This document shows positions 1-64,000 of a DNA stretch of 64,000 nucleotides, piece after piece. A program made the translations under genes and the position numbers. The DNA comes from Thalassospira sp. TSL5-1 (GTDB taxonomy: Bacteria; Pseudomonadota; Alphaproteobacteria; Rhodospirillales; Thalassospiraceae), in contig NZ_KV880637.1 in NCBI RefSeq assembly GCF_001907695.1, positions 62,001 through 126,000 on the forward strand, given 5' to 3'. The notes below the pieces were generated by a model that saw only the letters and a list, made by a program, of their open reading frames with translations, was not told where the DNA came from and did no database searches. Each line of letters begins with the position of its first letter. Position 1 is the first letter of the stretch.

Positions 1-2
1 TG

Positions 3-419
3 ACGGTCGATGATAGCGGTCAGGAATCGCGTACCGAATACCGGGTATTGGGCCGCGCACCGGGCAAAACCTGGCTGGAACTCGTCCCCCATACCGGGCG
101 CACCCACCAGTTGCGTGTGCATCTGGACCATATTGGGTTTCCGGTACTGGGTGATCCGTTTTATGGCACGGGCGAAGCGCCGGTATTTGGTGCCCCGCCG
201 ACATTGCATTTGTTATCGCGCCATCTGGTCGTGCCGTACCATGCCGACCGCGAGCCGGTGATTGCCGATGCCCCGCCGCCCGAATTAATGCGCGATGCGC
301 TGGTGGCTTGTGGCTATGAGGGTGAATTTACCCCGCACCGCAGCTCAATTGACCGTCAATATGGCAGCGAGGACGGAGATACTGACAGCCGAGAGCAAAG
401 TTTCGACAGTGACGATTGA
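3..419 (+). CDS. RluA-family 23S rRNA pseudouridine synthase, C-terminal part (5' end outside window)
   Basis: Only the last 138 codons are in the window and the frame is open to the left edge. The visible part carries the RluA-family C-terminal motif [10 protein letters not shown] (visible residues 31-40) followed by G-x-P-(V/L)-LGD-x-x-YG, which in RluA/RluC/RluD-type enzymes lies beside the active site. The catalytic Asp motif (HRLD) would be upstream and cannot be checked. The family isomerises uridine to pseudouridine in rRNA or tRNA in the cytoplasm. The tail after the fold is short and strongly acidic. The last 75 bases overlap the 3' end of the opposite-strand AEC transporter gene. 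Which RluA subfamily this is cannot be told from the fragment. Confidence 0.85.
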
Positions 420-1271
420 CGCCATTACATCGGCATCCCCGCCAAGCTGGCGGGCGAGGATATAGGCATTGCCGGCGCAGGGCATGCCCGCATACAAAAC
501 CCCCATTGCCAGCACCATGCCGTCAATCCCGGCAAGGTGCAGGGCAATGCCGGTGGCAAGCGGCAAAAACGCCAGCTTGATGACATTGCTAAAGGCAATC
601 GCACCAAGCGAACGCCGGTCGAGAATAAATTTAAGACCCGCCCCGACCGAAAGCAGGCTGAGCGGCAGGGCAGCGGTTTTCAGCAGGGAAGCGGTGTTTT
701 CAATCGGCAGGGGGATGTGGATATGGGTGACATTCATAATCGCCCCGGCCCCGGCGGCCAGAATGATGGGGTTTTTGGCAAGGCCAATGGCAATACGTTT
801 GAAATTACCACCCCGGCCATTGAGCGCATTCAGCACCACAACGGCCAGAATATTGGTGGTAATCACCATAACGGCGATAAACACAATCGCCAGTGCCAGC
901 CCGTCACTGCCAAAAAGGGCCTCGGCCACGGCCAGCAGCACATAGCTGTTATAGCGCACTGACCCCTGAAAGATGGAGGTAAAAAGCGGTGTGTTGGGCG
1001 TGATGACGCGGCGAAACACCAGCAGGACCGCTGCCAGGCCCAGGGTGGCCGCCATCGTGATCATCACGGCTTTGCCGGCATGGCCGGTGCTGAAATCAGC
1101 ATGGTAAATGCCAATCATCAGCAGGGCCGGTAACAGCAGGTAATAGGTCAGCCGGTCGATGCCCGCCCAGACCTCGCCACTTTGGATCAGGTATTTTTTC
1201 AAAACCGCACCGATAATGATGGTGGCAAAAATCGGAAAGATGGCGGCGATCAGGGTATAGGCAAAGGACAT
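345..1271 (-). CDS. AEC family (auxin efflux carrier-like) transporter
   Basis: A 308-residue polytopic inner-membrane protein with about ten hydrophobic segments in two halves, the usual architecture and length of AEC permeases (PF03547). In bacteria these export or exchange small carboxylates and related metabolites; the substrate cannot be inferred here. Residues near 265-275 ([12 protein letters not shown]) match the conserved segment in the second half of the family. The gene stands alone, convergent with the pseudouridine synthase, and shares 75 bp with it at the 3' ends. The ATG at 1271 is the only reasonable start, with the hydrophobic first helix following at once. Confidence 0.85.
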
Positions 1272-1339
1272 GGGGCGCCTATTGGTTGGGTTTTGTCAGG
1301 TGGGGCCGTGACGGGGATCGGGCGTGTTTGCCCGATGAC

Positions 1340-1786
1340 CTAAAGTTTGCGATTGGTGTAATCGGCAAAGGCCTGTTCGGGGGAATGGCCGCGATATTGC
1401 TCGCAGATTTCCTCGAATTTCGGATTGCTGATCAGAAGGTCGGCAGTGCTGCGGTTACACGCAATCGGCACTTCATACATGTTTGCCAGCCGGATCAGGG
1501 CGCGCACATCCACATCGTGGGGTTGGGGCGTCATCGGGTCGGTAAAGAAAAACATCGCCTGCAATTCACCATGTGCAATCATGGACCCCAGTTGCTGGTC
1601 CCCGCCAAAAGGCCCGCTTTTTAACGGTACGATATTCAAATTGGGGAAACGTTCCAAAAGCACGCGCCCGGTGGTGCCGGTGGCAAAAATCCGGGCTTCG
1701 GCAAACTGGTGTTTGTGGGTTTCCAGCCACTCTGCCATTTCGCGTTTGCGACGGTCATGGGCAACAAGTCCGATGGATAGGGTCAT
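1340..1786 (-). CDS. mgsA: Methylglyoxal synthase
   Basis: Converts dihydroxyacetone phosphate to methylglyoxal and phosphate, a bypass of lower glycolysis used when phosphorylated sugars accumulate. The 148-residue protein keeps the family signatures: VAHD at 8-11, TGTTG at 36-40, SGPFGGDQQ at 57-65 (catalytic Asp63, equivalent to E. coli Asp71) and PHDVDV at 89-94 (His90 and Asp91, equivalent to His98 and Asp101). The length is close to the E. coli enzyme (152). It is monocistronic, with 68 bp to the AEC gene downstream and a short divergent gap to the GH8 gene upstream. Identification is firm because all active-site residues are present. Confidence 0.95.
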   Translation of the reverse strand: MTLSIGLVAHDRRKREMAEWLETHKHQFAEARIFATGTTGRVLLERFPNLNIVPLKSGPFGGDQQLGSMIAHGELQAMFFFTDPMTPQPHDVDVRALIRLANMYEVPIACNRSTADLLISNPKFEEICEQYRGHSPEQAFADYTNRKL

Positions 1787-1837
1787 GGCAAAGCTCCCGC
1801 TTTAAAGATCGATACACGTATCCTTATTAAGCATATA

Positions 1838-3169
1838 ATGCGGCAAATGGTCACGCGGCATTGCAGATTGAGGCTTAAAATGACGGCTGGTTTTATCACT
1901 CGATTTGCAAGGAGTATCGTTATAACCGGGGCGTGGATGGTTTCGGGGCTCACCCTCGCGGTTGCCGCACAGGCCAATGAAACCGCGATGCGGCCCTTTC
2001 CCCAGCATCAGGCCTATGTGCAAGGGGCGCTGTTGCCATCGCGCTGGAGTGCGGCGGAGCGCGATGCCGATGTACTGGCCTTTTACCGCCAATGGAAGGC
2101 CGATTATGTGCGCAAGATTGCCGGGACAACCGGCGATAACGTCCAATATCGGGTAACATTTGGTCATGATCAGCCAGAGCGGACCGTGTCCGAAGGGCAG
2201 GGATATGGCATGATCATCATGGCGGTGATGGCTGGTGCAGACCCTGATGTCACCCCGGACGCCAAAGACCTGTTTGACGGGATGTGGCGATTTGCCCGTC
2301 ACTGGCCCAGCGATGGTGATGTCCGGCTGATGGGCTGGCAAATTCCGCCCGATGCCAAAGGCAATGACAGTGCCTTTGATGGCGATGCCGATATTGCCTT
2401 TGCCCTGTTACTGGCCGCCGATCAGTGGCAAGACCCGGCCTATTTGCAAGGGGCCCACGATGTGATTGCGGGCATTGCAGAAAGCACGATTGGTCCGGAC
2501 AGCTTGCTGCCGTTGCTTGGCGACTGGGTGGACCCGACGGGCGAGGAATATGACCAATGGGGCACACGCCCGTCCGATTTTATGCCGGGTCATTTCGCTG
2601 CCTTTGGCCGGGCAACGGGGAATCCTCTTTGGATGAAAGTACGCAAACGGGTTCTGGATGTTGCCAGTGCCCTGCAAAACGAGGTGTCGCCGCGTACCGG
2701 CCAGTTGCCCGATTTTGCCATTGTTGAACCCGATGGCCTGGTTCATGCTGCACCCCCCAAATATCTCGAGGGCTATTATGACGGGGCCTATTATTTTAAT
2801 GCTGCCCGCGTGCCCTGGCGCATGGCAAGTGACGCCCTGCTGGAAAATGACGAACAGGCGGCAAAAATCGCCCGGCGTATGGCGGCGTGGATGCGCACGC
2901 GGGCAAAGGGGGACCCGGGCAAAATTCAGTCGGGCTATTTGTTAAGCGGCCTGCCGTTGCCCTATGAAACTGAAAACAGCACCCTGTTTGTTGCGCCGAT
3001 GGCAGTGGCCTCCATGCTGCTGCCAGCCCCTGACGGGCAGGACTGGCTGAACGACATGTATGCCAATATTCGCGACCGGCATATGGACTATTACGAAGAT
3101 ACGGTCACGTTATTGTGCCTGCTGGTTTTGTCGGGGAATTTCTGGTCGCCATCGGGGGCCGTGGATTAA
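1838..3169 (+). CDS. Secreted glycoside hydrolase family 8 (endo-glucanase-like)
   Basis: A 443-residue GH8 enzyme predicted to cut beta-1,4-glucans, or a related glycan such as chitosan or xylan, in the periplasm or outside the cell. Residues 118-125 (SEGQGYGM) hold the family's proton-donor Glu (Glu119). Residues 179-197 (A-F-DGD-x2-IA-x-A) follow the PROSITE GH8 signature with its catalytic-region Asp, except Phe in the [ST] position. A signal peptide is likely, starting at the internal Met15 (1880): R-rich n-region, hydrophobic core, then AVAAQA. Neither 1838 nor 1880 has a clear Shine-Dalgarno, so the start is uncertain. No bcs cellulose-synthase genes are nearby, so a role in glycan scavenging is as likely as one in cellulose biosynthesis. 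Confidence 0.85.
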   Translation: MRQMVTRHCRLRLKMTAGFITRFARSIVITGAWMVSGLTLAVAAQANETAMRPFPQHQAYVQGALLPSRWSAAERDADVLAFYRQWKADYVRKIAGTTGDNVQYRVTFGHDQPERTVSEGQGYGMIIMAVMAGADPDVTPDAKDLFDGMWRFARHWPSDGDVRLMGWQIPPDAKGNDSAFDGDADIAFALLLAADQWQDPAYLQGAHDVIAGIAESTIGPDSLLPLLGDWVDPTGEEYDQWGTRPSDFMPGHFAAFGRATGNPLWMKVRKRVLDVASALQNEVSPRTGQLPDFAIVEPDGLVHAAPPKYLEGYYDGAYYFNAARVPWRMASDALLENDEQAAKIARRMAAWMRTRAKGDPGKIQSGYLLSGLPLPYETENSTLFVAPMAVASMLLPAPDGQDWLNDMYANIRDRHMDYYEDTVTLLCLLVLSGNFWSPSGAVD

Positions 3170-3210
3170 GCCTTAAAGGTGGGCTGGTATGATGGCGGAA
3201 CGAAGAAAGG

Positions 3211-4149
3211 TTAGGTCTGGCTGGTTGGCCAGGTGCCCGAACGGATCAAATCGGCGCTGACAAGTTTCATTTCTTCGACCACACGGGCAACAATGGGATT
3301 TTGCATTTTGATGCGGCGAATCCCCAGCGAAACCTGACGCGACAGGCAGGGCGCAAGCGGTATGGCGCGAACTGTATTTTGTGCCAGTTCGTCAGTAACC
3401 GCGCATTTTGCCAAAAGTCCAAACCCTTCGCCAGCGGCAATCAGCTTAACTAAATGCGTGCTGGCATCGATCTCCATGCGAATGTCCAGGCCCTTGCCTG
3501 ATGCGGCAAAGGCCTCTGCCTTGCCACGAATACCGTGAATACGCGATGGCAGGATCAGGGGGAATTTGTAAAGATTGTCGGGGGTGATTGTATCAGGCGC
3601 GTTTATAAGCAGTTTGGAATTGCCGATCAGAAACAGATCCTCCCGGCATAGGGGCTGACAGACAATTTCGGGGATCGAGACCCGGTCAAATGTGACCGCA
3701 ACGTCAATGTTTCCGTCCTGAAGCCAGCTCCATAAATAGCCGGAAAAGGTTTCAACCACCCGCAGCGATACTTTGGGCAGGGATTTACGCAGGTGTTTGA
3801 TCAGCGGAACAGCCAGCACCATCGAGGTTGCGGCTGGTAAACCGATGGCGACTTCCCCTTCTGGATCGTCATTGACCGTGCCGATTTCATCCAGGGTTGC
3901 TTCGGCAATACCCAGCATTTCATAAGCACTTTTTAGCAGAACCCGGCCTGCAGGTGTTGGCACAGACCCACGGGCATGCCGGGTGAGAATTTGCACACCA
4001 AGGTCATCTTCGATTTTTTTGATCATAGTGCTTAGGGCTGGCTGGGCGATGCCCAGGCGATGTGAAGCCTTGCTCAGGCTGCCTTCTTCGCAAATCGCGA
4101 CAAAAGCGGCCAATCGGGGCAGGTTCAAAAGATGCTGGGCGTGCTTCAT
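3211..4149 (-). CDS. LysR-type transcriptional regulator of the TRAP operon (predicted)
   Basis: A 312-residue LysR-family protein: winged helix-turn-helix at about residues 10-67 (LSKASHRLGIAQPALSTMIK is the recognition part), then an effector-binding domain of periplasmic-binding-protein fold with LPKVSLRVVE near 105-115. It is divergently transcribed from the TRAP transporter operon starting at 4282. This is the classic arrangement for a LysR regulator controlling the neighbouring uptake genes and its own expression. The shared 130-bp gap is AT-rich and would hold both promoters. Inducer unknown, presumably the TRAP substrate or a metabolite of it. Confidence 0.88.
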   Translation of the reverse strand: MKHAQHLLNLPRLAAFVAICEEGSLSKASHRLGIAQPALSTMIKKIEDDLGVQILTRHARGSVPTPAGRVLLKSAYEMLGIAEATLDEIGTVNDDPEGEVAIGLPAATSMVLAVPLIKHLRKSLPKVSLRVVETFSGYLWSWLQDGNIDVAVTFDRVSIPEIVCQPLCREDLFLIGNSKLLINAPDTITPDNLYKFPLILPSRIHGIRGKAEAFAASGKGLDIRMEIDASTHLVKLIAAGEGFGLLAKCAVTDELAQNTVRAIPLAPCLSRQVSLGIRRIKMQNPIVARVVEEMKLVSADLIRSGTWPTSQT

Positions 4150-4281
4150 CGGTCTTCTGCTGTTAAGGTATATATTTTATGTATAGGACGTTTGAAATAA
4201 TATATTACTCTCTTAATGGCTGAGGTGCTAGCGTCCCGATGGCTTAGAACAACAATAGCCACGTCAGGAGGGAACATAACC

Positions 4282-5295
4282 ATGAAAATTTCAGCTTTAT
4301 TGACCGCCGTTGCGTTGATTGGGGCGACATTGTTGCCGCAGGCGCATGCTGCAGATTACACCATTGATGTATCGCTCGATACGTCACCCAATCATGTGCG
4401 TAATCGCTCGTTTCGCAAATTCGCCGAAGCCCTGAACGAAAAGTCGGGCGGGCGGCTTGAAATGCGGGTTTTTGATTCTGCCTCGAAATACAAGGGGCCG
4501 ATGGTGGCAACCGCAGTTGCCCAGGGCGCGATTGATATGGCAGCCCCGGCCCATCAGCATCTTTCCAAATATGTTCCCGAAGCAGGCATGTTGCTGCTGC
4601 CGATGTTTTACGGGCAAAGCAAAGACGTGATTTACAAAATTGTCGATGGCGATATTGGCAAGGAACTGAACCAGCGTATCGAAGACAAGCTGGGTGTGGT
4701 TGTGCTGGGTCGCCCGTTTGACCTGGGTTATGGCACCGCCTTTACCACGGATGTTCCGATTAAATCGCCCGATGATTTTAAGGATAAGGTTGTGCGTGTT
4801 CCGGGTGGTGCGGCGACACTGGCGCGGTATCGGGTGTTTGGGGCCAACCCGGTTCAGATCGCGTGGTCTGATGTGCCCCAGGCACTGCAGACCGATGTCG
4901 TTTCGGCCATCTGGGCAACCCAGGAATCGGTTGCCAGCTCGAAACTTTGGGATGCCGGCATTAAATATGCCTATGAAGACAAGCAGGCCTTTATTGAATA
5001 TGTGCCGATCATCAGCCAGGCAGCATGGTCCAGGTTGCCGGAAGATTTGCAAAATCTGATGCGCGATACCTGGGAAAACATGGTTGACCAGGTGCGTACC
5101 GTTGCGGCGGATGCTCAGATTGATGCCCGCAAGATCAATGCGGAGCACGGCATTGAAACCATCGATGCCAAGCCCGAAGACCTGGCAGTGATGCGGGTAA
5201 AATTAATGAAGGCCCAGCCGGAAATCGTTGATGAGCTTGACATGGACAAGGATTTCATCGCGCGCGTTTCCGACGCCATTGCCGCAGCACAGTAA
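4282..5295 (+). CDS. TRAP transporter substrate-binding protein, DctP type
   Basis: Periplasmic solute receptor of a tripartite TRAP uptake system (337 residues). A signal peptide spans residues 1-23, ending AHA before Ala-Asp. The DctP-family core includes DKVVRVPGGAATLARY near residues 170-185, the region that in this family supplies the Arg contacting a substrate carboxylate. I start it at 4282 because a strong AGGAGGG site lies 9-10 bases upstream and the signal peptide begins there; the frame is open from 4216 but has no site. It is first in a P-Q-M order with the membrane subunits directly following. The substrate is likely an organic acid, but its identity cannot be read from sequence. 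Confidence 0.9.
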   Translation: MKISALLTAVALIGATLLPQAHAADYTIDVSLDTSPNHVRNRSFRKFAEALNEKSGGRLEMRVFDSASKYKGPMVATAVAQGAIDMAAPAHQHLSKYVPEAGMLLLPMFYGQSKDVIYKIVDGDIGKELNQRIEDKLGVVVLGRPFDLGYGTAFTTDVPIKSPDDFKDKVVRVPGGAATLARYRVFGANPVQIAWSDVPQALQTDVVSAIWATQESVASSKLWDAGIKYAYEDKQAFIEYVPIISQAAWSRLPEDLQNLMRDTWENMVDQVRTVAADAQIDARKINAEHGIETIDAKPEDLAVMRVKLMKAQPEIVDELDMDKDFIARVSDAIAAAQ

Positions 5296-5321
5296 CCATT
5301 GAACCGGTGACGGAGAAGAAC

Positions 5322-5840
5322 GTGACTATGGTAAATTTCGTTAGCCGGGTTTCGAGCGTTCTTGGATGTGCTGAAAAATTCCTGATCGGGATAATGGCCG
5401 TTCTGGCGATTATCCTGATCGTGGGAGAGACGGTATTGCGATATCTGGCCCCCGCATATTTGCCCGATTGGGGGGCGGAAGTAACCGTCTATCTGGTGGG
5501 CTGGGCCACGATGCTCAGTCTGCCGTCGCTGGTGGCACAGGACAACCACGTTCGCGCCGATCTGGTGGTGGACCAGTTTTCGCGCCGCATGCGCAAAATA
5601 CTGGAAATCGTTGTATTGCTGGTCGGGGCCGGTTTTTGTGCGGTCATTTTTGTGGCCGGTATTCAAATGGTGCAATTCGGCCTGCGATTTGGCGAAATCA
5701 GCGACAGTTCGCTGCGTTTCCCGATGTGGATTTTCTATCTTGCAGTGCCGTTTGGTTACGGGTTTTCGATGCTGCGTTATGTGATGCTGCTCATCAAACG
5801 TCTGACCGAAAGCCGCGCGTCTTCTGTAAGCGCTGATTAA
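5322..5840 (+). CDS. TRAP transporter small permease subunit, DctQ type
   Basis: About 172 residues with four predicted membrane helices, the size and topology of the small TRAP membrane subunit that bridges the receptor and the large permease. Residues around 55-60 (VTVYLVGWATML) and 75-95 (DNHVRADLVVDQFSRR) match the conserved DctQ segment between helices 2 and 3. The start is ambiguous: GTG 5307, GTG 5322 and ATG 5328 are all in frame, and the GGAGAAG site at 5312-5318 best serves 5322 or 5328. It lies 26 bp after the receptor gene and 14 bp before the large subunit, in one operon. Confidence 0.88.
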   Translation: MTMVNFVSRVSSVLGCAEKFLIGIMAVLAIILIVGETVLRYLAPAYLPDWGAEVTVYLVGWATMLSLPSLVAQDNHVRADLVVDQFSRRMRKILEIVVLLVGAGFCAVIFVAGIQMVQFGLRFGEISDSSLRFPMWIFYLAVPFGYGFSMLRYVMLLIKRLTESRASSVSAD

Positions 5841-5854
5841 CGGACAAAATTCCC

Positions 5855-7135
5855 ATGATTATCTGGTTAATGCTGGCGCTGTTTTTCATCATGCTGCTGG
5901 CCGGGGTACCGATTTATCTTGTGCTGGGCTGCCTGGCGGTCATTGGCTGGCTGGTAGATGGCGTACCCCTTATTTCGCTGGCACAGCAATTTGCCAATGA
6001 AATGAATTCGCAAACCCTGGTGGCGGTGCCGTTATTCGTGATTGCCGCAACCTTTATGGAACGCGGTGGGATCACCCGTGCCCTGATCAATTTTGCCGGG
6101 ACCATTGCCGGGCGTAACCGGGGTGGTTTGGCGATTGTTTGTGTGATTGCCACGACGTTTTTTGCCGCCATTTGCGGATCATCGGTGGCAACGGCAATGG
6201 CAATGGGCACCGCCCTTATTCCGACGATGGCCAGCAGAAACTATCCGGCCAGCTTTTCGGTCGGGACGGTGGGGGCTGCGGGCACGCTGGGCATTTTGAT
6301 TCCACCAAGCCTGCCGCTTTTGATCTATGGTCTGATTGCCGAGGCATCGGTGCCGCGCCTGTTTTTGGCCGGCGTGATCCCCGGTTTGCTGCAGGGTGCG
6401 CTGTTTGTCGCCTATATCATTTGGTATTCGCGCAAAAACAAATTGCCGCTTGAAGACCGCATGTCTTTTGCCGAAATGCTTACTTGTTGCCGCGAGGCGA
6501 TACCGGCCCTGTTTATTCCACTGGTGGTTCTGGGCGGTATTTATACGGGTTTTGTGACTGTCTCCGAGGCTGCGGGTGTGGCCGCCTTTGCCGCCATTAT
6601 CGTAAGTGTGTTCATTTATCGCGAAGTTCCGTTGCGCGACATTCCCGATGTGCTGTCCGAAGGGATTCGTCAGACAGCGGTGATTATCGTGATTATTCTG
6701 TCCGCGCTTGCATTTGGTCATTGGCTGACCAGTGCCGGTGTCACCCGGTCGATTGCGGCAATGGTGACGGAATGGGGGCTGAATGACTGGCAGTTCCTGC
6801 TTTTGGCGAACCTGATCATGTTTGTGTTGGGCATGTTCCTCGAGGTGATTTCGGTCATCCTGATTTTTGTGCCGCTGGTCCTGCCGATTATCAGCCATCT
6901 CGGTATTGACCCGGTGCATTTCGGTCTGGTCGTGGTTCTGAATATGGAACTGGCCCTTCTGACCCCGCCGGTTGGCCTTAACCTTTTCATTCTCAAGAAC
7001 ATTTCAGGTGAACGGATGGCGACCGTCATTCGCGGAACGCTGCCTTTTGTCCTGATCCTGATGTTGCTGCTTATGATTGTGACTTTTGTGCCGCAAGTCA
7101 GCCTTTGGCTGCCTGAACTGGCCTATGGTCGTTAA
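5855..7135 (+). CDS. TRAP transporter large permease subunit, DctM type
   Basis: A 426-residue integral membrane protein with about a dozen helices and the DctM signatures: GGITRALINFAG near residues 70-81, CGSSVATAMAMGTALIP near 107-123, GTLGILIPPSLPLLIYG near 145-161, and ELALLTPPVGLNLF near 367-380. It forms the Na+-coupled transport channel of the TRAP system and works with the receptor and small subunit encoded just before it. The length is typical. The downstream tautomerase-like gene begins 16 bp after its stop, so transcription probably continues into the two enzyme genes. Confidence 0.92.
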   Translation: MIIWLMLALFFIMLLAGVPIYLVLGCLAVIGWLVDGVPLISLAQQFANEMNSQTLVAVPLFVIAATFMERGGITRALINFAGTIAGRNRGGLAIVCVIATTFFAAICGSSVATAMAMGTALIPTMASRNYPASFSVGTVGAAGTLGILIPPSLPLLIYGLIAEASVPRLFLAGVIPGLLQGALFVAYIIWYSRKNKLPLEDRMSFAEMLTCCREAIPALFIPLVVLGGIYTGFVTVSEAAGVAAFAAIIVSVFIYREVPLRDIPDVLSEGIRQTAVIIVIILSALAFGHWLTSAGVTRSIAAMVTEWGLNDWQFLLLANLIMFVLGMFLEVISVILIFVPLVLPIISHLGIDPVHFGLVVVLNMELALLTPPVGLNLFILKNISGERMATVIRGTLPFVLILMLLLMIVTFVPQVSLWLPELAYGR

Positions 7136-7151
7136 CTGGAAAATTCGCGAT

Positions 7152-7505
7152 ATGCCTATTTTAACCCTGACGGTCAGCCCTGCGCTGGTCGAACCGTTGA
7201 CTTTGGTGGCAGATGACGTTGCCGACCATTTGTTGGGAATTATCCGGGAACATCTGGCCCCGCGTGCCGGTACCGAACAGATCATGTTTGTTCCGGCACT
7301 GGGGGTGGTGCGGGGATGTGCGCTGCTGGCAAAGCTCGAACATCGGGCATCTGAAAGCCGGTCGATGGAAATTCGCAAGGCTTGTGCCGATGCGATTGCC
7401 CATTATCTGGCACAGAAATTTGCCACCTCGGTGCGTGTTCGCCTGATTGCGCTGGACCCGCAAAATATTGGGGCCTCGGATATTGGTGTGGAGGCAGGAT
7501 TATGA
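7152..7505 (+). CDS. Tautomerase-superfamily-like small protein with N-terminal proline
   Basis: A 117-residue protein whose N-terminus reads MPILTLTV, so Met removal would expose Pro1, the catalytic base of the 4-oxalocrotonate tautomerase superfamily. The beta-alpha-beta pattern that follows and the length fit a fused or long tautomerase subunit. I see no other family hallmark, so the assignment rests on Pro1, size and context. It lies between the TRAP permease and an alpha/beta hydrolase, with the stop overlapping the hydrolase start as ATGA. Such placement suggests a step in catabolism of the imported compound, for example keto-enol isomerisation. It could instead be an uncharacterised protein that merely starts with Pro. 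Confidence 0.55.
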   Translation: MPILTLTVSPALVEPLTLVADDVADHLLGIIREHLAPRAGTEQIMFVPALGVVRGCALLAKLEHRASESRSMEIRKACADAIAHYLAQKFATSVRVRLIALDPQNIGASDIGVEAGL

Positions 7506-8491
7506 ATGTGCCCTTGTCCAAAATTGCCCAGCAGAATGTGACCATTTCGGAAATCGCCAGCTTTCATATTGGGGGCGATACCGTTGAACTTAGCAACCAG
7601 CCCCGCCTGATGATGCGGGTTGCCGGGGAAGGTATGGCGCGCGAAGTTGACCTGAACGGTTCTTATGTGACCGGTCAGCTTTATGCCAACCATGTTAAAC
7701 TGGCCGCACCACGACATGCTGAACCGGTGATGTTTTGGCATGGCGGGGCCATGACGGGTGTGACTTGGGAAACCACACCGGATGGCCGCCCTGGTTGGCA
7801 GTGGCTGTTTTTGCAGGCGGGCTATGATGTGATCGTGACGGATGCGGTCGAACGTGGCCGGGCATCGTGGTCTCCTTTTCCGCAGATTTATGATACCGGG
7901 CCGGTTTTCCGTACCAAGGAAGAAGCCTGGAGCATGTATCGGGTGGGGGCGCGTTCTTCTTATGCGGCGCGCGAGCCTTATCAGGGGCAGCGTTTTCCGG
8001 TTTCGGCCTTTGATGCACTGGCGGCCCAGCTTGTTCCGCGCTGGACCACCCATGATGACATGACGCTTGATGCCTATCAGGCGTTGCTGGAGAAGGTTGG
8101 GCCGGTGCATTTAGTGGCGCATAGCCAGGGGGGATGGTTTGCCCTCAATATGGTGCGCCGGGTGCCGCATCTCGTGCGGTCGGTTGTGGTGATTGAACCT
8201 GCCGGTGCGCCGCGTTTGGCCTCCGAGGATGTCGCCTGCATGGGCGACATTCCACATTTGTTTATCTGGGGCGATTTTATTGAAGACGTGCCGTCGTGGA
8301 AAAAATACCGCGCCGCCACCGACCAGTATCGTGAGGTGCTGGCCGCAGCCGGTAAACAGACCCGCGAGATGGATTTGCCCGCGATGGGCATTCGTGGCAA
8401 TAGCCATGTGCCCATGATGGACGATAACAGTGCCGATATCGCAGCCCTGGTTACGGACTGGATGGCGCAAAATCCTGGTTCGGCAACATAA
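7502..8491 (+). CDS. Alpha/beta hydrolase (esterase-like)
   Basis: A 329-residue alpha/beta-hydrolase. The nucleophile elbow is HSQGG (about residues 208-212) in LVAHSQGGWFALN, the oxyanion strand is FWHGGAMTG near 80-88, and the likely catalytic His sits in GNSHVPMMD near residue 305. There is no signal peptide, so it probably acts in the cytoplasm. The start at 7502 is supported by GGAGG nine bases upstream and by the four-base ATGA overlap with the tautomerase-like gene, which implies translational coupling. It closes the TRAP operon, and a strong terminator follows at 8514-8551. It probably hydrolyses an ester, lactone or C-C bond in the compound taken up by the TRAP system; the exact reaction is unknown. 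Confidence 0.8.
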   Translation: MNVPLSKIAQQNVTISEIASFHIGGDTVELSNQPRLMMRVAGEGMAREVDLNGSYVTGQLYANHVKLAAPRHAEPVMFWHGGAMTGVTWETTPDGRPGWQWLFLQAGYDVIVTDAVERGRASWSPFPQIYDTGPVFRTKEEAWSMYRVGARSSYAAREPYQGQRFPVSAFDALAAQLVPRWTTHDDMTLDAYQALLEKVGPVHLVAHSQGGWFALNMVRRVPHLVRSVVVIEPAGAPRLASEDVACMGDIPHLFIWGDFIEDVPSWKKYRAATDQYREVLAAAGKQTREMDLPAMGIRGNSHVPMMDDNSADIAALVTDWMAQNPGSAT

Positions 8492-8513
8492 CTTTTGCAC
8501 CCGTGCAGATTCC

Positions 8514-8551
8514 AAAAAAGGGGATATGGCAGCGGCTGTATCCCCTTTTAT
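8514..8551 (+). terminator. Rho-independent terminator of the TRAP operon
   Basis: Perfect 11-bp arms, left 8516-8526 and right 8539-8549 (AAAGGGGATA-type arm against its complement), with a 12-base loop, 23 bases after the hydrolase stop. The right arm ends in TTTT. The A/T-flanked stem is the usual bidirectional-looking form. Confidence 0.8.
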
Positions 8552-8646
8552 ATTGGCGGTTTGCCGCCGCTTGATCAGGAGACTTTGATCACAAATATGC
8601 AGGCGTTACGTCGATAGGCACTGATTTCACATGAAAGGCCTGATCG

Positions 8647-9567
8647 ATGCAAACACTTCAAAACGTGATGTATACCGATAATGGTAATGCGCCGGTTTCC
8701 AAACTGGTGGGAACAGCCTGCACCATCGGTATCCAGAGCTTTATTTCAAATGCGTGTTTTAAAGACGGGAAATGCAATCTTGAAATGGACTGGCCGCTTA
8801 AATCCGCGATCGATAATAAAGATATTGTTCCGGCCAAAGAAGGCGGGAAGCGTAAAATTCTGGTAGCGGTTGGTGGCGGAAGTTTTACGACAGCATCTTG
8901 GCAGACCTGTGTGACAAACTTTGATGCTTTTGTTGAGGCGTTGATCGAATTTGTCAAAGAATATAAATTTGACGGCATTGACATTGATTGGGAAGACACA
9001 GCCAACTTGGCCAATGTTGCGCAGCAAAACGGTGGCTATGATGCGGTGGCCTTCCTGGTCAATCTGACTAAAAAATTGCGGGCCGGATTGCCTGCGCCGC
9101 AATATATCATTACCCACGCACCACAACCGCCCTATTTTGACCATGCTTTTTATGGTGCAACCTATATGGAGGTGATGCGGCAGGCGGGTGACGCAATCGA
9201 TTATCTGAATATCCAGTATTACAATAATCCCGATTATGTTGGGGATGATGGCAAAGAGCAGGCGGCGAAGGTGGCAGGAACCATCGGCACGCCATCTTAT
9301 CGGACAAGTATTGTTGGTTTGGTCGAACAGGGTTTGCCGGTGGAAAAGCTGCTGGTGGGTAAACCAACCACACCGGATAACGCCGGGACGGGTTTTTTGC
9401 CGACCGATGCGTTTTGCAACGATGTTGTGGCCCCGCTGGTTGCCAAATACGGGAACAGTTTTGGTGGCGTGATGGGCTGGCAATTGGCGCAGTCGCCAGA
9501 AAGTACCGAACTTGAATATAACTGGATCAGCACGGTTGCCGATGCGCTGACGGGGAAGACCGGATAA
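8647..9567 (+). CDS. Glycoside hydrolase family 18 protein (chitinase-like), no signal peptide
   Basis: A 306-residue GH18 domain protein. FDGIDIDWE at residues 108-116 is the DxxDxDxE active-site motif, with Glu116 as proton donor and the Asp pair intact. VAVGGGSF at 73-80 matches the SxGG strand, and MGWQLAQSP near the C-terminus supplies the usual Trp. GH18 enzymes cut chitin or related N-acetylglucosamine polymers by substrate-assisted catalysis. It has no signal peptide and no chitin-binding domain, so it is either exported by a non-Sec route, used inside the cell, or released. AAAGG eight bases upstream supports the ATG at 8647. It is monocistronic, convergent with the ParE-like toxin gene. 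Confidence 0.85.
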   Translation: MQTLQNVMYTDNGNAPVSKLVGTACTIGIQSFISNACFKDGKCNLEMDWPLKSAIDNKDIVPAKEGGKRKILVAVGGGSFTTASWQTCVTNFDAFVEALIEFVKEYKFDGIDIDWEDTANLANVAQQNGGYDAVAFLVNLTKKLRAGLPAPQYIITHAPQPPYFDHAFYGATYMEVMRQAGDAIDYLNIQYYNNPDYVGDDGKEQAAKVAGTIGTPSYRTSIVGLVEQGLPVEKLLVGKPTTPDNAGTGFLPTDAFCNDVVAPLVAKYGNSFGGVMGWQLAQSPESTELEYNWISTVADALTGKTG

Positions 9568-9583
9568 GCGCCTTGGCATTCGG

Positions 9584-9928
9584 TCACATATGGCGGGTGG
9601 GGTCCATGCTCTCATGCAACACGCGGATGACCTCGATAATGCCAGATCCTGTGGATCGGTAAAAGATGACATGCACAGGGCGGCCAAACGGCTGTTCTGT
9701 GCTTTCGAAGCGACTATGGCGAATATGAAAGCAGCGGATGTCTGAACGTAAATCTGTACGATCAACTGTCAAATTTCCGTTAGGGGCATTTGCGATCCGT
9801 TTTAGTGCTGCAAGGATCAAGTCGGCGTAACGACTGCGTGCATCCTGTCCATGCCGGAATGCACTTTCGCTCAGAACCTTGGCAATGTCGGCTTTGGCCG
9901 ATGCTGTAAGCCGATAGTGTGCTGCCAA
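9584..9928 (-). CDS. ParE/RelE-family toxin (system 1)
   Basis: A 114-residue basic protein of the ParE/RelE superfamily: N-terminal YRLTASAKADIAKVL and C-terminal VHVIFYRSTGSGIIEVIRVLHESMD match the family's first helix and its terminal strands with the conserved R-V-L-H-x-x-M/R-D ending. The predicted start is TTG at 9928, with GGAG eight bases upstream inside the end of the antitoxin gene; no ATG is available. It starts three bases after the antitoxin stop, so the two are translationally linked. The family either poisons gyrase (ParE) or cuts mRNA on ribosomes (RelE); the ParD-type partner favours ParE. Confidence 0.82.
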   Translation of the reverse strand: MAAHYRLTASAKADIAKVLSESAFRHGQDARSRYADLILAALKRIANAPNGNLTVDRTDLRSDIRCFHIRHSRFESTEQPFGRPVHVIFYRSTGSGIIEVIRVLHESMDPTRHM

Positions 9929-9931
9929 ATG

Positions 9932-10204
9932 TTATGCTCCTGCCGGGGTGCCCGTTCCGGCAAGCCAGGATTCAAGCCCTGCGTCATCCATATCGTCGTA
10001 ATTGCCGTTTTCAAGGTCCGCCATGCCGCTATCAATGCTTTTGCGTAATAGCTCGAGCTTAAGTTCGTCTTCTCTCCAGCGTTGCTGCAATCCGCGCACG
10101 GCATCGCGCATGGCTTCACTGGCGTTTTGATATTTGCCAGATTTCACCATTTCCTCAACGAAGGCATCCTGATCGTCGGTCAAATTGACATTTCTGGTGG
10201 GCAT
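9932..10204 (-). CDS. ParD-family antitoxin (system 1)
   Basis: A 90-residue acidic antitoxin. The N-terminal ribbon-helix-helix segment (RNVNLTDDQDAFVEEMV, then GKYQNASEAMRDAVRGL) is the ParD DNA-binding fold. The C-terminal tail, rich in Asp/Glu (MADLENGNYDDMDDAG), would wrap the toxin. A strong AAGGAGG site sits just before the ATG. It is the first gene of the pair, as usual for antitoxins that repress their own operon, and the perfect palindrome 36 bp upstream is the likely operator. Confidence 0.85.
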   Translation of the reverse strand: MPTRNVNLTDDQDAFVEEMVKSGKYQNASEAMRDAVRGLQQRWREDELKLELLRKSIDSGMADLENGNYDDMDDAGLESWLAGTGTPAGA

Positions 10205-10239
10205 GTCGCACCTCCTTCTGATCGGGTAAGTGTAGCGTT

Positions 10240-10258
10240 ATTGGCAAAGATTGCCAAT
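10240..10258. promoter_or_regulatory. Perfect palindrome upstream of parD-like gene (operator candidate)
   Basis: Eight-base arms ATTGGCAA (10240-10247) and TTGCCAAT (10251-10258) around the spacer AGA, 36 bp before the antitoxin ATG and next to the lpdA terminator. Ribbon-helix-helix antitoxins bind such short inverted repeats to autoregulate, so this is the natural operator candidate. Binding itself is inference. Confidence 0.55.
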
Positions 10259-10307
10259 TTCTGTTTGGTTGCGGCGAACTGTATGGAAATCGCTTCGTCA
10301 GGGGGAG

Positions 10308-10347
10308 ACAAAAACAAAAACGGCCGCCCCGAAAGGAGCGGCCGTTT
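10308..10347 (-). terminator. Terminator of the sucCDAB-lpdA operon
   Basis: Thirteen-base-pair stem (10318-10330 with 10335-10347, one G-U pair in the RNA) around a GAAA-complement tetraloop, 22 bases after the lpdA stop. Reading along the minus strand it is followed by TTTTTGTTTTTG. This is a strong Rho-independent terminator. Confidence 0.92.
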
Positions 10348-10369
10348 GGCTGACAGGATATGTCAGAAA

Positions 10370-11776
10370 TTACATGTGGATGGCGCGGCCATCGGCGGCG
10401 AGGGCCGCTTCCTTGACCGACTCACCCAGTGCCGGATGGGCATGGCAGGTGCGCGCGATGTCTTCGGCAGAAGCGCCATATTCCATTGCCAGAACAACTT
10501 CGGCAATCAGGTCGCCAGCAGCCGGGCCGACAATGTGGCAACCGACGACGCGGTGCGTTTTTTTGTCTTCCAGGATTTTGACGAAACCTTCGGTACTTTC
10601 CATTGCCTTGGCACGGCCATTGGCGGTGAAGGGGAATTTGCCAACCGAATAGTCGACACCTTCGTCCTTAAGCTGTTCTTCGGTTTTACCAACCGCCGCC
10701 ACTTCCGGCCAGGTGTAAACAACACCCGGGACCTTGCCGTAATCGACATGGCCTTCTTCACCGGCCAGCATTTCGGCCAGGGCAACGCCGTCTTCTTCGG
10801 CCTTGTGGGCCAGCATCGGACCAGCAATGGCATCGCCAATGGCGAAAATGCCCTGAACGTTGGTCTGGAAATGCTCGTCGGTTTTAACGCGACCACGTTC
10901 GTCCAGCTCAACGCCCGCATTGTCCAGGCCAAGGCCGGTGACAAACGGGCGACGCCCGATGGCAACCAGAACCACATCGGCCTTGATTTCTTCGGCATCG
11001 CCACCCTTGGACGGCTCAACCGACAGCTTCACGCCGCCCTTGGTGGTTTTCGCGCCGGTCACTTTGTGACCCAGTTTGAATTCCAGGCCTTGTTTAGCGA
11101 AAATGCGCTGGGTCTGTTTGGCCAGTTCGCCATCCATGCCCGGCAGGATACGGTCAAGATATTCAATAACCGTGACTTCCGACCCAAGACGACGCCAGAC
11201 CGAACCCAGTTCCAGGCCGATTACGCCTGCACCGATCACAACCAGCTTTTTCGGAACCGAAGAAAGTTCCAGTGCGCCGGTGGAGGAGACGATCTGCTTT
11301 TCATCAATTTCCACGCCCGGCAGCGGGGTCACTTCCGAACCGGTGGCAATGACGATGTTTTTGGCAGAAAGGGTTTCTTCACCGCCATCAAGCAGATCAA
11401 CTTTCACCTCGGTTGCCGAGACGATTTCGCCCGCACCCTTGATGTAAGTCACCTTGTTTTTCTTGAACAGAAATTCGATGCCCTTGACGTTGGAGTCAAC
11501 CACCTTGTCCTTGCGGGCCATCATCTTTTCAAGATTGACCTTCGGGCTGTTGATTTCGATGCCGTGGGTATCGAAATGCTCGTTGGCTTCTTCAAACAGG
11601 TGCGACGAATGCAAAAGCGCCTTGGACGGAATGCACCCGACATTCAGGCAGGTGCCGCCCAGGGTGCCGCGTTTTTCAACGCAGGCAACCTTGAGGCCAA
11701 GCTGTGCGGCGCGGATGGCGCAAACATAACCGCCAGGTCCGCCGCCGATCACGACAATATCGTAGTTCTCGCTCAT
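10370..11776 (-). CDS. lpdA: Dihydrolipoamide dehydrogenase (E3)
   Basis: A 468-residue flavoprotein that reoxidises dihydrolipoyl groups of the 2-oxoglutarate dehydrogenase complex and passes electrons to NAD+. It has the FAD-binding GGGPGG (residues 11-16), the redox disulfide CLNVGC (43-48), a second dinucleotide-binding GAGVIG near 185 for NAD, and the C-terminal HAHPALGE with the catalytic His-Glu pair. Size and motifs are textbook. It is the last gene of the sucA-sucB-lpdA run, 24 bp behind sucB, so it is most likely the E3 of that complex and may also serve other 2-oxoacid dehydrogenases encoded elsewhere. Confidence 0.96.
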
Positions 11777-11800
11777 GAGTTCTTTGATCCTTTTGTCTGA

Positions 11801-13078
11801 TCAGATATCGAGCAGGATGCGTTCCGGATTTTCGATACATTCCTTGACGCGGACCAGGAACGACACCGCTTCGCGGCCGTCAATGATACGGTGGTCATAG
11901 GACAGGGCCAGATACATCATCGGGCGGATTTCAACCTTGCCATCAATGGCAACCGGGCGCATCTGGGTTTTGTGCATGCCCAGAATACCGGACTGCGGCG
12001 CATTGAGGATCGGGGAGGACAGAAGCGACCCGAAAACACCCCCGTTGGAGATGGTGAACGAACCGCCGGTCATTTCATCCATGCCCAGCTTGCCGTCGCG
12101 TGCACGCTTGCCGAAATCGACAATGGTGCTTTCCAGATCGGCAAAGGTTTTCTTTTCAGCCGAACGGATAACGGGAACCACCAGACCCTGCGGGGTACCA
12201 ACGGCGACGCCGATATCGCAGTAGTTTTTATAGATGAAGCTATCGCCGTCAATTTCGGCATTCACCGCCGGCCATTCGTTCAGCGCGGTGGTGCAGGCCT
12301 TGATGAAGAAGGACATGAAACCAAGTTTCACGCCGTGTTTCTTTTCAAAGCCGTCCTTGTATTTGTTCCGGCAGGCCAGAAGGTTGGTCATGTCGACTTC
12401 GTTATAGGTCGTCAACATGGCTGCCGTGTTCTGGGCTTCTTTCAGGCGGCGCGCAATGGTCTGGCGCAGCTTGGACATTTTGACACGTTCTTCACCGTCG
12501 CGCAGGTCACGCTGCGGTTTCGGACCGGCAGGTGCCGCCGGTGCCGATGCGGCGGCGCGCGGTGCAGGCTTGCCACCTTCCAGATAATCCAGAACGTCGC
12601 CCTTGGTCAGGCGGCCGTCTTTGCCCGATGCCGGAATTTTCGAGGCATCAAGATTATTGTCTTCAACCAGCTTGCGCACGGCCGGGGCCAGCGGATGGTC
12701 GGTATTGGCGGTCTGGGTTGCAGGCGCACTGGCCGCAGCCGGTTTTTCAGCTTTCGGCTCTTCTTTTGCCGGAGCAGCTTCTTCCTTGGCCGGGGCTTCT
12801 TCTTTGGCAGAAGAATCTTCCTTGGAAGCGGACCCTTCAGCCCCTTCGTTAATCATGGCGATCAGGGCGCCAACTTCGACTTCGTCACCTTCGCCAACAA
12901 CCAGTTCAGCGATGGCACCGGCAACCGGCGCATTGACTTCGACGGTTACTTTGTCGGTTTCAAGTTCGACAATCGGTTCGTCAGCAGCAACGGCGTCGCC
13001 GACTTTTTTGTACCATTTGGCAATCGTCGCTTCGCTAACAGATTCGCCCAGTGCGGGAACTTTTACTTCAGTCGCCAT
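11801..13078 (-). CDS. sucB: 2-oxoglutarate dehydrogenase E2, dihydrolipoyl succinyltransferase
   Basis: A 425-residue acyltransferase forming the core of the 2-oxoglutarate dehydrogenase complex. The N-terminal lipoyl domain carries the lipoylated Lys in ETDKVTVEV (Lys43). An Ala/Glu/Pro/Lys-rich linker (about 85-125) leads to the peripheral-subunit-binding domain ([16 protein letters not shown], about 127-142). The catalytic domain ends with DHRIIDG (395-401), holding the active-site His and Asp. It transfers succinyl groups from lipoate to CoA. It is preceded by sucA with a striking perfect hairpin in the 104-bp gap and followed by lpdA. Confidence 0.96.
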
Positions 13079-13145
13079 TTTTTCCTCGACCGTTTTTAAA
13101 AAGGCAATGTGGGGTTGCCGATTTCAAATAAAATTATGTTGTGAC

Positions 13146-13177
13146 CAGACAGGCAGGGAGGGGTCCCTGCCTGTCTG
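13146..13177 (-). promoter_or_regulatory. Perfect 14-bp hairpin between sucA and sucB
   Basis: CAGACAGGCAGGGA (13146-13159) and its exact complement (13164-13177) flank a four-base loop, starting five bases after the sucA stop. No U-run follows on the minus strand, so it is not a standard terminator. It could protect the sucA mRNA 3' end, direct processing, or partly attenuate transcription into sucB-lpdA. Confidence 0.75.
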
Positions 13178-13182
13178 TGTAA

Positions 13183-16104
13183 TCATTTTACGCTCAGTGC
13201 GGCGTCAACCAGTTCCGCCTGCTCGCGCAGGTGAACCTTGAGAAGACCCGTTGCCGGGGACGCTGCCGTGGCGCGACCCGCATAAACCGGACGCGACGTT
13301 TTGTGTTTGATGCCGGTCAGGACTTTTTCGATACGACGATCGACAAAGTACCACGAACCCATATTTTCGGGTTCTTCCTGACACCAGACCACATCGGCAT
13401 TGCTGTAACGCGAGAGCTGTTCACTCAGTTCCTTTTCCGGGAACGGGTAAAGCTGTTCGACGCGCACGATGGCAACATCTTCGATGCCGCGATTTTCGCG
13501 CTCTGCCAACAGGTCATAATAAACCTTGCCCGAGCACAGAACGACACGTTTGACCTTTTTGTCTTCAACCAGTTTGGCCGTTTCGGCCAGAACAGGCTGG
13601 AAGGTCGTGCCGGCTGCAAATTCGGACAGGTTCGATACGCACTGTTTGTGACGCAGCAGTGATTTTGGCGTCATCAGGATCAGCGGCTTACGGAAACTGC
13701 GGCGGATCTGACGGCGCAGGATGTGGTAATAGTTTGCAGGGGTGGTGCAATTCGCCACCTGCATGTTGTTTTCACCACAAAGCTGCAGATACCGTTCCAG
13801 ACGGGCCGAGCTGTGTTCCGGACCCTGGCCTTCAAAGCCGTGCGGCAGCAGCATGACCAGACCGGACATACGCAGCCATTTGGCTTCACCAGAGCTGATA
13901 AACTGGTCGATGATCACCTGGGCACCGTTGGCAAAGTCGCCAAACTGGGCCTCCCACAAAACCAGCGAGTGCGGTTCGGCAAGGGTGATGCCATATTCAA
14001 ACCCGAGAACCCCGGCTTCGGACAAGGGCGAGTTGAGGACCTCAAGCTCGGCCTGGCCGGTGCGGATATTGTTCAGCGGGGTGTATTTGGCTTCGGTGGT
14101 CTGATCAACCAGTTTGGAATGACGCTGTGAAAACGTCCCGCGCTGGCTGTCCTGACCGGACAGACGAACGGGGGTGCCTTCGCACATCAATGAACCAAAT
14201 GCCAGGGCTTCTGCCGTGGCCCAGTCGATCCCTTCACCGGTCTCGAACATTTTGGCCTTGGCTTTAAGTTGGCGCAGGATTTTGCGGTTGATGTCAAAAT
14301 CACTGGGCGGGGTTGAAAGCGCCCGGCCAATTTCCTGCAACAGGTTTTCGTCAACCCCGGTTTCACCGATCCAGTCCGCATCTTCGCCGTGGCTGGATGC
14401 CAGCCCCGACCATTTGCCTTCCAGCCAGTCCGCCTTGTTCGGGCGGTAGTTTTCGGACGCCTTGAATTCCTCATCCAGATGGTTGTGGAATTTTTCAATG
14501 CGTTCCTTGACCTGATCGTCGGTGAAAACACCTTCCTTGATCAGCTGCTGGGCGTAAATGTCCTTGGTGGTCGGGTGTTTGCCGATCACGTCATACATTT
14601 TGGGCTGGGTGAATGCCGGTTCGTCGCTTTCATTGTGGCCAAAGCGGCGATAGCAGAACATGTCAATCACGACATCCTGCTTGAATTCCTGGCGGAATTC
14701 GGTCGCGATGCGCGCTGCATGAACAACGGCTTCGGGATCGTCGCCATTGACATGGATGATCGGGGCCTGAACGACCTTGGCGATATCCGAGCAATAGGGC
14801 GAAGAGCGCGAATCAGACGGTTTTGTGGTAAAGCCGATCTGGTTGTTGACGACAAAGTGAATGGTACCACCGGTGCGGTAGCCCTTCAGATGCGACAGAT
14901 CGAAGGTTTCGGCAACAAGGCCCTGACCGGCAAAGGCCGCGTCACCATGCAGCAGAATACCCATGACCTGTTCGCGGGCGGTGTCCTTGCGCTGGGCCTG
15001 TTTGGCGCGAACCTTACCCAGAACAATGGTGTTTACCGCTTCCAGGTGCGAAGGATTCGCGGTGAGCGACAGGTGAACAACGTTGCCGTCAAATTCGCGG
15101 TCGGCCGAGGTGCCAAGGTGATATTTCACGTCACCCGAGCCCATGACATCGTCCGGCTTGGACGGATTGCCCATGAATTCCGAGAAAATCGCCTGGAACG
15201 GTTTGGACATCACGTTGGCCAGAACGTTCAGACGGCCACGGTGCGGCATCCCGAAGACCACTTCGCGAATGCCAAGCTGGCTGCCGCGCTTGAGAATCTG
15301 TTCGAGGGCCGGAATAAGGGCTTCGCCACCGTCGATACCAAAACGCTTGGTGCCGACATATTTGGTGTGAAGGTAGTTCTCAAAACCTTCGGCTTCGATC
15401 AGACGATCCAGAATGGCCTCTTTGCCACGCTTGGTAAATTCGGTCTGATTGCCGATGGTTTCAATCCGCTGCTGAATCCATGCTTTCTGTTCAGGTTCCT
15501 GAATGTGCATGAATTCAATACCGATTGAACCGCAATAGGTTTTGCGGGCCATCGATACGATCTGGCGGATGGTCGCCGTTTCAAGGCCAAGCACATTGGC
15601 GATGAAAATGGGGCGGTCCATATCGGCTTCGGTGAAGCCATAGGTTTTCGGATGCAGTTCCGGATGCGGATCACGCGGGGCAAGACCCAGCGGATCAAGA
15701 TTGGCTTCCAGATGACCCCGCACACGATAGGAGCGGATCAGCATCAGGGCGCGAATTGAATCGTTTGCAGCCGCCCGGATGGCATCGGAATTAACGGCGC
15801 CACCCTGGGCTGCGGGTGCTTGCGCAGCCGCGACCGGGGCGTAACCGCCATTGACCGGACGTTCGCTGTATCCCTGGGATACGTCGTAACCTTCCATGCC
15901 GCCCACAACCTTGGTTTCCCGTGGCTGCCAGGTCGGACCGCGCATTTCGGCGAGGAGGTCGGATGCGTCGTCCTGCAACCCTGCAAAAAAGTCAGCCCAG
16001 CTCTGGTCTACCGACTGGGGGTTTTCCAGATACCGGGCGTAGAGTTCCGCGATATAAGTTGCATTCGACTCGGTTAGAATCGTGTCAATATCTTGAGGTT
16101 TCAT
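13183..16104 (-). CDS. sucA: 2-oxoglutarate dehydrogenase E1 (thiamine diphosphate-dependent)
   Basis: A 973-residue E1 component that decarboxylates 2-oxoglutarate and succinylates lipoate on SucB. The N-terminal segment (ATYIAELYARYLENPQSVDQ) is the conserved E2-docking region. The thiamine diphosphate site includes GDAAFAGQGLVAETFDLSHL and VVNNQIGFTT, and the HNESDEPAFTQP segment lies further along. The C-terminal transketolase-like domain has GFEGQGPEHSSARLERYLQL. The length is normal for bacterial SucA. It sits between sucD and sucB in the mdh-sucCDAB-lpd order. The 69-bp gap before it has no obvious Shine-Dalgarno but contains an inverted repeat just ahead of the ATG, which may affect initiation. 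Confidence 0.97.
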   Translation of the reverse strand: MKPQDIDTILTESNATYIAELYARYLENPQSVDQSWADFFAGLQDDASDLLAEMRGPTWQPRETKVVGGMEGYDVSQGYSERPVNGGYAPVAAAQAPAAQGGAVNSDAIRAAANDSIRALMLIRSYRVRGHLEANLDPLGLAPRDPHPELHPKTYGFTEADMDRPIFIANVLGLETATIRQIVSMARKTYCGSIGIEFMHIQEPEQKAWIQQRIETIGNQTEFTKRGKEAILDRLIEAEGFENYLHTKYVGTKRFGIDGGEALIPALEQILKRGSQLGIREVVFGMPHRGRLNVLANVMSKPFQAIFSEFMGNPSKPDDVMGSGDVKYHLGTSADREFDGNVVHLSLTANPSHLEAVNTIVLGKVRAKQAQRKDTAREQVMGILLHGDAAFAGQGLVAETFDLSHLKGYRTGGTIHFVVNNQIGFTTKPSDSRSSPYCSDIAKVVQAPIIHVNGDDPEAVVHAARIATEFRQEFKQDVVIDMFCYRRFGHNESDEPAFTQPKMYDVIGKHPTTKDIYAQQLIKEGVFTDDQVKERIEKFHNHLDEEFKASENYRPNKADWLEGKWSGLASSHGEDADWIGETGVDENLLQEIGRALSTPPSDFDINRKILRQLKAKAKMFETGEGIDWATAEALAFGSLMCEGTPVRLSGQDSQRGTFSQRHSKLVDQTTEAKYTPLNNIRTGQAELEVLNSPLSEAGVLGFEYGITLAEPHSLVLWEAQFGDFANGAQVIIDQFISSGEAKWLRMSGLVMLLPHGFEGQGPEHSSARLERYLQLCGENNMQVANCTTPANYYHILRRQIRRSFRKPLILMTPKSLLRHKQCVSNLSEFAAGTTFQPVLAETAKLVEDKKVKRVVLCSGKVYYDLLAERENRGIEDVAIVRVEQLYPFPEKELSEQLSRYSNADVVWCQEEPENMGSWYFVDRRIEKVLTGIKHKTSRPVYAGRATAASPATGLLKVHLREQAELVDAALSVK

Positions 16105-16114
16105 TTGTGGTCGT

Positions 16115-16148
16115 GGAAGGCGTCCACCCCAAAGGGATTACGCCTTCC
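16115..16148 (-). promoter_or_regulatory. Hairpin in the sucD-sucA gap, upstream of the sucA start
   Basis: Perfect nine-base arms GGAAGGCGT (16115-16123) and ACGCCTTCC (16140-16148), ending ten bases before the sucA ATG. No U-run follows. It may act as an intercistronic processing or translation-control structure. Confidence 0.6.
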
Positions 16149-16173
16149 TTTGCCTTTCCTCTGATTACCCTGA

Positions 16174-17049
16174 TTACCCTTTCAAAGCCTTGAGCATGGT
16201 CGAGCCAAGGCTTGCCGGGGAATCGGCAACGTGAACACCAGCGCTGCGCATTGCTTCCATTTTCGCCTCTGCAGTGCCCTTGCCACCGGAAATGATCGCA
16301 CCGGCATGGCCCATGCGCTTACCCGGAGGGGCGGAAACACCGGCGATGAAGCCAGCTACTGGTTTCTTTACTTTGGAAGCCTGGAGGAATTCGCAAGCCT
16401 CTTCTTCGGCAGAACCGCCAATTTCACCAATCATGATGATGCCTTCGGTTTCCGGATCCTTCAGGAACAGGTCGAGGCAATCGATGAAGTTGGTGCCATT
16501 CACAGGGTCGCCACCGATACCGATACAGGTGGACTGGCCAAGGCCGGCTGCCGTGGTCTGGGCAACGGCTTCGTAGGTCAGCGTACCGGACCGTGAAACG
16601 ATACCGATTTTGCCACGGCGGTGAATGTGGCCGGGCATAATGCCGATTTTGCATTCATCCGGGGTAATGATACCCGGGCAGTTCGGGCCGATCAGGCGGG
16701 TATTGGAACCCGACAGGGCGCGCTTGACGCGCACCATGTCCGCAACCGGAATACCTTCGGTGATGCAGACAGCCAGTTCGATGCCGGCATCAATGGCTTC
16801 CAGAATGGCATCCGCTGCGAAGGGCGGCGGCACATAAATGACCGATGCGTTGGCTTCGGTCACGTGCTTTGCTTCGGCAACCGTGTTGAAAACCGGCAGG
16901 TCAAGGTGCTTGGTGCCACCTTTGCCCGGGGTGACGCCACCAACCATTTTGGTGCCATAGGCAATGGCCTGTTCGCTGTGGAACGTGCCCTGCGAACCGG
17001 TGAAACCCTGGCAGAGAACTTTGGTGTTTTTATCGACGAGAACAGCCAT
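16174..17049 (-). CDS. sucD: Succinyl-CoA synthetase, alpha subunit
   Basis: A 291-residue CoA-binding subunit of succinate-CoA ligase, which makes ATP or GTP from succinyl-CoA. The N-terminal Rossmann segment ([20 protein letters not shown]) binds Co[18 protein letters not shown] near residues 246-262 contains the phosphorylated active-site His. SRSGTLTYE near 155-163 and [10 protein letters not shown] near 175-185 are family signatures. The length matches E. coli SucD (289). It begins two bases after the sucC stop, so the subunits are translated together, and sucA follows 69 bp later. Confidence 0.97.
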
Positions 17050-17051
17050 GG

Positions 17052-18251
17052 TTACGCGGCCTCCTTCACAGCTTTGACCACCTTTTCGGCGGCGTCGGCA
17101 AGATTGTCGGCCGACACGATCGGCAGGCCGGATTCTTCAAGGATCTTCTTACCGAGATCAACGTTCGTGCCTTCAAGGCGCACGACCAGCGGAACATTCA
17201 GGCTGACTTCGCGTGCCGCAGCAACCACACCATCCGCAATGACGTCGCAACGCATGATGCCGCCAAAAATGTTGACCAGAATGCCTTCGACATTCGGATC
17301 AGACAGGATCAGCTTGAATGCGGTGGTGACACGTTCTTTGGTGGCGCCGCCGCCAACGTCAAGGAAGTTGGCCGGTTCGCCGCCATAAAGCTTGATGATG
17401 TCCATGGTTGCCATAGCAAGGCCAGCACCGTTGACCATGCAGCCGATGGTGCCATCGAGCTTGACATAGTTGAGGCTGTGCTTGGCAGCTTCGAGTTCGG
17501 CGGGGTTTTCTTCGTCTTCGTCGCGCAGGGCTTCGATGTCCTGATGACGGAACAGGGCGTTGTCGTCAAAGTTCATTTTGCAATCGAGCGCGATGATGTC
17601 GCCATCCCCGGTCACGACCAGCGGGTTGATTTCAACCATCGATGCGTCGGTATCGAGGAAGCAGTTATACATGGCGGTCATGAATTTGACAGCCTTGGAA
17701 ACCTGCTTGCCTTCGAGGCCCAGGGCGAAAGCCAGCTTGCGGCCGTGGAAGCCTGAGAAACCGGCAGCCGGGTCGATGTCAACGGTGACGATCTTTTCCG
17801 GGGTTTCGGCAGCGACTTCTTCGATGTCCATGCCGCCTTCGGTCGAGGCCATGAAAATGATGCGCGAGCAGCCACGATCCACGAGAACCGAGAGATACAG
17901 TTCGCGTGCGATGTCGCAACCTTCTTCGATATAGACGCGCTTTACTTCCTTGCCGTCCGGCCCGGTCTGGTGGGTAACCAGGGTCGCGCCCAGCATCTGG
18001 CCTGCATTGGTGCCGACTTCTTCGACACTTTTAACGACGCGAACGCCGCCTTTGTCACCGGCAGTGGCTTCCTTGAAGGTGCCTTTGCCGCGGCCACCAG
18101 CATGGATCTGGGACTTGACGACATAGACGGGGCCCGCAAGGGACTGAGCCGCTTCGGTGGCTTCCTGTGCGGTATAGGCAACCTTGCCGTTCGGCACGGT
18201 CACACCGTATTTGCGAAGAATTTCTTTCGCCTGGTACTCATGAATGTTCAT
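17052..18251 (-). CDS. sucC: Succinyl-CoA synthetase, beta subunit
   Basis: A 399-residue ATP-grasp subunit that binds nucleotide and magnesium and forms the succinate site of the synthetase. It opens with [17 protein letters not shown] and contains [19 protein letters not shown] and [14 protein letters not shown], all conserved in Suc[17 protein letters not shown] near 300-315 and [15 protein letters not shown] near 325-339 complete the C-terminal domain. The length is close to E. coli SucC (388). It is separated from mdh by a terminator, so it probably has its own promoter in the 178-bp gap. Confidence 0.97.
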
Positions 18252-18387
18252 GTTCGGTCGCTTTCTTGCCTTCCGTACGATTTCCTGTGGGTCAGAAATC
18301 GTGGTTTCAATGTCCCGCTTGCAATAGGGACGTTGTTGCGATCCGCGCGGCCATTACCTTGAAAAATTCCAATCAGGGCAATGACAG

Positions 18388-18421
18388 AAAAACGGGCCAG
18401 TTGGTAAAAACCGGCCCGTTC
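18388..18421 (-). terminator. Terminator after mdh
   Basis: Complementary arms AACGGGCC and GGCCCGTT around a 10-14 base loop, nine bases after the mdh stop, followed on the minus strand by TTTTTC. It separates mdh from sucC. Confidence 0.8.
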
Positions 18422-18429
18422 CGCGTTTC

Positions 18430-20115
<1,686 letters not shown>

Positions 20116-21243
20116 TCAGGTCAGGTGGTGCTGGTCCAGATATTCCTGGCTGCGCATTTCCGTCAGGCGGGAGACCGTGCGCTGAAATTCAAACGAGAAA
20201 TCGCCATCGGTATAAAGGTCTTCGGGTTTGCTTTCCATTGCGCAGATCAGGTTGGTTTTATGTTCATACATGGCGTCAATCAGCGTGTTGAAACGCTTGG
20301 CCCAGTCACGCCGGGAGGCAGGCATTTGCGGGATCAGGTCAATGACGATGGTATGGAAATGGGTTGCCAGCGCAATATAGTCGCCCGGGCCAAGCGGGCG
20401 GGTACAAAGTTCCTCGAAACTGAAACGCGCAACACCCGCACCTGCGGCGCGAATGGCAATATCGCGGCCCTTGACCCGCAGGCTGCTGGCTTCTACCCGT
20501 GCGCCTTCGGTCACTTTGGCAAACAGCTCGTCAATCCGGGCCGGGGTTTTATCATCGGCGGGATAGACAAAAACGTCGGCCGCCGTCAGGTGGCGCATGC
20601 GATAGTCGGTGCGGCTGGCAAGTTCCAGCACATCAAGTTTTTCCTTGATCATGTCGATGAAGGGCAGGAAGTTCTGGCGTTGCAGGCCATCCTTGTAAAG
20701 ATCATCGGGCACGCGGTTTGATGTGGTAACAACAACCACCCCCTGATCGAACAAGTGTTCAAATAGCCGGCCGACAATCATGGCATCGGTAATATCGGTG
20801 ATCTGCATTTCGTCAAAGCACAGCAGCCAGGCTTGCTTTGCCAGGTCTTTGGCAATTGGCGGAATGGGGTCAGATTCATTGTCGCTGCGGGTTTTGCGAA
20901 ATTTGTGCAGTCGGTCATGCACATCCTGCATGAAATCATGGAAATGCACCCGGCGTTTATGTTCAACCGGTGCTGTTTCGTAAAACAGATCCATCAGCAT
21001 GGACTTGCCGCGCCCGACTTCGCCGTAAATATATAATCCCTGGGGCGGCTCCGGGTCGTTACGGCGTTTTGCCAGGCCAAACCGTTCAAACCAGGTGCCT
21101 TTGCCATTATTGGGGCGATAATCACGCAAGGCGTTAAACAGGCTTTGCAGTTTTTCGGCGCAAAGTTCCTGCATGGCATCATGGGTGAGTTCACCATCGG
21201 CAATTTTTTTGCGGTATCGGGATAGCGGGCCGTCAGAAGACAT
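20116..21243 (-). CDS. zapE: Cell division ATPase ZapE (AFG1-like)
   Basis: A 375-residue P-loop ATPase of the AFG1/ZapE family. Walker A is GEVGRGKS at residues 74-81, Walker B is LLCFDEMQITD near 138-148, and the family-typical HFHDFMQDVHDRLH lies at 99-112. ZapE associates with the FtsZ ring in E. coli; mitochondrial AFG1 has quality-control roles. It is commonly next to or near TCA-cycle genes in alphaproteobacteria, as here. It is monocistronic with a separate promoter and a likely terminator downstream. Confidence 0.92.
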   Translation of the reverse strand: MSSDGPLSRYRKKIADGELTHDAMQELCAEKLQSLFNALRDYRPNNGKGTWFERFGLAKRRNDPEPPQGLYIYGEVGRGKSMLMDLFYETAPVEHKRRVHFHDFMQDVHDRLHKFRKTRSDNESDPIPPIAKDLAKQAWLLCFDEMQITDITDAMIVGRLFEHLFDQGVVVVTTSNRVPDDLYKDGLQRQNFLPFIDMIKEKLDVLELASRTDYRMRHLTAADVFVYPADDKTPARIDELFAKVTEGARVEASSLRVKGRDIAIRAAGAGVARFSFEELCTRPLGPGDYIALATHFHTIVIDLIPQMPASRRDWAKRFNTLIDAMYEHKTNLICAMESKPEDLYTDGDFSFEFQRTVSRLTEMRSQEYLDQHHLT

Positions 21244-21454
21244 TCGGTCACTTTCGCTCAGTAGCGATATGCGGCATGCGGGTTATGCAAAGCTGGCATA
21301 TCTTTGCCCTGAAAATACCCTTTCATATCGGCGGGGATATTTGGCCGGGCAATGAAAAATCAAGTTTCACAAACTAAAAAGACATAAAACATCGCCTTGG
21401 TGCATTGCAATAAGCGCGATGCTGTTCTGCTTGCAAAATCTGGGGAACGGGCGG

Positions 21455-22444
21455 TCAGATCAGGCGCATTTTTTTAAACAGCCAGATTTCCACACCCACT
21501 AGCAACGCCAGAATGATAGACACGGCCCAAAAGCCCCAACTGGTGTTTGCCGCAGGAATGCCGCCAACATTGACGCCCAACAGGCCGGTGACAAAACTGA
21601 TGGGCAGGAAAAGCCCGGCAATGACGGTCAGCCAATACATGGTGCGGTTCATGCGCTCGGTTTCAACGGCCATCAGGCTGTCATTGGCGATCTGGATGCG
21701 TTCGCGCAGGCTGTCGAGCTCTTCGACCATGCGGGTGACGCGGTCGGTCAGGGTGCGGGCCCGGCGTTTGTGGATTTTGTCATCCCAGGTTGGTTTTTGA
21801 TCGTAAAATTTGGCGAGGGCATCGCGCTGCGGGGCGATATGGCGCCGCAGGCGCGATAAACGATGGCGCATATCGGCGGTTTTCAGACGCAATGGCAGGG
21901 TTCTGGTTTCCGGCACTTCCTCAATCTCGTCTTCAAGGTCATCAAGATTTTCCTCGATCGCGCGAATTTCGGCGTCGATCCGGACATTCAGCCGTTCTGC
22001 AACCGTCAGAACAAAGGAATCGCGACAGGTTGGGGCCGCGCCCTGGGCAATGCTGGTACGAATATCATCGAAGGCAAACATATGCTGATTGCGTAATGTG
22101 ATCACCAGCCTGTCGCCACACCAGATGCGTACCGAAATCATGTCGGCAGGGTCGGATTCCTGGTTCAGGTTGACCCCGCGCAAATTCATGGAATAGCCAT
22201 GATCGTAAAACAAAACCGTCGGCCGGGTCCCCCGGGTGGCTAGGGTGTCAACAATACTGGCTTCCAGCCCGGCCTTTTCGGTCAGCCATGCGACAACACC
22301 CTGTTCCATCCAGTCAAGGTGGACCCAGATATATTCTCCCTCCTGCGCTAAAGGAAACGATGTGGCAAAATCCTCGCCTGAAAGGGCCGTTCCCTTGCCG
22401 GTCCGGTCTATCCGGAAGGCATTTATCAGTGCTTTTGGTGTCAT
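21455..22444 (-). CDS. zntB: CorA/ZntB-family divalent cation channel
   Basis: A 329-residue CorA-superfamily protein. It has a large soluble N-terminal domain, a long helical stalk (about 160-265), and two C-terminal membrane helices. The selectivity loop is GVNVGGIP rather than the CorA GMNFxxMP, which is the ZntB form, so zinc transport is more likely than magnesium. E. coli ZntB has 327 residues, matching the start I chose at ATG 22444; the frame is also open to a TTG at 22513. It forms a homopentamer in the inner membrane. It is monocistronic, divergent from the MscS-family gene. The symbol is by resemblance to ZntB. Confidence 0.82.
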   Translation of the reverse strand: MTPKALINAFRIDRTGKGTALSGEDFATSFPLAQEGEYIWVHLDWMEQGVVAWLTEKAGLEASIVDTLATRGTRPTVLFYDHGYSMNLRGVNLNQESDPADMISVRIWCGDRLVITLRNQHMFAFDDIRTSIAQGAAPTCRDSFVLTVAERLNVRIDAEIRAIEENLDDLEDEIEEVPETRTLPLRLKTADMRHRLSRLRRHIAPQRDALAKFYDQKPTWDDKIHKRRARTLTDRVTRMVEELDSLRERIQIANDSLMAVETERMNRTMYWLTVIAGLFLPISFVTGLLGVNVGGIPAANTSWGFWAVSIILALLVGVEIWLFKKMRLI

Positions 22445-22595
22445 TGGCGTGGGTCCGTGGCGCTGTGATGACGGGTAAGGGTGGCTTGTTAAGATTTTAT
22501 CGTTAACAACCAATGTTTAAAGGCATCTGTGTGACAATATGTTCCCTTCGATTGCAAAATGCCATGTTTGCCGGTCCTGGGTGGGATGGTCATTT

Positions 22596-22626
22596 GGAGG
22601 CGCATGACATGAGACGGGAACGATAA
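22596..22626 (+). other. Five-codon leader minigene ahead of the mechanosensitive channel
   Basis: GGAGG at 22596-22600 lies eight bases before ATG 22609, which reads M-R-R-E-R-stop (TAA at 22624-22626). The in-frame GTG 22628 of the channel gene begins one base later. A strong ribosome site on a tiny ORF touching the next gene suggests a leader peptide or translational coupling, but it could be fortuitous. Confidence 0.3.
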
Positions 22627-22702
22627 GGTGACTGGATCGTTTGATCTGTCATGTCAAATCGGGCAGAAAACGCATACCCTGCTGGATGATAGAAAATTTA
22701 CG

Positions 22703-25354
22703 ATGGTTCGGGAAAAGATGAACATGTTTCGCCGCGTATTGATGCTGGTTCTGTTTGGCCTGTTTGTGGCATCGGCGAGCGCGGGTCTTGCGGGGGGAGC
22801 CTGGGCACAAAGCAATGGCGATGGCAATGAAGAAGCCAATGTGCTGGAAAACTCGCAAAAGACACTGGCACACTGGAACAAGACTTTCGATACGGTCGAG
22901 AAGCAACTGTCCAATTCAAGTGTGAGTGGGCGGGAACTGGCCGATAGCCGGTCGGATTTGGAGCGCGCGATTGATTCTACCCGCGATCTGGAAACCCTGG
23001 CGCAGGAAAAGCTTGAACGTTTGAATGCAGCCCTTGGCAAGCTGGGGCCCAAACCGGAAGGAGATGCGTCGGAAGTACCGGCGGTGACAGCGGAGCGGGA
23101 CCGGTTAAACAAGGAAATCGCCCGGGTTAGCGGTATTCAGAAACAGGGGGAGCTGGCGGCCTTCCGGGCTGGTGAATTGCTGGACCAGGTTGGTCGTCTG
23201 TCGCGTGAACGCTTTACCCGCCGTATTTTCAGCCGGGCCGATGTGCCGTGGGACCCTGCCGTTTGGCAAAAAAGCTGGGCCGAGGCGATGCGCCTGCCCG
23301 AAGTGGTGCGCAGCCGTTATTCCGATGTCAATCTGGCCGACCATATTGGTGACCGTCTTGAAGATGTGGCCCCGGAGCTGGTGTTTTTGCTGTTTGCCAT
23401 TGCCGCGGCTCTGATTGGTGGCGAGGTCGTGGTATTCCGGCTTTTGCCGCTGCGCTGGCGGCAGGCCAAGGGCGATGACAGGCTGGCCCTGATATCGGGC
23501 ATACGTTTCACGCTAACGGCGATTGTGCCGGGCGTGTTGCTGTTTGTGTTTTATCGCATTATTGCCTCCCAGGGCGATTTGATGGAAGGAAGCGGCGGGG
23601 AGCTGATTACACAGTTCTTTTTTGCCGCCTTGTTCCTGCTGTTTGTCGGGGCGTCCGTTCGCAGTGTGTTTTCGCCTTTTGCCCCGCAAATGCGATCTGC
23701 AGGCACGACGACGACCGGTGCCCGCGTGGTGGGCATTTCTGCCCTGTTTGCTGCTATTGTGTTTGCCTTTGACATTGTGTTGCTGCAAGGCGCGACAACG
23801 ATTGGCGCATCGCTGGATCTTGCGCTTGTGCAAAGCTTGAGCAACATGACCCTGATTTGTGCTGTGATGTTTATTGCAGCCCTTGGTGTCTGGTGGGAAC
23901 ATGATGCGATTGACGAACAGCAAAGCTGGTGGCGCAAGATCGAACGGCGCTGCCGCCGGGTTGTGCTGTTTGTGTCGGTTATTTTGCCGTTTCTGTCTTT
24001 TGTCGGCTATGTAGCACTAGCACGGTTTGTGCTGGAAAACATGATGCTGGCGCTGGCCTTTACCACCAGCTATTGGATATTGCGCGAGTTTTTGCGGGCG
24101 CTGGTTCATATCTATTTGATCAAGCCAGACGCCGAAAAGGACGAAAACGCCACCGATGCTGTGCATGGCACCCTGTATTTCTGGTTGCGGGTGACGATTG
24201 ATGCCATGATGCTGATTATCGCGGTTCCCACCGCGATCATGGTGTTTACCGACATTGCCTGGACGGATTTGATCAGCGCGGTCGAGACGGCGTTTGTTGG
24301 CATCCAGATTGGCAGCATCAATTTTTCCCTGCGTGCCATTTTAATTGGCGTATTCCTGTTCCTGCTGCTGTTAAGCCTGATGCGGTTTTTCCAGCGGATG
24401 CTCAATACCCGTGTGCTGCCCAATACCAAGCTGGATCAGGGTTTGCAGCATTCGGTGTCGGCCATATTCGGCTATGTCGGCATTGGCCTTGCGGTGCTGA
24501 TTGCGGTGTCAGCTGCCGGGGTTGACCTGTCAAACCTTGCCATTATCGCCGGTGCTATTTCCGTTGGTATCGGTTTTGGCATGCAGAGTATTGTGAACAA
24601 CTTTGTATCTGGCCTGATTTTGCTGATCGAACGGCCCATCAAGGTGGGCGACTGGATTGTGGTTGGGGCAGATCAGGGCTTTGTGAAGGATATTCGCGTT
24701 CGCGCAACCGAGATCGAGACCTTTGATCGTTCATCGGTGGTGATCCCCAATTCCGAACTGATTTCAAACCGGGTTCTGAACTGGACGCTGAAGGAACGGT
24801 CGGGGCGTGGCATTGTGCCAATTGGCGTTTCCTATAGTGCGGATGCCAACCAGGTGCGTGATATTTTACTCGAAATGGCGGATAAACGCCGTGAAATTCT
24901 AAGCTATCCGGCACCGCAAGTGGTGTTTATCGGTTTTGGCGAAAGTTCACTGGATTTTGAATTGCGTTACTTCCTGCGCGATATTGGCGATGTGCTGGCG
25001 GTGGCAAGCTCTATCCGGTTCGAGGTGTTAGAGCGGTTCCGCGAAGAAGGCATTGAAATTCCGTTTCCGCAGCGTGACGTCAATTTGCGCGATATTGACC
25101 GCCTGGAAGATGCCATTCGCAGCCTTGCCCGCCAGAATGGCAGCAAGAAAGATCAGGCGGATAATCATCCGCCTGAAGCAGAGGCCGATAGGGAACTGGT
25201 TGAGGGTGGCAAAACGCCACCAGCCGATGGCGCGGGTGCGGCGGGTCCCCAGCTCGATAAATCACAAACGGCGATCCCGTCAGATTCCTCGACATCCGAA
25301 ATACCGGGCAGTGCCACCCCCGCGACCCGGGAACTGCCAGACGGAGACCGTTAG
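22703..25354 (+). CDS. Large MscS-family mechanosensitive channel
   Basis: About 883 residues. It begins with a signal peptide (hydrophobic core LMLVLFGLFVASASAG, cleavage near AWA), then a periplasmic coiled-coil region (about 30-180, rich in Glu/Arg/Lys), about nine to eleven membrane helices, and the MscS core near 630-800. The pore-lining and beta-domain start (GAISVGIGFGMQSIVNNFVSG, then ERPIKVGDWIVV) is typical. A Pro/Ala/Asp-rich tail ends it. It resembles the large MscK/YbdG-type channels that protect against osmotic downshock. The start is uncertain: GTG 22628, ATG 22703 and ATG 22718 are all in frame. It is a single gene. Confidence 0.88.
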   Translation: MVREKMNMFRRVLMLVLFGLFVASASAGLAGGAWAQSNGDGNEEANVLENSQKTLAHWNKTFDTVEKQLSNSSVSGRELADSRSDLERAIDSTRDLETLAQEKLERLNAALGKLGPKPEGDASEVPAVTAERDRLNKEIARVSGIQKQGELAAFRAGELLDQVGRLSRERFTRRIFSRADVPWDPAVWQKSWAEAMRLPEVVRSRYSDVNLADHIGDRLEDVAPELVFLLFAIAAALIGGEVVVFRLLPLRWRQAKGDDRLALISGIRFTLTAIVPGVLLFVFYRIIASQGDLMEGSGGELITQFFFAALFLLFVGASVRSVFSPFAPQMRSAGTTTTGARVVGISALFAAIVFAFDIVLLQGATTIGASLDLALVQSLSNMTLICAVMFIAALGVWWEHDAIDEQQSWWRKIERRCRRVVLFVSVILPFLSFVGYVALARFVLENMMLALAFTTSYWILREFLRALVHIYLIKPDAEKDENATDAVHGTLYFWLRVTIDAMMLIIAVPTAIMVFTDIAWTDLISAVETAFVGIQIGSINFSLRAILIGVFLFLLLLSLMRFFQRMLNTRVLPNTKLDQGLQHSVSAIFGYVGIGLAVLIAVSAAGVDLSNLAIIAGAISVGIGFGMQSIVNNFVSGLILLIERPIKVGDWIVVGADQGFVKDIRVRATEIETFDRSSVVIPNSELISNRVLNWTLKERSGRGIVPIGVSYSADANQVRDILLEMADKRREILSYPAPQVVFIGFGESSLDFELRYFLRDIGDVLAVASSIRFEVLERFREEGIEIPFPQRDVNLRDIDRLEDAIRSLARQNGSKKDQADNHPPEAEADRELVEGGKTPPADGAGAAGPQLDKSQTAIPSDSSTSEIPGSATPATRELPDGDR

Positions 25355-25473
25355 CATGTCGTGAGGTGATGAGCGGTCTTGGAGAATGCCGGTTGGTAAA
25401 ACTGACTGGACCAGGAAGGCTGGCTCAGATGAACTGGAAATGGAGGAGGTGAAATGTTTAGGCCTCCTTCATT

Positions 25474-25887
25474 TTATAGGCGGGGTGTTTCACTTGCTGT
25501 ATCAGCGGCCAGTTTGGCGGTGATTTTTTGGCCCATCGGTGCCATCAGGTGGCGTTCATCCTGGCCAAGCCAGCGCATTTCGGCAATTTCGCGCGACGGG
25601 GCCAGGGTGCCGGAATAATCGGCTTGAAAACAGGTCATGTGGACCTGGGTATCATCGGGCATGTTATGGCCGTGCCCGGAAAAAATGCCGATTTCCGTGA
25701 TGGTGTCGGACACCAGTTCCACACCTAGTTCTTCGCGGATTTCCCGTTTCAGGGCGATGATCGGTGTTTCCCCCGCATCGATTTTGCCGCCAGGCAGGTA
25801 AAACCTGTCGCGCCCGTGGGTGCGGACGGAAAGTGTGCGGCCGTCTTTTTGCAGGATCCAGTTAACGGTCTTGATTGTTTTGGTCAT
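25474..25887 (-). CDS. Nudix hydrolase
   Basis: A 137-residue Nudix-domain protein. The box G-x5-E-x7-RE-x-x-EE-x-G is complete at residues 34-56 (GKIDAGE ... REIREELGV), so it should be active, hydrolysing a nucleoside diphosphate linked to some moiety. The substrate cannot be predicted. ATG 25887 is preferred: the open frame runs upstream to 26286 but the extension is low-complexity translation of the downstream terminator region. It is monocistronic; 119 bp separate its stop from the convergent channel gene. Confidence 0.87.
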   Translation of the reverse strand: MTKTIKTVNWILQKDGRTLSVRTHGRDRFYLPGGKIDAGETPIIALKREIREELGVELVSDTITEIGIFSGHGHNMPDDTQVHMTCFQADYSGTLAPSREIAEMRWLGQDERHLMAPMGQKITAKLAADTASETPRL

Positions 25888-26257
25888 GGTGGGCTTACCG
25901 GTTTTTGATGCAACCAACCGGATAAAAACCGGCCAGGTGACGAGGTTGTATTGGGTGCGTTCATGTATGTTTATGATCGAACCATAACCTAATCTATCCC
26001 GGCTTGTGCGAGCAAGGGCAAGGCGCAGGCGATTGATGGGAAATGAGGGGATTTGTAGCGTAAGTAAGGTGTGTGCCAGTGGGCAAGTGAAACTGCGCAA
26101 ACCGGCATTTATCACGATATAAAAAGCCCGGCCCGAGGGACTATGGGGAGTTGTGCGGGCCGGGAGGGCGTTCCGGATTGGGGTCAGAACGAGCATGAGT
26201 ACCGCCACGGGATGTTTGGGGTGCGGGCGGCATCCGGCATCGTTAATTGATTGATTA
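25888..26257. other. 370-bp gap between the Nudix gene and the fibre locus
   Basis: Holds a clear terminator (26121-26164) for the fibre locus and the Nudix promoter region. The translations through it are unconvincing. Nothing else recognised. Confidence 0.6.
26121..26164 (-). terminator. Terminator after the small secreted protein gene
   Basis: Perfect nine-base arms CCCGGCCCG (26127-26135) and CGGGCCGGG (26156-26164) with a 20-base loop, followed on the minus strand by CTTTTTATAT. It ends the hfaB-like/repeat-protein/small-protein run. Confidence 0.85.
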
Positions 26258-26701
26258 TTAGTTGCCGGACAGGTTTTCGAGCGCATCGCTCAAATTCGTG
26301 GTGTTGGTTTGTGTATTTGAATTTGCGGTTTGATCCCCGACGGAATCCTGCCCGGTATTCACCGTGCCGTTGGAATTATTCAGAATGACGCAGGAGGAGT
26401 TGGCTGTCGCACTTGCTGTTCCGCCGCCACCACCACAGACCAGTTGGGTAAGACTGTTTGTGCCGGAAGATGCGCTGCCAGTGCCATTTCCGCTGAGCAT
26501 GCCTGATTCTGCCTGTTTCATGACCACTGCCAGAGAGGCGCGGTTCTGAACAGGGGCAGACCAGGGTTTTTCAAACATTTGTGCCTGTGCCGCAAAGGAC
26601 CCCAATGCCGTGATGAAGGTAGCAAGGACGAGTAATTTTGCCACCTGCCGGGAACGGGGATGCCGGCGTAAGGCCGGTTGTGACCGGGAGACCGTAAACA
26701 T
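26258..26701 (-). CDS. Small secreted Ser/Thr/Asn/Gly-rich protein (HfaA-like position)
   Basis: A 147-residue protein with an N-terminal Arg-rich stretch and signal peptide ending AAQA near residue 41. The mature part is low in charge, with GGGGG, and rich in Ser, Thr, Asn and Gln toward the C-terminus (TANSNTQTNTTNLSDALENL). It includes a pair of Cys about 15 residues apart. This composition fits an exported, amyloid-like or beta-rich surface subunit. It lies third after the CsgG/HfaB-like gene and the repeat protein, the place where small holdfast-anchor or curli subunits are found. I do not recognise it directly; AAGGAA eight bases upstream supports the start. Function by context only. 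Confidence 0.5.
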   Translation of the reverse strand: MFTVSRSQPALRRHPRSRQVAKLLVLATFITALGSFAAQAQMFEKPWSAPVQNRASLAVVMKQAESGMLSGNGTGSASSGTNSLTQLVCGGGGGTASATANSSCVILNNSNGTVNTGQDSVGDQTANSNTQTNTTNLSDALENLSGN

Positions 26702-26730
26702 CGGAATTTCCTTTTGTCGGATATGAAGGG

Positions 26731-26756
26731 AAAGAGAGGGCCTTGGCCCTCTCTTT
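26731..26756. repeat. 26-base perfect palindrome between two secreted-protein genes
   Basis: AAAGAGAGGGCC (26731-26742) meets its exact complement with only the two-base centre unpaired in RNA, 15 bases after the repeat-protein stop and 30 bases before the small protein start codon. On the minus strand it ends in TTT, so it may be a weak or partial terminator reducing the downstream gene. Confidence 0.75.
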
Positions 26757-26770
26757 GACGGCAGGTATTA

Positions 26771-28042
26771 TCAATTGTTGATCGCAGGAGCCCCAACCTT
26801 GATCGACAGGTTGTTGCCGATGGCGGACGCAGCACCATTGATCACGGGCTGATCAAGCTTGCCAAGGTTGGTATAGTTGTTCAGGTTGACGTTGTAGATG
26901 TTGCTTGAGGCCGAAACATCGGCATAAGCGAACTGCGTAACGTCGGCAATGAGAGCAACATCAGGCTGGATGCCGTCATTGTCGTCATCGCCGCCATAGT
27001 TGCCGCCACCGTGACCGGGGAAGAACGCCGTCGACATGGATGGGGTTTCATCGGTCGGGGTTTCGGTTTCGGTTGCCGTAACAGGCTTGACCGAAATGTT
27101 CATGTTGTTGGCAAGGGCCGTTGCGGCGGCATCAACCGAAAAGTTGTTGATGTTGTAGGCATTGGACGTTGCCGTTACCGATGCAGGCGCAATGTCGCCA
27201 TTCAGGGCCAGCATGGTCAGACCCAAAGCACCGGAAAGGTTGGTGTTGGGGCTGGTTTGTGAACCCATACCATAGCTGTTCGTTGCCGCATCCCCGCCAC
27301 CCGAGGACTGGCCGTTGCCGTCAGCCGCATTGAAGTTGAATTGCCCGGCGTGAACATTGACCATTCCTTCACCTGAAATGGAGGAGTTGTTGGCCAGTGC
27401 GGTTGCCGTGGCATTGAGCGAAGGCAGTTCCGTGGTCGCATCATAGCTGTCGGTCGGCTGGATATTGTCGACCGTTACGGTAAAGATAACACCATCGGTT
27501 TCACCGTTACCAACCCCGTCAGCGGCGAACGGATCATATACCGCACCGGTAACCTTGATGTCCGCGCCATCAAAGGCACCACTGGCTGATGTCACGCCAC
27601 CTTCGGAATCCGCGCTGTTGCCCGCCGGACCATTGGCGATGCCAAAGGAAGACGGGTTGGTGCCCTGGCCAGCAGCAATGCCATCGACATTGCCAGATGT
27701 GGTTTCGCTAAAGTCGGCCACATCCGGGTCAAGGCTGGTTGAGGAACTGTTTGCCCAGGCTTCGCCTTCAAAGGTAAAGGTGCCGGATTGTTCGGTCATG
27801 ATCGGCTGATTGTTCTTCACATCATGGACGTTCGATGAAGCCGAAGTGCTGCCGAGTTTTTCCTGCAAAATTTCGACCATTGAAAAATTGGCAGGATCGT
27901 CAATATTAAGGTCAATATCGACATTGGTGTCGACTTTGCCGTTCCAGGACCATTCGACATTGTCAAACGCATAGGCCGGCACCCCGGTTGCCAGTACACC
28001 TGCCGTAATCAGGGTCCCCAGCAACAGTTTTTTCTTAAGCAT
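26771..28042 (-). CDS. Secreted repeat-containing fibre or anchor protein (HfaD-like position)
   Basis: A 423-residue exported protein with a signal peptide (residues 1-25, ending AYA). It contains three copies of an Asn/Ser-rich motif, S-A-x-SN-x-Y-N-(V/I)-N (near 65-78, 288-302 and 375-390), and three of AATAL-x-NN-x-S-I (209-223, 303-318 and 401-416). The last two copies of each form composite units. The body is very rich in Asn, Ser, Thr, Gly and Asp, with no Cys. This is a beta-rich, possibly amyloid-like surface protein. Start at 28042: AGGAG lies nine bases upstream; a GTG at 28051 overlaps the previous stop but has no spacing. It follows the hfaB-like gene directly. Role as adhesin or anchor subunit is inference. 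Confidence 0.6.
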   Translation of the reverse strand: MLKKKLLLGTLITAGVLATGVPAYAFDNVEWSWNGKVDTNVDIDLNIDDPANFSMVEILQEKLGSTSASSNVHDVKNNQPIMTEQSGTFTFEGEAWANSSSTSLDPDVADFSETTSGNVDGIAAGQGTNPSSFGIANGPAGNSADSEGGVTSASGAFDGADIKVTGAVYDPFAADGVGNGETDGVIFTVTVDNIQPTDSYDATTELPSLNATATALANNSSISGEGMVNVHAGQFNFNAADGNGQSSGGGDAATNSYGMGSQTSPNTNLSGALGLTMLALNGDIAPASVTATSNAYNINNFSVDAAATALANNMNISVKPVTATETETPTDETPSMSTAFFPGHGGGNYGGDDDNDGIQPDVALIADVTQFAYADVSASSNIYNVNLNNYTNLGKLDQPVINGAASAIGNNLSIKVGAPAINN

Positions 28043-28047
28043 TTCGC

Positions 28048-28908
28048 TCACTCCTGTTGATTTGCTTTGTGGTCTTTGGATAAAGAAGAAAACCGCTCTA
28101 GATGCGCACTCATGTCATTGGCTTTGGAAAGTGCACATTCCGGTGTTTGCGGCAGCCCCAAGAAATCTGTCATGATTTGATAGACCCCCATTTCTGCAAC
28201 CGCTCTGACGCCAAGCTGTAGCGGCTCGTTCCGGATGCGCCCGGCGTCAAATTCGACAAGATTTATTCCGAAGAAACGAAACACGCCGGCACTGACCTCG
28301 TAGCCCATGATCTGCTTTTGCAGCGAGCTGACATAGCGGACGGCGAATGATTTTGAATCGATGACCCGAAGATCCATTGCCACATTGATAACAACGGTTC
28401 GGCCACCCCCGCCAATGCCGCGCACATAAAGCTGCGCACCTTCGCTGAGGATGTTGTAATTGAGTTCCGTTACTGCCCCGACGAGGATGAAATCCGATGC
28501 GGGGATTTTGCCATATTGTTCGATATTGCGGGTTAAACGGCCCTGTTCGGAGAGGCGGACTTCAGCAAGCGGAATACGCAAATCAAAGCGTTCCACCAAA
28601 TTTGCCCTCCCCGACTTATAAAGGGCGCTCATGACCATTTCGCTGACACCCTGGGAAACGGCGTGGCCGTTTTCGTCGTAATTGAGCTGACCGGTTTTGT
28701 CGGCAATTTCGCCAACAGCAAAAATCGGAAGCCGGTTTGCCGGTACATCTTTGAGTTCGCGCAGACAGGCGCTGTAGGGTGTTTCGTTGTCAGTAACCGG
28801 AAAGGAGATCATGGGATCAATGCGGTTCTGTGAATATGAACCGGGTCCCGGCGCGCAAGCTGCGAGGCTTGTCGCGGCCAATGCGGTTGCTGCTAATTTG
28901 CGAAGCAT
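28048..28908 (-). CDS. hfaB: CsgG/HfaB-family outer-membrane secretion lipoprotein
   Basis: A 286-residue lipoprotein with lipobox LAAC at residues 16-19. The mature part follows the CsgG/HfaB family (PF03783): RLPIFAVGEIADKTGQ near 55-70 (compare CsgG V-x-x-V-Y-N-I-x-DETGQ), SEMVMSALYKSGRANLVERF near 85-105, GAVTELNYNI near 140-150, and a beta-hairpin segment of alternating hydrophobics. The family forms an outer-membrane channel that exports curli or holdfast-anchor subunits. Start 28908 is chosen for AGGA just upstream and the lipobox; an earlier ATG at 28944 is in frame. It heads the run with the repeat protein. CsgE and CsgF homologues are not evident, so HfaB is the closer model; the symbol is tentative. 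Confidence 0.72.
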   Translation of the reverse strand: MLRKLAATALAATSLAACAPGPGSYSQNRIDPMISFPVTDNETPYSACLRELKDVPANRLPIFAVGEIADKTGQLNYDENGHAVSQGVSEMVMSALYKSGRANLVERFDLRIPLAEVRLSEQGRLTRNIEQYGKIPASDFILVGAVTELNYNILSEGAQLYVRGIGGGGRTVVINVAMDLRVIDSKSFAVRYVSSLQKQIMGYEVSAGVFRFFGINLVEFDAGRIRNEPLQLGVRAVAEMGVYQIMTDFLGLPQTPECALSKANDMSAHLERFSSLSKDHKANQQE

Positions 28909-29203
28909 TTTTCCTGTCCCTGCTGAAGTCTTCCCCAAAGTCAAACGGCGTTTTGATTGGCGTTTGTCTTTGGTGACTATGACACAGTGGGATTTATGTT
29001 CTAGTCTACATAAGTGATTATTGGATGGGTAAAATTGATTAGCAATATTATATCAATTTTGTTCATTTTTTATTTTTAGGTATTGCGATAATTATTTCGA
29101 GATACCCCATTTTATATAGGAATATGCTATCGGGCGTATTGCCATGTCGGCAGAAAGTGCATTGAATCAAATAGCTTAACTTTCTGCAGGAAATAATATC
29201 GAT
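28909..29203. promoter_or_regulatory. AT-rich divergent control region of the fibre locus
   Basis: A 295-bp gap between the divergent hfaB-like and LuxR-type genes. It contains a perfect nine-base inverted repeat, AAAATTGAT (29031-29039) and ATCAATTTT (29052-29060), with a 12-base spacer, centred 136 bp from the hfaB-like start and 158 bp from the LuxR start. It is a good candidate operator for one of the three LuxR-type regulators. Confidence 0.5.
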
Positions 29204-29884
29204 ATGAGCATGTCCCAAGAAATTCACGATACAGATCGCCAGATCCTGGCTATCGGTTTTCATGCCGCAGATATTGAATTACTGATCGGTAATAATACGG
29301 GGTGGCGCGCGGTGGCAGACCCCGATTTTCGATTGGCCTGGCGTGGTGAAGGGCAATATTGTGCCGCATTGATTGCCCAGGGACATAACGAGTTATTAAG
29401 CCATTCGCAAATGCGGTATCTGTCGCATGTTGCGCGACAAATTCCCCTGATCACTTTTATCCCTGACGGAAATTATATTCCCGGAAGGCGCTTGGACCGG
29501 GCCAGTTCAGCCCTGATGTTTTCGTCAACCGCGTCTTTGTTAACAGAAATATGCGAACTCGCACGCGAGGATTGCTGGATTTTACCGGGTAAAATGGACA
29601 GCGTTTTTTTGTTGCTGGGCGATAGTGCCGAGGGAATGGCGGCGCGATTGTCCGATCGTGAGTGGTATTTGCTGCATGAAATTCAGGATGGAAAAAGCAA
29701 TGGCGAAATCGCCCGGGATGTCGGCAGCAGCGAGGCCGAGGTAAAGGCATGGCTTGTTGATGTGTTTGGTGTCTTGGGGGTGGCAACCCGCACCCAGGCC
29801 GCGATTGTATCGTTTTTTATCGAAAGGCATTTGCGTGATGCGCCTGGTGGGGGCGTTCGTATTGCCTGTGAGGATGGGGAATGA
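29204..29884 (+). CDS. LuxR-type helix-turn-helix regulator with unusual N-terminal domain
   Basis: A 226-residue regulator. The C-terminal LuxR-type helix-turn-helix (about 143-200) includes SDREWYLLHEIQDGKSNGEIARDVG and TRTQAAIVSF, but diverges from the consensus, with AEVKAWL where T-V-K-x-H-V is usual. The first 130 residues look receiver-like in length but show no acidic pocket or phosphorylated Asp motif. It faces the hfaB-like gene across an AT-rich gap with a perfect inverted repeat, so it is the best candidate local regulator of the fibre genes. GCAGGA about 16 bases upstream is a weak site for the start. It might instead be a CsgD-like integrator of other signals. Confidence 0.7.
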   Translation: MSMSQEIHDTDRQILAIGFHAADIELLIGNNTGWRAVADPDFRLAWRGEGQYCAALIAQGHNELLSHSQMRYLSHVARQIPLITFIPDGNYIPGRRLDRASSALMFSSTASLLTEICELAREDCWILPGKMDSVFLLLGDSAEGMAARLSDREWYLLHEIQDGKSNGEIARDVGSSEAEVKAWLVDVFGVLGVATRTQAAIVSFFIERHLRDAPGGGVRIACEDGE

Positions 29885-30018
29885 TGGGGCGCTGCTACCG
29901 ACGTTGGGATGAGTTCCGGGGCATTGGTATTATTGAAGCATTTAGTCCTGACTTTGAGCGTAAAGCAGACCATATCGATTTTAAGGGACGCAACCTTTTG
30001 TAAAAGGATGACGATATC

Positions 30019-30555
30019 ATGAATAGGTTTATGACGTTCAAAAAGGTCGTGCGGTGCTATGGTTTGCCCGTGCTGGTCAGTGTGCTGTTTACGGTCGGGT
30101 TTTCAGCCGACGGACAAGCACAGTTCAATAATAAACCCTACTCATTTAATACGCCAACCGGCGCACCGGGCATGAGCCGGGCGGCGCGTCAGGCGATTAT
30201 AAATGACCAGATTTATAACATTCGCCCTGACAATATGTTGCGTGATGCGAATGGTGGATTGCTGTCGATTGAAAAAAGCAAGGGGGGGACGGCGATTGTT
30301 CGCACGGCCGATGGCCAGGTCCTGCCCGGCTTTAGAGGAACATCGATTTCGGGCGGCGGTGTCTCGGTTGGTGTTTTTAACGCCTACTTTATGGCCGCCG
30401 ACAGTGATCGTCGTTATGCACCTCTGCAAAGCATGGCAGCGACTTACACGATCAATGGCTGGATAAACCTGTTGGGGCGTGATGGCCGGTCATTCATTCC
30501 GCCGGTAACAGCATCGCCTGTTGATGGCTGGACCTGGATGGTTTCGGGGCTTTGA
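30019..30555 (+). CDS. Secreted protein of unknown function in the fibre locus
   Basis: A 178-residue protein with a signal peptide (hydrophobic core LPVLVSVLFTVGFSA, cleavage near GQAQ at residues 33-36). The mature part starts FNNKPYSFNTPTGAPG and has a Gly/Ser-rich beta stretch (GTSISGGGVSVGVFNAYF) near 110-127 and an aromatic C-terminus (DGWTWMVSGL). AAGGA ten bases upstream supports ATG 30019. No family recognised. Its position beside LuxR-type regulators and the HfaB-like export gene, and its N/Q/G-rich mature N-terminus, suggest a further exported subunit or accessory factor. A GC-rich hairpin follows at 30607-30635. Confidence 0.5.
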   Translation: MNRFMTFKKVVRCYGLPVLVSVLFTVGFSADGQAQFNNKPYSFNTPTGAPGMSRAARQAIINDQIYNIRPDNMLRDANGGLLSIEKSKGGTAIVRTADGQVLPGFRGTSISGGGVSVGVFNAYFMAADSDRRYAPLQSMAATYTINGWINLLGRDGRSFIPPVTASPVDGWTWMVSGL

Positions 30556-30606
30556 CCGCTGCCGGATGATGTGTCGGCCGGTTTATGATCAATCCCCCTA
30601 AAAAGG

Positions 30607-30635
30607 AACGCCCCGGTCATGATGGACGGGGCGTT
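30607..30635. terminator. Hairpin between two convergent genes
   Basis: Perfect nine-base arms AACGCCCCG and CGGGGCGTT around an 11-base loop, 51 bases after the secreted-protein stop. On the minus strand it is followed by CCTTTTTAG, on the plus strand by AATCC, so it is better placed to stop the LuxR-type gene at 30782. Confidence 0.6.
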
Positions 30636-30781
30636 AATCCGGGGTGAAAGAGCGTTGGCAATACGAAGGAACCTGGTCTTTGCATGCCTGTTTGCTTTTA
30701 CGAGAGGTTTGTTTTTGCAAAATAGCGAATAGCTTTCGGTTTATGTGTTGCAACCAGAGAGGTCACACCGTGTGCATTTTT

Positions 30782-31477
30782 TTAGCTGAGGGCCGCGCTG
30801 TAACCATGATGGCGGGGTTGGCTGCGTAATGCCCAGATCGCAGCCTGGGTGCGGTTATCAACTTTGATTTTGCGCAGAATGCTTTTGACGTGCACTTTAA
30901 CGGTTGCCTCGGAGATATTCAGCCGAATGGCAATGCGCTTGTTGGAATCTCCGCTTGAGAGGCATTCGAGAATTTCCTGTTCGCGGGGGGAAAGGTCGAT
31001 ACCGAGAATATCGATGGAATCCAGTTCAAGCGACGACATGAAGTGGAAGCGCTCCATCATGATCGACGCCAGGTTTGACGGGTAAATCTTTTCGCCTTCG
31101 GTAATCAATTGGAACGCCAGTTCTATGGCTGTTTGGGAAACATCGTCCAGCAGAGCACCGTTTACACCCAGATTAAACAATGCAAATAGGTGTTCTGCGT
31201 CATATTCATGCGCCAGAGTGATGATTCTGACTTTGGGATTGCTGGCACGAAAAGCGGCAAGAGATGTGATCTGGGCCTGGAAATCGTCGATGCTAACCAG
31301 CACGACATCAATGGTGCGATTGGGGGGAGTTACGGAAATCAGGTCGTCGAGATGCGGGGCATTGATGGTTTCCGTATTTTTGCTATGTGTCAGTAGGCTG
31401 GTAAGGCCTGTTCGTAACAAAAGGCTGGAATGAACAACTGCAACGAGTGTTTTTGCAGTTCCATTTGTCGTCTGCAT
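30782..31477 (-). CDS. CsgD-like LuxR-family regulator with degenerate receiver (paralog A)
   Basis: A 231-residue NarL/LuxR-type regulator: receiver-like domain (about 8-125) plus helix-turn-helix (about 160-225; LSPREQEILECLSSGDSNKRIA, SEATVKVHVKSILRKI). The strand that should end in the phosphorylated Asp reads DVVLVSIDD, placing Ser at the Asp position, and the usual K in G-x-L-L-K is Asp (NGALLDDVSQ). It should therefore not be switched by classical phosphorylation. The same layout is known for CsgD and VpsT, which answer to other signals. It is paralogous to the gene at 32044. Start at ATG 31477 (AGGGA upstream); TTG 31531 with GAAGG is an alternative. Confidence 0.8.
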   Translation of the reverse strand: MQTTNGTAKTLVAVVHSSLLLRTGLTSLLTHSKNTETINAPHLDDLISVTPPNRTIDVVLVSIDDFQAQITSLAAFRASNPKVRIITLAHEYDAEHLFALFNLGVNGALLDDVSQTAIELAFQLITEGEKIYPSNLASIMMERFHFMSSLELDSIDILGIDLSPREQEILECLSSGDSNKRIAIRLNISEATVKVHVKSILRKIKVDNRTQAAIWALRSQPRHHGYSAALS

Positions 31478-32043
31478 TGGTTTTGTTCCCTGTTTGGCTG
31501 TTCTTTGTTTTGCCGGAATAGACGTTTGCAAGATAAATCCTTCCGGCCGGACTAACTGCTTATATTTTTTGAGTAAAATTTGGCGCTTTTGGATGAGATT
31601 CCTGCGCTTCTTAATCAGAATATCTGTCTGATGCCCTTAAATCCATTCTCCTGTAGGGTTATATTTTCTTTTTGACTATCTATTGTGGGTAATATTTAGG
31701 GCGTTTTGTCATGATATTTTGGGTTGTGGTTTTTCTTTTCTATGAATCCGGTTGTTTAGAACAAGAAGCGTGTATTCCTCCGCAACGTTAGCGGAGAAAA
31801 TTTTCGGTGCGGAAGCAATGAGCTTGATTTTCAAAGGCGCTGGTAAAATGAGGTCATTGCGGCATCAGTGTGCCAGTGTGTGACGCACTGATGCGACAGA
31901 GGACATGATTCCAGACAGTGAGGACTGTAAAAACCGTCTTCCATGTGGTTTACGGGCGGCGAACCGGGCCGTGCTGACGGTAGAAGGCTGCACCTTCATT
32001 TTTTCCAACGGTGGTTTTACAACATGGAATTGTGCCTGCGCCG
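31478..32043. other. 566-bp AT-rich gap between two regulator paralogs
   Basis: No supported ORF. Contains a perfect nine-base inverted repeat GCATCAGTG (31862-31870) with CACTGATGC (31886-31894), and a small hairpin CTCCGC/GCGGAG at 31778-31796. The AT-rich part near 31560-31740 probably carries the promoter of the 30782 regulator. Confidence 0.5.
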
Positions 32044-32778
32044 TCAAGCGGTAAGCTGGTTACAGCGGTGCGGAGGCTTGTCTTGCATGATGAAAAAAGG
32101 CTGCCCTGAAAGATTTGCCCTTTGACGTAGAGACCAGATGGCCGCCTGGGTCCTGTTGGAAACGCCGATTTTTCTCAGAATGCTTTTGACATGTACTTTG
32201 ACCGTTGCTTCGCTGATATCGAGTTCATTGGCGATGGCCTTGTTGGACTCGCCATGTTCCAGGCAATACAAAATTTGCTGTTCACGCTGTGACAGATTGA
32301 CATCTTCGTCATTCAGGTCCGGTGACGTGGCGGCGCAAGGTGAATGAATGCGCGAAAGCAGGATTTGCGCCATATTAGATGGAAACAGCTTTTGGCCTTC
32401 TTCAAGCAGGCGGAAGGCCAGTTTCAGCGTTCGTTGTGAAACATCGTCAAGTAACGCGCCGTCAATATTCAGCTCGAATAAAGCAAATAGCTCTTCGAGT
32501 TCATAACGACGCGACAGGGCGAGAATTTTGGTTTTTGGATAGCGGGCACGCAAGGATGCAAGTTTTATTGTATCCTGTTTGATATCATCAACGTTGAACA
32601 GAATTAGATCTATTCGGTCGTTTTTTGGAACACGTTTGCAAAGCTCATCAAGAGACATTGCATCAGTTACGAAGATGTCCTGGAAATCCGCAAGAACTTT
32701 TTGTAGTGCATGTCGCATCAGCTTGATGGGATGCACAATGGCAATATATTGAATGTTGCCTTCTTCCATTAACGTCAT
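32044..32778 (-). CDS. CsgD-like LuxR-family regulator with degenerate receiver (paralog B)
   Basis: A 244-residue regulator closely related to its neighbour at 30782. They share GALLDDVSQ, the following LAF-x-L-x-EG-x-K-(I/L)-(Y/F)-PSN segment, and SEATVKVHVKSILRKI in the helix-turn-helix. Here the expected phosphorylated Asp is Asn (DLILFNVDD), so this receiver too should be insensitive to phosphotransfer. It has a longer basic C-terminal tail with two Cys-free, Gln/Pro-rich stretches. The pair looks like a tandem duplication now separated by 566 bp. The ATG at 32778 follows a 710-bp noncoding stretch, so control from a distance or a long leader is possible. Likely regulates surface-fibre or biofilm genes; this is context inference. 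Confidence 0.8.
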   Translation of the reverse strand: MTLMEEGNIQYIAIVHPIKLMRHALQKVLADFQDIFVTDAMSLDELCKRVPKNDRIDLILFNVDDIKQDTIKLASLRARYPKTKILALSRRYELEELFALFELNIDGALLDDVSQRTLKLAFRLLEEGQKLFPSNMAQILLSRIHSPCAATSPDLNDEDVNLSQREQQILYCLEHGESNKAIANELDISEATVKVHVKSILRKIGVSNRTQAAIWSLRQRANLSGQPFFIMQDKPPHRCNQLTA

Positions 32779-33488
32779 GGTTCCCCCAAAGTAATAGTAA
32801 GTGCTTCGTTCCTTGTTAGAGTGATCCGTGCTTCTTTTTTTATTTTGGGAGCTAGTCTTGTTGAGAGTTCGCTACCCTTTTCGCCTTGATAGGTTATGCG
32901 GTGACTTGTGATCGATCCATAACTATAGGGAGTTAAAGCGTGCCGAGTTTGCCCCATTGTGGGTAGAGAGCATGAGTCTTTTTTTTCTTTATTTCAGGCA
33001 TATACGTAAGGATATGTTTTTTGTGTGTTTAAAAAATACATTAGTTTTTCTAAATAAATGAGTGCAGTTTGCATTCGTTTAGAATCGGCGCTTTTTAGTT
33101 TCTTTTGCCGGATTCTGTTAAATTTCATTTAACTTCATGTATTTAATGGGGTGCTGGAATGGAATATTGCGATTTTAAGTCTTTGTTTCAGTATTATTTT
33201 CAGCCCTATACCGAGAGGTTGGAATATTCCTGGTGATATACTGATTGCGTCCCATTGCTGTACTTAAGGTGAATTTAAACCTACCCTAAAGAGACGTCAT
33301 CTGGCCGGATGTTTTCGTGTGGTTAGCCGCAAAGAGCGCCGATTCTTCCGGTTTTGGATCAAAATAGGTAGGGCTATCAACGCATAAGTATTAGCCCCGC
33401 TGAGGCAGGTTTTGGGGAGTTGACCCAAAATTTTTCCGCTCAGACAGGGCTTTGGAGAAATGCTTTACCGTTTTTGGTCAGGAATGGT
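32779..33488. other. 710-bp AT-rich noncoding stretch with a hairpin-forming segment
   Basis: No ORF of quality. The first 200 bp probably include the promoter of the 32044 regulator. At 33371-33397, GGGCTA and TAGCCC form a six-base stem with a 15-base loop, within a segment that also contains a short ATAG/CTAT hairpin. There is no obvious gene on the plus strand after it. I considered a riboswitch but could not fit any known consensus. Confidence 0.45.
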
Positions 33489-34328
33489 TTAGATAATGGC
33501 GACGTCCAGGCCAATATCAACTGCCGGGGCACTTTGAGTAATACGTCCGACGGAAACATAATCCACGCCGGTTGCGGCAATATCGGCGATGGTATCCAGC
33601 CGAACACCGCCGGATGCCTCGGTTTTGCTGCGGCCATCGACAATGGCAACCGCCTTGCGCAGCATATCCGGGCCCATATTATCCAGCAGGATGATATCCG
33701 CCCCGGCATCGACAGCTTCGCGCACCTGATCGAGGGTGTCGCATTCCACCTCGATTGTTGGTAGGTTGGCAGCCTTTGCCATTTCCACGCATTTGGTGAT
33801 CGAACCAACCACGCCAATATGGTTGTCCTTGATCATCACGCCATCATAAAGGCCCATGCGGTGGTTTTGCGCGCCGCCCATGCGGGTGGCGTATTTTTCC
33901 ATTTTACGCCAGCCCGGCAGGGTTTTGCGGGTATCAAGCAGCTTGGCCGATGTTTTGCCCATTGCCTGCACATAGGCGCAGGTGGTGGTGGCAATGCCCG
34001 AAAGATGCTGAAGGGTATTAAGGGCGGTGCGTTCGGCAGTCAGTATACCGCGCGCCGGACCTTCGATCACGGCAAGGATCGATTTGGGGTTCAGCGTATC
34101 ACCGTCATTACATTTTTTGTCGATTTTGGCATCGGGCACCATCTTGCGAAAACATTCCAGCGCAATATCAAGCCCCGCAACCACAATGCTTTCCCGGGTT
34201 TCAAGGGCAACGCGCAGGCGGGCCTCTTTGGGAACGACATTGTCTGATGTGATGTCACCTGTGCCGATATCCTCGGCAAAGGCACGGTCGATAAACTCGG
34301 AAATTTCGCTTTGGGTCAGGTCGGTCAT
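33489..34328 (-). CDS. nadC: Nicotinate-nucleotide diphosphorylase (carboxylating)
   Basis: A 279-residue quinolinate phosphoribosyltransferase, the step from quinolinate to nicotinate mononucleotide in NAD synthesis. It shows LDTRKTLPGWR (about 134-144), the HRMGLYDGVMIKDNH segment (about 155-169), and VECDTLDQ near 200. These are the family's substrate-binding Arg/Lys/His segments. It lies downstream of nadA on the same strand, but with a terminator between, so the two genes probably have separate or partly coupled transcription. nadB is not in the window. Confidence 0.95.
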   Translation of the reverse strand: MTDLTQSEISEFIDRAFAEDIGTGDITSDNVVPKEARLRVALETRESIVVAGLDIALECFRKMVPDAKIDKKCNDGDTLNPKSILAVIEGPARGILTAERTALNTLQHLSGIATTTCAYVQAMGKTSAKLLDTRKTLPGWRKMEKYATRMGGAQNHRMGLYDGVMIKDNHIGVVGSITKCVEMAKAANLPTIEVECDTLDQVREAVDAGADIILLDNMGPDMLRKAVAIVDGRSKTEASGGVRLDTIADIAATGVDYVSVGRITQSAPAVDIGLDVAII

Positions 34329-34402
34329 GGGGGCGCCGTATTTTGGATCAGACAGGGATCATGCAAGGTAGTATGACTGGATGCGGTGTGTGCCGTGCTG
34401 CG

Positions 34403-34434
34403 AAAAAACAGGCCCTGCAGGATATGCAGAGCCT
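34403..34434 (-). terminator. Terminator after nadA
   Basis: Ten-base arms AGGCCCTGCA (34410-34419) and TGCAGAGCCT (34425-34434), one G-U pair in RNA, loop of five, followed on the minus strand by GTTTTTTCG. It separates nadA from nadC. Confidence 0.85.
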
Positions 34435-34446
34435 GAATCTTCTGGC

Positions 34447-35481
34447 TCAAACAGCGGGTTCGGCTGCAGCCTCTTTTTTCAGCGGAATACCTTTTGACAA
34501 TTCCAGCATCCGTTCCAGCGGTTTAACGGCCTGAAGGCGCAAATCTTCGGGCATGACGATTTGCGGGCCATTATTGACCAGGCACAGATACAGCTTTTCA
34601 AGCGTGTTCAGTTCCATGAATGGGCAGTTATTGCACGCACAGCTACCATCTGCCCCGGGAACCGGGATGAAGGTTTTGTGCGGGGCTGCCTTTTCCATCT
34701 GGTGGATGATGTGGGGTTCGGTGGCGATCAGATATTTCTGGTCGGGACCATCAATCACATATTCCAGAATGGCGCGGGTGGAGCCGATCTGATCAGCATG
34801 GCGCAGGATGCCGTCATGGCATTCCGGGTGGGCGGCAATTTTGGCATCGGGATGCTGGGTTTTCAGGCGGATCAGTTCGCGTTCTGAAAACTGTTCATGT
34901 ACGATGCAGGATCCCTGCCACAAAACCATATCACGGCCGGTTTTCTTGGCAAGATAGCTGCCCAGATGGCGGTCCGGGGCCCACAAAATCGGTTGGTCCA
35001 GTGGGATCTGGTCGATAATTTCAGCCGCATTTGACGAGGTGACGATAATATCGGACGCGGCTTTTACCTCAGCCGAGCAATTGATATAGGTGATCGACAC
35101 ATGGTCCGGGTGCTGTTCGCGGAATTTGCGAAAGGCCTCTGGCTGGCAGGAATCCTCAAGCGAGCATCCTGCCTTTGAATCGGGCAACAGAACGGTCTTT
35201 TCCGGGCTGAGAATCTTGGCGACTTCGGCCATGAAACGCACCCCGCAAAACACAATGACATCGGCATCGGTTGCCGCCGCCTTGCGCGACAGGTCCAGGG
35301 AATCGCCAACAAAGTCGGCCAAATCCTGAATTTCGCCATCCTGATAATAATGGGCCAAAATGATCGCGTTCTTCTCTTTCTTGAGGCGTTTGATTTCGGC
35401 CTCAAGATCCAGCGTCGGATCAATCTGGGTTTCAGACATTGCACCGGCATTTGCCTCGGCAATGGTGGTAATCTGGTTCAT
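34447..35481 (-). CDS. nadA: Quinolinate synthase A
   Basis: A 344-residue [4Fe-4S] enzyme that condenses iminoaspartate with dihydroxyacetone phosphate to make quinolinate. It contains [21 protein letters not shown] (about 40-60), [14 protein letters not shown] (about 78-91) with the first cluster Cys, a second Cys in the INCSAEVKA segment, and the C-terminal [12 protein letters not shown]. These are the three cluster-binding regions of NadA. It provides the substrate for NadC just downstream. The length is standard. Confidence 0.95.
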
Positions 35482-35701
35482 GGCGTTGTCTCATCTCGCC
35501 TTGTTGCAATCCGGAGGTAAGCAACGGGACCGGATATTGCAAGTTGATGACTGTTTGAGAACCTGAATATCGTTATTGGGCCGCGATGGCAAGGGAATGG
35601 GGGAATTATAGAGGATCTGGCCCTATTGGGAATTCGCCAAGACAATCAGGTAATCTTGTATCTGATAAATCTTTCATCTGACCGGTTTTTTCCTTATGAT
35701 T

Positions 35702-35718
35702 GTGTTAATTATTAATAC
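35702..35718. promoter_or_regulatory. Palindrome upstream of the second parD-like gene
   Basis: GTGTTAAT and ATTAATAC around a single T, one mismatch in eight, ending directly before the AGGAG ribosome site of the antitoxin gene. The position is typical for antitoxin autorepression. It may overlap the -10 region. Confidence 0.5.
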
Positions 35719-35731
35719 AGGAGTTTGCATC

Positions 35732-35974
35732 ATGCCACGGACAACAAGCGTGACAATTGGATCGCAACTTGACGAATTTGTGGGGGAGCTGATCCAGTCC
35801 GGGCGTTATGGCTCGACCAGTGAGGTTGTGCGTTCTGCTTTGCGATTGCTCGAACGTCGTGAAAAACAGATGCAGTCTTTAAGAAGCGCGATTGAGGCCG
35901 GCGACAAGAGTGGTGAAAGCGATTTGTCGTTGCGTGATATTGCCGCACAGGTGAAACAGAAGCACGATGTATAG
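35732..35974 (+). CDS. ParD-family antitoxin (system 2)
   Basis: An 80-residue ribbon-helix-helix antitoxin: TTSVTIGSQLDEFVGELIQSGRYGSTSEVVR is the ParD pattern, followed by RSALRLLERRE and an acidic, flexible C-terminus. AGGAG eight bases before ATG 35732 fixes the start. It overlaps the toxin gene by eight bases, so translation is coupled. The gene pair is flanked by the nadA promoter region and the PuuA-like gene, with no mobile-element remnants. A near-perfect palindrome sits in front of it. Confidence 0.88.
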   Translation: MPRTTSVTIGSQLDEFVGELIQSGRYGSTSEVVRSALRLLERREKQMQSLRSAIEAGDKSGESDLSLRDIAAQVKQKHDV

Positions 35975-36254
35975 ATTATCGGCTCTGGCCGTCGACGATT
36001 TCAGAGCGATCTTTGAATATACTTTGCTTAATTTTGGTATGCCCCAGGCAGATAGGTATGTTGATGATCTTGAGAACATTTTTGCTCTGTTGTCAAAATC
36101 GCCGCATATCGGAGCTGAACTTGCCGACATTTCTGTCGGATTGCGCCGTCATCCTCATAAACATCACACCGTTTATTATCGTAAAACCAGGGATGGCATC
36201 TTCGTTGTAAGGATCCTTCACCAGCACATGGACGTTGATCCGTCCTTGTTGTAA
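35967..36254 (+). CDS. ParE-family toxin (system 2)
   Basis: A 95-residue ParE-type toxin: YRLSALAVDDFRAIFEYTLLNFG at the N-terminus, GLRRHPHKHHTVYYRKT in the middle and FVVRILHQHMDVDPSLL at the end match ParE, whose usual target is DNA gyrase. It overlaps the antitoxin by eight bases. Different enough from the toxin at 9584 to be an independent system. The gene ends 46 bp from the convergent PuuA-like gene. Confidence 0.88.
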   Translation: MYRLSALAVDDFRAIFEYTLLNFGMPQADRYVDDLENIFALLSKSPHIGAELADISVGLRRHPHKHHTVYYRKTRDGIFVVRILHQHMDVDPSLL

Positions 36255-36300
36255 ATGTGAAAGCGGTTTGCGGTCAGGGTTTAGAGTTTTGGGTTTAAGA

Positions 36301-37689
36301 TCAAACCGTAAACCCATAAATATCCCATTCCGCGCGGCTGACTTCCTGGATCATCTGTTCATATTCGGCGCGTTTGATGGCGGCAAAGGCGGTATGCAGG
36401 CAATCGCCTAGCGCATTGCGGGCAAAGGCGGATTGATCAAAGCGGTCAATGGCCTCCAGCCAGCTTCTTGGCAGGTTGGACGGGACCTTTTGCGCATCCA
36501 TTTCAACCTGGCAGGGCGCGCCGGGGTCGGTTTTGTTTTCAATACCATCCAGTGCGGCAGCAAGCGTTACGGTCGCGACCATATAGGGGTTGGCATCCAC
36601 GCCCGCGACGCGATGTTCAAAATGGCGGGTTTTGCCGGGCTGGCCGGGCACGCGAATGGCGACATTGCGGTTTTCCACCCCCCAGTCATCAGACGCCGGG
36701 GAATAAACCGTGGAGGCAAAACGCCGCCAGCTATTCAGGAACGGGGCCAGAACCAGCATGGTATCGCCCACCGTTTGGCGCAGGCCGCCAATGGCGTTGA
36801 GCATCATGGGGCTTAAGCTGTCATCGGGTTGATCGGCAAACAGGTTGCTGCCATTTTCATCAGCCATCGACAGATGCAGGTGCATGCCCGATCCCGGCTC
36901 CGTGCCAAAGGGTTTTGGCATGAAGCAGGCTTCCATGCCAAAACGCCGGGCGCAGGTGCGGATCAGGCGTTTGGCAATAATGACATCGTCGGCAGCGTGC
37001 AACAGGTCACGATAACGAATGGTCATTTCATACTGGCCGGGGCCATATTCGGAAATCACGGTTTCCAGCGTGATGCCCAGATGCGCGGCCCCGTCATAGA
37101 TCGCATCAAACAGCGGCGACATTTCATCAAGCTCATCGACCGACATGGTGTTGCGCAACAGACTTTGGCGTTTGGTTAGGGCATAGGGGGCGGGAAGATA
37201 GCGCCCGTCGGGTGTTGGATTGGGATCAACCAGATAGAATTCCAGCTCAAACGCGCCCATCGGGTTTAGGCCCATTGCCTTGGCCCGGTTGATTTGTCGC
37301 AGCAGGGCCGGGCGCGGTTCGCCGTCAACCGGGGTGCCATCGTCGTTGAACATGGTAATCAGCAATTGCCCCCGTTTGGTATGGGGCAGATAGCCCAGCG
37401 TGCCGGGAATGGGCCAGCAGCGTTTATCGCCGCCCCCCGCCGTCATCACCAGACCTGAGCCATCGACATCCACACCGCGCACATCCTGCCCGAAAAGTGA
37501 CAGGGGCAGGGCGCGGCCCGATGTGTAAATCCCTTCAAGTTCATGGCGACGCACGGTTTTGCCTCGGCCAATGCCGTGGCAGTCGGTCAGAAACACGTCG
37601 ATTGCCTGAAGGTCGGGATATTTTTTAAGGAATGCCTGTGCCTCGGCAAGGTCGGCACCAGTTGGGGCAATTTGCGTGTTTCGTGACAT
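36301..37689 (-). CDS. Glutamine synthetase-family protein, gamma-glutamylpolyamine synthetase-like
   Basis: A 462-residue member of the glutamine synthetase superfamily. The ATP/metal core includes GAFELEFYLVDPN (about 144-156, the E-x-E metal pair), GPGQYEMTI (about 215-223), GSGMHLHLSM (about 261-270) and RVPGQPGKTRHFEHRVAGVDANPY (the phosphate-binding Arg segment). It resembles PuuA or GlnA3-type enzymes, which join glutamate to putrescine or another amine. The substrate is not certain. It is the last gene of an operon after a SAM methyltransferase, FosA and a glutathione S-transferase, which is not the usual puu setting. Confidence 0.85.
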   Translation of the reverse strand: MSRNTQIAPTGADLAEAQAFLKKYPDLQAIDVFLTDCHGIGRGKTVRRHELEGIYTSGRALPLSLFGQDVRGVDVDGSGLVMTAGGGDKRCWPIPGTLGYLPHTKRGQLLITMFNDDGTPVDGEPRPALLRQINRAKAMGLNPMGAFELEFYLVDPNPTPDGRYLPAPYALTKRQSLLRNTMSVDELDEMSPLFDAIYDGAAHLGITLETVISEYGPGQYEMTIRYRDLLHAADDVIIAKRLIRTCARRFGMEACFMPKPFGTEPGSGMHLHLSMADENGSNLFADQPDDSLSPMMLNAIGGLRQTVGDTMLVLAPFLNSWRRFASTVYSPASDDWGVENRNVAIRVPGQPGKTRHFEHRVAGVDANPYMVATVTLAAALDGIENKTDPGAPCQVEMDAQKVPSNLPRSWLEAIDRFDQSAFARNALGDCLHTAFAAIKRAEYEQMIQEVSRAEWDIYGFTV

Positions 37690-37694
37690 GGTCT

Positions 37695-38186
37695 TTATCC
37701 CTGATAACGCCGGAAGAAATAACGGTCCTGCGGCACACCTTCGGGCAGGGGTTCGGCGATGGTGCCGGGCACGTCAATTTTCTGGTCGGATGCGACAATC
37801 GCCCCTTTCATCAGGGCAGGCGGCAGCGTTTTGCCGATGAAGGACGCGATTTTGGCGTTCAGCGCCTCGTCCCCGGTGCCAACATCGGAATGAACCAGGG
37901 CAACACGGCCTTTAAACTGTTCGACAGCCTGCGGCAGGGTTTCAAAAATATCGCCTAGAAACAGGTGATTATCACCGGGGATACATTTGGGATGGGCGTT
38001 AATCTGCCGGTCAAAAACATAAATTTCCCGGTCCGGCATAATTTCGCGCAAGTGATCAAAGGTGCGGCCATTGCCAAGGCCGATTTCAAGTACAAGACCA
38101 TCCAGATCCTGGATCATGACGGCAGAGGCATTCAGGCAGTCGCGCTGGGCCTGAAGGCGGCGAATAACACTGTTAAGGCGGGACAT
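37695..38186 (-). CDS. Class I SAM-dependent methyltransferase (PF12692-like)
   Basis: A 163-residue Rossmann-fold methyltransferase. The SAM-binding motif I is VLEIGLGNGRTFDHL (about 32-46), the acidic end of strand 2 is VFDRQINAHP, and the motif near 82-105 (GDIFETLPQ ... VALVHSDVGTGDE) follows. It matches the short Methyltransf_17 type rather than the common UbiE type, and the target is unknown. It starts one base after the FosA stop and ends five bases before the glutamine synthetase-like gene. GGAG six bases upstream supports ATG 38186. Confidence 0.75.
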   Translation of the reverse strand: MSRLNSVIRRLQAQRDCLNASAVMIQDLDGLVLEIGLGNGRTFDHLREIMPDREIYVFDRQINAHPKCIPGDNHLFLGDIFETLPQAVEQFKGRVALVHSDVGTGDEALNAKIASFIGKTLPPALMKGAIVASDQKIDVPGTIAEPLPEGVPQDRYFFRRYQG

Positions 38187-38642
38187 TTATTTCTCCGTTT
38201 GGGGCGAGGCATCCGGGACGATGGGTGTTTCGACAGTGTCGTAAAACACCATGCCCGGCGGTGGATTCTGCCGGTAATGATCCAGCCGGGACTGCCAGTT
38301 TCCTTCATGAAGTTCAAGGCGATGGCCATCCGGGTCCAGAAAATAGACAGACGCCCCTTCGCTGCGGTTTGTTTTCCATTCCCGGGCACCGGCATCGTGC
38401 AGTTTCTGGCGCATGGCGGCAAAGTCGGCCGGGTCAACATCAAAGGCAAGATGGGTATAGCTGGTGGCGGGTGGCAAGGATTGAGGATCAAGGCTAAGAC
38501 ATAACCATACATCGCCTAGCAACAGATAAGCCCCTTCGTCCCAGCGTGCCAGGGGACGTGCCCCCAGAACGCCGGTATAAAAGGCAAAGCTTCCCGCAAG
38601 GTCGCGGGTGGCAAAGGTGATATGATTGAGCCCCCTGATCAC
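38187..38642 (-). CDS. fosA: Fosfomycin resistance glutathione transferase FosA
   Basis: A 151-residue VOC-superfamily protein. The three metal ligands fall exactly at His7, His64 and Glu110, as in FosA. Thr9, Trp46, Lys90, Ser94 and Arg119, the residues around fosfomycin and the K+ loop, also line up at the same numbers. The loop reads NRSEGASVYFLDPDGH. The family uses Mn2+ and glutathione to open the fosfomycin epoxide. It carries about ten extra C-terminal residues. The gst gene lies 11 bp upstream and the methyltransferase directly downstream. In an environmental species the natural substrate could be another epoxide, so resistance should be tested. Confidence 0.88.
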   Translation of the reverse strand: MIRGLNHITFATRDLAGSFAFYTGVLGARPLARWDEGAYLLLGDVWLCLSLDPQSLPPATSYTHLAFDVDPADFAAMRQKLHDAGAREWKTNRSEGASVYFLDPDGHRLELHEGNWQSRLDHYRQNPPPGMVFYDTVETPIVPDASPQTEK

Positions 38643-38653
38643 GGTTTGGGCGT

Positions 38654-39259
38654 TCAGGCCAGCGGGTCGGTGGCGTCAAAGGCCGGAACAAGCTTGCGGA
38701 AATCATCCAGCCAGCCTTGCAAAACCGGATATTTTGCCCGCCATGCGCCATCAAAGCGCAGGTCAAGATAGCCCAGCGCACAGGCCGTAGCGACATGACC
38801 AATGGTAAGATCATCAGACAGTGACGGCGGATTGGCAGCCAGTTCATCAAGCGCACGGCGCACTTTTTCGGATTGATAGGTCAGCCATTCCTGATGGCGT
38901 TTTTCTTCCGGGCGCATCCGGGTTTCGTAAACCTGCAGGATTGACGCATCGACAATGCCATCCGCTAGCGCCTGAAGGGTCAGCGCCTGCCAGCGGGCAT
39001 CGCTTTCGGTCGGATGCAGGGTTTTGCCATCGGCAAGGGAGTCCAGATATTCGCAGATCACGCGCGAATCATAGATTTTGCGGCCATCATCCAGGATCAG
39101 GATGGGAATTTTACCCAGCGGGTTTTGCTGGCGAAGGGTATCTTCCGGGTTTTGGGTATCGGCAGCTTCGACGGTAAGCTGGTCGTAAATGCCAAGATAT
39201 TTTGCCGTAATTTTGACTTTGCGCCCAAAGGGAGAGGCAGCGGAAGAACGAACGATCAT
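38654..39259 (-). CDS. Glutathione S-transferase family protein
   Basis: A 201-residue GST with an N-terminal thioredoxin fold (SAASPFGRKVKITAKYLG; PLGKIPILILDDG; IYDSRVICEYLD holding the glutathione-contacting residues) and an all-helical C-terminal domain (about 85-195). The C-terminal segment SDDLTIGHVATACALGYLDLRF is the conserved N-capping box region. It would conjugate glutathione to electrophiles. It heads the operon that continues with FosA, itself a glutathione transferase, so the two may share a detoxification role. An imperfect palindrome lies 15 bp upstream. Confidence 0.85.
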   Translation of the reverse strand: MIVRSSAASPFGRKVKITAKYLGIYDQLTVEAADTQNPEDTLRQQNPLGKIPILILDDGRKIYDSRVICEYLDSLADGKTLHPTESDARWQALTLQALADGIVDASILQVYETRMRPEEKRHQEWLTYQSEKVRRALDELAANPPSLSDDLTIGHVATACALGYLDLRFDGAWRAKYPVLQGWLDDFRKLVPAFDATDPLA

Positions 39260-39273
39260 GGGGCGGGCCTTTC

Positions 39274-39298
39274 TGTGCCAACAAAGATTATTGGCGCA
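39274..39298. promoter_or_regulatory. Inverted repeat upstream of the gst-fosA operon
   Basis: TGTGCCAA (39274-39281) and TTGGCGCA (39291-39298), seven of eight bases complementary, spacer nine bases, ending 15 bp before the gst ATG. It overlaps the region where the promoter and ribosome site should be and may be an operator. The binding protein is unknown. Confidence 0.4.
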
Positions 39299-39438
39299 GT
39301 GTAAGGGGAAAAAGCGGCTTGATGGAAACCAAATTTCCGCTCCGGCCCGTGATTGTCGGGCTTGTGGTAAATCGGGCAGGGTTTTGCTCTAAGCAATTGA
39401 AGCCGTTGGGGCCCCCAGACAAAACGCGGTTTCACGCA

Positions 39439-39732
39439 TCAGGACGAATAACTGCGTTCGGCTTCGGGGTTTTCGGCTTCATTGCGCGACAGGGCAGCAA
39501 GGTGCAATTCGCGCAGCATGCGCACGCTGGGACGCAGGGCAAAAAAAACGCTCCCCACCAAAAACAGCCATGTCCCTGCTTCCATCAGGGATTTGTAAAA
39601 GAAAAGGATCGAACCAACGATAAAGGCAATGGCGGCCAGTAGGTCAACCGCTGAATAGATCAGCTCGTATATGCTGTAGACTTCACGGTGGCGCGGCGTC
39701 TGGTCGAACCGACGGGCACGGAACAGTTTCAT
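39439..39732 (-). CDS. YrhK-domain small membrane protein
   Basis: A 97-residue protein with two predicted membrane helices (about 30-45 and 52-70) and the YrhK-like core YELIYSAVDLLAAIAFIVGS ... FFYKSLMEAGTWLFLVGSVFF, then RPSVRMLRELHL. The domain (PF14145) is of unknown function and is found in small bacterial membrane proteins. CAGGAG seven bases before ATG 39732 decides the start over the longer frame. It stands alone between the xerC region and the gst operon. Confidence 0.7.
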   Translation of the reverse strand: MKLFRARRFDQTPRHREVYSIYELIYSAVDLLAAIAFIVGSILFFYKSLMEAGTWLFLVGSVFFALRPSVRMLRELHLAALSRNEAENPEAERSYSS

Positions 39733-39832
39733 GCGGGATCTCCTGCAAAGAGGGGGCTTCACAGGAATTGAACGCAATTGAGGCAGAATTGTTTCGGCAA
39801 ACTGTTGATTTTATGTCCTTTGTTGCCAGATT

Positions 39833-40804
39833 TCATCGCGCACGGGGATGGGCACCCCGATAAACTGCCATCAGGCGTTCGCTATCGACCGAGGTGTAAC
39901 GCTGGGTCGTGGACAGCGAAACATGGCCCAAAAGGTCCTGAATGGTGCGTAAATCACCGCCGCCTGCCAGAAGGTGGGTGGCAAAGCTGTGGCGCATGGC
40001 GTGCGGCGTTGCCGTTTCCGGCAGATTGAGCAACGCACGGATGCGGCGCATTTCGCGCTGGGCGACCTGGGCAATCAGGCGTTTGCCCCGTGCGCCCAAA
40101 AACAGCGGATCATGGCCGGTTTGGGTGTAGGGGCAGGCAGTAAGGTAGTCGTCAATCGCCTCGATCACGACGGGTAACACCGGCACCAGGCGTTGTTTGT
40201 TGCCTTTGCCGGTAATGACCAGCGATGAGCCTTGCGGGCGCTGGTCGTAATTAAGGCTTAAGGCCTCGGCAATACGCAGGCCACAGCCATAAAGCAGGGT
40301 AAACAGGGCCAGGTTGCGCTTTGCCAGCCACGGGTCGTCCTGAAAGGCTCCGGCATTGTCGATCACGGCCATTGCATCTTCGGGGGTTAGCGGTTTGGGA
40401 ACCGATTGTGCCTGCCTTGGATTGCGGATGGTGGTGATGGCGGCATTTTGCCCCCGCCCGGTGCGGTCGAGAAAACGATAGAAATTGCGCAGTGTTGAAA
40501 GGGCGCGTGCGGTGGATGATTTTGCCATATCCGCGGCATTGCGGTGCGCAAGCCAGCTTCGGAAATCGCGCGGGGTGAGGGATAATAGCGTTTCCAGTGT
40601 GGGCGCACCGCCGCGATGCTGGTCGATAAAGGCGAAAAACGCATACAGATCGACCAGATAGTTTTCGGTGGTGTGATGGGAGGCCCGCCTTTCACTGCGC
40701 AGCCATTGCAGCCAGGCATCCACGGTTTGCCGGGTATCGGTGGGCAGCGTCAGGGCGGTTAGCGCGCTTGAGGGTTTGTCTTTCAGGCCGGGTTGGTCAG
40801 CCAT
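39833..40804 (-). CDS. xerC: Tyrosine recombinase XerC
   Basis: A 323-residue tyrosine recombinase. The catalytic set is present in order: Arg in YGCGLRIAEAL, Lys in ITGKGNKQRLVPV, HAMRHSFATHL with His and Arg, GHVSLSTTQRYT with His and the nucleophile Tyr. With XerD it resolves chromosome dimers at dif. The N-terminal SAM-like core-binding domain spans about 20-115. It overlaps the DUF484 gene by 22 bases, an arrangement conserved in many proteobacteria, and the pair precedes transaldolase. XerC is preferred to XerD on context. Confidence 0.9.
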   Translation of the reverse strand: MADQPGLKDKPSSALTALTLPTDTRQTVDAWLQWLRSERRASHHTTENYLVDLYAFFAFIDQHRGGAPTLETLLSLTPRDFRSWLAHRNAADMAKSSTARALSTLRNFYRFLDRTGRGQNAAITTIRNPRQAQSVPKPLTPEDAMAVIDNAGAFQDDPWLAKRNLALFTLLYGCGLRIAEALSLNYDQRPQGSSLVITGKGNKQRLVPVLPVVIEAIDDYLTACPYTQTGHDPLFLGARGKRLIAQVAQREMRRIRALLNLPETATPHAMRHSFATHLLAGGGDLRTIQDLLGHVSLSTTQRYTSVDSERLMAVYRGAHPRAR

Positions 40805-41472
40805 CGGCGCACACCAAATTCAATAACGGATGACAGAAACAGGATCAGATCCGCCCCCTGTGCCGGGCTGAAATAGCCGGGTTCGGCAACCCCAAAGGCC
40901 ACCAGCCCGACCGGATCGTCGTAAAACGGGGCCAGGCGAACAAGGGCGGCGGAATTGACAATATCGGCCTTGGGGCCAAAAATGGCCTCGTCGCCCGCAT
41001 GTTCGGGCACCAGCCAGACATCGTGATCTTCGCCCAGCACCTGGTCAACGGCACCCTGTGTCAGGCGGCGCACCCGCCCGCCACAGCGCGGTACCGGGTT
41101 ATCGGGATGTTCTTCAAAACAGATGGAAATGCAGTCCAGATCCAGAAGTTGCGGCACCAGATCCTGCAGGGCCTCGACAAAGGTTTCAAACCCGCGTGCA
41201 TTGAGCAGGGCCAGAACCGCCCGGTGAATGCGCTGCTGGGTTTCGAGGTTGGATTTGGAGATATTGATCAGCTCGCTGGTGGCACCGCGCAGCCGGTCGC
41301 TTTCGGCGCGCAGGCGTTCAACAATATATTGCTGCATGTCGGCGACACCGGACCCATGATGGCGCACCGGCATTTCCAGACTGTCGAGAAGTTCGTGGCG
41401 GTGTTTGAAAAAGTCAGGATTTTCTGCAAGATATTCGGCGATATCTTCTGCGCGCAAAGCAGTTTTTTCCAT
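40783..41472 (-). CDS. DUF484 family protein
   Basis: A 229-residue protein with N-terminal helices (DIAEYLAENPDFFKHRHELL) and a GAF-like C-terminal domain, the DUF484 (PF04340) architecture. The function is not known, though the gene is widely found next to xerC, sometimes with dapF. It overlaps xerC by 22 bases, so the two are translationally linked. There is no membrane segment. It might couple a cell signal to chromosome dimer resolution, but that is speculation. Confidence 0.85.
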   Translation of the reverse strand: MEKTALRAEDIAEYLAENPDFFKHRHELLDSLEMPVRHHGSGVADMQQYIVERLRAESDRLRGATSELINISKSNLETQQRIHRAVLALLNARGFETFVEALQDLVPQLLDLDCISICFEEHPDNPVPRCGGRVRRLTQGAVDQVLGEDHDVWLVPEHAGDEAIFGPKADIVNSAALVRLAPFYDDPVGLVAFGVAEPGYFSPAQGADLILFLSSVIEFGVRRWLTNPA

Positions 41473-41498
41473 GTGTCCCGGCAGTTTGTTGTCATATT

Positions 41499-41534
41499 AA
41501 AAAACCCGGCTGCCACAATGCGGGCAACCGGGTT
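41499..41534 (-). terminator. Terminator after transaldolase
   Basis: Arms AACCCGG (41503-41509) and CCGGGTT (41528-41534) extended by TGCC/GGCA with one mismatch; the minus strand continues TTTTTTAATATG. It lies between the transaldolase stop and the DUF484 start. Confidence 0.8.
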
Positions 41535-41579
41535 AAATGCTGATTAAAGGCGGCTTAAAAATTGTCCGCCGTTCAATCC

Positions 41580-42236
41580 TTACAGGATCGACTGACCGGT
41601 TTTTTCCCAGTCGGCCAGGAAGGCTTCGAGGCCCTTGTCGGTCAGCGGGTGTTTGAACAACTGACCCAGAACCTGCGGCGGAATGGTGACGACATCTGCA
41701 CCCAGACGGGCCGAATCGACAACATGCTGCGGGCCGCGTGCGGATGCGACCAGCACTTCGGTTTCCCAGTTCGGGTAGTTGTTGTAAACTTCGCAAATGT
41801 CGGCGATCAGCTGCATGCCATCGCTGGAAATGTCGTCCAGACGGCCAACGAACGGCGAAACGTAGGTTGCACCGGCCTTGGCAGCCAGAATGGCCTGACC
41901 AACCGAGAAGCATAGCGTGACGTTGGTTTTAATGCCTTCGTCGGTGAAGGTGCGGCAGGCTTTCAGCCCGTCCGGGGTCAGCGGCAGTTTGACGACGACA
42001 TTGTCGGCAATTGCGGCCAGCTTGCGGCCTTCGGCGATGATGGTGTCATAGTCGGTCGCGGCGACTTCGGCGCTGACCGGGCCATCAACAACGTCGCAAA
42101 TTTCCTTGATCAGGTCGATAAACGGGCGGCCAGCCTTGGCAACCAGCGACGGATTGGTGGTGACGCCGTCTACCAGGCCAGATTTGGCAAGTTCGCGAAT
42201 GGCGTCGATGTCGGCGGTGTCGATGAAGAACTTCAT
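41580..42236 (-). CDS. tal: Transaldolase / fructose-6-phosphate aldolase family
   Basis: A 218-residue class I aldolase of the short (FSA/TalC) transaldolase type: [16 protein letters not shown] at the start (Asp6 in the catalytic region), [13 protein letters not shown] at 24-36, and Lys83 in [10 protein letters not shown] as the Schiff-base lysine. FSA and small transaldolases share length and motifs, so whether it moves dihydroxyacetone units between sugar phosphates or acts as an aldolase is unclear. Its neighbours, xerC-DUF484 downstream and divergent priA, are the normal alphaproteobacterial order. It has its own terminator. Confidence 0.9.
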
Positions 42237-42372
42237 TATAATTCCTGCTGATGAAGACCGTTGTTCGAGGATGCAGATTACTGCTATTGGCTGTGGGACC
42301 GTATTTTACCGGCTAAACCGGACCTTGTGCGGTTCGGATCACGCCAGCCTATCGTGACGGGGTTTATAATAT

Positions 42373-44586
42373 ATGTGCGCCGCAAAGGCCATAACGGGAA
42401 ATCTGTTTGAACGTCGCACGGTGTCCGTGCTGCCGCCCCTGCCATTGGCGGGGCCTTATGACTATGTCGTTCCCGAAGGCCTGGATGTTGCGCCGGGCGA
42501 TTTTGTCGAAATTCCCCTGGGACGTCAAACCCAGCGTGGTGTTGTCTGGGGTGATGCCACAGGCGAGGTGGACCCGGCCAAACTGCGCGATATTTACGGG
42601 GTGCTGCCTGCCGCCCCGATGCCCGCGGTAACGCGTCGCTTCATCGATTGGGTATCAGCCTATACCCTCAGCCCGCAAGGGGCCGTTTTGCGCATGGCGA
42701 TGAGTGTGAGTGACGCACTCGACGCACCAAAGCCGGTTTTTCGCTTTGGTCTGGCGCATGGCGCGGTCGAGTCGCAGGCCCATATCCGTATGACCCCGGC
42801 CCGCAAACGCATTTTATCGCTGCTGGCCGATCACCCGTCGCTGGAACAGGCCGATATCTTGCAGGAAACCGGCACCACTGCCAGCGTGCTTAAGGGGCTG
42901 GTCGAGGCAGGCGTGGTGCGGCGCGAACAGGTTGCCCCGCCATCGCCCTTTGCCCTGCCGGATTTATCCATTCCCCGCCCGAACCTGTCGGAAGATCAGG
43001 AAAAGGCGGCCGATTTTTTATGTGACAAGGTCGACGCGGGCGGATTTTCAACCATTTTGATTGACGGTGTGACCGGGTCGGGCAAGACCGAGGTGTATTT
43101 TGAAGCCGTGCGCGCCGCCCTGGCCCTGGGCCAGCAGGTTATGGTGCTGCTGCCCGAAATTGCCCTGTCGGCCCAGTGGTTGCAGCGGTTTCGCGACCGG
43201 TTTGGCGTGGAACCGGCCCTTTGGCATTCCGAGGTTGGGCAGGCGCGACGGCGCGAAACCTGGCGGGCGGTGGCTGATGGTTCTGCGCGGCTGGTGGTTG
43301 GCGCGCGATCGGCGCTGTTTTTGCCTTATCGCAAGCTTGGCCTGATAGTGGTCGATGAAGAACACGAACATGCCTTCAAGCAGGAAGATGGCGTGATTTA
43401 TCATGCCCGCGATATGGCGGTGGCGCGCGGGCATTTGGGCAAATTCCCGGTGATGCTGGCTTCGGCCACGCCCTCGCTTGAAACACTGGCAAATGTCGAG
43501 GCAGGCCGGTATGAACGCGTGGTGCTGGGCCAGCGCCACGGGGTGGCCGTGCTGCCCCGTGTCGAGATTGTCGATATCCGCGTGGATAAGCCCGAACGAC
43601 AACGCTGGATCACCCCGACCCTGAAACAAAGACTGGTGGAAACCTTTGAAGCCGGTGAACAGGCGATGCTGTTTTTGAACCGGCGGGGCTATGCGCCGTT
43701 AACCCTGTGCCGCGCCTGTGGTCATCGTTTTCAGTGCCCCAACTGCACGGCCTGGCTGGTGGAGCATCGCGCCTGGGGCAAGTTGCAGTGCCATCATTGT
43801 GGTTATTCGGCCAAAATTCCCGATGCCTGCCCGGCCTGCGGGGCAGAGGAAAAACTGGCCCCCTGTGGCCCGGGGGTGGAACGCCTGTATGAAGAAGCAA
43901 TCCAGACCTTCCCGGATTTGAAAGTCGAGGTGGCAACATCGGACAATATTGCCGGGCCAAAGGCGGCTGCGGCCCTGGTGGACCGGGTGCATAACCATGA
44001 AGTTGACCTGCTGATTGGCACGCAAATTCTTGCCAAGGGGTATCACTTCCCGATGCTGACGCTGGTGGGCGTGATTGATGCCGATTTGGGCCTGGCGGGC
44101 GGCGATTTGCGCGCTGCAGAGCGCAGTTATCAGCTTTTGACCCAGGTGGCAGGGCGTGCCGGGCGGGGGGAACGACCCGGCACGGTGCTGTTGCAAACAG
44201 CAGACCCGAATAACCGGGTGATTAAGGCGATTGCGGCGGGCGACCGTGATGCCTTTGACAAGGTAGAGCTCTCGGAACGGATGAAATACGGCATGCCGCC
44301 GCATGGGAAGCTGGCCGCATTGATTATTTCCGGGAAAAAGGAAAACGAGGTCGATGAAGCGGCCTGGCGCATTGGCCGCGTGGCCCCGCGGGGTGATGGC
44401 ATTGTTGTGCTGGGACCGGCCCCGGCACCGCTATCGTTATTGCGCGGGCGGTTCCGTCGGCGGTTTTTGCTGCGTACCGATAAATCGGTCAAGGTGCAGG
44501 CGGTTATCCAGGACTGGCTCAGCCGGGTAAAAACGCCGGGCAGTGTGCGGGTGCAGGTCGATATCGATCCCTATAGTTTTATGTAG
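42373..44586 (+). CDS. priA: Primosomal replication protein N' (PriA helicase)
   Basis: A 737-residue superfamily 2 helicase that reloads the replisome at stalled forks. It has the N-terminal DNA-binding domain (about 1-110), Walker A DGVTGSGKT (231-239), DEEH at 328-331, and the zinc-binding Cys segments around residues 440-490 (CRACGHRFQCPNC; CHHCGYSAKIPDACPACG). ADLGLAGGDLRAAERSYQLL and QVAGRAGRG carry motifs V-VI. The length and motifs are complete. It is monocistronic, facing an orphan binding-protein gene; in related genomes it usually sits close to the atp operon, which follows 2 kb later here. Confidence 0.95.
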   Translation: MCAAKAITGNLFERRTVSVLPPLPLAGPYDYVVPEGLDVAPGDFVEIPLGRQTQRGVVWGDATGEVDPAKLRDIYGVLPAAPMPAVTRRFIDWVSAYTLSPQGAVLRMAMSVSDALDAPKPVFRFGLAHGAVESQAHIRMTPARKRILSLLADHPSLEQADILQETGTTASVLKGLVEAGVVRREQVAPPSPFALPDLSIPRPNLSEDQEKAADFLCDKVDAGGFSTILIDGVTGSGKTEVYFEAVRAALALGQQVMVLLPEIALSAQWLQRFRDRFGVEPALWHSEVGQARRRETWRAVADGSARLVVGARSALFLPYRKLGLIVVDEEHEHAFKQEDGVIYHARDMAVARGHLGKFPVMLASATPSLETLANVEAGRYERVVLGQRHGVAVLPRVEIVDIRVDKPERQRWITPTLKQRLVETFEAGEQAMLFLNRRGYAPLTLCRACGHRFQCPNCTAWLVEHRAWGKLQCHHCGYSAKIPDACPACGAEEKLAPCGPGVERLYEEAIQTFPDLKVEVATSDNIAGPKAAAALVDRVHNHEVDLLIGTQILAKGYHFPMLTLVGVIDADLGLAGGDLRAAERSYQLLTQVAGRAGRGERPGTVLLQTADPNNRVIKAIAAGDRDAFDKVELSERMKYGMPPHGKLAALIISGKKENEVDEAAWRIGRVAPRGDGIVVLGPAPAPLSLLRGRFRRRFLLRTDKSVKVQAVIQDWLSRVKTPGSVRVQVDIDPYSFM

Positions 44587-44605
44587 GTGTCATACGTTTT
44601 GCCCA

Positions 44606-45454
44606 TTATCTTGTGCTGGTTTGAGGGCTTGCGAGGGTGACGTGTTCCCCGTCAATGCCATCCGGCCCAAGATAACGTGCAACGATTGCCTGCAAACGGC
44701 CATCGTCGCGCATCTTGCGGATGATGTTGTCATATCGTTTGAGGAACAGGCCTTTGTCCGGATAAACCGAGGCACGGCTGAAGGGGTTATAGTAGGGTGC
44801 GCGCCGCAAGGGCTGTGTTAAAAACGCAATTTTGTCGCGTTGGCCCTTTTGCAAGGCACAATAAACGGTTGTCAGATAATTGACCGGCACCACATCGACC
44901 CGTTTTTCCAGCAGCATCGGGATCAAAAGGTCGTTGCGGGCAACAGTGATGATGTCGAGGCCCGACTTCCAAAAGGCTGGCGTATAGGAATATCCTGCCG
45001 CTGCCCCAATGCGGTAGGGGGCGAGGTCGTTTAGTGTCTTATAATGAATATAGTCCCGGTCCGAGGCGCGAACCGCAAACCGCCAGTCCAGCGAGAGATG
45101 TGACTCCTCGGGATATAAAAGATATTTCTCCCGTGCTTCATTGCGCGAGAGGCTCATGACAATGTCGGATTCTCCGGTTTCGGCATTGCGCAGCAAACGC
45201 CGACCACTATCGACAAAGCGAAAGACATAGTCGCTGATGCCCATTTCGCCCAGCACTTCGCTCAGGATATCAACGTCAATGCCCTGGGGTTTTCCGAAGC
45301 TGGACCATTTGAGCGGGGGTTCTGTCAGGCCTTCGATAACAAGCGTATGCGCATAGCCTGCGCGCGGGAGCAACATAAAGCAGCCCAAAAGGATCATGGC
45401 CATCATATGGAAGGCGCATCTTTGTAAGGTGATGTCGTCGAACCCGTCTATCAC
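44606..45454 (-). CDS. Orphan periplasmic amino-acid-type binding protein (PF00497-like)
   Basis: A 282-residue protein with a signal peptide (hydrophobic core MILLGCFMLLPRAGYA) and a family-3 solute-binding fold: TEPPLKWSSFGKPQGIDVDILSEVLGEMG near 40-70, then DIVMSLSRNEAREKYLLYPE near 98-118, IGAAAGYSYTPAFWKSG near 150-166. No permease or ATPase gene lies beside it, so it may feed a distant transporter or act as a sensor. The start is uncertain: GTG 45454 or ATG 45406. A tandem 11-bp repeat stands 20 bp before 45454. It is convergent with priA and appears to be an insertion between priA and the atp operon. Confidence 0.7.
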   Translation of the reverse strand: MIDGFDDITLQRCAFHMMAMILLGCFMLLPRAGYAHTLVIEGLTEPPLKWSSFGKPQGIDVDILSEVLGEMGISDYVFRFVDSGRRLLRNAETGESDIVMSLSRNEAREKYLLYPEESHLSLDWRFAVRASDRDYIHYKTLNDLAPYRIGAAAGYSYTPAFWKSGLDIITVARNDLLIPMLLEKRVDVVPVNYLTTVYCALQKGQRDKIAFLTQPLRRAPYYNPFSRASVYPDKGLFLKRYDNIIRKMRDDGRLQAIVARYLGPDGIDGEHVTLASPQTSTR

Positions 45455-45473
45455 AATGGTCGTTTCCGGTTTT

Positions 45474-45495
45474 TAGTGAACTGGTAGTGAACTGG
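45474..45495. repeat. Tandem 11-bp direct repeat in front of the orphan binding protein
   Basis: TAGTGAACTGG occurs twice head-to-tail (45474-45484 and 45485-45495), 20 bp before the GTG start of the binding-protein gene. It could be a duplicated operator half or a simple slippage product. Confidence 0.7.
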
Positions 45496-45694
45496 ATATC
45501 TCCTATACTTTTAGAGTAATTGAGGCGCAAAAGTATTAAGAATCGAAGGAATTTGACGATTAATGTGCGATTGCGCGTCGTTATTCCGTGCCAGGGCCGG
45601 TTTGATTGGGTTGGCGAAAGGGGGCGGGGACAAGGCGCATATTGCCTCTATGGCAATGATTTCCGCCGAAGAAAGAGCGTTTTACGGAGACAAC

Positions 45695-45955
45695 ATGGAA
45701 CAAGAAAATCAGACCACCATTTGCCAATGGGCAGAGGAAACTTTTGGTCAGGTGGCCGACCCGGTGGCGCTGGTGGATCGCGCCATGATGGAAATGCAGG
45801 AATTGCGTGCGGCGGTGGTGAGCCAAGACGTGGACGAGATTGGCAGGGAAAGTGCCGATGTGATGATTTTGCTGTATCGCCTTGTTGATCAGTTCGGGCT
45901 GGATTTGCTGATGCAGACCGATGCCAAGATGGCGATCAATCGCAAGCGCGTCTGA
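45695..45955 (+). CDS. MazG-like nucleotide pyrophosphohydrolase domain protein
   Basis: An 86-residue helical protein resembling the MazG-like/DUF550 group: QWAEETFG, RAMMEMQELRAAVV with an E-x-x-E-like metal helix, and EIGRESADVMILLYRLVDQFGLDL with the second E-x-x-D. These four-helix proteins hydrolyse (d)NTPs to monophosphates. The frame is open from 45563, but GGAG seven bases before ATG 45695 supports the shorter protein. It lies alone between the divergent binding protein and the atp operon. Confidence 0.6.
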   Translation: MEQENQTTICQWAEETFGQVADPVALVDRAMMEMQELRAAVVSQDVDEIGRESADVMILLYRLVDQFGLDLLMQTDAKMAINRKRV

Positions 45956-46470
45956 CAGGCCAAGGGCGATGGCACCGGGTCGCATATCTGATTGTGTCTG
46001 CGAGCATGTGACGGGATGGTCTCACAGAAGGCGGTTACGGATTCCCCGTCACGAAACTTTTTGAAAGGAATCGACCAAGGGTGCGTTTGATTTGGTAAAT
46101 TTTTCCCGTTCCGGTTGGAAATCCTGTGTGTTCGTTCACACTTGCGCCAAGGTTGTTTGCCGCGAATGGCTTAATTTTGCCTGAATCTTCGAGATTCGCG
46201 CTGAACAGGTCGCGCATTGGGCAAAAAAGCACGATTTTCAGGGGCCGGAACGATGCCGCGTGACGGGCAAAAAGCCGCGATTTTTCAAGGATGATGGCCG
46301 CAGACTCAAATGAGTTGCCAAACTCGTCACAATTGCGGTTGCGCGGGGGTTGCTCCTTACTGGGACATGTGCTACCAAACGCTCGCTTCCCGAAGGGCCA
46401 TCTCTTCGGGGGATCATTTTTTTATATGTATCCGAGTCGTTCTCATAACCAGAATTGAGGGCTTTCACCG
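45956..46470. other. 515-bp region before the atp operon
   Basis: No ORF is supported. It should contain the atp promoter. A terminator-like hairpin sits at its 3' end: CCCGAAG (46389-46395) pairs with CTTCGGG (46404-46410), and a run of seven T follows at 46417-46423, about 48 bases before the atpH start. This may attenuate the operon or end an upstream transcript. Confidence 0.5.
46388..46423 (+). terminator. Terminator or attenuator-like hairpin before atpH
   Basis: Eight-base stem (46388-46395 with 46404-46411, one G-T), loop of eight, and seven T after a five-base gap. Its place inside the atp leader makes attenuation plausible. Not proven. Confidence 0.45.
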
Positions 46471-47027
46471 GTGTCCCAAAATACTGCCGCGACCGGGCTG
46501 CAAGGACGTTATGCAACTGCACTGTTTGAGTTGGCCAATTCGGCTGACCAGCTTGATGTGGTTAAAGGCGATCTTGAATTGCTCGACCAGGCCATCGTCG
46601 AAAGCGATGATCTGCGTAATGTGCTCCGTAGTCCCGTGATTTCCCGGGACGTGCAGGCGAATGCTATGGCAGCCCTTCTTGACAAGTTCGGTGTTTCCGA
46701 GCTGACCAAGAAAACGGTTGGCCTTCTGTGTCAGAAACGGCGCCTGTTCGTCCTGCCGGGCGTAATCAAAGCTTACCTTTCCATGCTCTCCGCCCACCGT
46801 GGCGAAGTGACCGCTCAGGTGACTTCGGCTACCGCGCTGAAGGACGAGCAGATCGAAGCCGTTACCGGCGCTCTTAAGGAAGTAGTCGGTGCCACTGTTA
46901 AAGTGGACCTGAATGTCGATCCGGCGGTTCTTGGCGGCCTTGTCGTCAAGGTCGGTTCCCGGGTTTTTGATGCCTCGCTTCGTACCAAATTGCAGAAGCT
47001 CGAGCTCGCTATGAAAGGGGTTGCGTG

Positions 47028-47028
<1 letters not shown>
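46471..47028 (+). CDS. atpH: F1 ATP synthase subunit delta
   Basis: A 185-residue subunit of the F1 stalk that links the catalytic head to the peripheral stator. The helical N-terminal domain ([18 protein letters not shown]) and the C-terminal motif [30 protein letters not shown] are typical of AtpH. The start codon is GTG at 46471, with GAGGG about 10 bases ahead. Its stop overlaps the atpA start by one base (TGATG), so the two are tightly coupled. First gene of atpHAGDC; the F0 genes are elsewhere, as usual in alphaproteobacteria. Confidence 0.95.
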
Positions 47029-48560
<1,532 letters not shown>

Positions 48561-48592
48561 AAGTCTGAACTTTAGGCGAAGGAGGAAACGCA

Positions 48593-49489
48593 ATGGCTAG
48601 TTTGAAGGACTTGCGCTCGCGCATTGCCAGCGTCAAATCGACGAGGAAGATTACCTCGGCGATGAAGATGGTGGCCGCGTCCAAGCTCCGTCGCTCGCAG
48701 GATGCTGCCGAAGCAGCCCGTCCCTATGCTGAACGCATGGGGACGATGCTGGGACGGCTTGCAGCTGCGGTTGGTGGTTCACAGGGAGCACCGAAACTGC
48801 TGGCCGGGACCGGCAAGGAAGACACCCACCTGATGGTTGTTTTCACGGCTGATCGTGGTCTTTGTGGCGGTTTTAACGCTTCGATCGTCAAGGCGGCCCG
48901 TGCGAAAATTCGCGCACTGAAAGCTGACGGCAAAACGGTCAAGATTATCTGTGTTGGCCGCAAGGGTGCCGATGCCCTCAAACGCGACAATGGCGATGCG
49001 ATTATCGCGCGCTATACCGGGATTGAAGGCAAAAAGGGAATTGATTTTTCCGAGGCATCCGCGGTTGCAGACAAGGTTCTGGAGCTGTTCGAGGCCGGTG
49101 AATTCGACGTATGCACGATTTTCTTCAACAAATTCGTGTCGGCGATTTCGCAGGTTGTGACTGAACAGCAGCTGGTTCCCTTTGCCGGAGAGGCAGAGGA
49201 AAACAACCAGGAAGCTGGCGGAAACGGTGCGTCGGCGGTTTATGACTACGAACCGTCGGAAGAAGCCATTCTGGCAGACTTGCTGCCACGTAATGTTGGC
49301 GTCCAGATTTTCGGGGCCATGCTGGAAAGCAGTGCTTCGGAACACGGTGCGCGGATGTCCGCAATGGATAACGCAACCCGCAATGCCGGCGACATGATCG
49401 ACCGACTGAGCATTCAGTATAACCGCTCACGTCAGGCGCAGATCACCAACGAACTGATTGAAATCATTTCCGGCGCCGAGGCTTTGTAA
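48593..49489 (+). CDS. atpG: F1 ATP synthase subunit gamma
   Basis: A 298-residue central-stalk subunit. The N-terminal helix ([31 protein letters not shown]) and C-terminal helix ([44 protein letters not shown]) are nearly invariant in AtpG. The middle Rossmann-like domain has [15 protein letters not shown]. It rotates inside the alpha3beta3 head. GGAGG lies ten bases before the ATG. It sits 32 bp after atpA and 51 bp before atpD. Confidence 0.96.
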
Positions 49490-49507
49490 GCGGGTCGCAG
49501 GAACTAA

Positions 49508-50959
<1,452 letters not shown>

Positions 50960-51000
50960 GGCAGCTTCGGTCCCCCTCCGGGTAAGGAGCGAGGACTGTC

Positions 51001-51405
51001 ATGACTGATACGACTGTACTGGAACTTGTTTCACCGTCTGCCCTGCTCAAATCCGAGCCGGTCGAGATGGTTGTCGTTCCGGGCACGGAAGGGAACTTTG
51101 GTGTATTGCCCAAGCATTCGCCGCTGATCTCGACCATTCGTCCGGGCGTCATTGACATCTATACGGGTGGCAAGGTTTCGGAACGCATTTTTGTAGCTGG
51201 CGGTGTTGCCGAGGTTAATCCCGAGCGTTGCACCATCCTGGCGGAAGAAGCCGTTTCGATTGCCGACATCAAGGCAGACGAAGCACAGACCCGTCTGGAA
51301 GCTGCAAAGGCTGCTTTCGAGGCTGCAAAGACACCTCACGAAAAGGCAAATGCCGAACGTGATGTTGAAATTGCCGTTGCGCTGATCGCCGCTTTGACGA
51401 ACTGA
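51001..51405 (+). CDS. atpC: F1 ATP synthase subunit epsilon
   Basis: A 134-residue subunit with the N-terminal beta sandwich (ELVSPSALLKSEPVEMVVVPGTEGNFGVLPKHSPLIS) and a short helical C-terminus rich in Ala/Glu that regulates ATPase activity. The family motif GTEG-(N/D)-FGVLP-x-HSPL is intact. It is the last gene of the atp operon and is followed 18 bases later by a near-perfect terminator. AAGGAG lies about 12 bases before ATG 51001. Confidence 0.95.
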   Translation: MTDTTVLELVSPSALLKSEPVEMVVVPGTEGNFGVLPKHSPLISTIRPGVIDIYTGGKVSERIFVAGGVAEVNPERCTILAEEAVSIADIKADEAQTRLEAAKAAFEAAKTPHEKANAERDVEIAVALIAALTN

Positions 51406-51422
51406 TCTGCTGCATTGTTATT

Positions 51423-51461
51423 AAAAAGGGCCGCTATCAACCGATAGCGGCCCTTTTTTTT
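51423..51461 (+). terminator. Terminator of the atp operon
   Basis: Arms GGGCCGCTATC (51428-51438) and GATAGCGGCCC (51443-51453), perfect over 11 bases with four-base loop, then eight T. Strong Rho-independent terminator. Confidence 0.95.
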
Positions 51462-51535
51462 GTTTGAAGGAAACAGGAGAAGGCCCCATAGCGCGCCTTG
51501 CGGGAACATCTTGTTTCCCTTGAACATGCCTGTTC

Positions 51536-52363
51536 CTAGAGGTCGCGATCAGCGGAGTAGGCGATATCTTTTTGGGCTTCAAGTTCTGACAGGCGTTCCT
51601 GCAGAGCCGCATGGATGGAGTGATAGGCTGAACTGCCAAGTGTGACGCGGCGGGGAGCAGGAGTTACATCGACGGATGCCACCATTGCCTGGGCGGTGCG
51701 GATGGCATCGCCTTTGATCACAAAGTTACCGTTGGCAATGGCATTGCGCACATCATGGGCCGGGGTGCCCTCATAGGCATCCATTAGCGGCGGGCTGACC
51801 AGACCAGCGCCAAAGCCCGTTTCAGTCGGGCCGGGTTCGATGATTGTACAATCAATACCGAAACCGGCAATTTCCTGACGCAGGGATTCAATGAAGCCTT
51901 CAATCCCCCATTTGGTCGTGTGATAGAGGCTGAAATTCGGATAGGCGATTTGTCCGCCTTCGGATGAGACCTGCATGATCCGCCCGTTTCTCTGAAGCCG
52001 CAAATGGGGTAAGGTCGCGCGGATCACCTGGATCGACCCGATGATATTGGTGTTGATTTGATCAATAATCTGATCATCGGTCAATTCTTCGGCCGCACCA
52101 AACAGGCCGTAACCGGCATTATTGACGATTACGTCAATCGGTCGTTCGGCAAAGGCTGCGTCTACCACACGCCGGACCGCGGCGGTGTCGGTGACATCAA
52201 GTTGATGAATTGAAAGCTGGGCGGGATATTTTGACGCAAGAGCGTCAAGCACGCCTTTTTTGCGCAGGGTGGCGATAACGTGATCGCCGCGTTCCAGCAG
52301 GATTTTGGTCATTTCCAGACCGAGGCCCGACGATGTGCCGGTAATGAACCATGTACGCATCAT
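51536..52363 (-). CDS. Short-chain dehydrogenase/reductase (SDR)
   Basis: A 275-residue classical SDR. TGTSSGLG at residues 9-16 binds the nucleotide, NNAG (about 85-88) follows, and the catalytic Ser is in MQVSSEGGQ with YHTTKWG holding Tyr and Lys (Y-x-x-x-K). It oxidises or reduces an alcohol or ketone with NAD(P); the substrate is unknown. Divergent from a LysR-type regulator across 97 bp, a pair that usually forms one regulatory unit. AAGGG six bases before ATG 52363 sets the start. Confidence 0.88.
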   Translation of the reverse strand: MMRTWFITGTSSGLGLEMTKILLERGDHVIATLRKKGVLDALASKYPAQLSIHQLDVTDTAAVRRVVDAAFAERPIDVIVNNAGYGLFGAAEELTDDQIIDQINTNIIGSIQVIRATLPHLRLQRNGRIMQVSSEGGQIAYPNFSLYHTTKWGIEGFIESLRQEIAGFGIDCTIIEPGPTETGFGAGLVSPPLMDAYEGTPAHDVRNAIANGNFVIKGDAIRTAQAMVASVDVTPAPRRVTLGSSAYHSIHAALQERLSELEAQKDIAYSADRDL

Positions 52364-52421
52364 GTTTTCCCTTCATGGTTAAAAAAACATGACCTGCATA
52401 TAGGTGGGTATATTGATGGGA

Positions 52422-52441
52422 CTATGCTATATAATTTGCAT
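52422..52441. promoter_or_regulatory. Inverted repeat in the SDR/LysR divergent gap
   Basis: TATGC (52422-52426) and GCATA (52437-52441) with a ten-base AT-rich spacer, 19 bases before the LysR start. It has the T-N11-A-like form expected of a LysR-regulator site. Low but useful as an operator candidate. Confidence 0.45.
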
Positions 52442-52460
52442 AACATGATGGGAAATACCC

Positions 52461-53375
52461 ATGAATTATCAGCCCAGCCTGAATGACCTAAAGGCATTTG
52501 CCTGTATTGCGGCCCGGCAGAGCTTTCGCAAGGCTGCCGATGATCTGGCACTCGCACCGTCGACGTTAAGTCATGTTATCCGTAGTCTGGAAGAGAATCT
52601 GGGGGTGCGGCTGTTTCATCGCACTACACGCAGCGTTGCCTTGACCGATGCCGGGGAACACTTGCTGGCAAGGTTGCAACCCTTGTTAAGCGAGCTGGAT
52701 TTTGCCCTGGATGAAGTGAACAGCTTTCGCAGTAAACCAAGCGGTCTTTTGCGGATCAATTCCAGCGAGATCGCGATTTCATTGCTGCTTGACGATGTGG
52801 TGCCCGTTTTTTTGGCACAATATCCGGAAATGTCACTGGATTTGGTGAGTGACGGGCGGTTGGTCGATATTGTGGCGGAAGGGTTCGATGCTGGCCTGCG
52901 GCTGGGCGAAACCGTGCCACAGGATATGATTGCCGTTAAGTTTGGTGGGGAGACCCGGTTTCTGGCTGTGGCATCGCCAGACTATTTTGCTCGTCACAAG
53001 CCACCCCAAAGCCCGGAGGATTTAAAACGCCATCGTTGTATTCGCCATCGTATGCCCAGTGGCAAGCTTTATCAGTGGGAATTTGAACGCCACGGGCTGG
53101 AAGTGCGTATTGATGTTTCCGGTGCCCTGACGCTGGATCATCCAGGGATGATGGTCAAGGCGGCGCTGGCAGGGTTGGGTATTGCCTATGTGCCGCTTTA
53201 TCTGGTGGCGGATGCGCTTGAGGATGGCCGACTGGTTAATGTACTTGATGACTGGTGCCCGACAATACCAGGCCTGTATTTATATTATCCCGGGCATAGG
53301 CATGTGCCAAAGGGGCTGAGGGCCTTTATTGATGTGATGAAGGCACACATGAAGAAAACGGGCAGGCACCAGTAG
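52461..53375 (+). CDS. LysR-type regulator (SDR partner)
   Basis: A 304-residue LysR-family protein: N-terminal winged helix (LNDLKAFACIAARQSFRKAADDLALAPSTLSHVIRSLEENLGVRLFHRTTRSVALTDAG compressed into residues 8-66), then the effector-binding domain with EGFDAGLRLGETVPQDMIAVK near 138-158. It resembles the subgroup that often controls divergent dehydrogenase genes. The effector is unknown. It is transcribed away from the SDR gene, with a short inverted repeat between them. Confidence 0.88.
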   Translation: MNYQPSLNDLKAFACIAARQSFRKAADDLALAPSTLSHVIRSLEENLGVRLFHRTTRSVALTDAGEHLLARLQPLLSELDFALDEVNSFRSKPSGLLRINSSEIAISLLLDDVVPVFLAQYPEMSLDLVSDGRLVDIVAEGFDAGLRLGETVPQDMIAVKFGGETRFLAVASPDYFARHKPPQSPEDLKRHRCIRHRMPSGKLYQWEFERHGLEVRIDVSGALTLDHPGMMVKAALAGLGIAYVPLYLVADALEDGRLVNVLDDWCPTIPGLYLYYPGHRHVPKGLRAFIDVMKAHMKKTGRHQ

Positions 53376-53422
53376 GTGTTGAACGGTTTAGTACGGGGTT
53401 TCGGACGGGGTTTTGTGCTGGC

Positions 53423-53863
53423 TTAGTGCGACGGGGTCAGTGCTGTATCAAGCCAGAAAGTTTCTATCATTTTCATCAGATCGATAAATTCGAGGACATC
53501 GACCGGTTTTCGCAAATAGCAGTTGGCCCCGGCAGCATAACACAAGTCGACATCGCGTTCGGCGGCGGATGTGGTCAGTACAATGACCGGGATGCTGGCT
53601 GACGTCGGATCGTTGCGGATTTCACGCAACATTTCGCGGCCATCCTTGCGCGGCATGTTCAAATCCAGCAGGATAAGTTTGGGCCGTGGCGCATTGCGAT
53701 ATTGTCCATCCTGCTGGAGGAATTGCAACGCCGTGATGCCGTCCTTGACGTGATGCAGGTTCACCGGACGGGAGAATTCCTTCAGGGCTTCCTCGACAAG
53801 GCGGGCGTCACCAGGATTATCCTCTATCAGCAATAAATCGCTGGGCGTTTTCACCGCTGACAT
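53423..53863 (-). CDS. Single-domain response regulator (receiver only)
   Basis: A 146-residue CheY/Rcp1-like receiver with no output domain. The acidic pocket is Glu14-Asp15, the phosphorylated Asp is Asp67 in LILLDLNMP, and LRKPVDVLEF carries the conserved Lys. It should accept phosphate from a sensor kinase, but no kinase gene is adjacent. The start ATG 53863 with GGAG ten bases upstream is preferred to ATG 53872, whose site would be too close. Length and layout match small Rcp1/Cph1-type regulators. Confidence 0.85.
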   Translation of the reverse strand: MSAVKTPSDLLLIEDNPGDARLVEEALKEFSRPVNLHHVKDGITALQFLQQDGQYRNAPRPKLILLDLNMPRKDGREMLREIRNDPTSASIPVIVLTTSAAERDVDLCYAAGANCYLRKPVDVLEFIDLMKMIETFWLDTALTPSH

Positions 53864-54216
53864 GCTTCTCATGCTCCATTATCCTTACGAACAAGGCCGG
53901 CACCTCGGACAGCTAGCTTTGACCTAAACTTCACTATAGCATTGCCGATTATTTATAGGGGAGCCGTTTTTGATTGTCGTTTGCAATTTAGCATCCAAAA
54001 GGCAAAAAGCGGCTTTTTTTCCATTTCGTGAAATAAAAGTACGAGATGTGAGCCTGTGAAACGTGCTTTTTTTTCACCCAACATGTGGAATGCCGGGAGA
54101 AATGGGTCTCACAAGCCTTTGTTCCATTCCAGCCTAACAGGAGTCGTAATCATATGTACCGCACGATCTTCTGTTAGGGGCAGATAGTGTTTTTGTCGAG
54201 ATGACGTTGATATGGG
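53864..54216. other. 353-bp gap with a stem and a seven-codon ORF
   Basis: AGCCGTTTTTG (53962-53972) pairs with CAAAAAGCGGCT (54003-54014, one bulge) and is followed by TTTTTTT, a terminator-like signal on the plus strand with no gene before it. Further on, AGGAG at 54139 precedes ATG 54154, which reads seven codons, M-Y-R-T-I-F-C, and then stops. Both could be fortuitous, though they might mark a small transcript. Confidence 0.35.
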
Positions 54217-55500
54217 CTAATTGGTCGCCAGCCCTACCTGGTTGGCCAGTGCGGCAAGTTGGGCCAGGGCCGGTTTGTTACCCTCAAGCGCGGTTTGCGC
54301 CTGTTGATAGCTTTCCTGCGCCTTGTCTTTCATTCCCATCACGACATAAGCGCGCATCAGACGGGCCCAACCGTCCGGGTCTTGCGGGTTTTCCTCAAGC
54401 TTTGACGCAAGACGTCCGACCATGCCTTCGATCATTTGACGGCGTTCTTCGGGTGTCATCTCGGCGGCGGCTTTCATGTCCTCCTGCGAGGGGCCGACAT
54501 TGCCGGCAATGGCCGGCGGTGTTGTAGCAGAGGGCAGTTTTAACCGACCAGAGATATCAATGCCGCTGGCGGTTGCCGTTTGTTCGATTTGACGGACCAC
54601 CATCGGTAGCCAGGAGGCATCGGCCGGGGCACCATTTGCCAGCGCAATCCAGCGCTCCAGCGCAGCCTGGGTTTGACCCTGCTGCAGGTCGGCCAGGCCA
54701 AGGTAAAAGGCGATGCGCGGATTATGGTTGCCGGATTTGGCTGCTTCCTCTAGGGCGCCGCGGGCGGCTGCCGTAACCTGCCCGTCGCTGGCGCGAATAA
54801 TCGCTTCGGCATACATGGCGAGATAGGCCCCGTCACGATTGGACAGTTTAACGGCTTCAAGAAAAGCGGTTTGGGCCTGTTGCGGGCGATTAAGCGCCAT
54901 CAGGCTGTTGCCCAGCATTTCCCAGTTTTCAAGATTGTTGGGGTTTTGGATCAGTTTGTTTGACAGATCAGCAACCGCTTTGCGCAGGGCCTGTTCACGT
55001 TCGCCATTTTGCAGGCGGGCATTGCGCGCAGCCATTATTTCGTCGCTGCGCTGGGCAATCGGGCGGTCTGGCAGGGCAGGGTGCCCGAGATCAAGATAAA
55101 GACCCAGACCGCCAATAAGACTGATCAGCACCAAGGCAATCGCTATCGGGCGGGCAAAGGTACCGTTTTTTTTGCCCGTGCGTTTTTGGGAACGGGCTTG
55201 AATGCGCTGGTCGGTGGCAAGGATACGGCGCTGAACTTCGATCCGGGCGGCATCGGCCTGTTCGGCATTTAACACGCCGCGCTCAATGTCACGGTTAATT
55301 TCGGCCAGCTGGTCGCGGTAAACATTCAGGTCGCGTTGCAATTCGTCCTGGTCGGACAGGGCCGATGCCTGCGCGGCCATTTGATCGGCGGTTGCATCTT
55401 TGGGCAGCGGTTGACCACGACGGGTGCCGACCAGAACAGGCCATAGCACATAGCCCGCAACAGCCAGGGTAACGAGGGCAAAAACAATCCAGACGGTCAT
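54217..55500 (-). CDS. ccmI: Cytochrome c maturation protein CcmI
   Basis: A 427-residue protein with an N-terminal membrane helix (MTVWIVFALVTLAVAGYVLWPVL), a cytoplasmic heptad stretch (about 45-110), a second membrane helix (about 125-145), and a TPR-like helical region (about 175-300). This is the CcmI design, in which the C-terminal part presents apocytochrome c to the haem ligation machinery. 33 bp separate it from ccmF, so the two are cotranscribed. A signal that ccmG and ccmH are not between them is noted elsewhere. Confidence 0.85.
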   Translation of the reverse strand: MTVWIVFALVTLAVAGYVLWPVLVGTRRGQPLPKDATADQMAAQASALSDQDELQRDLNVYRDQLAEINRDIERGVLNAEQADAARIEVQRRILATDQRIQARSQKRTGKKNGTFARPIAIALVLISLIGGLGLYLDLGHPALPDRPIAQRSDEIMAARNARLQNGEREQALRKAVADLSNKLIQNPNNLENWEMLGNSLMALNRPQQAQTAFLEAVKLSNRDGAYLAMYAEAIIRASDGQVTAAARGALEEAAKSGNHNPRIAFYLGLADLQQGQTQAALERWIALANGAPADASWLPMVVRQIEQTATASGIDISGRLKLPSATTPPAIAGNVGPSQEDMKAAAEMTPEERRQMIEGMVGRLASKLEENPQDPDGWARLMRAYVVMGMKDKAQESYQQAQTALEGNKPALAQLAALANQVGLATN

Positions 55501-55533
55501 GGGTAAAGGGTATCCTGTTTTCGTTTTTGCCGT

Positions 55534-57528
55534 TTATTCGGCCGGTTGGGCAGTATGGCCGGTTTTGGGGGCTTTTTTGCGTGACCGGTTAGGGGCCCCA
55601 ACACGATAGCGCCGGTCAGAGAGCGACAACAGGCCGCCTGCCACCATCACCAGTCCGCCGACCCACATCCACGGGATCATTGGTTTGATGTAAAAGCGCG
55701 TGACCCAGGTGCCATTATCATCCGGGTCGCCCAGCACGGCATAAACATCGCCAATGAAGCCCGATTTGATGGCGGCTTCCGTTGTTGGCTGGCCTTCGAC
55801 GGTATAGATGCGTTTTTCCGGGGCAAGAATGGTGGTTTTGTCGCCCGGATGCTGCACCGTGATATGGGCGCGACGGGCCATATAGTTTGGTCCCTGGACT
55901 TCCTTGATATCATCAAGCGTAAAAGTGTAGCTGCCAACCTTGACACTGTCGCCAACCGACATTGCCTGCACGCTTTCTGTTGTCCAGGCCTGGGAGCCGG
56001 TAATTCCGGCAATAACGATTGCAACCCCGGCATGGGCCAGCATCATGCCATGCGCGGAACGCGGAAGGTTGCGCATGCGGCGGAAACTGTTGCCCAGTGG
56101 TTCACGAAACAGCTTGATCCGCTGGGCCCATTCCAGAAGGGAGCCCACAAACAGCCACACCGCCAGCCCCATGCCAAACAGGGCAAAGGCCGGGCCACCC
56201 GAGAGCCAATACGTGACCAGTACCGTTAGCACGACGATGGCAATGGCGAGTTTCAGTTTGCCAATGGCAACAAACAGATCGGCACGTTTCCAGGGTAAAA
56301 ACGGGCCAATTGCCATCACAACAATCAGCGGCGTCATGATCGGCACAAAGGTTGAGTCAAAAAACGGTGCCCCGACCGAGATTTTTTCGCCGGTCAGGGT
56401 TTCCAGAAACAGCGGATACAGCGTGCCCAAAAACACCATCGCTGCGGCAATGGAAAGCAGCACATTGTTAAAGACCAGCGCCCCTTCGCGCGAGATCGGC
56501 TGAAACAGTCCGCCGCCCTTAAGTGTTGGCGCACGCCAGGCATAAAGCGCAAAGGACCCGCCGACCGACAGGGCCAGCAGCGCCAAAATGAAAATGCCGC
56601 GTTTGGGGTCGGTCGCGAAGGCGTGAACCGATGTCAGCGCGCCGGAGCGCACCAGGAATGTGCCCAGAAGCGAGAAGGAAAAGGCGATGATGGCAAGAAA
56701 GATGGTCCAGCTTTTAAGGGCGTCGCGTTTTTCAACCACAATGGCCGAATGCAACAGCGCCGTCCCCGCCAGCCACGGCATGAAGGATGCGTTTTCAACC
56801 GGGTCCCAGAACCACCAGCCGCCCCAGCCAAGTTCGTAATAGGACCACCATGAACCAAGCCCGATGCCTGCGGTTAGAAAAACCCAAGCGGCCAGGGTCC
56901 AGGGCCGGACCCATCGTGCCCAGGCCGGGTCAACCCGGCCTTCGATCAGGGCGGCAACGGCAAAGGCAAAAGCGACCGAAAAACCGACATAACCCAGATA
57001 CAGGAACGGTGGATGAATGGCGATGCCCGGATCCTGCAAAAGCGGGTTCATGCCCTGGCCGTTTAAGGGCGGGTTGGCAATGCGTTCAAACGGGTTGGAG
57101 GTCAGCAGGATGAACAGCAGAAATCCGACCGCGATCAAACCCATGACGCCAACAACACGCGCGAGTAGGCTGGGGGGTAAATTGCGACCAAAGGCCGAGA
57201 CCGCCGCACCAAACAAAGCCAGGATCATGACCCATAGCAGCATCGAGCCTTCGTGATTGGCCCAGACACCGGTGATTTTATAAATGAGCGGTTTGGCCGT
57301 ATGGCTGTTTTCCACCACATTAAGAACCGAGAAATCGGACGTGACATAGGCATATGTCAGCGCGCCAAAGGCAAACGCGATCAGGATAAAGCTGGCAATC
57401 GCGGTGCGCGGGGCCACCCGCAGCAGCGCGGCATCATTGCGGGCCGCAGCCAGAAAGGGCACGGTGGACTGTGCAAAGGCCATCGCCAGCGCCAGTACGA
57501 GGGCATAGTGTCCGAGTTCAACGATCAT
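55534..57528 (-). CDS. ccmF: Cytochrome c haem lyase subunit CcmF
   Basis: A 664-residue membrane protein with about fifteen helices and the haem-handling WWD domain, here WGGWWFWDPVENASFMPWL near residues 232-250. It attaches haem to apocytochrome c in the periplasm with CcmH and CcmI. The C-terminal region has the CcmF periplasmic loop and a last helix, then a basic tail. The start at 57528 (MIVELGHYALVLALAMAF) fits the first helix; the frame extends 27 codons upstream. ccmI follows directly. CcmE, which brings the haem, is not encoded here. Confidence 0.95.
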   Translation of the reverse strand: MIVELGHYALVLALAMAFAQSTVPFLAAARNDAALLRVAPRTAIASFILIAFAFGALTYAYVTSDFSVLNVVENSHTAKPLIYKITGVWANHEGSMLLWVMILALFGAAVSAFGRNLPPSLLARVVGVMGLIAVGFLLFILLTSNPFERIANPPLNGQGMNPLLQDPGIAIHPPFLYLGYVGFSVAFAFAVAALIEGRVDPAWARWVRPWTLAAWVFLTAGIGLGSWWSYYELGWGGWWFWDPVENASFMPWLAGTALLHSAIVVEKRDALKSWTIFLAIIAFSFSLLGTFLVRSGALTSVHAFATDPKRGIFILALLALSVGGSFALYAWRAPTLKGGGLFQPISREGALVFNNVLLSIAAAMVFLGTLYPLFLETLTGEKISVGAPFFDSTFVPIMTPLIVVMAIGPFLPWKRADLFVAIGKLKLAIAIVVLTVLVTYWLSGGPAFALFGMGLAVWLFVGSLLEWAQRIKLFREPLGNSFRRMRNLPRSAHGMMLAHAGVAIVIAGITGSQAWTTESVQAMSVGDSVKVGSYTFTLDDIKEVQGPNYMARRAHITVQHPGDKTTILAPEKRIYTVEGQPTTEAAIKSGFIGDVYAVLGDPDDNGTWVTRFYIKPMIPWMWVGGLVMVAGGLLSLSDRRYRVGAPNRSRKKAPKTGHTAQPAE

Positions 57529-57697
57529 GGGGGCGTGCGCGTCCTTTATATTCAGGTTCGAGCCGGTATAATGTGTGATGCAAAGTTTGGAAACCTTGCG
57601 GAATATCAAATTTGCGCTATTTGCACGGGCACATTAAATAGAATTATTATATACACCCAGCTTGAGTGCCAAGTTAGCCACACCGAAGGGTCGTAAA

Positions 57698-58708
57698 ATG
57701 AACCAATGTCCCGTTATTGACATTGCACAGCGGGAAATGTGGGCGCGTCGGGCGACCACGGCGTCCATCATTATTGCTGCGACCCTGATCGTTATTAAGG
57801 CGATTGGCTGGTTCATGACCGATTCGGTCAGTCTGCTGTCTTCGATGATTGATAGCATGCTTGATATCGGTACGTCCGTGATCAATTTCATGGCGGTGCG
57901 CAGCGCCTGGCGCCCGGCCGACCATGACCACCGTTTTGGACATGGCAAGGCAGAGCCCCTGGCCGGGCTGTTTCAGTCCGCCTTTATGCTTGGTGCGGCG
58001 GTGTTGGTGCTGGCCGAAGCCTCATCGCGTCTGATGGACCCGCAACCGATGCGCCTGGCCAATGAAGCCATTTATATTATGGTGGTGTCCCTGGGCATGA
58101 CGATTGGCCTGGTTCTGTTGCAGCGCAAAGCGATGCGGATGTCCGGCTCGATGGCCGTTGAGGCCGATTCGCTGCATTACAGTTCGGATATTCTGGCGAA
58201 TGCGGCCGTGATTGTGGCCCTGTTGATGGTGGGGTCGGGCTTTTTATGGGCTGACCCGTTAATTGGCGGCATCGTGGCGCTGTTCTTGCTCTATTCGGCA
58301 GGAAAGGTCGGGCGCGAGGCGGTTTCGGTGCTGATGGACAAGGAATTACCGGAATCCGATAGCCAGCGCATTATTGAACTGACCATGAAACACAAATCCG
58401 TGATCGGCATTCACCGCTTGCGCACCCGGTCATCGGGCGTGCATCGCTTTGCCGAGATCGAACTGATCATGGATGGCGGTATGCTGATGCGCGAGGCGCA
58501 CACCATTTGCCATCAGGTGATGGACAGTATTCGCGGTGAATATCCCGACCTGGATATTACCATCCATCCCGAACCGCCCGAAGACATCCATCTTGACGAA
58601 TTCAACGGTTATACCGAAGACCCGGAATTCTGGCATGCGGCCCGGGCGCGCAAGGTGGGCATGGATGATATTCCCGTTTCCAATAGCGAACTTGCCACCG
58701 GGCGGTAA
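57698..58708 (+). CDS. Cation diffusion facilitator (FieF/CDF family) transporter
   Basis: A 336-residue CDF exporter with six membrane helices. The metal site in helix 5 is HYSSD (His and Asp), and the cytosolic HDHRFGHGKAEPLAGL follows helix 2, both typical of FieF-like zinc/iron exporters. The C-terminal cytoplasmic domain (HRFAEIELIMDGGMLMREAHTICHQV) is a metal-binding ferredoxin-like fold. The start ATG 57698 has GAAGG upstream; the frame extends to a TTG at 57662. It diverges from ccmF. Substrate probably Zn2+ or Fe2+. Confidence 0.88.
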   Translation: MNQCPVIDIAQREMWARRATTASIIIAATLIVIKAIGWFMTDSVSLLSSMIDSMLDIGTSVINFMAVRSAWRPADHDHRFGHGKAEPLAGLFQSAFMLGAAVLVLAEASSRLMDPQPMRLANEAIYIMVVSLGMTIGLVLLQRKAMRMSGSMAVEADSLHYSSDILANAAVIVALLMVGSGFLWADPLIGGIVALFLLYSAGKVGREAVSVLMDKELPESDSQRIIELTMKHKSVIGIHRLRTRSSGVHRFAEIELIMDGGMLMREAHTICHQVMDSIRGEYPDLDITIHPEPPEDIHLDEFNGYTEDPEFWHAARARKVGMDDIPVSNSELATGR

Positions 58709-58808
58709 AGCTTGAGCCGGGTTTTGATACGCTGACATGTCGGGCAAAAAGATCGGGGGCCGCTGATGCAGCCCCCGTTGTTGTTCCTGTTGGTGCGCGT
58801 TAACGCGA

Positions 58809-59573
58809 TTACAAAACCGTTAGCATGCTGGCAACCAGCGGATGGCGGACAATATCCTTGTCACGCAACTGCACGCAGGCAATATCCTCGACATGTTGCA
58901 AGCGGTCCGACATTTCCGACAGGCCGGAAAGTTCGGGCAGAAGGTCGGTCTGGTCCGGGTCGCCGGTCAGGATCATGGTGGAATTCCAGCCCAGGCGCGT
59001 GACCAGCATTTTAAGCTGCCCATAGGTGCAGTTTTGTGCCTCGTCGATCACGACAAAGGCATTGTTGAGCGTGCGACCACGCATATAGCCGATGGGCGCA
59101 ATTTCAATTGTGCCATCGGAAAGATAGGTGCGCAGGCGTTTCGCCCCTAGCCGGTCATTTAACGCATCATAAAGCGGGCGAAGGTAGGGGGCCATTTTGG
59201 CCTCTACATCGCCAGGCAGGAAACCGATATTTTCGCCTGCTTCCACCGCCGGGCGGGCGAGAACGATGCGGGCAATGTCCCCGGAATCCAGGGCCTCAAC
59301 CGCCTTGGCAACGGCGATATAAGTTTTACCCGTGCCCGCCGGACCCAGGGCCAGCACCAGGTTGAAATTGTCAATCGCTTCCATCAGGGCGGCCTGGTTT
59401 TCACTTTTTGGCCGGATATGGCGACGGTAGCTTTGATCGCGATGGGTTGGGGGAACGTTCTGACCCTGTTCTGCCAGGGGGTCCCAGCCGGTTTTGCTGT
59501 CATCGAACAGTTCGTGGATGTTGCTGTCTGCCTGTTGCGGACGGCTCCGACGGCGTGCTGCGCGCTTACCCAT
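58809..59573 (-). CDS. PhoH family P-loop ATPase
   Basis: A 254-residue PhoH-like protein. An N-terminal basic stretch (MGKRAARRRSRPQQ) is followed by GPAGTGKT (77-84), VLARPAVEAGE near 108-118, and VIDEAQNC near 175-182. The PhoH2-like half is absent, so it resembles short PhoH proteins with RNA-helicase-like ATPase activity. The start is ATG 59573 (GAGGTG upstream). Its 5' region is unusual: a terminator-like hairpin lies 84 bp before the start. It is not linked to phosphate genes. Confidence 0.88.
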   Translation of the reverse strand: MGKRAARRRSRPQQADSNIHELFDDSKTGWDPLAEQGQNVPPTHRDQSYRRHIRPKSENQAALMEAIDNFNLVLALGPAGTGKTYIAVAKAVEALDSGDIARIVLARPAVEAGENIGFLPGDVEAKMAPYLRPLYDALNDRLGAKRLRTYLSDGTIEIAPIGYMRGRTLNNAFVVIDEAQNCTYGQLKMLVTRLGWNSTMILTGDPDQTDLLPELSGLSEMSDRLQHVEDIACVQLRDKDIVRHPLVASMLTVL

Positions 59574-59646
59574 GATGATCACCTCGCGATTTGAAACCGG
59601 CAAAACCCGAAAAGTCCCCATTTCGGTTTGACGGTTTACGTTGTGC

Positions 59647-59686
59647 AAAAAGCAAAACGCGCCATTCCAGTGCAGGAAAGGCGCGT
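59647..59686 (-). terminator. Terminator-like hairpin upstream of phoH
   Basis: ACGCGCC (59657-59663) pairs with GGCGCGT (59680-59686), and ATTCC/GGAA extend inside. On the minus strand it is followed by TTTTGCTTTTTG. It sits 84 bp before the phoH start, so it may be an attenuator or the end of a small upstream transcript. Confidence 0.65.
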
Positions 59687-59734
59687 GAACAATTTTCATC
59701 GTGCAAAAAGTAAGAGGACGGTCTAGGCAACTGG

Positions 59735-59768
59735 CCGGATCCCGATACAGGCTGTATCTGCGATCCGG
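59735..59768. repeat. Two-part long hairpin upstream of phoH
   Basis: CCGGATC (59735-59741) with GATCCGG (59762-59768), and inside it GATACAG (59744-59750) with CTGTATC (59752-59758), separated by a small internal loop. All fourteen pairs are exact. No T-run follows. It may be part of a small RNA or a regulatory leader. Confidence 0.6.
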
Positions 59769-59822
59769 GGGGAGAAAAAATACGATGTGAGACGCTGATT
59801 TGCGGCACTCGTTTGTCCCCTG

Positions 59823-60041
59823 TTAAGCCCGGCTCATGACCGGACACAAGAATCCTACGCCCGCTTTAACGGGCTTGTCATCCTTTTTTGCATTGTTAAA
59901 TTTGCATGAATCTGGAAAATCGCTGAATTTCAAATGTTTATCTTGCAGGTGCGAAAGAAAAATTTGCTTCACTGCGGCATAGTCCGATGAAGGGATATCT
60001 AAAGAAGGTATTTTTGCTTCCGATTTGACTGTGGGTTGCAT
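59823..60041 (-). CDS. Possible 72-aa small protein (weak)
   Basis: A reading frame of 72 codons, minus strand, between phoH and prfC. The translation is mixed in composition, not low-complexity, and ends ahead of the two hairpins at 59657-59768, so it might be the coding part of a small transcript terminated there. There is no Shine-Dalgarno before its ATG and I recognise no family. It could equally be random. Listed only because the hairpins need an explanation. Confidence 0.2.
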   Translation of the reverse strand: MQPTVKSEAKIPSLDIPSSDYAAVKQIFLSHLQDKHLKFSDFPDSCKFNNAKKDDKPVKAGVGFLCPVMSRA

Positions 60042-60169
60042 CGTGTCGGTATCGTTTTTGGGGGCTAACAGCCTGCTTCATGCCCGATATGATGATTTCA
60101 TTGTGGTAACGCGGCCAAAAATCGCTACAGTGCGCCGCAATTGAATGTGTCAGGATAATTGGAACTACC

Positions 60170-61765
<1,596 letters not shown>

Positions 61766-61796
61766 AACACGCGATTAAGCCTGTTATGATAGTTTG

Positions 61797-61829
61797 AAAA
61801 ACCGCCCGGTTCATGTCGGGCGGTTTTTT
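61797..61829 (+). terminator. Terminator after prfC
   Basis: AAAACCGCCCG and CGGGCGGTTTTTT, perfect over 11 bases with an eight-base loop, 32 bases after the stop, ending in six T. Confidence 0.92.
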
Positions 61830-61845
61830 GTTATGTGATTATTGC

Positions 61846-61881
61846 AAAAAAAAGCCGCCAGGTCGCAGAACTGGCGGCTTT
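61846..61881 (-). terminator. Terminator after azlD
   Basis: AAAGCCGCCAG (61851-61861) and CTGGCGGCTTT (61871-61881), perfect over 11 bases with a nine-base loop. On the minus strand it is followed by TTTTT. It ends the azlCD transcript. Confidence 0.88.
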
Positions 61882-61926
61882 GTGTCACGGGGGGAGCGTG
61901 ACACATGGAGACTGATGGGTTGAGCA

Positions 61927-62247
61927 TCAGGCCCCGAAAAAATAACGTCCCGCGGCGACCAGCCCCATACCGGCGATCATGGCGGCAAAGAGATTGCGGG
62001 TGATGATCATGGCAAGCAGGGTGGCGCAGGCGCCGATCATGCCGATCAGCCCGGCGGAAAGCGCGCTGGGCACCCAGACGGAAATCAGAACAGCACCCGG
62101 TAAACGTTCCAGCACATGGGCCCAGCGGCCGGTTTGGGGCAAACGGTCGGCCATCAAAAGGCCCCCCAACCGCATGCCATAGGTGACAACGGCCATGCCA
62201 AGAATGGTCAGGACGGCTTCGGGGGTGAAGCTTGTGAAATCGGGCAT
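61927..62247 (-). CDS. azlD: AzlD-type small subunit of branched-chain amino acid exporter
   Basis: A 106-residue, four-helix membrane protein of the AzlD family, which pairs with AzlC to export branched-chain amino acids or analogues. TYGMRLGGLLMADRLPQTG at residues 23-41 is the conserved part. It starts three bases after the azlC stop, so both are translated together. A strong terminator follows. The AraC-type gene upstream on the same strand is likely its regulator. Confidence 0.85.
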   Translation of the reverse strand: MPDFTSFTPEAVLTILGMAVVTYGMRLGGLLMADRLPQTGRWAHVLERLPGAVLISVWVPSALSAGLIGMIGACATLLAMIITRNLFAAMIAGMGLVAAGRYFFGA

Positions 62248-62250
62248 GGT

Positions 62251-63090
62251 TTATTCTCCGGCGCGGGGCGAGAGGGAGCGATCATTGGGAACGGGCGTGT
62301 CATCACCGTCAGAGATGCCATCGCGGATGGTTTCAGGCTGGGCTGATTTATCGTCATCACCCTTCCAGGTCAGGGCGGAAACCACAACACCAGCCCCCGC
62401 ACCGGCCAGGATCGACCAGGTGCCGGGCAATAGATAATGCCCGATGATGGAGCCAATGGCCGCTGCAATCCAGGGCAGTAGGTCCGCCCGGCCTTTCCAC
62501 ATGCCAATGGTCAGGGCGGCGAAAATGGCGGTAAAGGCAAAATCCAGGGCATAGACATTGGGGTCGGGTATGCCACCTGCCAGCAGATAGCCAATGGTGT
62601 TACCACTGCCCCATATCACGGCAAGGAACAATCCGCCGCCCAACAGAAAGCCCGGTATGGGTGTTTCCTTTTGCGCCATCGTCATGGCCCAGTTTTCATC
62701 GGCAACCATGTGCATCGCGCAGATTTTGACCCATAAGGGCCGCCCGCGAAAAACCGGGCGCAGGGAGGCGCCGATCAGGACATAGCGCAAATTGATGATC
62801 AGGGTGGCAACAATGATGGTCAGTGCGGGAATGGTTTCGCGCCACAGGTCAACCGATACAAACTGGGCGGAACCGGCAAAGACCGTGAGGCTCATGAACA
62901 GCAATTCACCCAGGCTAAGCCCGCGCTGGGTGGCAAGCACACCCAGAACCGCGCCAAAAATAAAGGTGCTGGGCAGCAGCGGCAGGCAGGCAATGGCCCC
63001 GCGCCGGATGGCATCGGTGGTGAAATGGGCATTATGGTCGTTATGGGGACTGGTGGGCATGATCGTTCCCGAACGGTTTCTTGGTGGCAT
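62251..63090 (-). CDS. azlC: AzlC-family permease
   Basis: A 279-residue membrane protein of the AzlC family (PF03591) with about seven helices; LPLLPSTFIFGAVLGVLATQRGLSL near 34-58 and LTVFAGSAQFVSVDLW near 67-82 are the typical first segments. With AzlD it moves branched-chain amino acids out of the cell. Start uncertain: ATG 63090 (GAGGG nearby) or ATG 63060 (GGGAA). 58 bp after the AraC-type regulator on the same strand, so probably one operon. Substrate not directly known. Confidence 0.85.
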   Translation of the reverse strand: MPPRNRSGTIMPTSPHNDHNAHFTTDAIRRGAIACLPLLPSTFIFGAVLGVLATQRGLSLGELLFMSLTVFAGSAQFVSVDLWRETIPALTIIVATLIINLRYVLIGASLRPVFRGRPLWVKICAMHMVADENWAMTMAQKETPIPGFLLGGGLFLAVIWGSGNTIGYLLAGGIPDPNVYALDFAFTAIFAALTIGMWKGRADLLPWIAAAIGSIIGHYLLPGTWSILAGAGAGVVVSALTWKGDDDKSAQPETIRDGISDGDDTPVPNDRSLSPRAGE

Positions 63091-63148
63091 TTATCATTGA
63101 ACCCTCTATGCCACTTTTTAGGTGTTCTGATCTTGAACGATATTGCTG

Positions 63149-64000
63149 TTATCGGGTGTGGGGAATAAACGCGCTGGGGCTGACTCCCCACATGGCCTTG
63201 AAATGCCGGTTTAAATGGCTTTGATCGGCAAAGCCGGTGGCGGCTGCCGTATCGGCAATGCTGCACCCGTCAAACAGCATCCGTTTGGCCCGGCGCAGGC
63301 GCATATGGTTCAGATAGGTATGCGGCGGCAGGCCGGTTGCGTCGCGAAAAACGCGAAGCAGATGAAAACGGCTTAACCCGGTTAAGGCTGCCAGGCTTTC
63401 AAGCGAGATATTTTCATCCTGGTGGCTGTGCATATAGTCGATGACCTGGCGCACGCGGCGGTCTTCGGCCCCGGGTTTGAAATCATACGGGGCGGCATCG
63501 GCATGGCGGAGCGACAGGCGGGCGGCACTGTAAAAAAGCTGGGTGTCGCGTTCAAGGTCGCTGGTCAAATGCCGGCCTTCGGGGGCAAAAATGCGATGGA
63601 GTTTTTGCAACAGTAAATGCAGGTCGGGATCGTTGATGACATGCTGGCTAAAGCTGGGCAGGCCTTTGCTTTTGGGTGAAATTTCCGCCACCAGATCGGC
63701 AAAGATTTGCGGGTTAATGAACAGCACCTGATAGTGATAGCCGTCATCGCAACCCGGGCCGCCATCATGGACCTGCATCGGGTTCATGGCAATTAACTGC
63801 CCGCGCCGGGCAATGTGGCTGGTGCCGCGTGTGGTAAATTTCTCCGCCCCGTTCAAAACCGTGCCAAAGGCGTAATAGTCGTGGCTGTGTTTGGGAAAGG
63901 TGAAGCGTTTATAGTCTGCTTCAAACAGGTCAATACCCTCTGCCGCGCGCCAGTGGCGGGCACGTTCACGGGGGCGCTGGTTCGCCCGGGCGGGGTGTGT
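63149..64000 (-). CDS. AraC-family regulator, 5' end outside window
   Basis: The frame remains open through the right edge: from 63857 to 64000 it reads a further 48 codons, including a cupin-like FPKHSHDYYAFGTVLNGAEK. The visible 283 residues therefore contain an AraC-type ligand-binding cupin followed by two helix-turn-helix motifs (NISLESLAALTGLSRFHLLRVF; SIADTAAATGFADQSHLNRHFK). No ATG is used at 63856, where the codon is TTG within the cupin. It is upstream of azlC on the same strand and probably regulates azlCD, answering to an amino acid-like effector. Confidence 0.88.
   Translation of the reverse strand, partial: THPARANQRPRERARHWRAAEGIDLFEADYKRFTFPKHSHDYYAFGTVLNGAEKFTTRGTSHIARRGQLIAMNPMQVHDGGPGCDDGYHYQVLFINPQIFADLVAEISPKSKGLPSFSQHVINDPDLHLLLQKLHRIFAPEGRHLTSDLERDTQLFYSAARLSLRHADAAPYDFKPGAEDRRVRQVIDYMHSHQDENISLESLAALTGLSRFHLLRVFRDATGLPPHTYLNHMRLRRAKRMLFDGCSIADTAAATGFADQSHLNRHFKAMWGVSPSAFIPHTR

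Follow-up and report, generated by a model that had tools for sequence, protein, structure and literature searches.

The locus lies in a 64,000-nucleotide stretch of Thalassospira sp. TSL5-1 contig NZ_KV880637.1 (the window) and probably encodes a member of the curli/holdfast export family, of an HfaB-type branch, working as proposed below. It had been read from the sequence alone as an hfa/curli-like export module lacking csgE and csgF. This reading was supported by the CsgG-family (PF03783) assignment of the pore protein and by the HfaA-like small protein; that it exports a surface fibre or anchor is what we infer.

Gene content of the locus

All seven genes named in the sequence-only reading were confirmed (Table 1), among them three for local LuxR/NarL-type regulators. 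The divergent side that it described held for the LuxR-type gene and the neighboring gene for a secreted protein of an unnamed family ('sec'), and failed for the two NarL-type genes, which share the strand of the pore gene.

Table 1. Genes of the locus (window positions).
Gene product	Position	Strand	Remarks
CsgG/HfaB-like lipoprotein, presumed export pore	28048-28908	-	ATG at 28908; PF03783; lipobox-like LAAC in translation
Secreted repeat protein, HfaD position	26771-28042	-	ATG at 28042; AxAxGNN-type repeats; predicted beta-rich
Small secreted protein, HfaA-like; candidate subunit of fibre or anchor	26258-26701	-	Predicted mature N-terminus QMFEKPWSA
LuxR-type regulator, divergent from pore gene	29204-29884	+	GerE domain (Pfam)
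Secreted protein, unnamed family ('sec')	30019-30555	+	Predicted mature N-terminus near QFNNKPYSF
NarL/CsgD/VpsT-like regulator	30782-31531	-	Ser at NarL phospho-Asp position; relatives in the alignment start 18 codons further in, which makes 31477 the probable start
NarL/CsgD/VpsT-like regulator	32044-32778	-	Asn at NarL phospho-Asp position

The Pfam search proposed for the pore protein placed it in the CsgG family (PF03783) at 93.8 bits (E 1.2e-26; cut-off 20.8). The pore-family profile aligned to solved CsgG over profile positions 49-253 (E 7.5e-22). The LAAC call in this protein follows the lipobox rule. The lipoprotein is presumed to be an export pore in the outer membrane. Against the HfaB equivalog model (NF037935) it scored 175.6 bits, where 300 are required; matches over that cut-off occurred in 20 of 387 genomes of the class. 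By the curated NCBIfam cut-off, the protein is a relative of Caulobacter HfaB and not HfaB proper.

The divergent LuxR-type protein had no Pfam receiver match alongside its GerE domain, and a divergent LuxR gene occurred in 23 of 70 window-type loci. Against the CsgD model (NF007505) the two NarL-type proteins scored 72.5 and 74.4 bits and the divergent LuxR-type protein 29.3 bits, all below its cut-off of 250. No Rfam match exceeded gathering scores at 25000-34500, and promoter- and terminator-like sites at the locus showed no excess over shuffles.

Relationships of the secreted proteins

By profile, the small protein is a homologue of HfaA. Its profile was searched against ORFs of 70 aa or more in 16 hfa loci, defined as loci with true or intermediate HfaB. 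The top 10 matches were all the gene directly upstream of hfaB (10 of 16 loci), and nothing else scored below E 0.31. Five of the six loci missed had no HfaA-like ORF at that place and one (L172) had one. With signal peptides removed, nine matches remained at E<=1, all again the gene directly upstream of hfaB, the last two being weak. In a column-shuffle control none of 150 shuffles scored as high as the small protein did against HfaA, full length or mature; the HfaA reference here was eight proteins picked by their position beside HfaB, including two near-duplicates (L174, L187), and not a curated profile. Across its own genome the small-protein profile matched its own locus plus one sequence at E 0.44 (E<=1). 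Kinship of the small protein with HfaA is the one ground on which the surface protein is possibly amyloid-like.

The repeat protein occupies the position where HfaD would be; its identity as HfaD was not established, as the hhalign and profile results were unstable. The hhalign probability against HfaD was 3.1% with all members and 89.6% with a subset. After column filtering it was 0.9-1.5%, with a score above all 150 shuffles over only 14-16 columns. A profile of the subset missed HfaD throughout the 16 hfa loci. With the first repeat profile one HfaD was recovered at E 1.8e-4, next to an unrelated ORF scoring 2e-4; the seeds of this profile included a Sel1-type protein (L050 1887-2852, with a copy in L100) and a wrong-frame ORF (L054 5271-5909). 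The AlphaFold2 model of the repeat protein had a mean pLDDT of 66.9, with 108 residues at 90 or more. Foldseek with this model, which is of low to middling confidence, returned no match at E<=0.001; a FapC-like match (E 0.07, prob 0.41) was too weak to accept.

The 'sec' protein matched nothing in Pfam or NCBIfam at E<=1 or among PDB sequences at E<=10, and Foldseek gave no fold match at E<=0.001; its AlphaFold2 model was weak (pTM 0.40). Homology to CsgF was rejected (hhalign 0.1% on mature sequences). Across its own genome the profile matched its own locus only at E<=1, with no unlinked member. Of the 70 loci, 32 contained the family, and every one of these also had a LuxR/NarL-type gene close by. 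These counts came from a bounded profile with small- and repeat-protein matches left out; unbounded iteration drifted into the small-protein family via a common N-terminus.

This N-terminus carries a P[WFY] motif. Within the first 16 predicted mature residues the motif was found in 44 of 70 small proteins, 33 of 35 'sec' proteins and 1 of 69 repeat proteins (the 69 including the Sel1-type copy), the cleavage rule having placed some signal-peptide sites wrongly. The background was 6 of 152 other signal-peptide-like ORFs, a control set drawn by a crude signal-peptide rule for a motif picked after viewing alignments. Loosening the pattern brought the repeat family to 22 of 69. Judged from these sequences, the motif common to the small and 'sec' families is a possible export or docking signal.

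Distribution and phylogeny

The sequence-only reading called the locus accessory, and rightly so: 6 of 29 Thalassospira genomes carry the pore gene. Among the five other carriers, L012 and L013 have all seven genes in the same order, G023 has the seven divided between two contigs, and L014 and L015 each lack one of the NarL-type genes, leaving six; the repeat gene of L015 has diverged strongly. All Thalassospira copies lie, to the extent that the contigs show it, at one genomic site.

The reading's view that the gene combination is unusual was not borne out. The core trio was found in 67 of 70 window-type loci. Downstream of the pore gene, the repeat family was present in 67 and the small family in 68 of these loci, under a position rule that leaves out the Sel1-type copy. 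Clean repeat and small profiles (alignments A3 and A4) gave 67 and 68 of 70 again. When pore proteins were clustered at 90% identity, the repeat gene was present in 53 of 54 clusters and the small gene in all 54. The three-gene architecture recurred mostly in Alphaproteobacteria. In total, 11 of 11 Halomonadaceae loci carried the repeat and small genes, and the trio was also found in Photobacterium, on a plasmid, and in Vibrio, on a phage-plasmid. Five loci on viral contigs stood at 28-29% identity; the two examined (L206 and L207) matched the pore profile and no other locus profile. No description of the trio turned up in one library of open-access papers.

In the tree, true HfaB nested inside the larger window-type family, and the ten CsgG-type proteins used formed a separate branch (99/92). 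The Caulobacter holdfast anchor may have originated in this wider family.

Proposed export and alternative explanations

As proposed, the lipoprotein would form an outer-membrane pore, a ring like that of CsgG, and through it both the small protein, which is HfaA-like, and the repeat protein, which is beta-rich, would be exported. The exported proteins would then build a surface fibre or anchor. The 'sec' protein, where present, would be a further client or a pore accessory using the same N-terminal motif, and the three local regulators would turn the gene set on.

The nearest described system is HfaA-HfaB-HfaD of Caulobacter and its kin. According to one account, Caulobacter HfaA and HfaD sit on the cell surface and depend on HfaB for reaching the outer membrane, and the holdfast is described as the strongest known adhesive, its tie to the cell unresolved (PMC6707917). 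Both systems place a CsgG-family pore gene beside genes for an HfaA-homologous small protein and a repeat-rich secreted protein, and both pores fall in the same larger tree clade. It is nevertheless rather unlikely that the locus is a true holdfast anchor, with Thalassospira making a Caulobacter-like polar polysaccharide for it to anchor. The homology of the small protein to HfaA and the nesting of true HfaB speak for an anchor, but the pore protein stays below the HfaB cut-off and the gene order is hfaB-rep-small, whereas the 6 of 16 hfa loci with both neighbors nameable read hfaA-hfaB-hfaD. The Thalassospira locus also adds the LuxR/NarL-type genes and the 'sec' family, and the window-type trio, unlike HfaA-HfaB-HfaD, has spread to Halomonadaceae and Vibrionaceae plasmids. 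We know of no holdfast in Halomonadaceae or in the hosts of the Vibrio phage-plasmid.

A curli system (CsgABCDEFG, type VIII secretion) with diverged parts is highly improbable and was largely refuted. The locus resembles curli in its CsgG-fold pore, in its small candidate subunit, in the CsgD-like regulators and in a LuxR-type gene adjoining the pore gene, as csgD adjoins csgG. However, the CsgD scores stayed under the cut-off, the CsgG-type proteins branched apart, and no locus protein matched CsgE, CsgF or curlin families in Pfam at E<=1. CsgF (PF10614) was not found in the Thalassospira genome and matched in 7 of 387 genomes of the class; curlin repeats (PF07012) were found in none of 10 genomes, the Thalassospira genome included. 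The csgH-type curli operons of Alphaproteobacteria are functional-amyloid genes that likewise lack csgE and csgF, but they encode curlin-repeat CsgA/B together with CsgH (PMC3521004), whereas no curlin repeat was found in the Thalassospira genome. It is quite unlikely, too, that the pore exports something else, such as a peptide signal, an enzyme or a polysaccharide, with the small and repeat proteins as pore plugs or periplasmic partners. CsgF, a secreted partner whose N-terminus lines the CsgG pore (PMC7304575), provides a precedent, and the common P[WFY] might serve to plug the pore instead of marking proteins for export. Against this stand the surface location of HfaA and HfaD noted above and the neighborhood counts: by crude clustering, the next most frequent neighbor family occurred in 18 loci, as opposed to 67 for the repeat and 68 for the small family.

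Beyond the HfaB-type export module favored here, we tentatively suggest that there is an HfaB-type secretion system, widespread, mobile and separate from curli, which has an NKP[YFW]S-like mature N-terminal export or docking signal of its own, common to unrelated clients; the Caulobacter holdfast anchor would be a late, specialised use of this system. A simple three-gene relative outside stalked bacteria and on plasmids offers a hypothesis on where the holdfast anchor came from, and a model that is tractable. For HfaB-type pores, the motif common to the two N-termini would provide an export signal that can be tested, comparable to the N-terminal docking of CsgF in CsgG (PMC7304575). A distinct CsgG-family branch also has practical interest because CsgG-family pores serve nanopore sequencing (PMC12844561, PMC13397529).

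Gene content and kinship of the pore protein

All seven genes named in the sequence-only reading, which had proposed an hfa/curli-like export and assembly module, were present in the window, and the pore protein matched the CsgG family (PF03783, 93.8 bits). Against the HfaB equivalog it scored 175.6 bits, under the cut-off of 300. Its closest named relative among the best 80 of 81 matches was from T. profundimaris S25-3-2 (98% identity). For the small, repeat and 30019 proteins (the last encoded at 30019-30555), neither Pfam nor NCBIfam gave a match at E<=1. In PHROGs, the small and repeat proteins had weak matches (E 0.0063 and 0.0035), and the pore protein matched one phage family strongly (222.5 bits).

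Features of the locus and its surroundings (window positions)
Feature	Position	Strand	Remark
NUDIX gene	25474-26286		mscS side of the locus; homology confined to about 145 codons at the end of the ORF
Small secreted protein	26258-26701	-
Secreted repeat protein	26771-28042	-
CsgG/HfaB-family lipoprotein (pore)	28048-28908	-
LuxR-type regulator	29204-29884	+
Secreted protein, 30019 family	30019-30555	+
NarL-type regulator	30782-31531	-
Regulator flank	31532-32043		no recognised genes
NarL-type regulator	32044-32778	-
Regulator flank	32779-33488		no recognised genes
Inverted repeat	33081-33096/33331-33346		one of several in the regulator region
Two small overlapping genes	35696-36254		ParD/ParE-type toxin-antitoxin-like, judged by translation

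A 100-row tree separated the pore proteins like that of the window (window type), true HfaB and intermediate HfaB-like proteins from ten CsgG-type proteins on a branch supported at 99/92. Two window-type proteins, from Sphingomonas (L112) and Caulobacterales (L124), grouped with true HfaB and the intermediates (99/100); true HfaB and the intermediates thus fall inside the window-type range. The program warned of long branches meeting, true HfaB formed one group at only 85/68, and the root was a midpoint root, so that derivation of the holdfast from the window-type family is an inference.

The sequence-only reading is supported and can be sharpened to an export module of HfaB type whose client is HfaA-like and which differs from curli in the partners tested. 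By kinship, the product of the locus would be a surface fibre or anchor.

The secreted proteins and their shared motif

The small-protein profile was tested on all ORFs of at least 70 aa from 16 loci whose HfaB is either true or intermediate, and contained no members from these loci. In 10 of the loci it picked out the gene immediately upstream of hfaB, and these were its 10 best matches (E 1e-8 to 1e-3; the following one stood at 0.31); the other six loci had none. With signal peptides stripped, all nine matches at E<=1 were again this gene, with E values of 0.037 and 0.49 for the two weakest. Profile-profile comparison of the small protein with HfaA scored 40.3 in full and 29.0 for the mature form, and the best of 150 column shuffles reached 20.4 and 16.7. 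By these comparisons the small protein is an HfaA homologue. An AxAxGNN motif was common to the repeat protein, HfaD and HfaA, but homology of the repeat protein to HfaD ranged from 0.9% to 89.6%, shifting with how the alignment was cut.

AlphaFold2 modelled the repeat protein with long strands (mean pLDDT 66.9, pTM 0.55, 108 residues at >=90) and the 30019 protein at mean pLDDT 64.4 and pTM 0.40. Neither model had a confident fold match; the best for the repeat protein, the functional amyloid FapC, was not relied on (E 0.07).

After the predicted signal peptide, most 30019-family proteins carried a Q-x-N-N-K-P-[YF]-S-F-like sequence and many small proteins a Q-M-x-x-x-P-W-x-F-like one. The pattern P[WFY] within 16 residues, picked after the alignments were seen, occurred in 33/35 of the 30019 family, 44/70 small proteins, 1/69 repeat proteins (one of the 69 being a Sel1 contaminant) and 6/152 other signal-peptide-like ORFs. 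A looser pattern gave 33/35, 54/70, 22/69 and 7/152, respectively. Proteins in the HfaA position had P[WFY] in 9/11 cases, over a wider stretch uncontrolled for width. Without signal peptides, the 30019 and small families aligned over the motif alone (17 columns, 45.5%). The motif does not reflect homology to CsgF (0.1%). According to PMC7304575, N-terminal residues of CsgF line the CsgG lumen, so a docking or export signal is a reasonable guess for the shared motif.

Distribution and conserved architecture

CsgG-family proteins were found in 74 of 387 genomes of the class. Among the loci fetched to that point, window-type proteins scored at least 306 bits against the window pore protein and all others 51 or less; true HfaB, missing from that set, lay between the two (153-194 bits by family profile). 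Two peptide patterns, scanned against a species-genome collection, found at least 78 loci among the best 80 of 81 matches. Eight were left out, three with no recognised ORF (L108, L132, L141) and five more divergent or cut (L135-L138, L140).

In the remaining 70 loci, the repeat gene was downstream of the pore gene in 67 and the small gene in 68, counts that were repeated with clean profiles. The exceptions were two loci at contig ends (L082, L087) and one with the repeat gene unrecognised (L110). Loci that gave no sequence to the clean profiles had the repeat gene in 35/38 and the small gene in 37/39 cases. The 70 loci are not independent and formed 54 clusters at 90% pore identity, with the repeat gene in 53 and the small gene in all 54. 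One alphaproteobacterial genome (G072, L051) had the pore gene in five copies; three of them formed a tandem array in which the repeat and small genes recurred.

The 30019 family lay in divergent orientation in 32/70 loci, all 32 with a LuxR/NarL-type gene near and 21 with a divergent one. A divergent LuxR gene was found in 23/70 loci and any nearby LuxR/NarL-type gene in 52/70. All 11 Halomonadaceae loci had the repeat and small genes and none had the 30019 family or LuxR; sigma-54 activators were near the four checked. Hybrid histidine kinases were near two other loci checked.

Mobile carriers, insertion site and regulators

The pore, repeat and small genes were also found on a 90.9-kb element of V. 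alginolyticus HNV2 (NZ_CP082309.1; L200, L205), with profile matches of 348, 180 and 111 bits. Its annotation, opened at 44661-90854, included baseplate, tail, tail-fibre, PAAR, GH108 hydrolase, replication and partition genes, and the element therefore looks like a phage-plasmid. Plasmid pPGC22 of Photobacterium also carried the three genes; PLSDB types it as non-mobilizable, although transfer genes are annotated on it. Four more V. alginolyticus plasmids had a pore match.

Caulobacter and Brevundimonas jumbo phages made up 9/10 phage records matched, with a pore-like gene at 39-42% identity. In the three opened (CcrColossus, Kabachok and CcrPW; L211, L212, L213), gene order equalled that of the holdfast anchor operon. 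The HfaD profile matched the gene downstream of the pore at E 1e-8 to 1e-12. Upstream lay a gene for a small secreted protein, with weak matches to small-protein profiles (E 4e-9 to 0.01) and none to the mature-only and HfaA profiles; it is thus only weakly HfaA-like, mostly by position. In CcrPW the pore gene bears the annotation of a transcription activator, which is probably wrong.

Within Thalassospira, 6/29 genomes carried the pore gene, the window's included. The mscS gene adjoined nadC in 28/28 genomes having both on one contig. In genomes lacking the pore gene, the gap between them was 474-565 bases (14 genomes), 1.4-1.6 kb (8) or 3.2 kb (G027); in five carriers it was 5.8-10.0 kb, and the sixth carrier, G023, had the locus halves on two contigs. 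The locus is therefore present or absent at one site. Pore identity within the genus spread roughly as that of nadC, which suggests descent with repeated loss. The NUDIX gene adjoined nadC in G007 and the three locus-free genomes opened (L015, L196, L197, L198); lying on opposite sides across genomes, it marks the site as rearranged.

Both NarL-type proteins of the window matched the VpsT and NarL structures. In the alignment, they have Ser and Asn in place of the phospho-accepting Asp of NarL. This Asp was kept in 31/81 aligned LuxR/NarL genes of these loci, so phosphorelay control is not a general feature among them. The regulator region is 47-49% GC, compared with about 55%.
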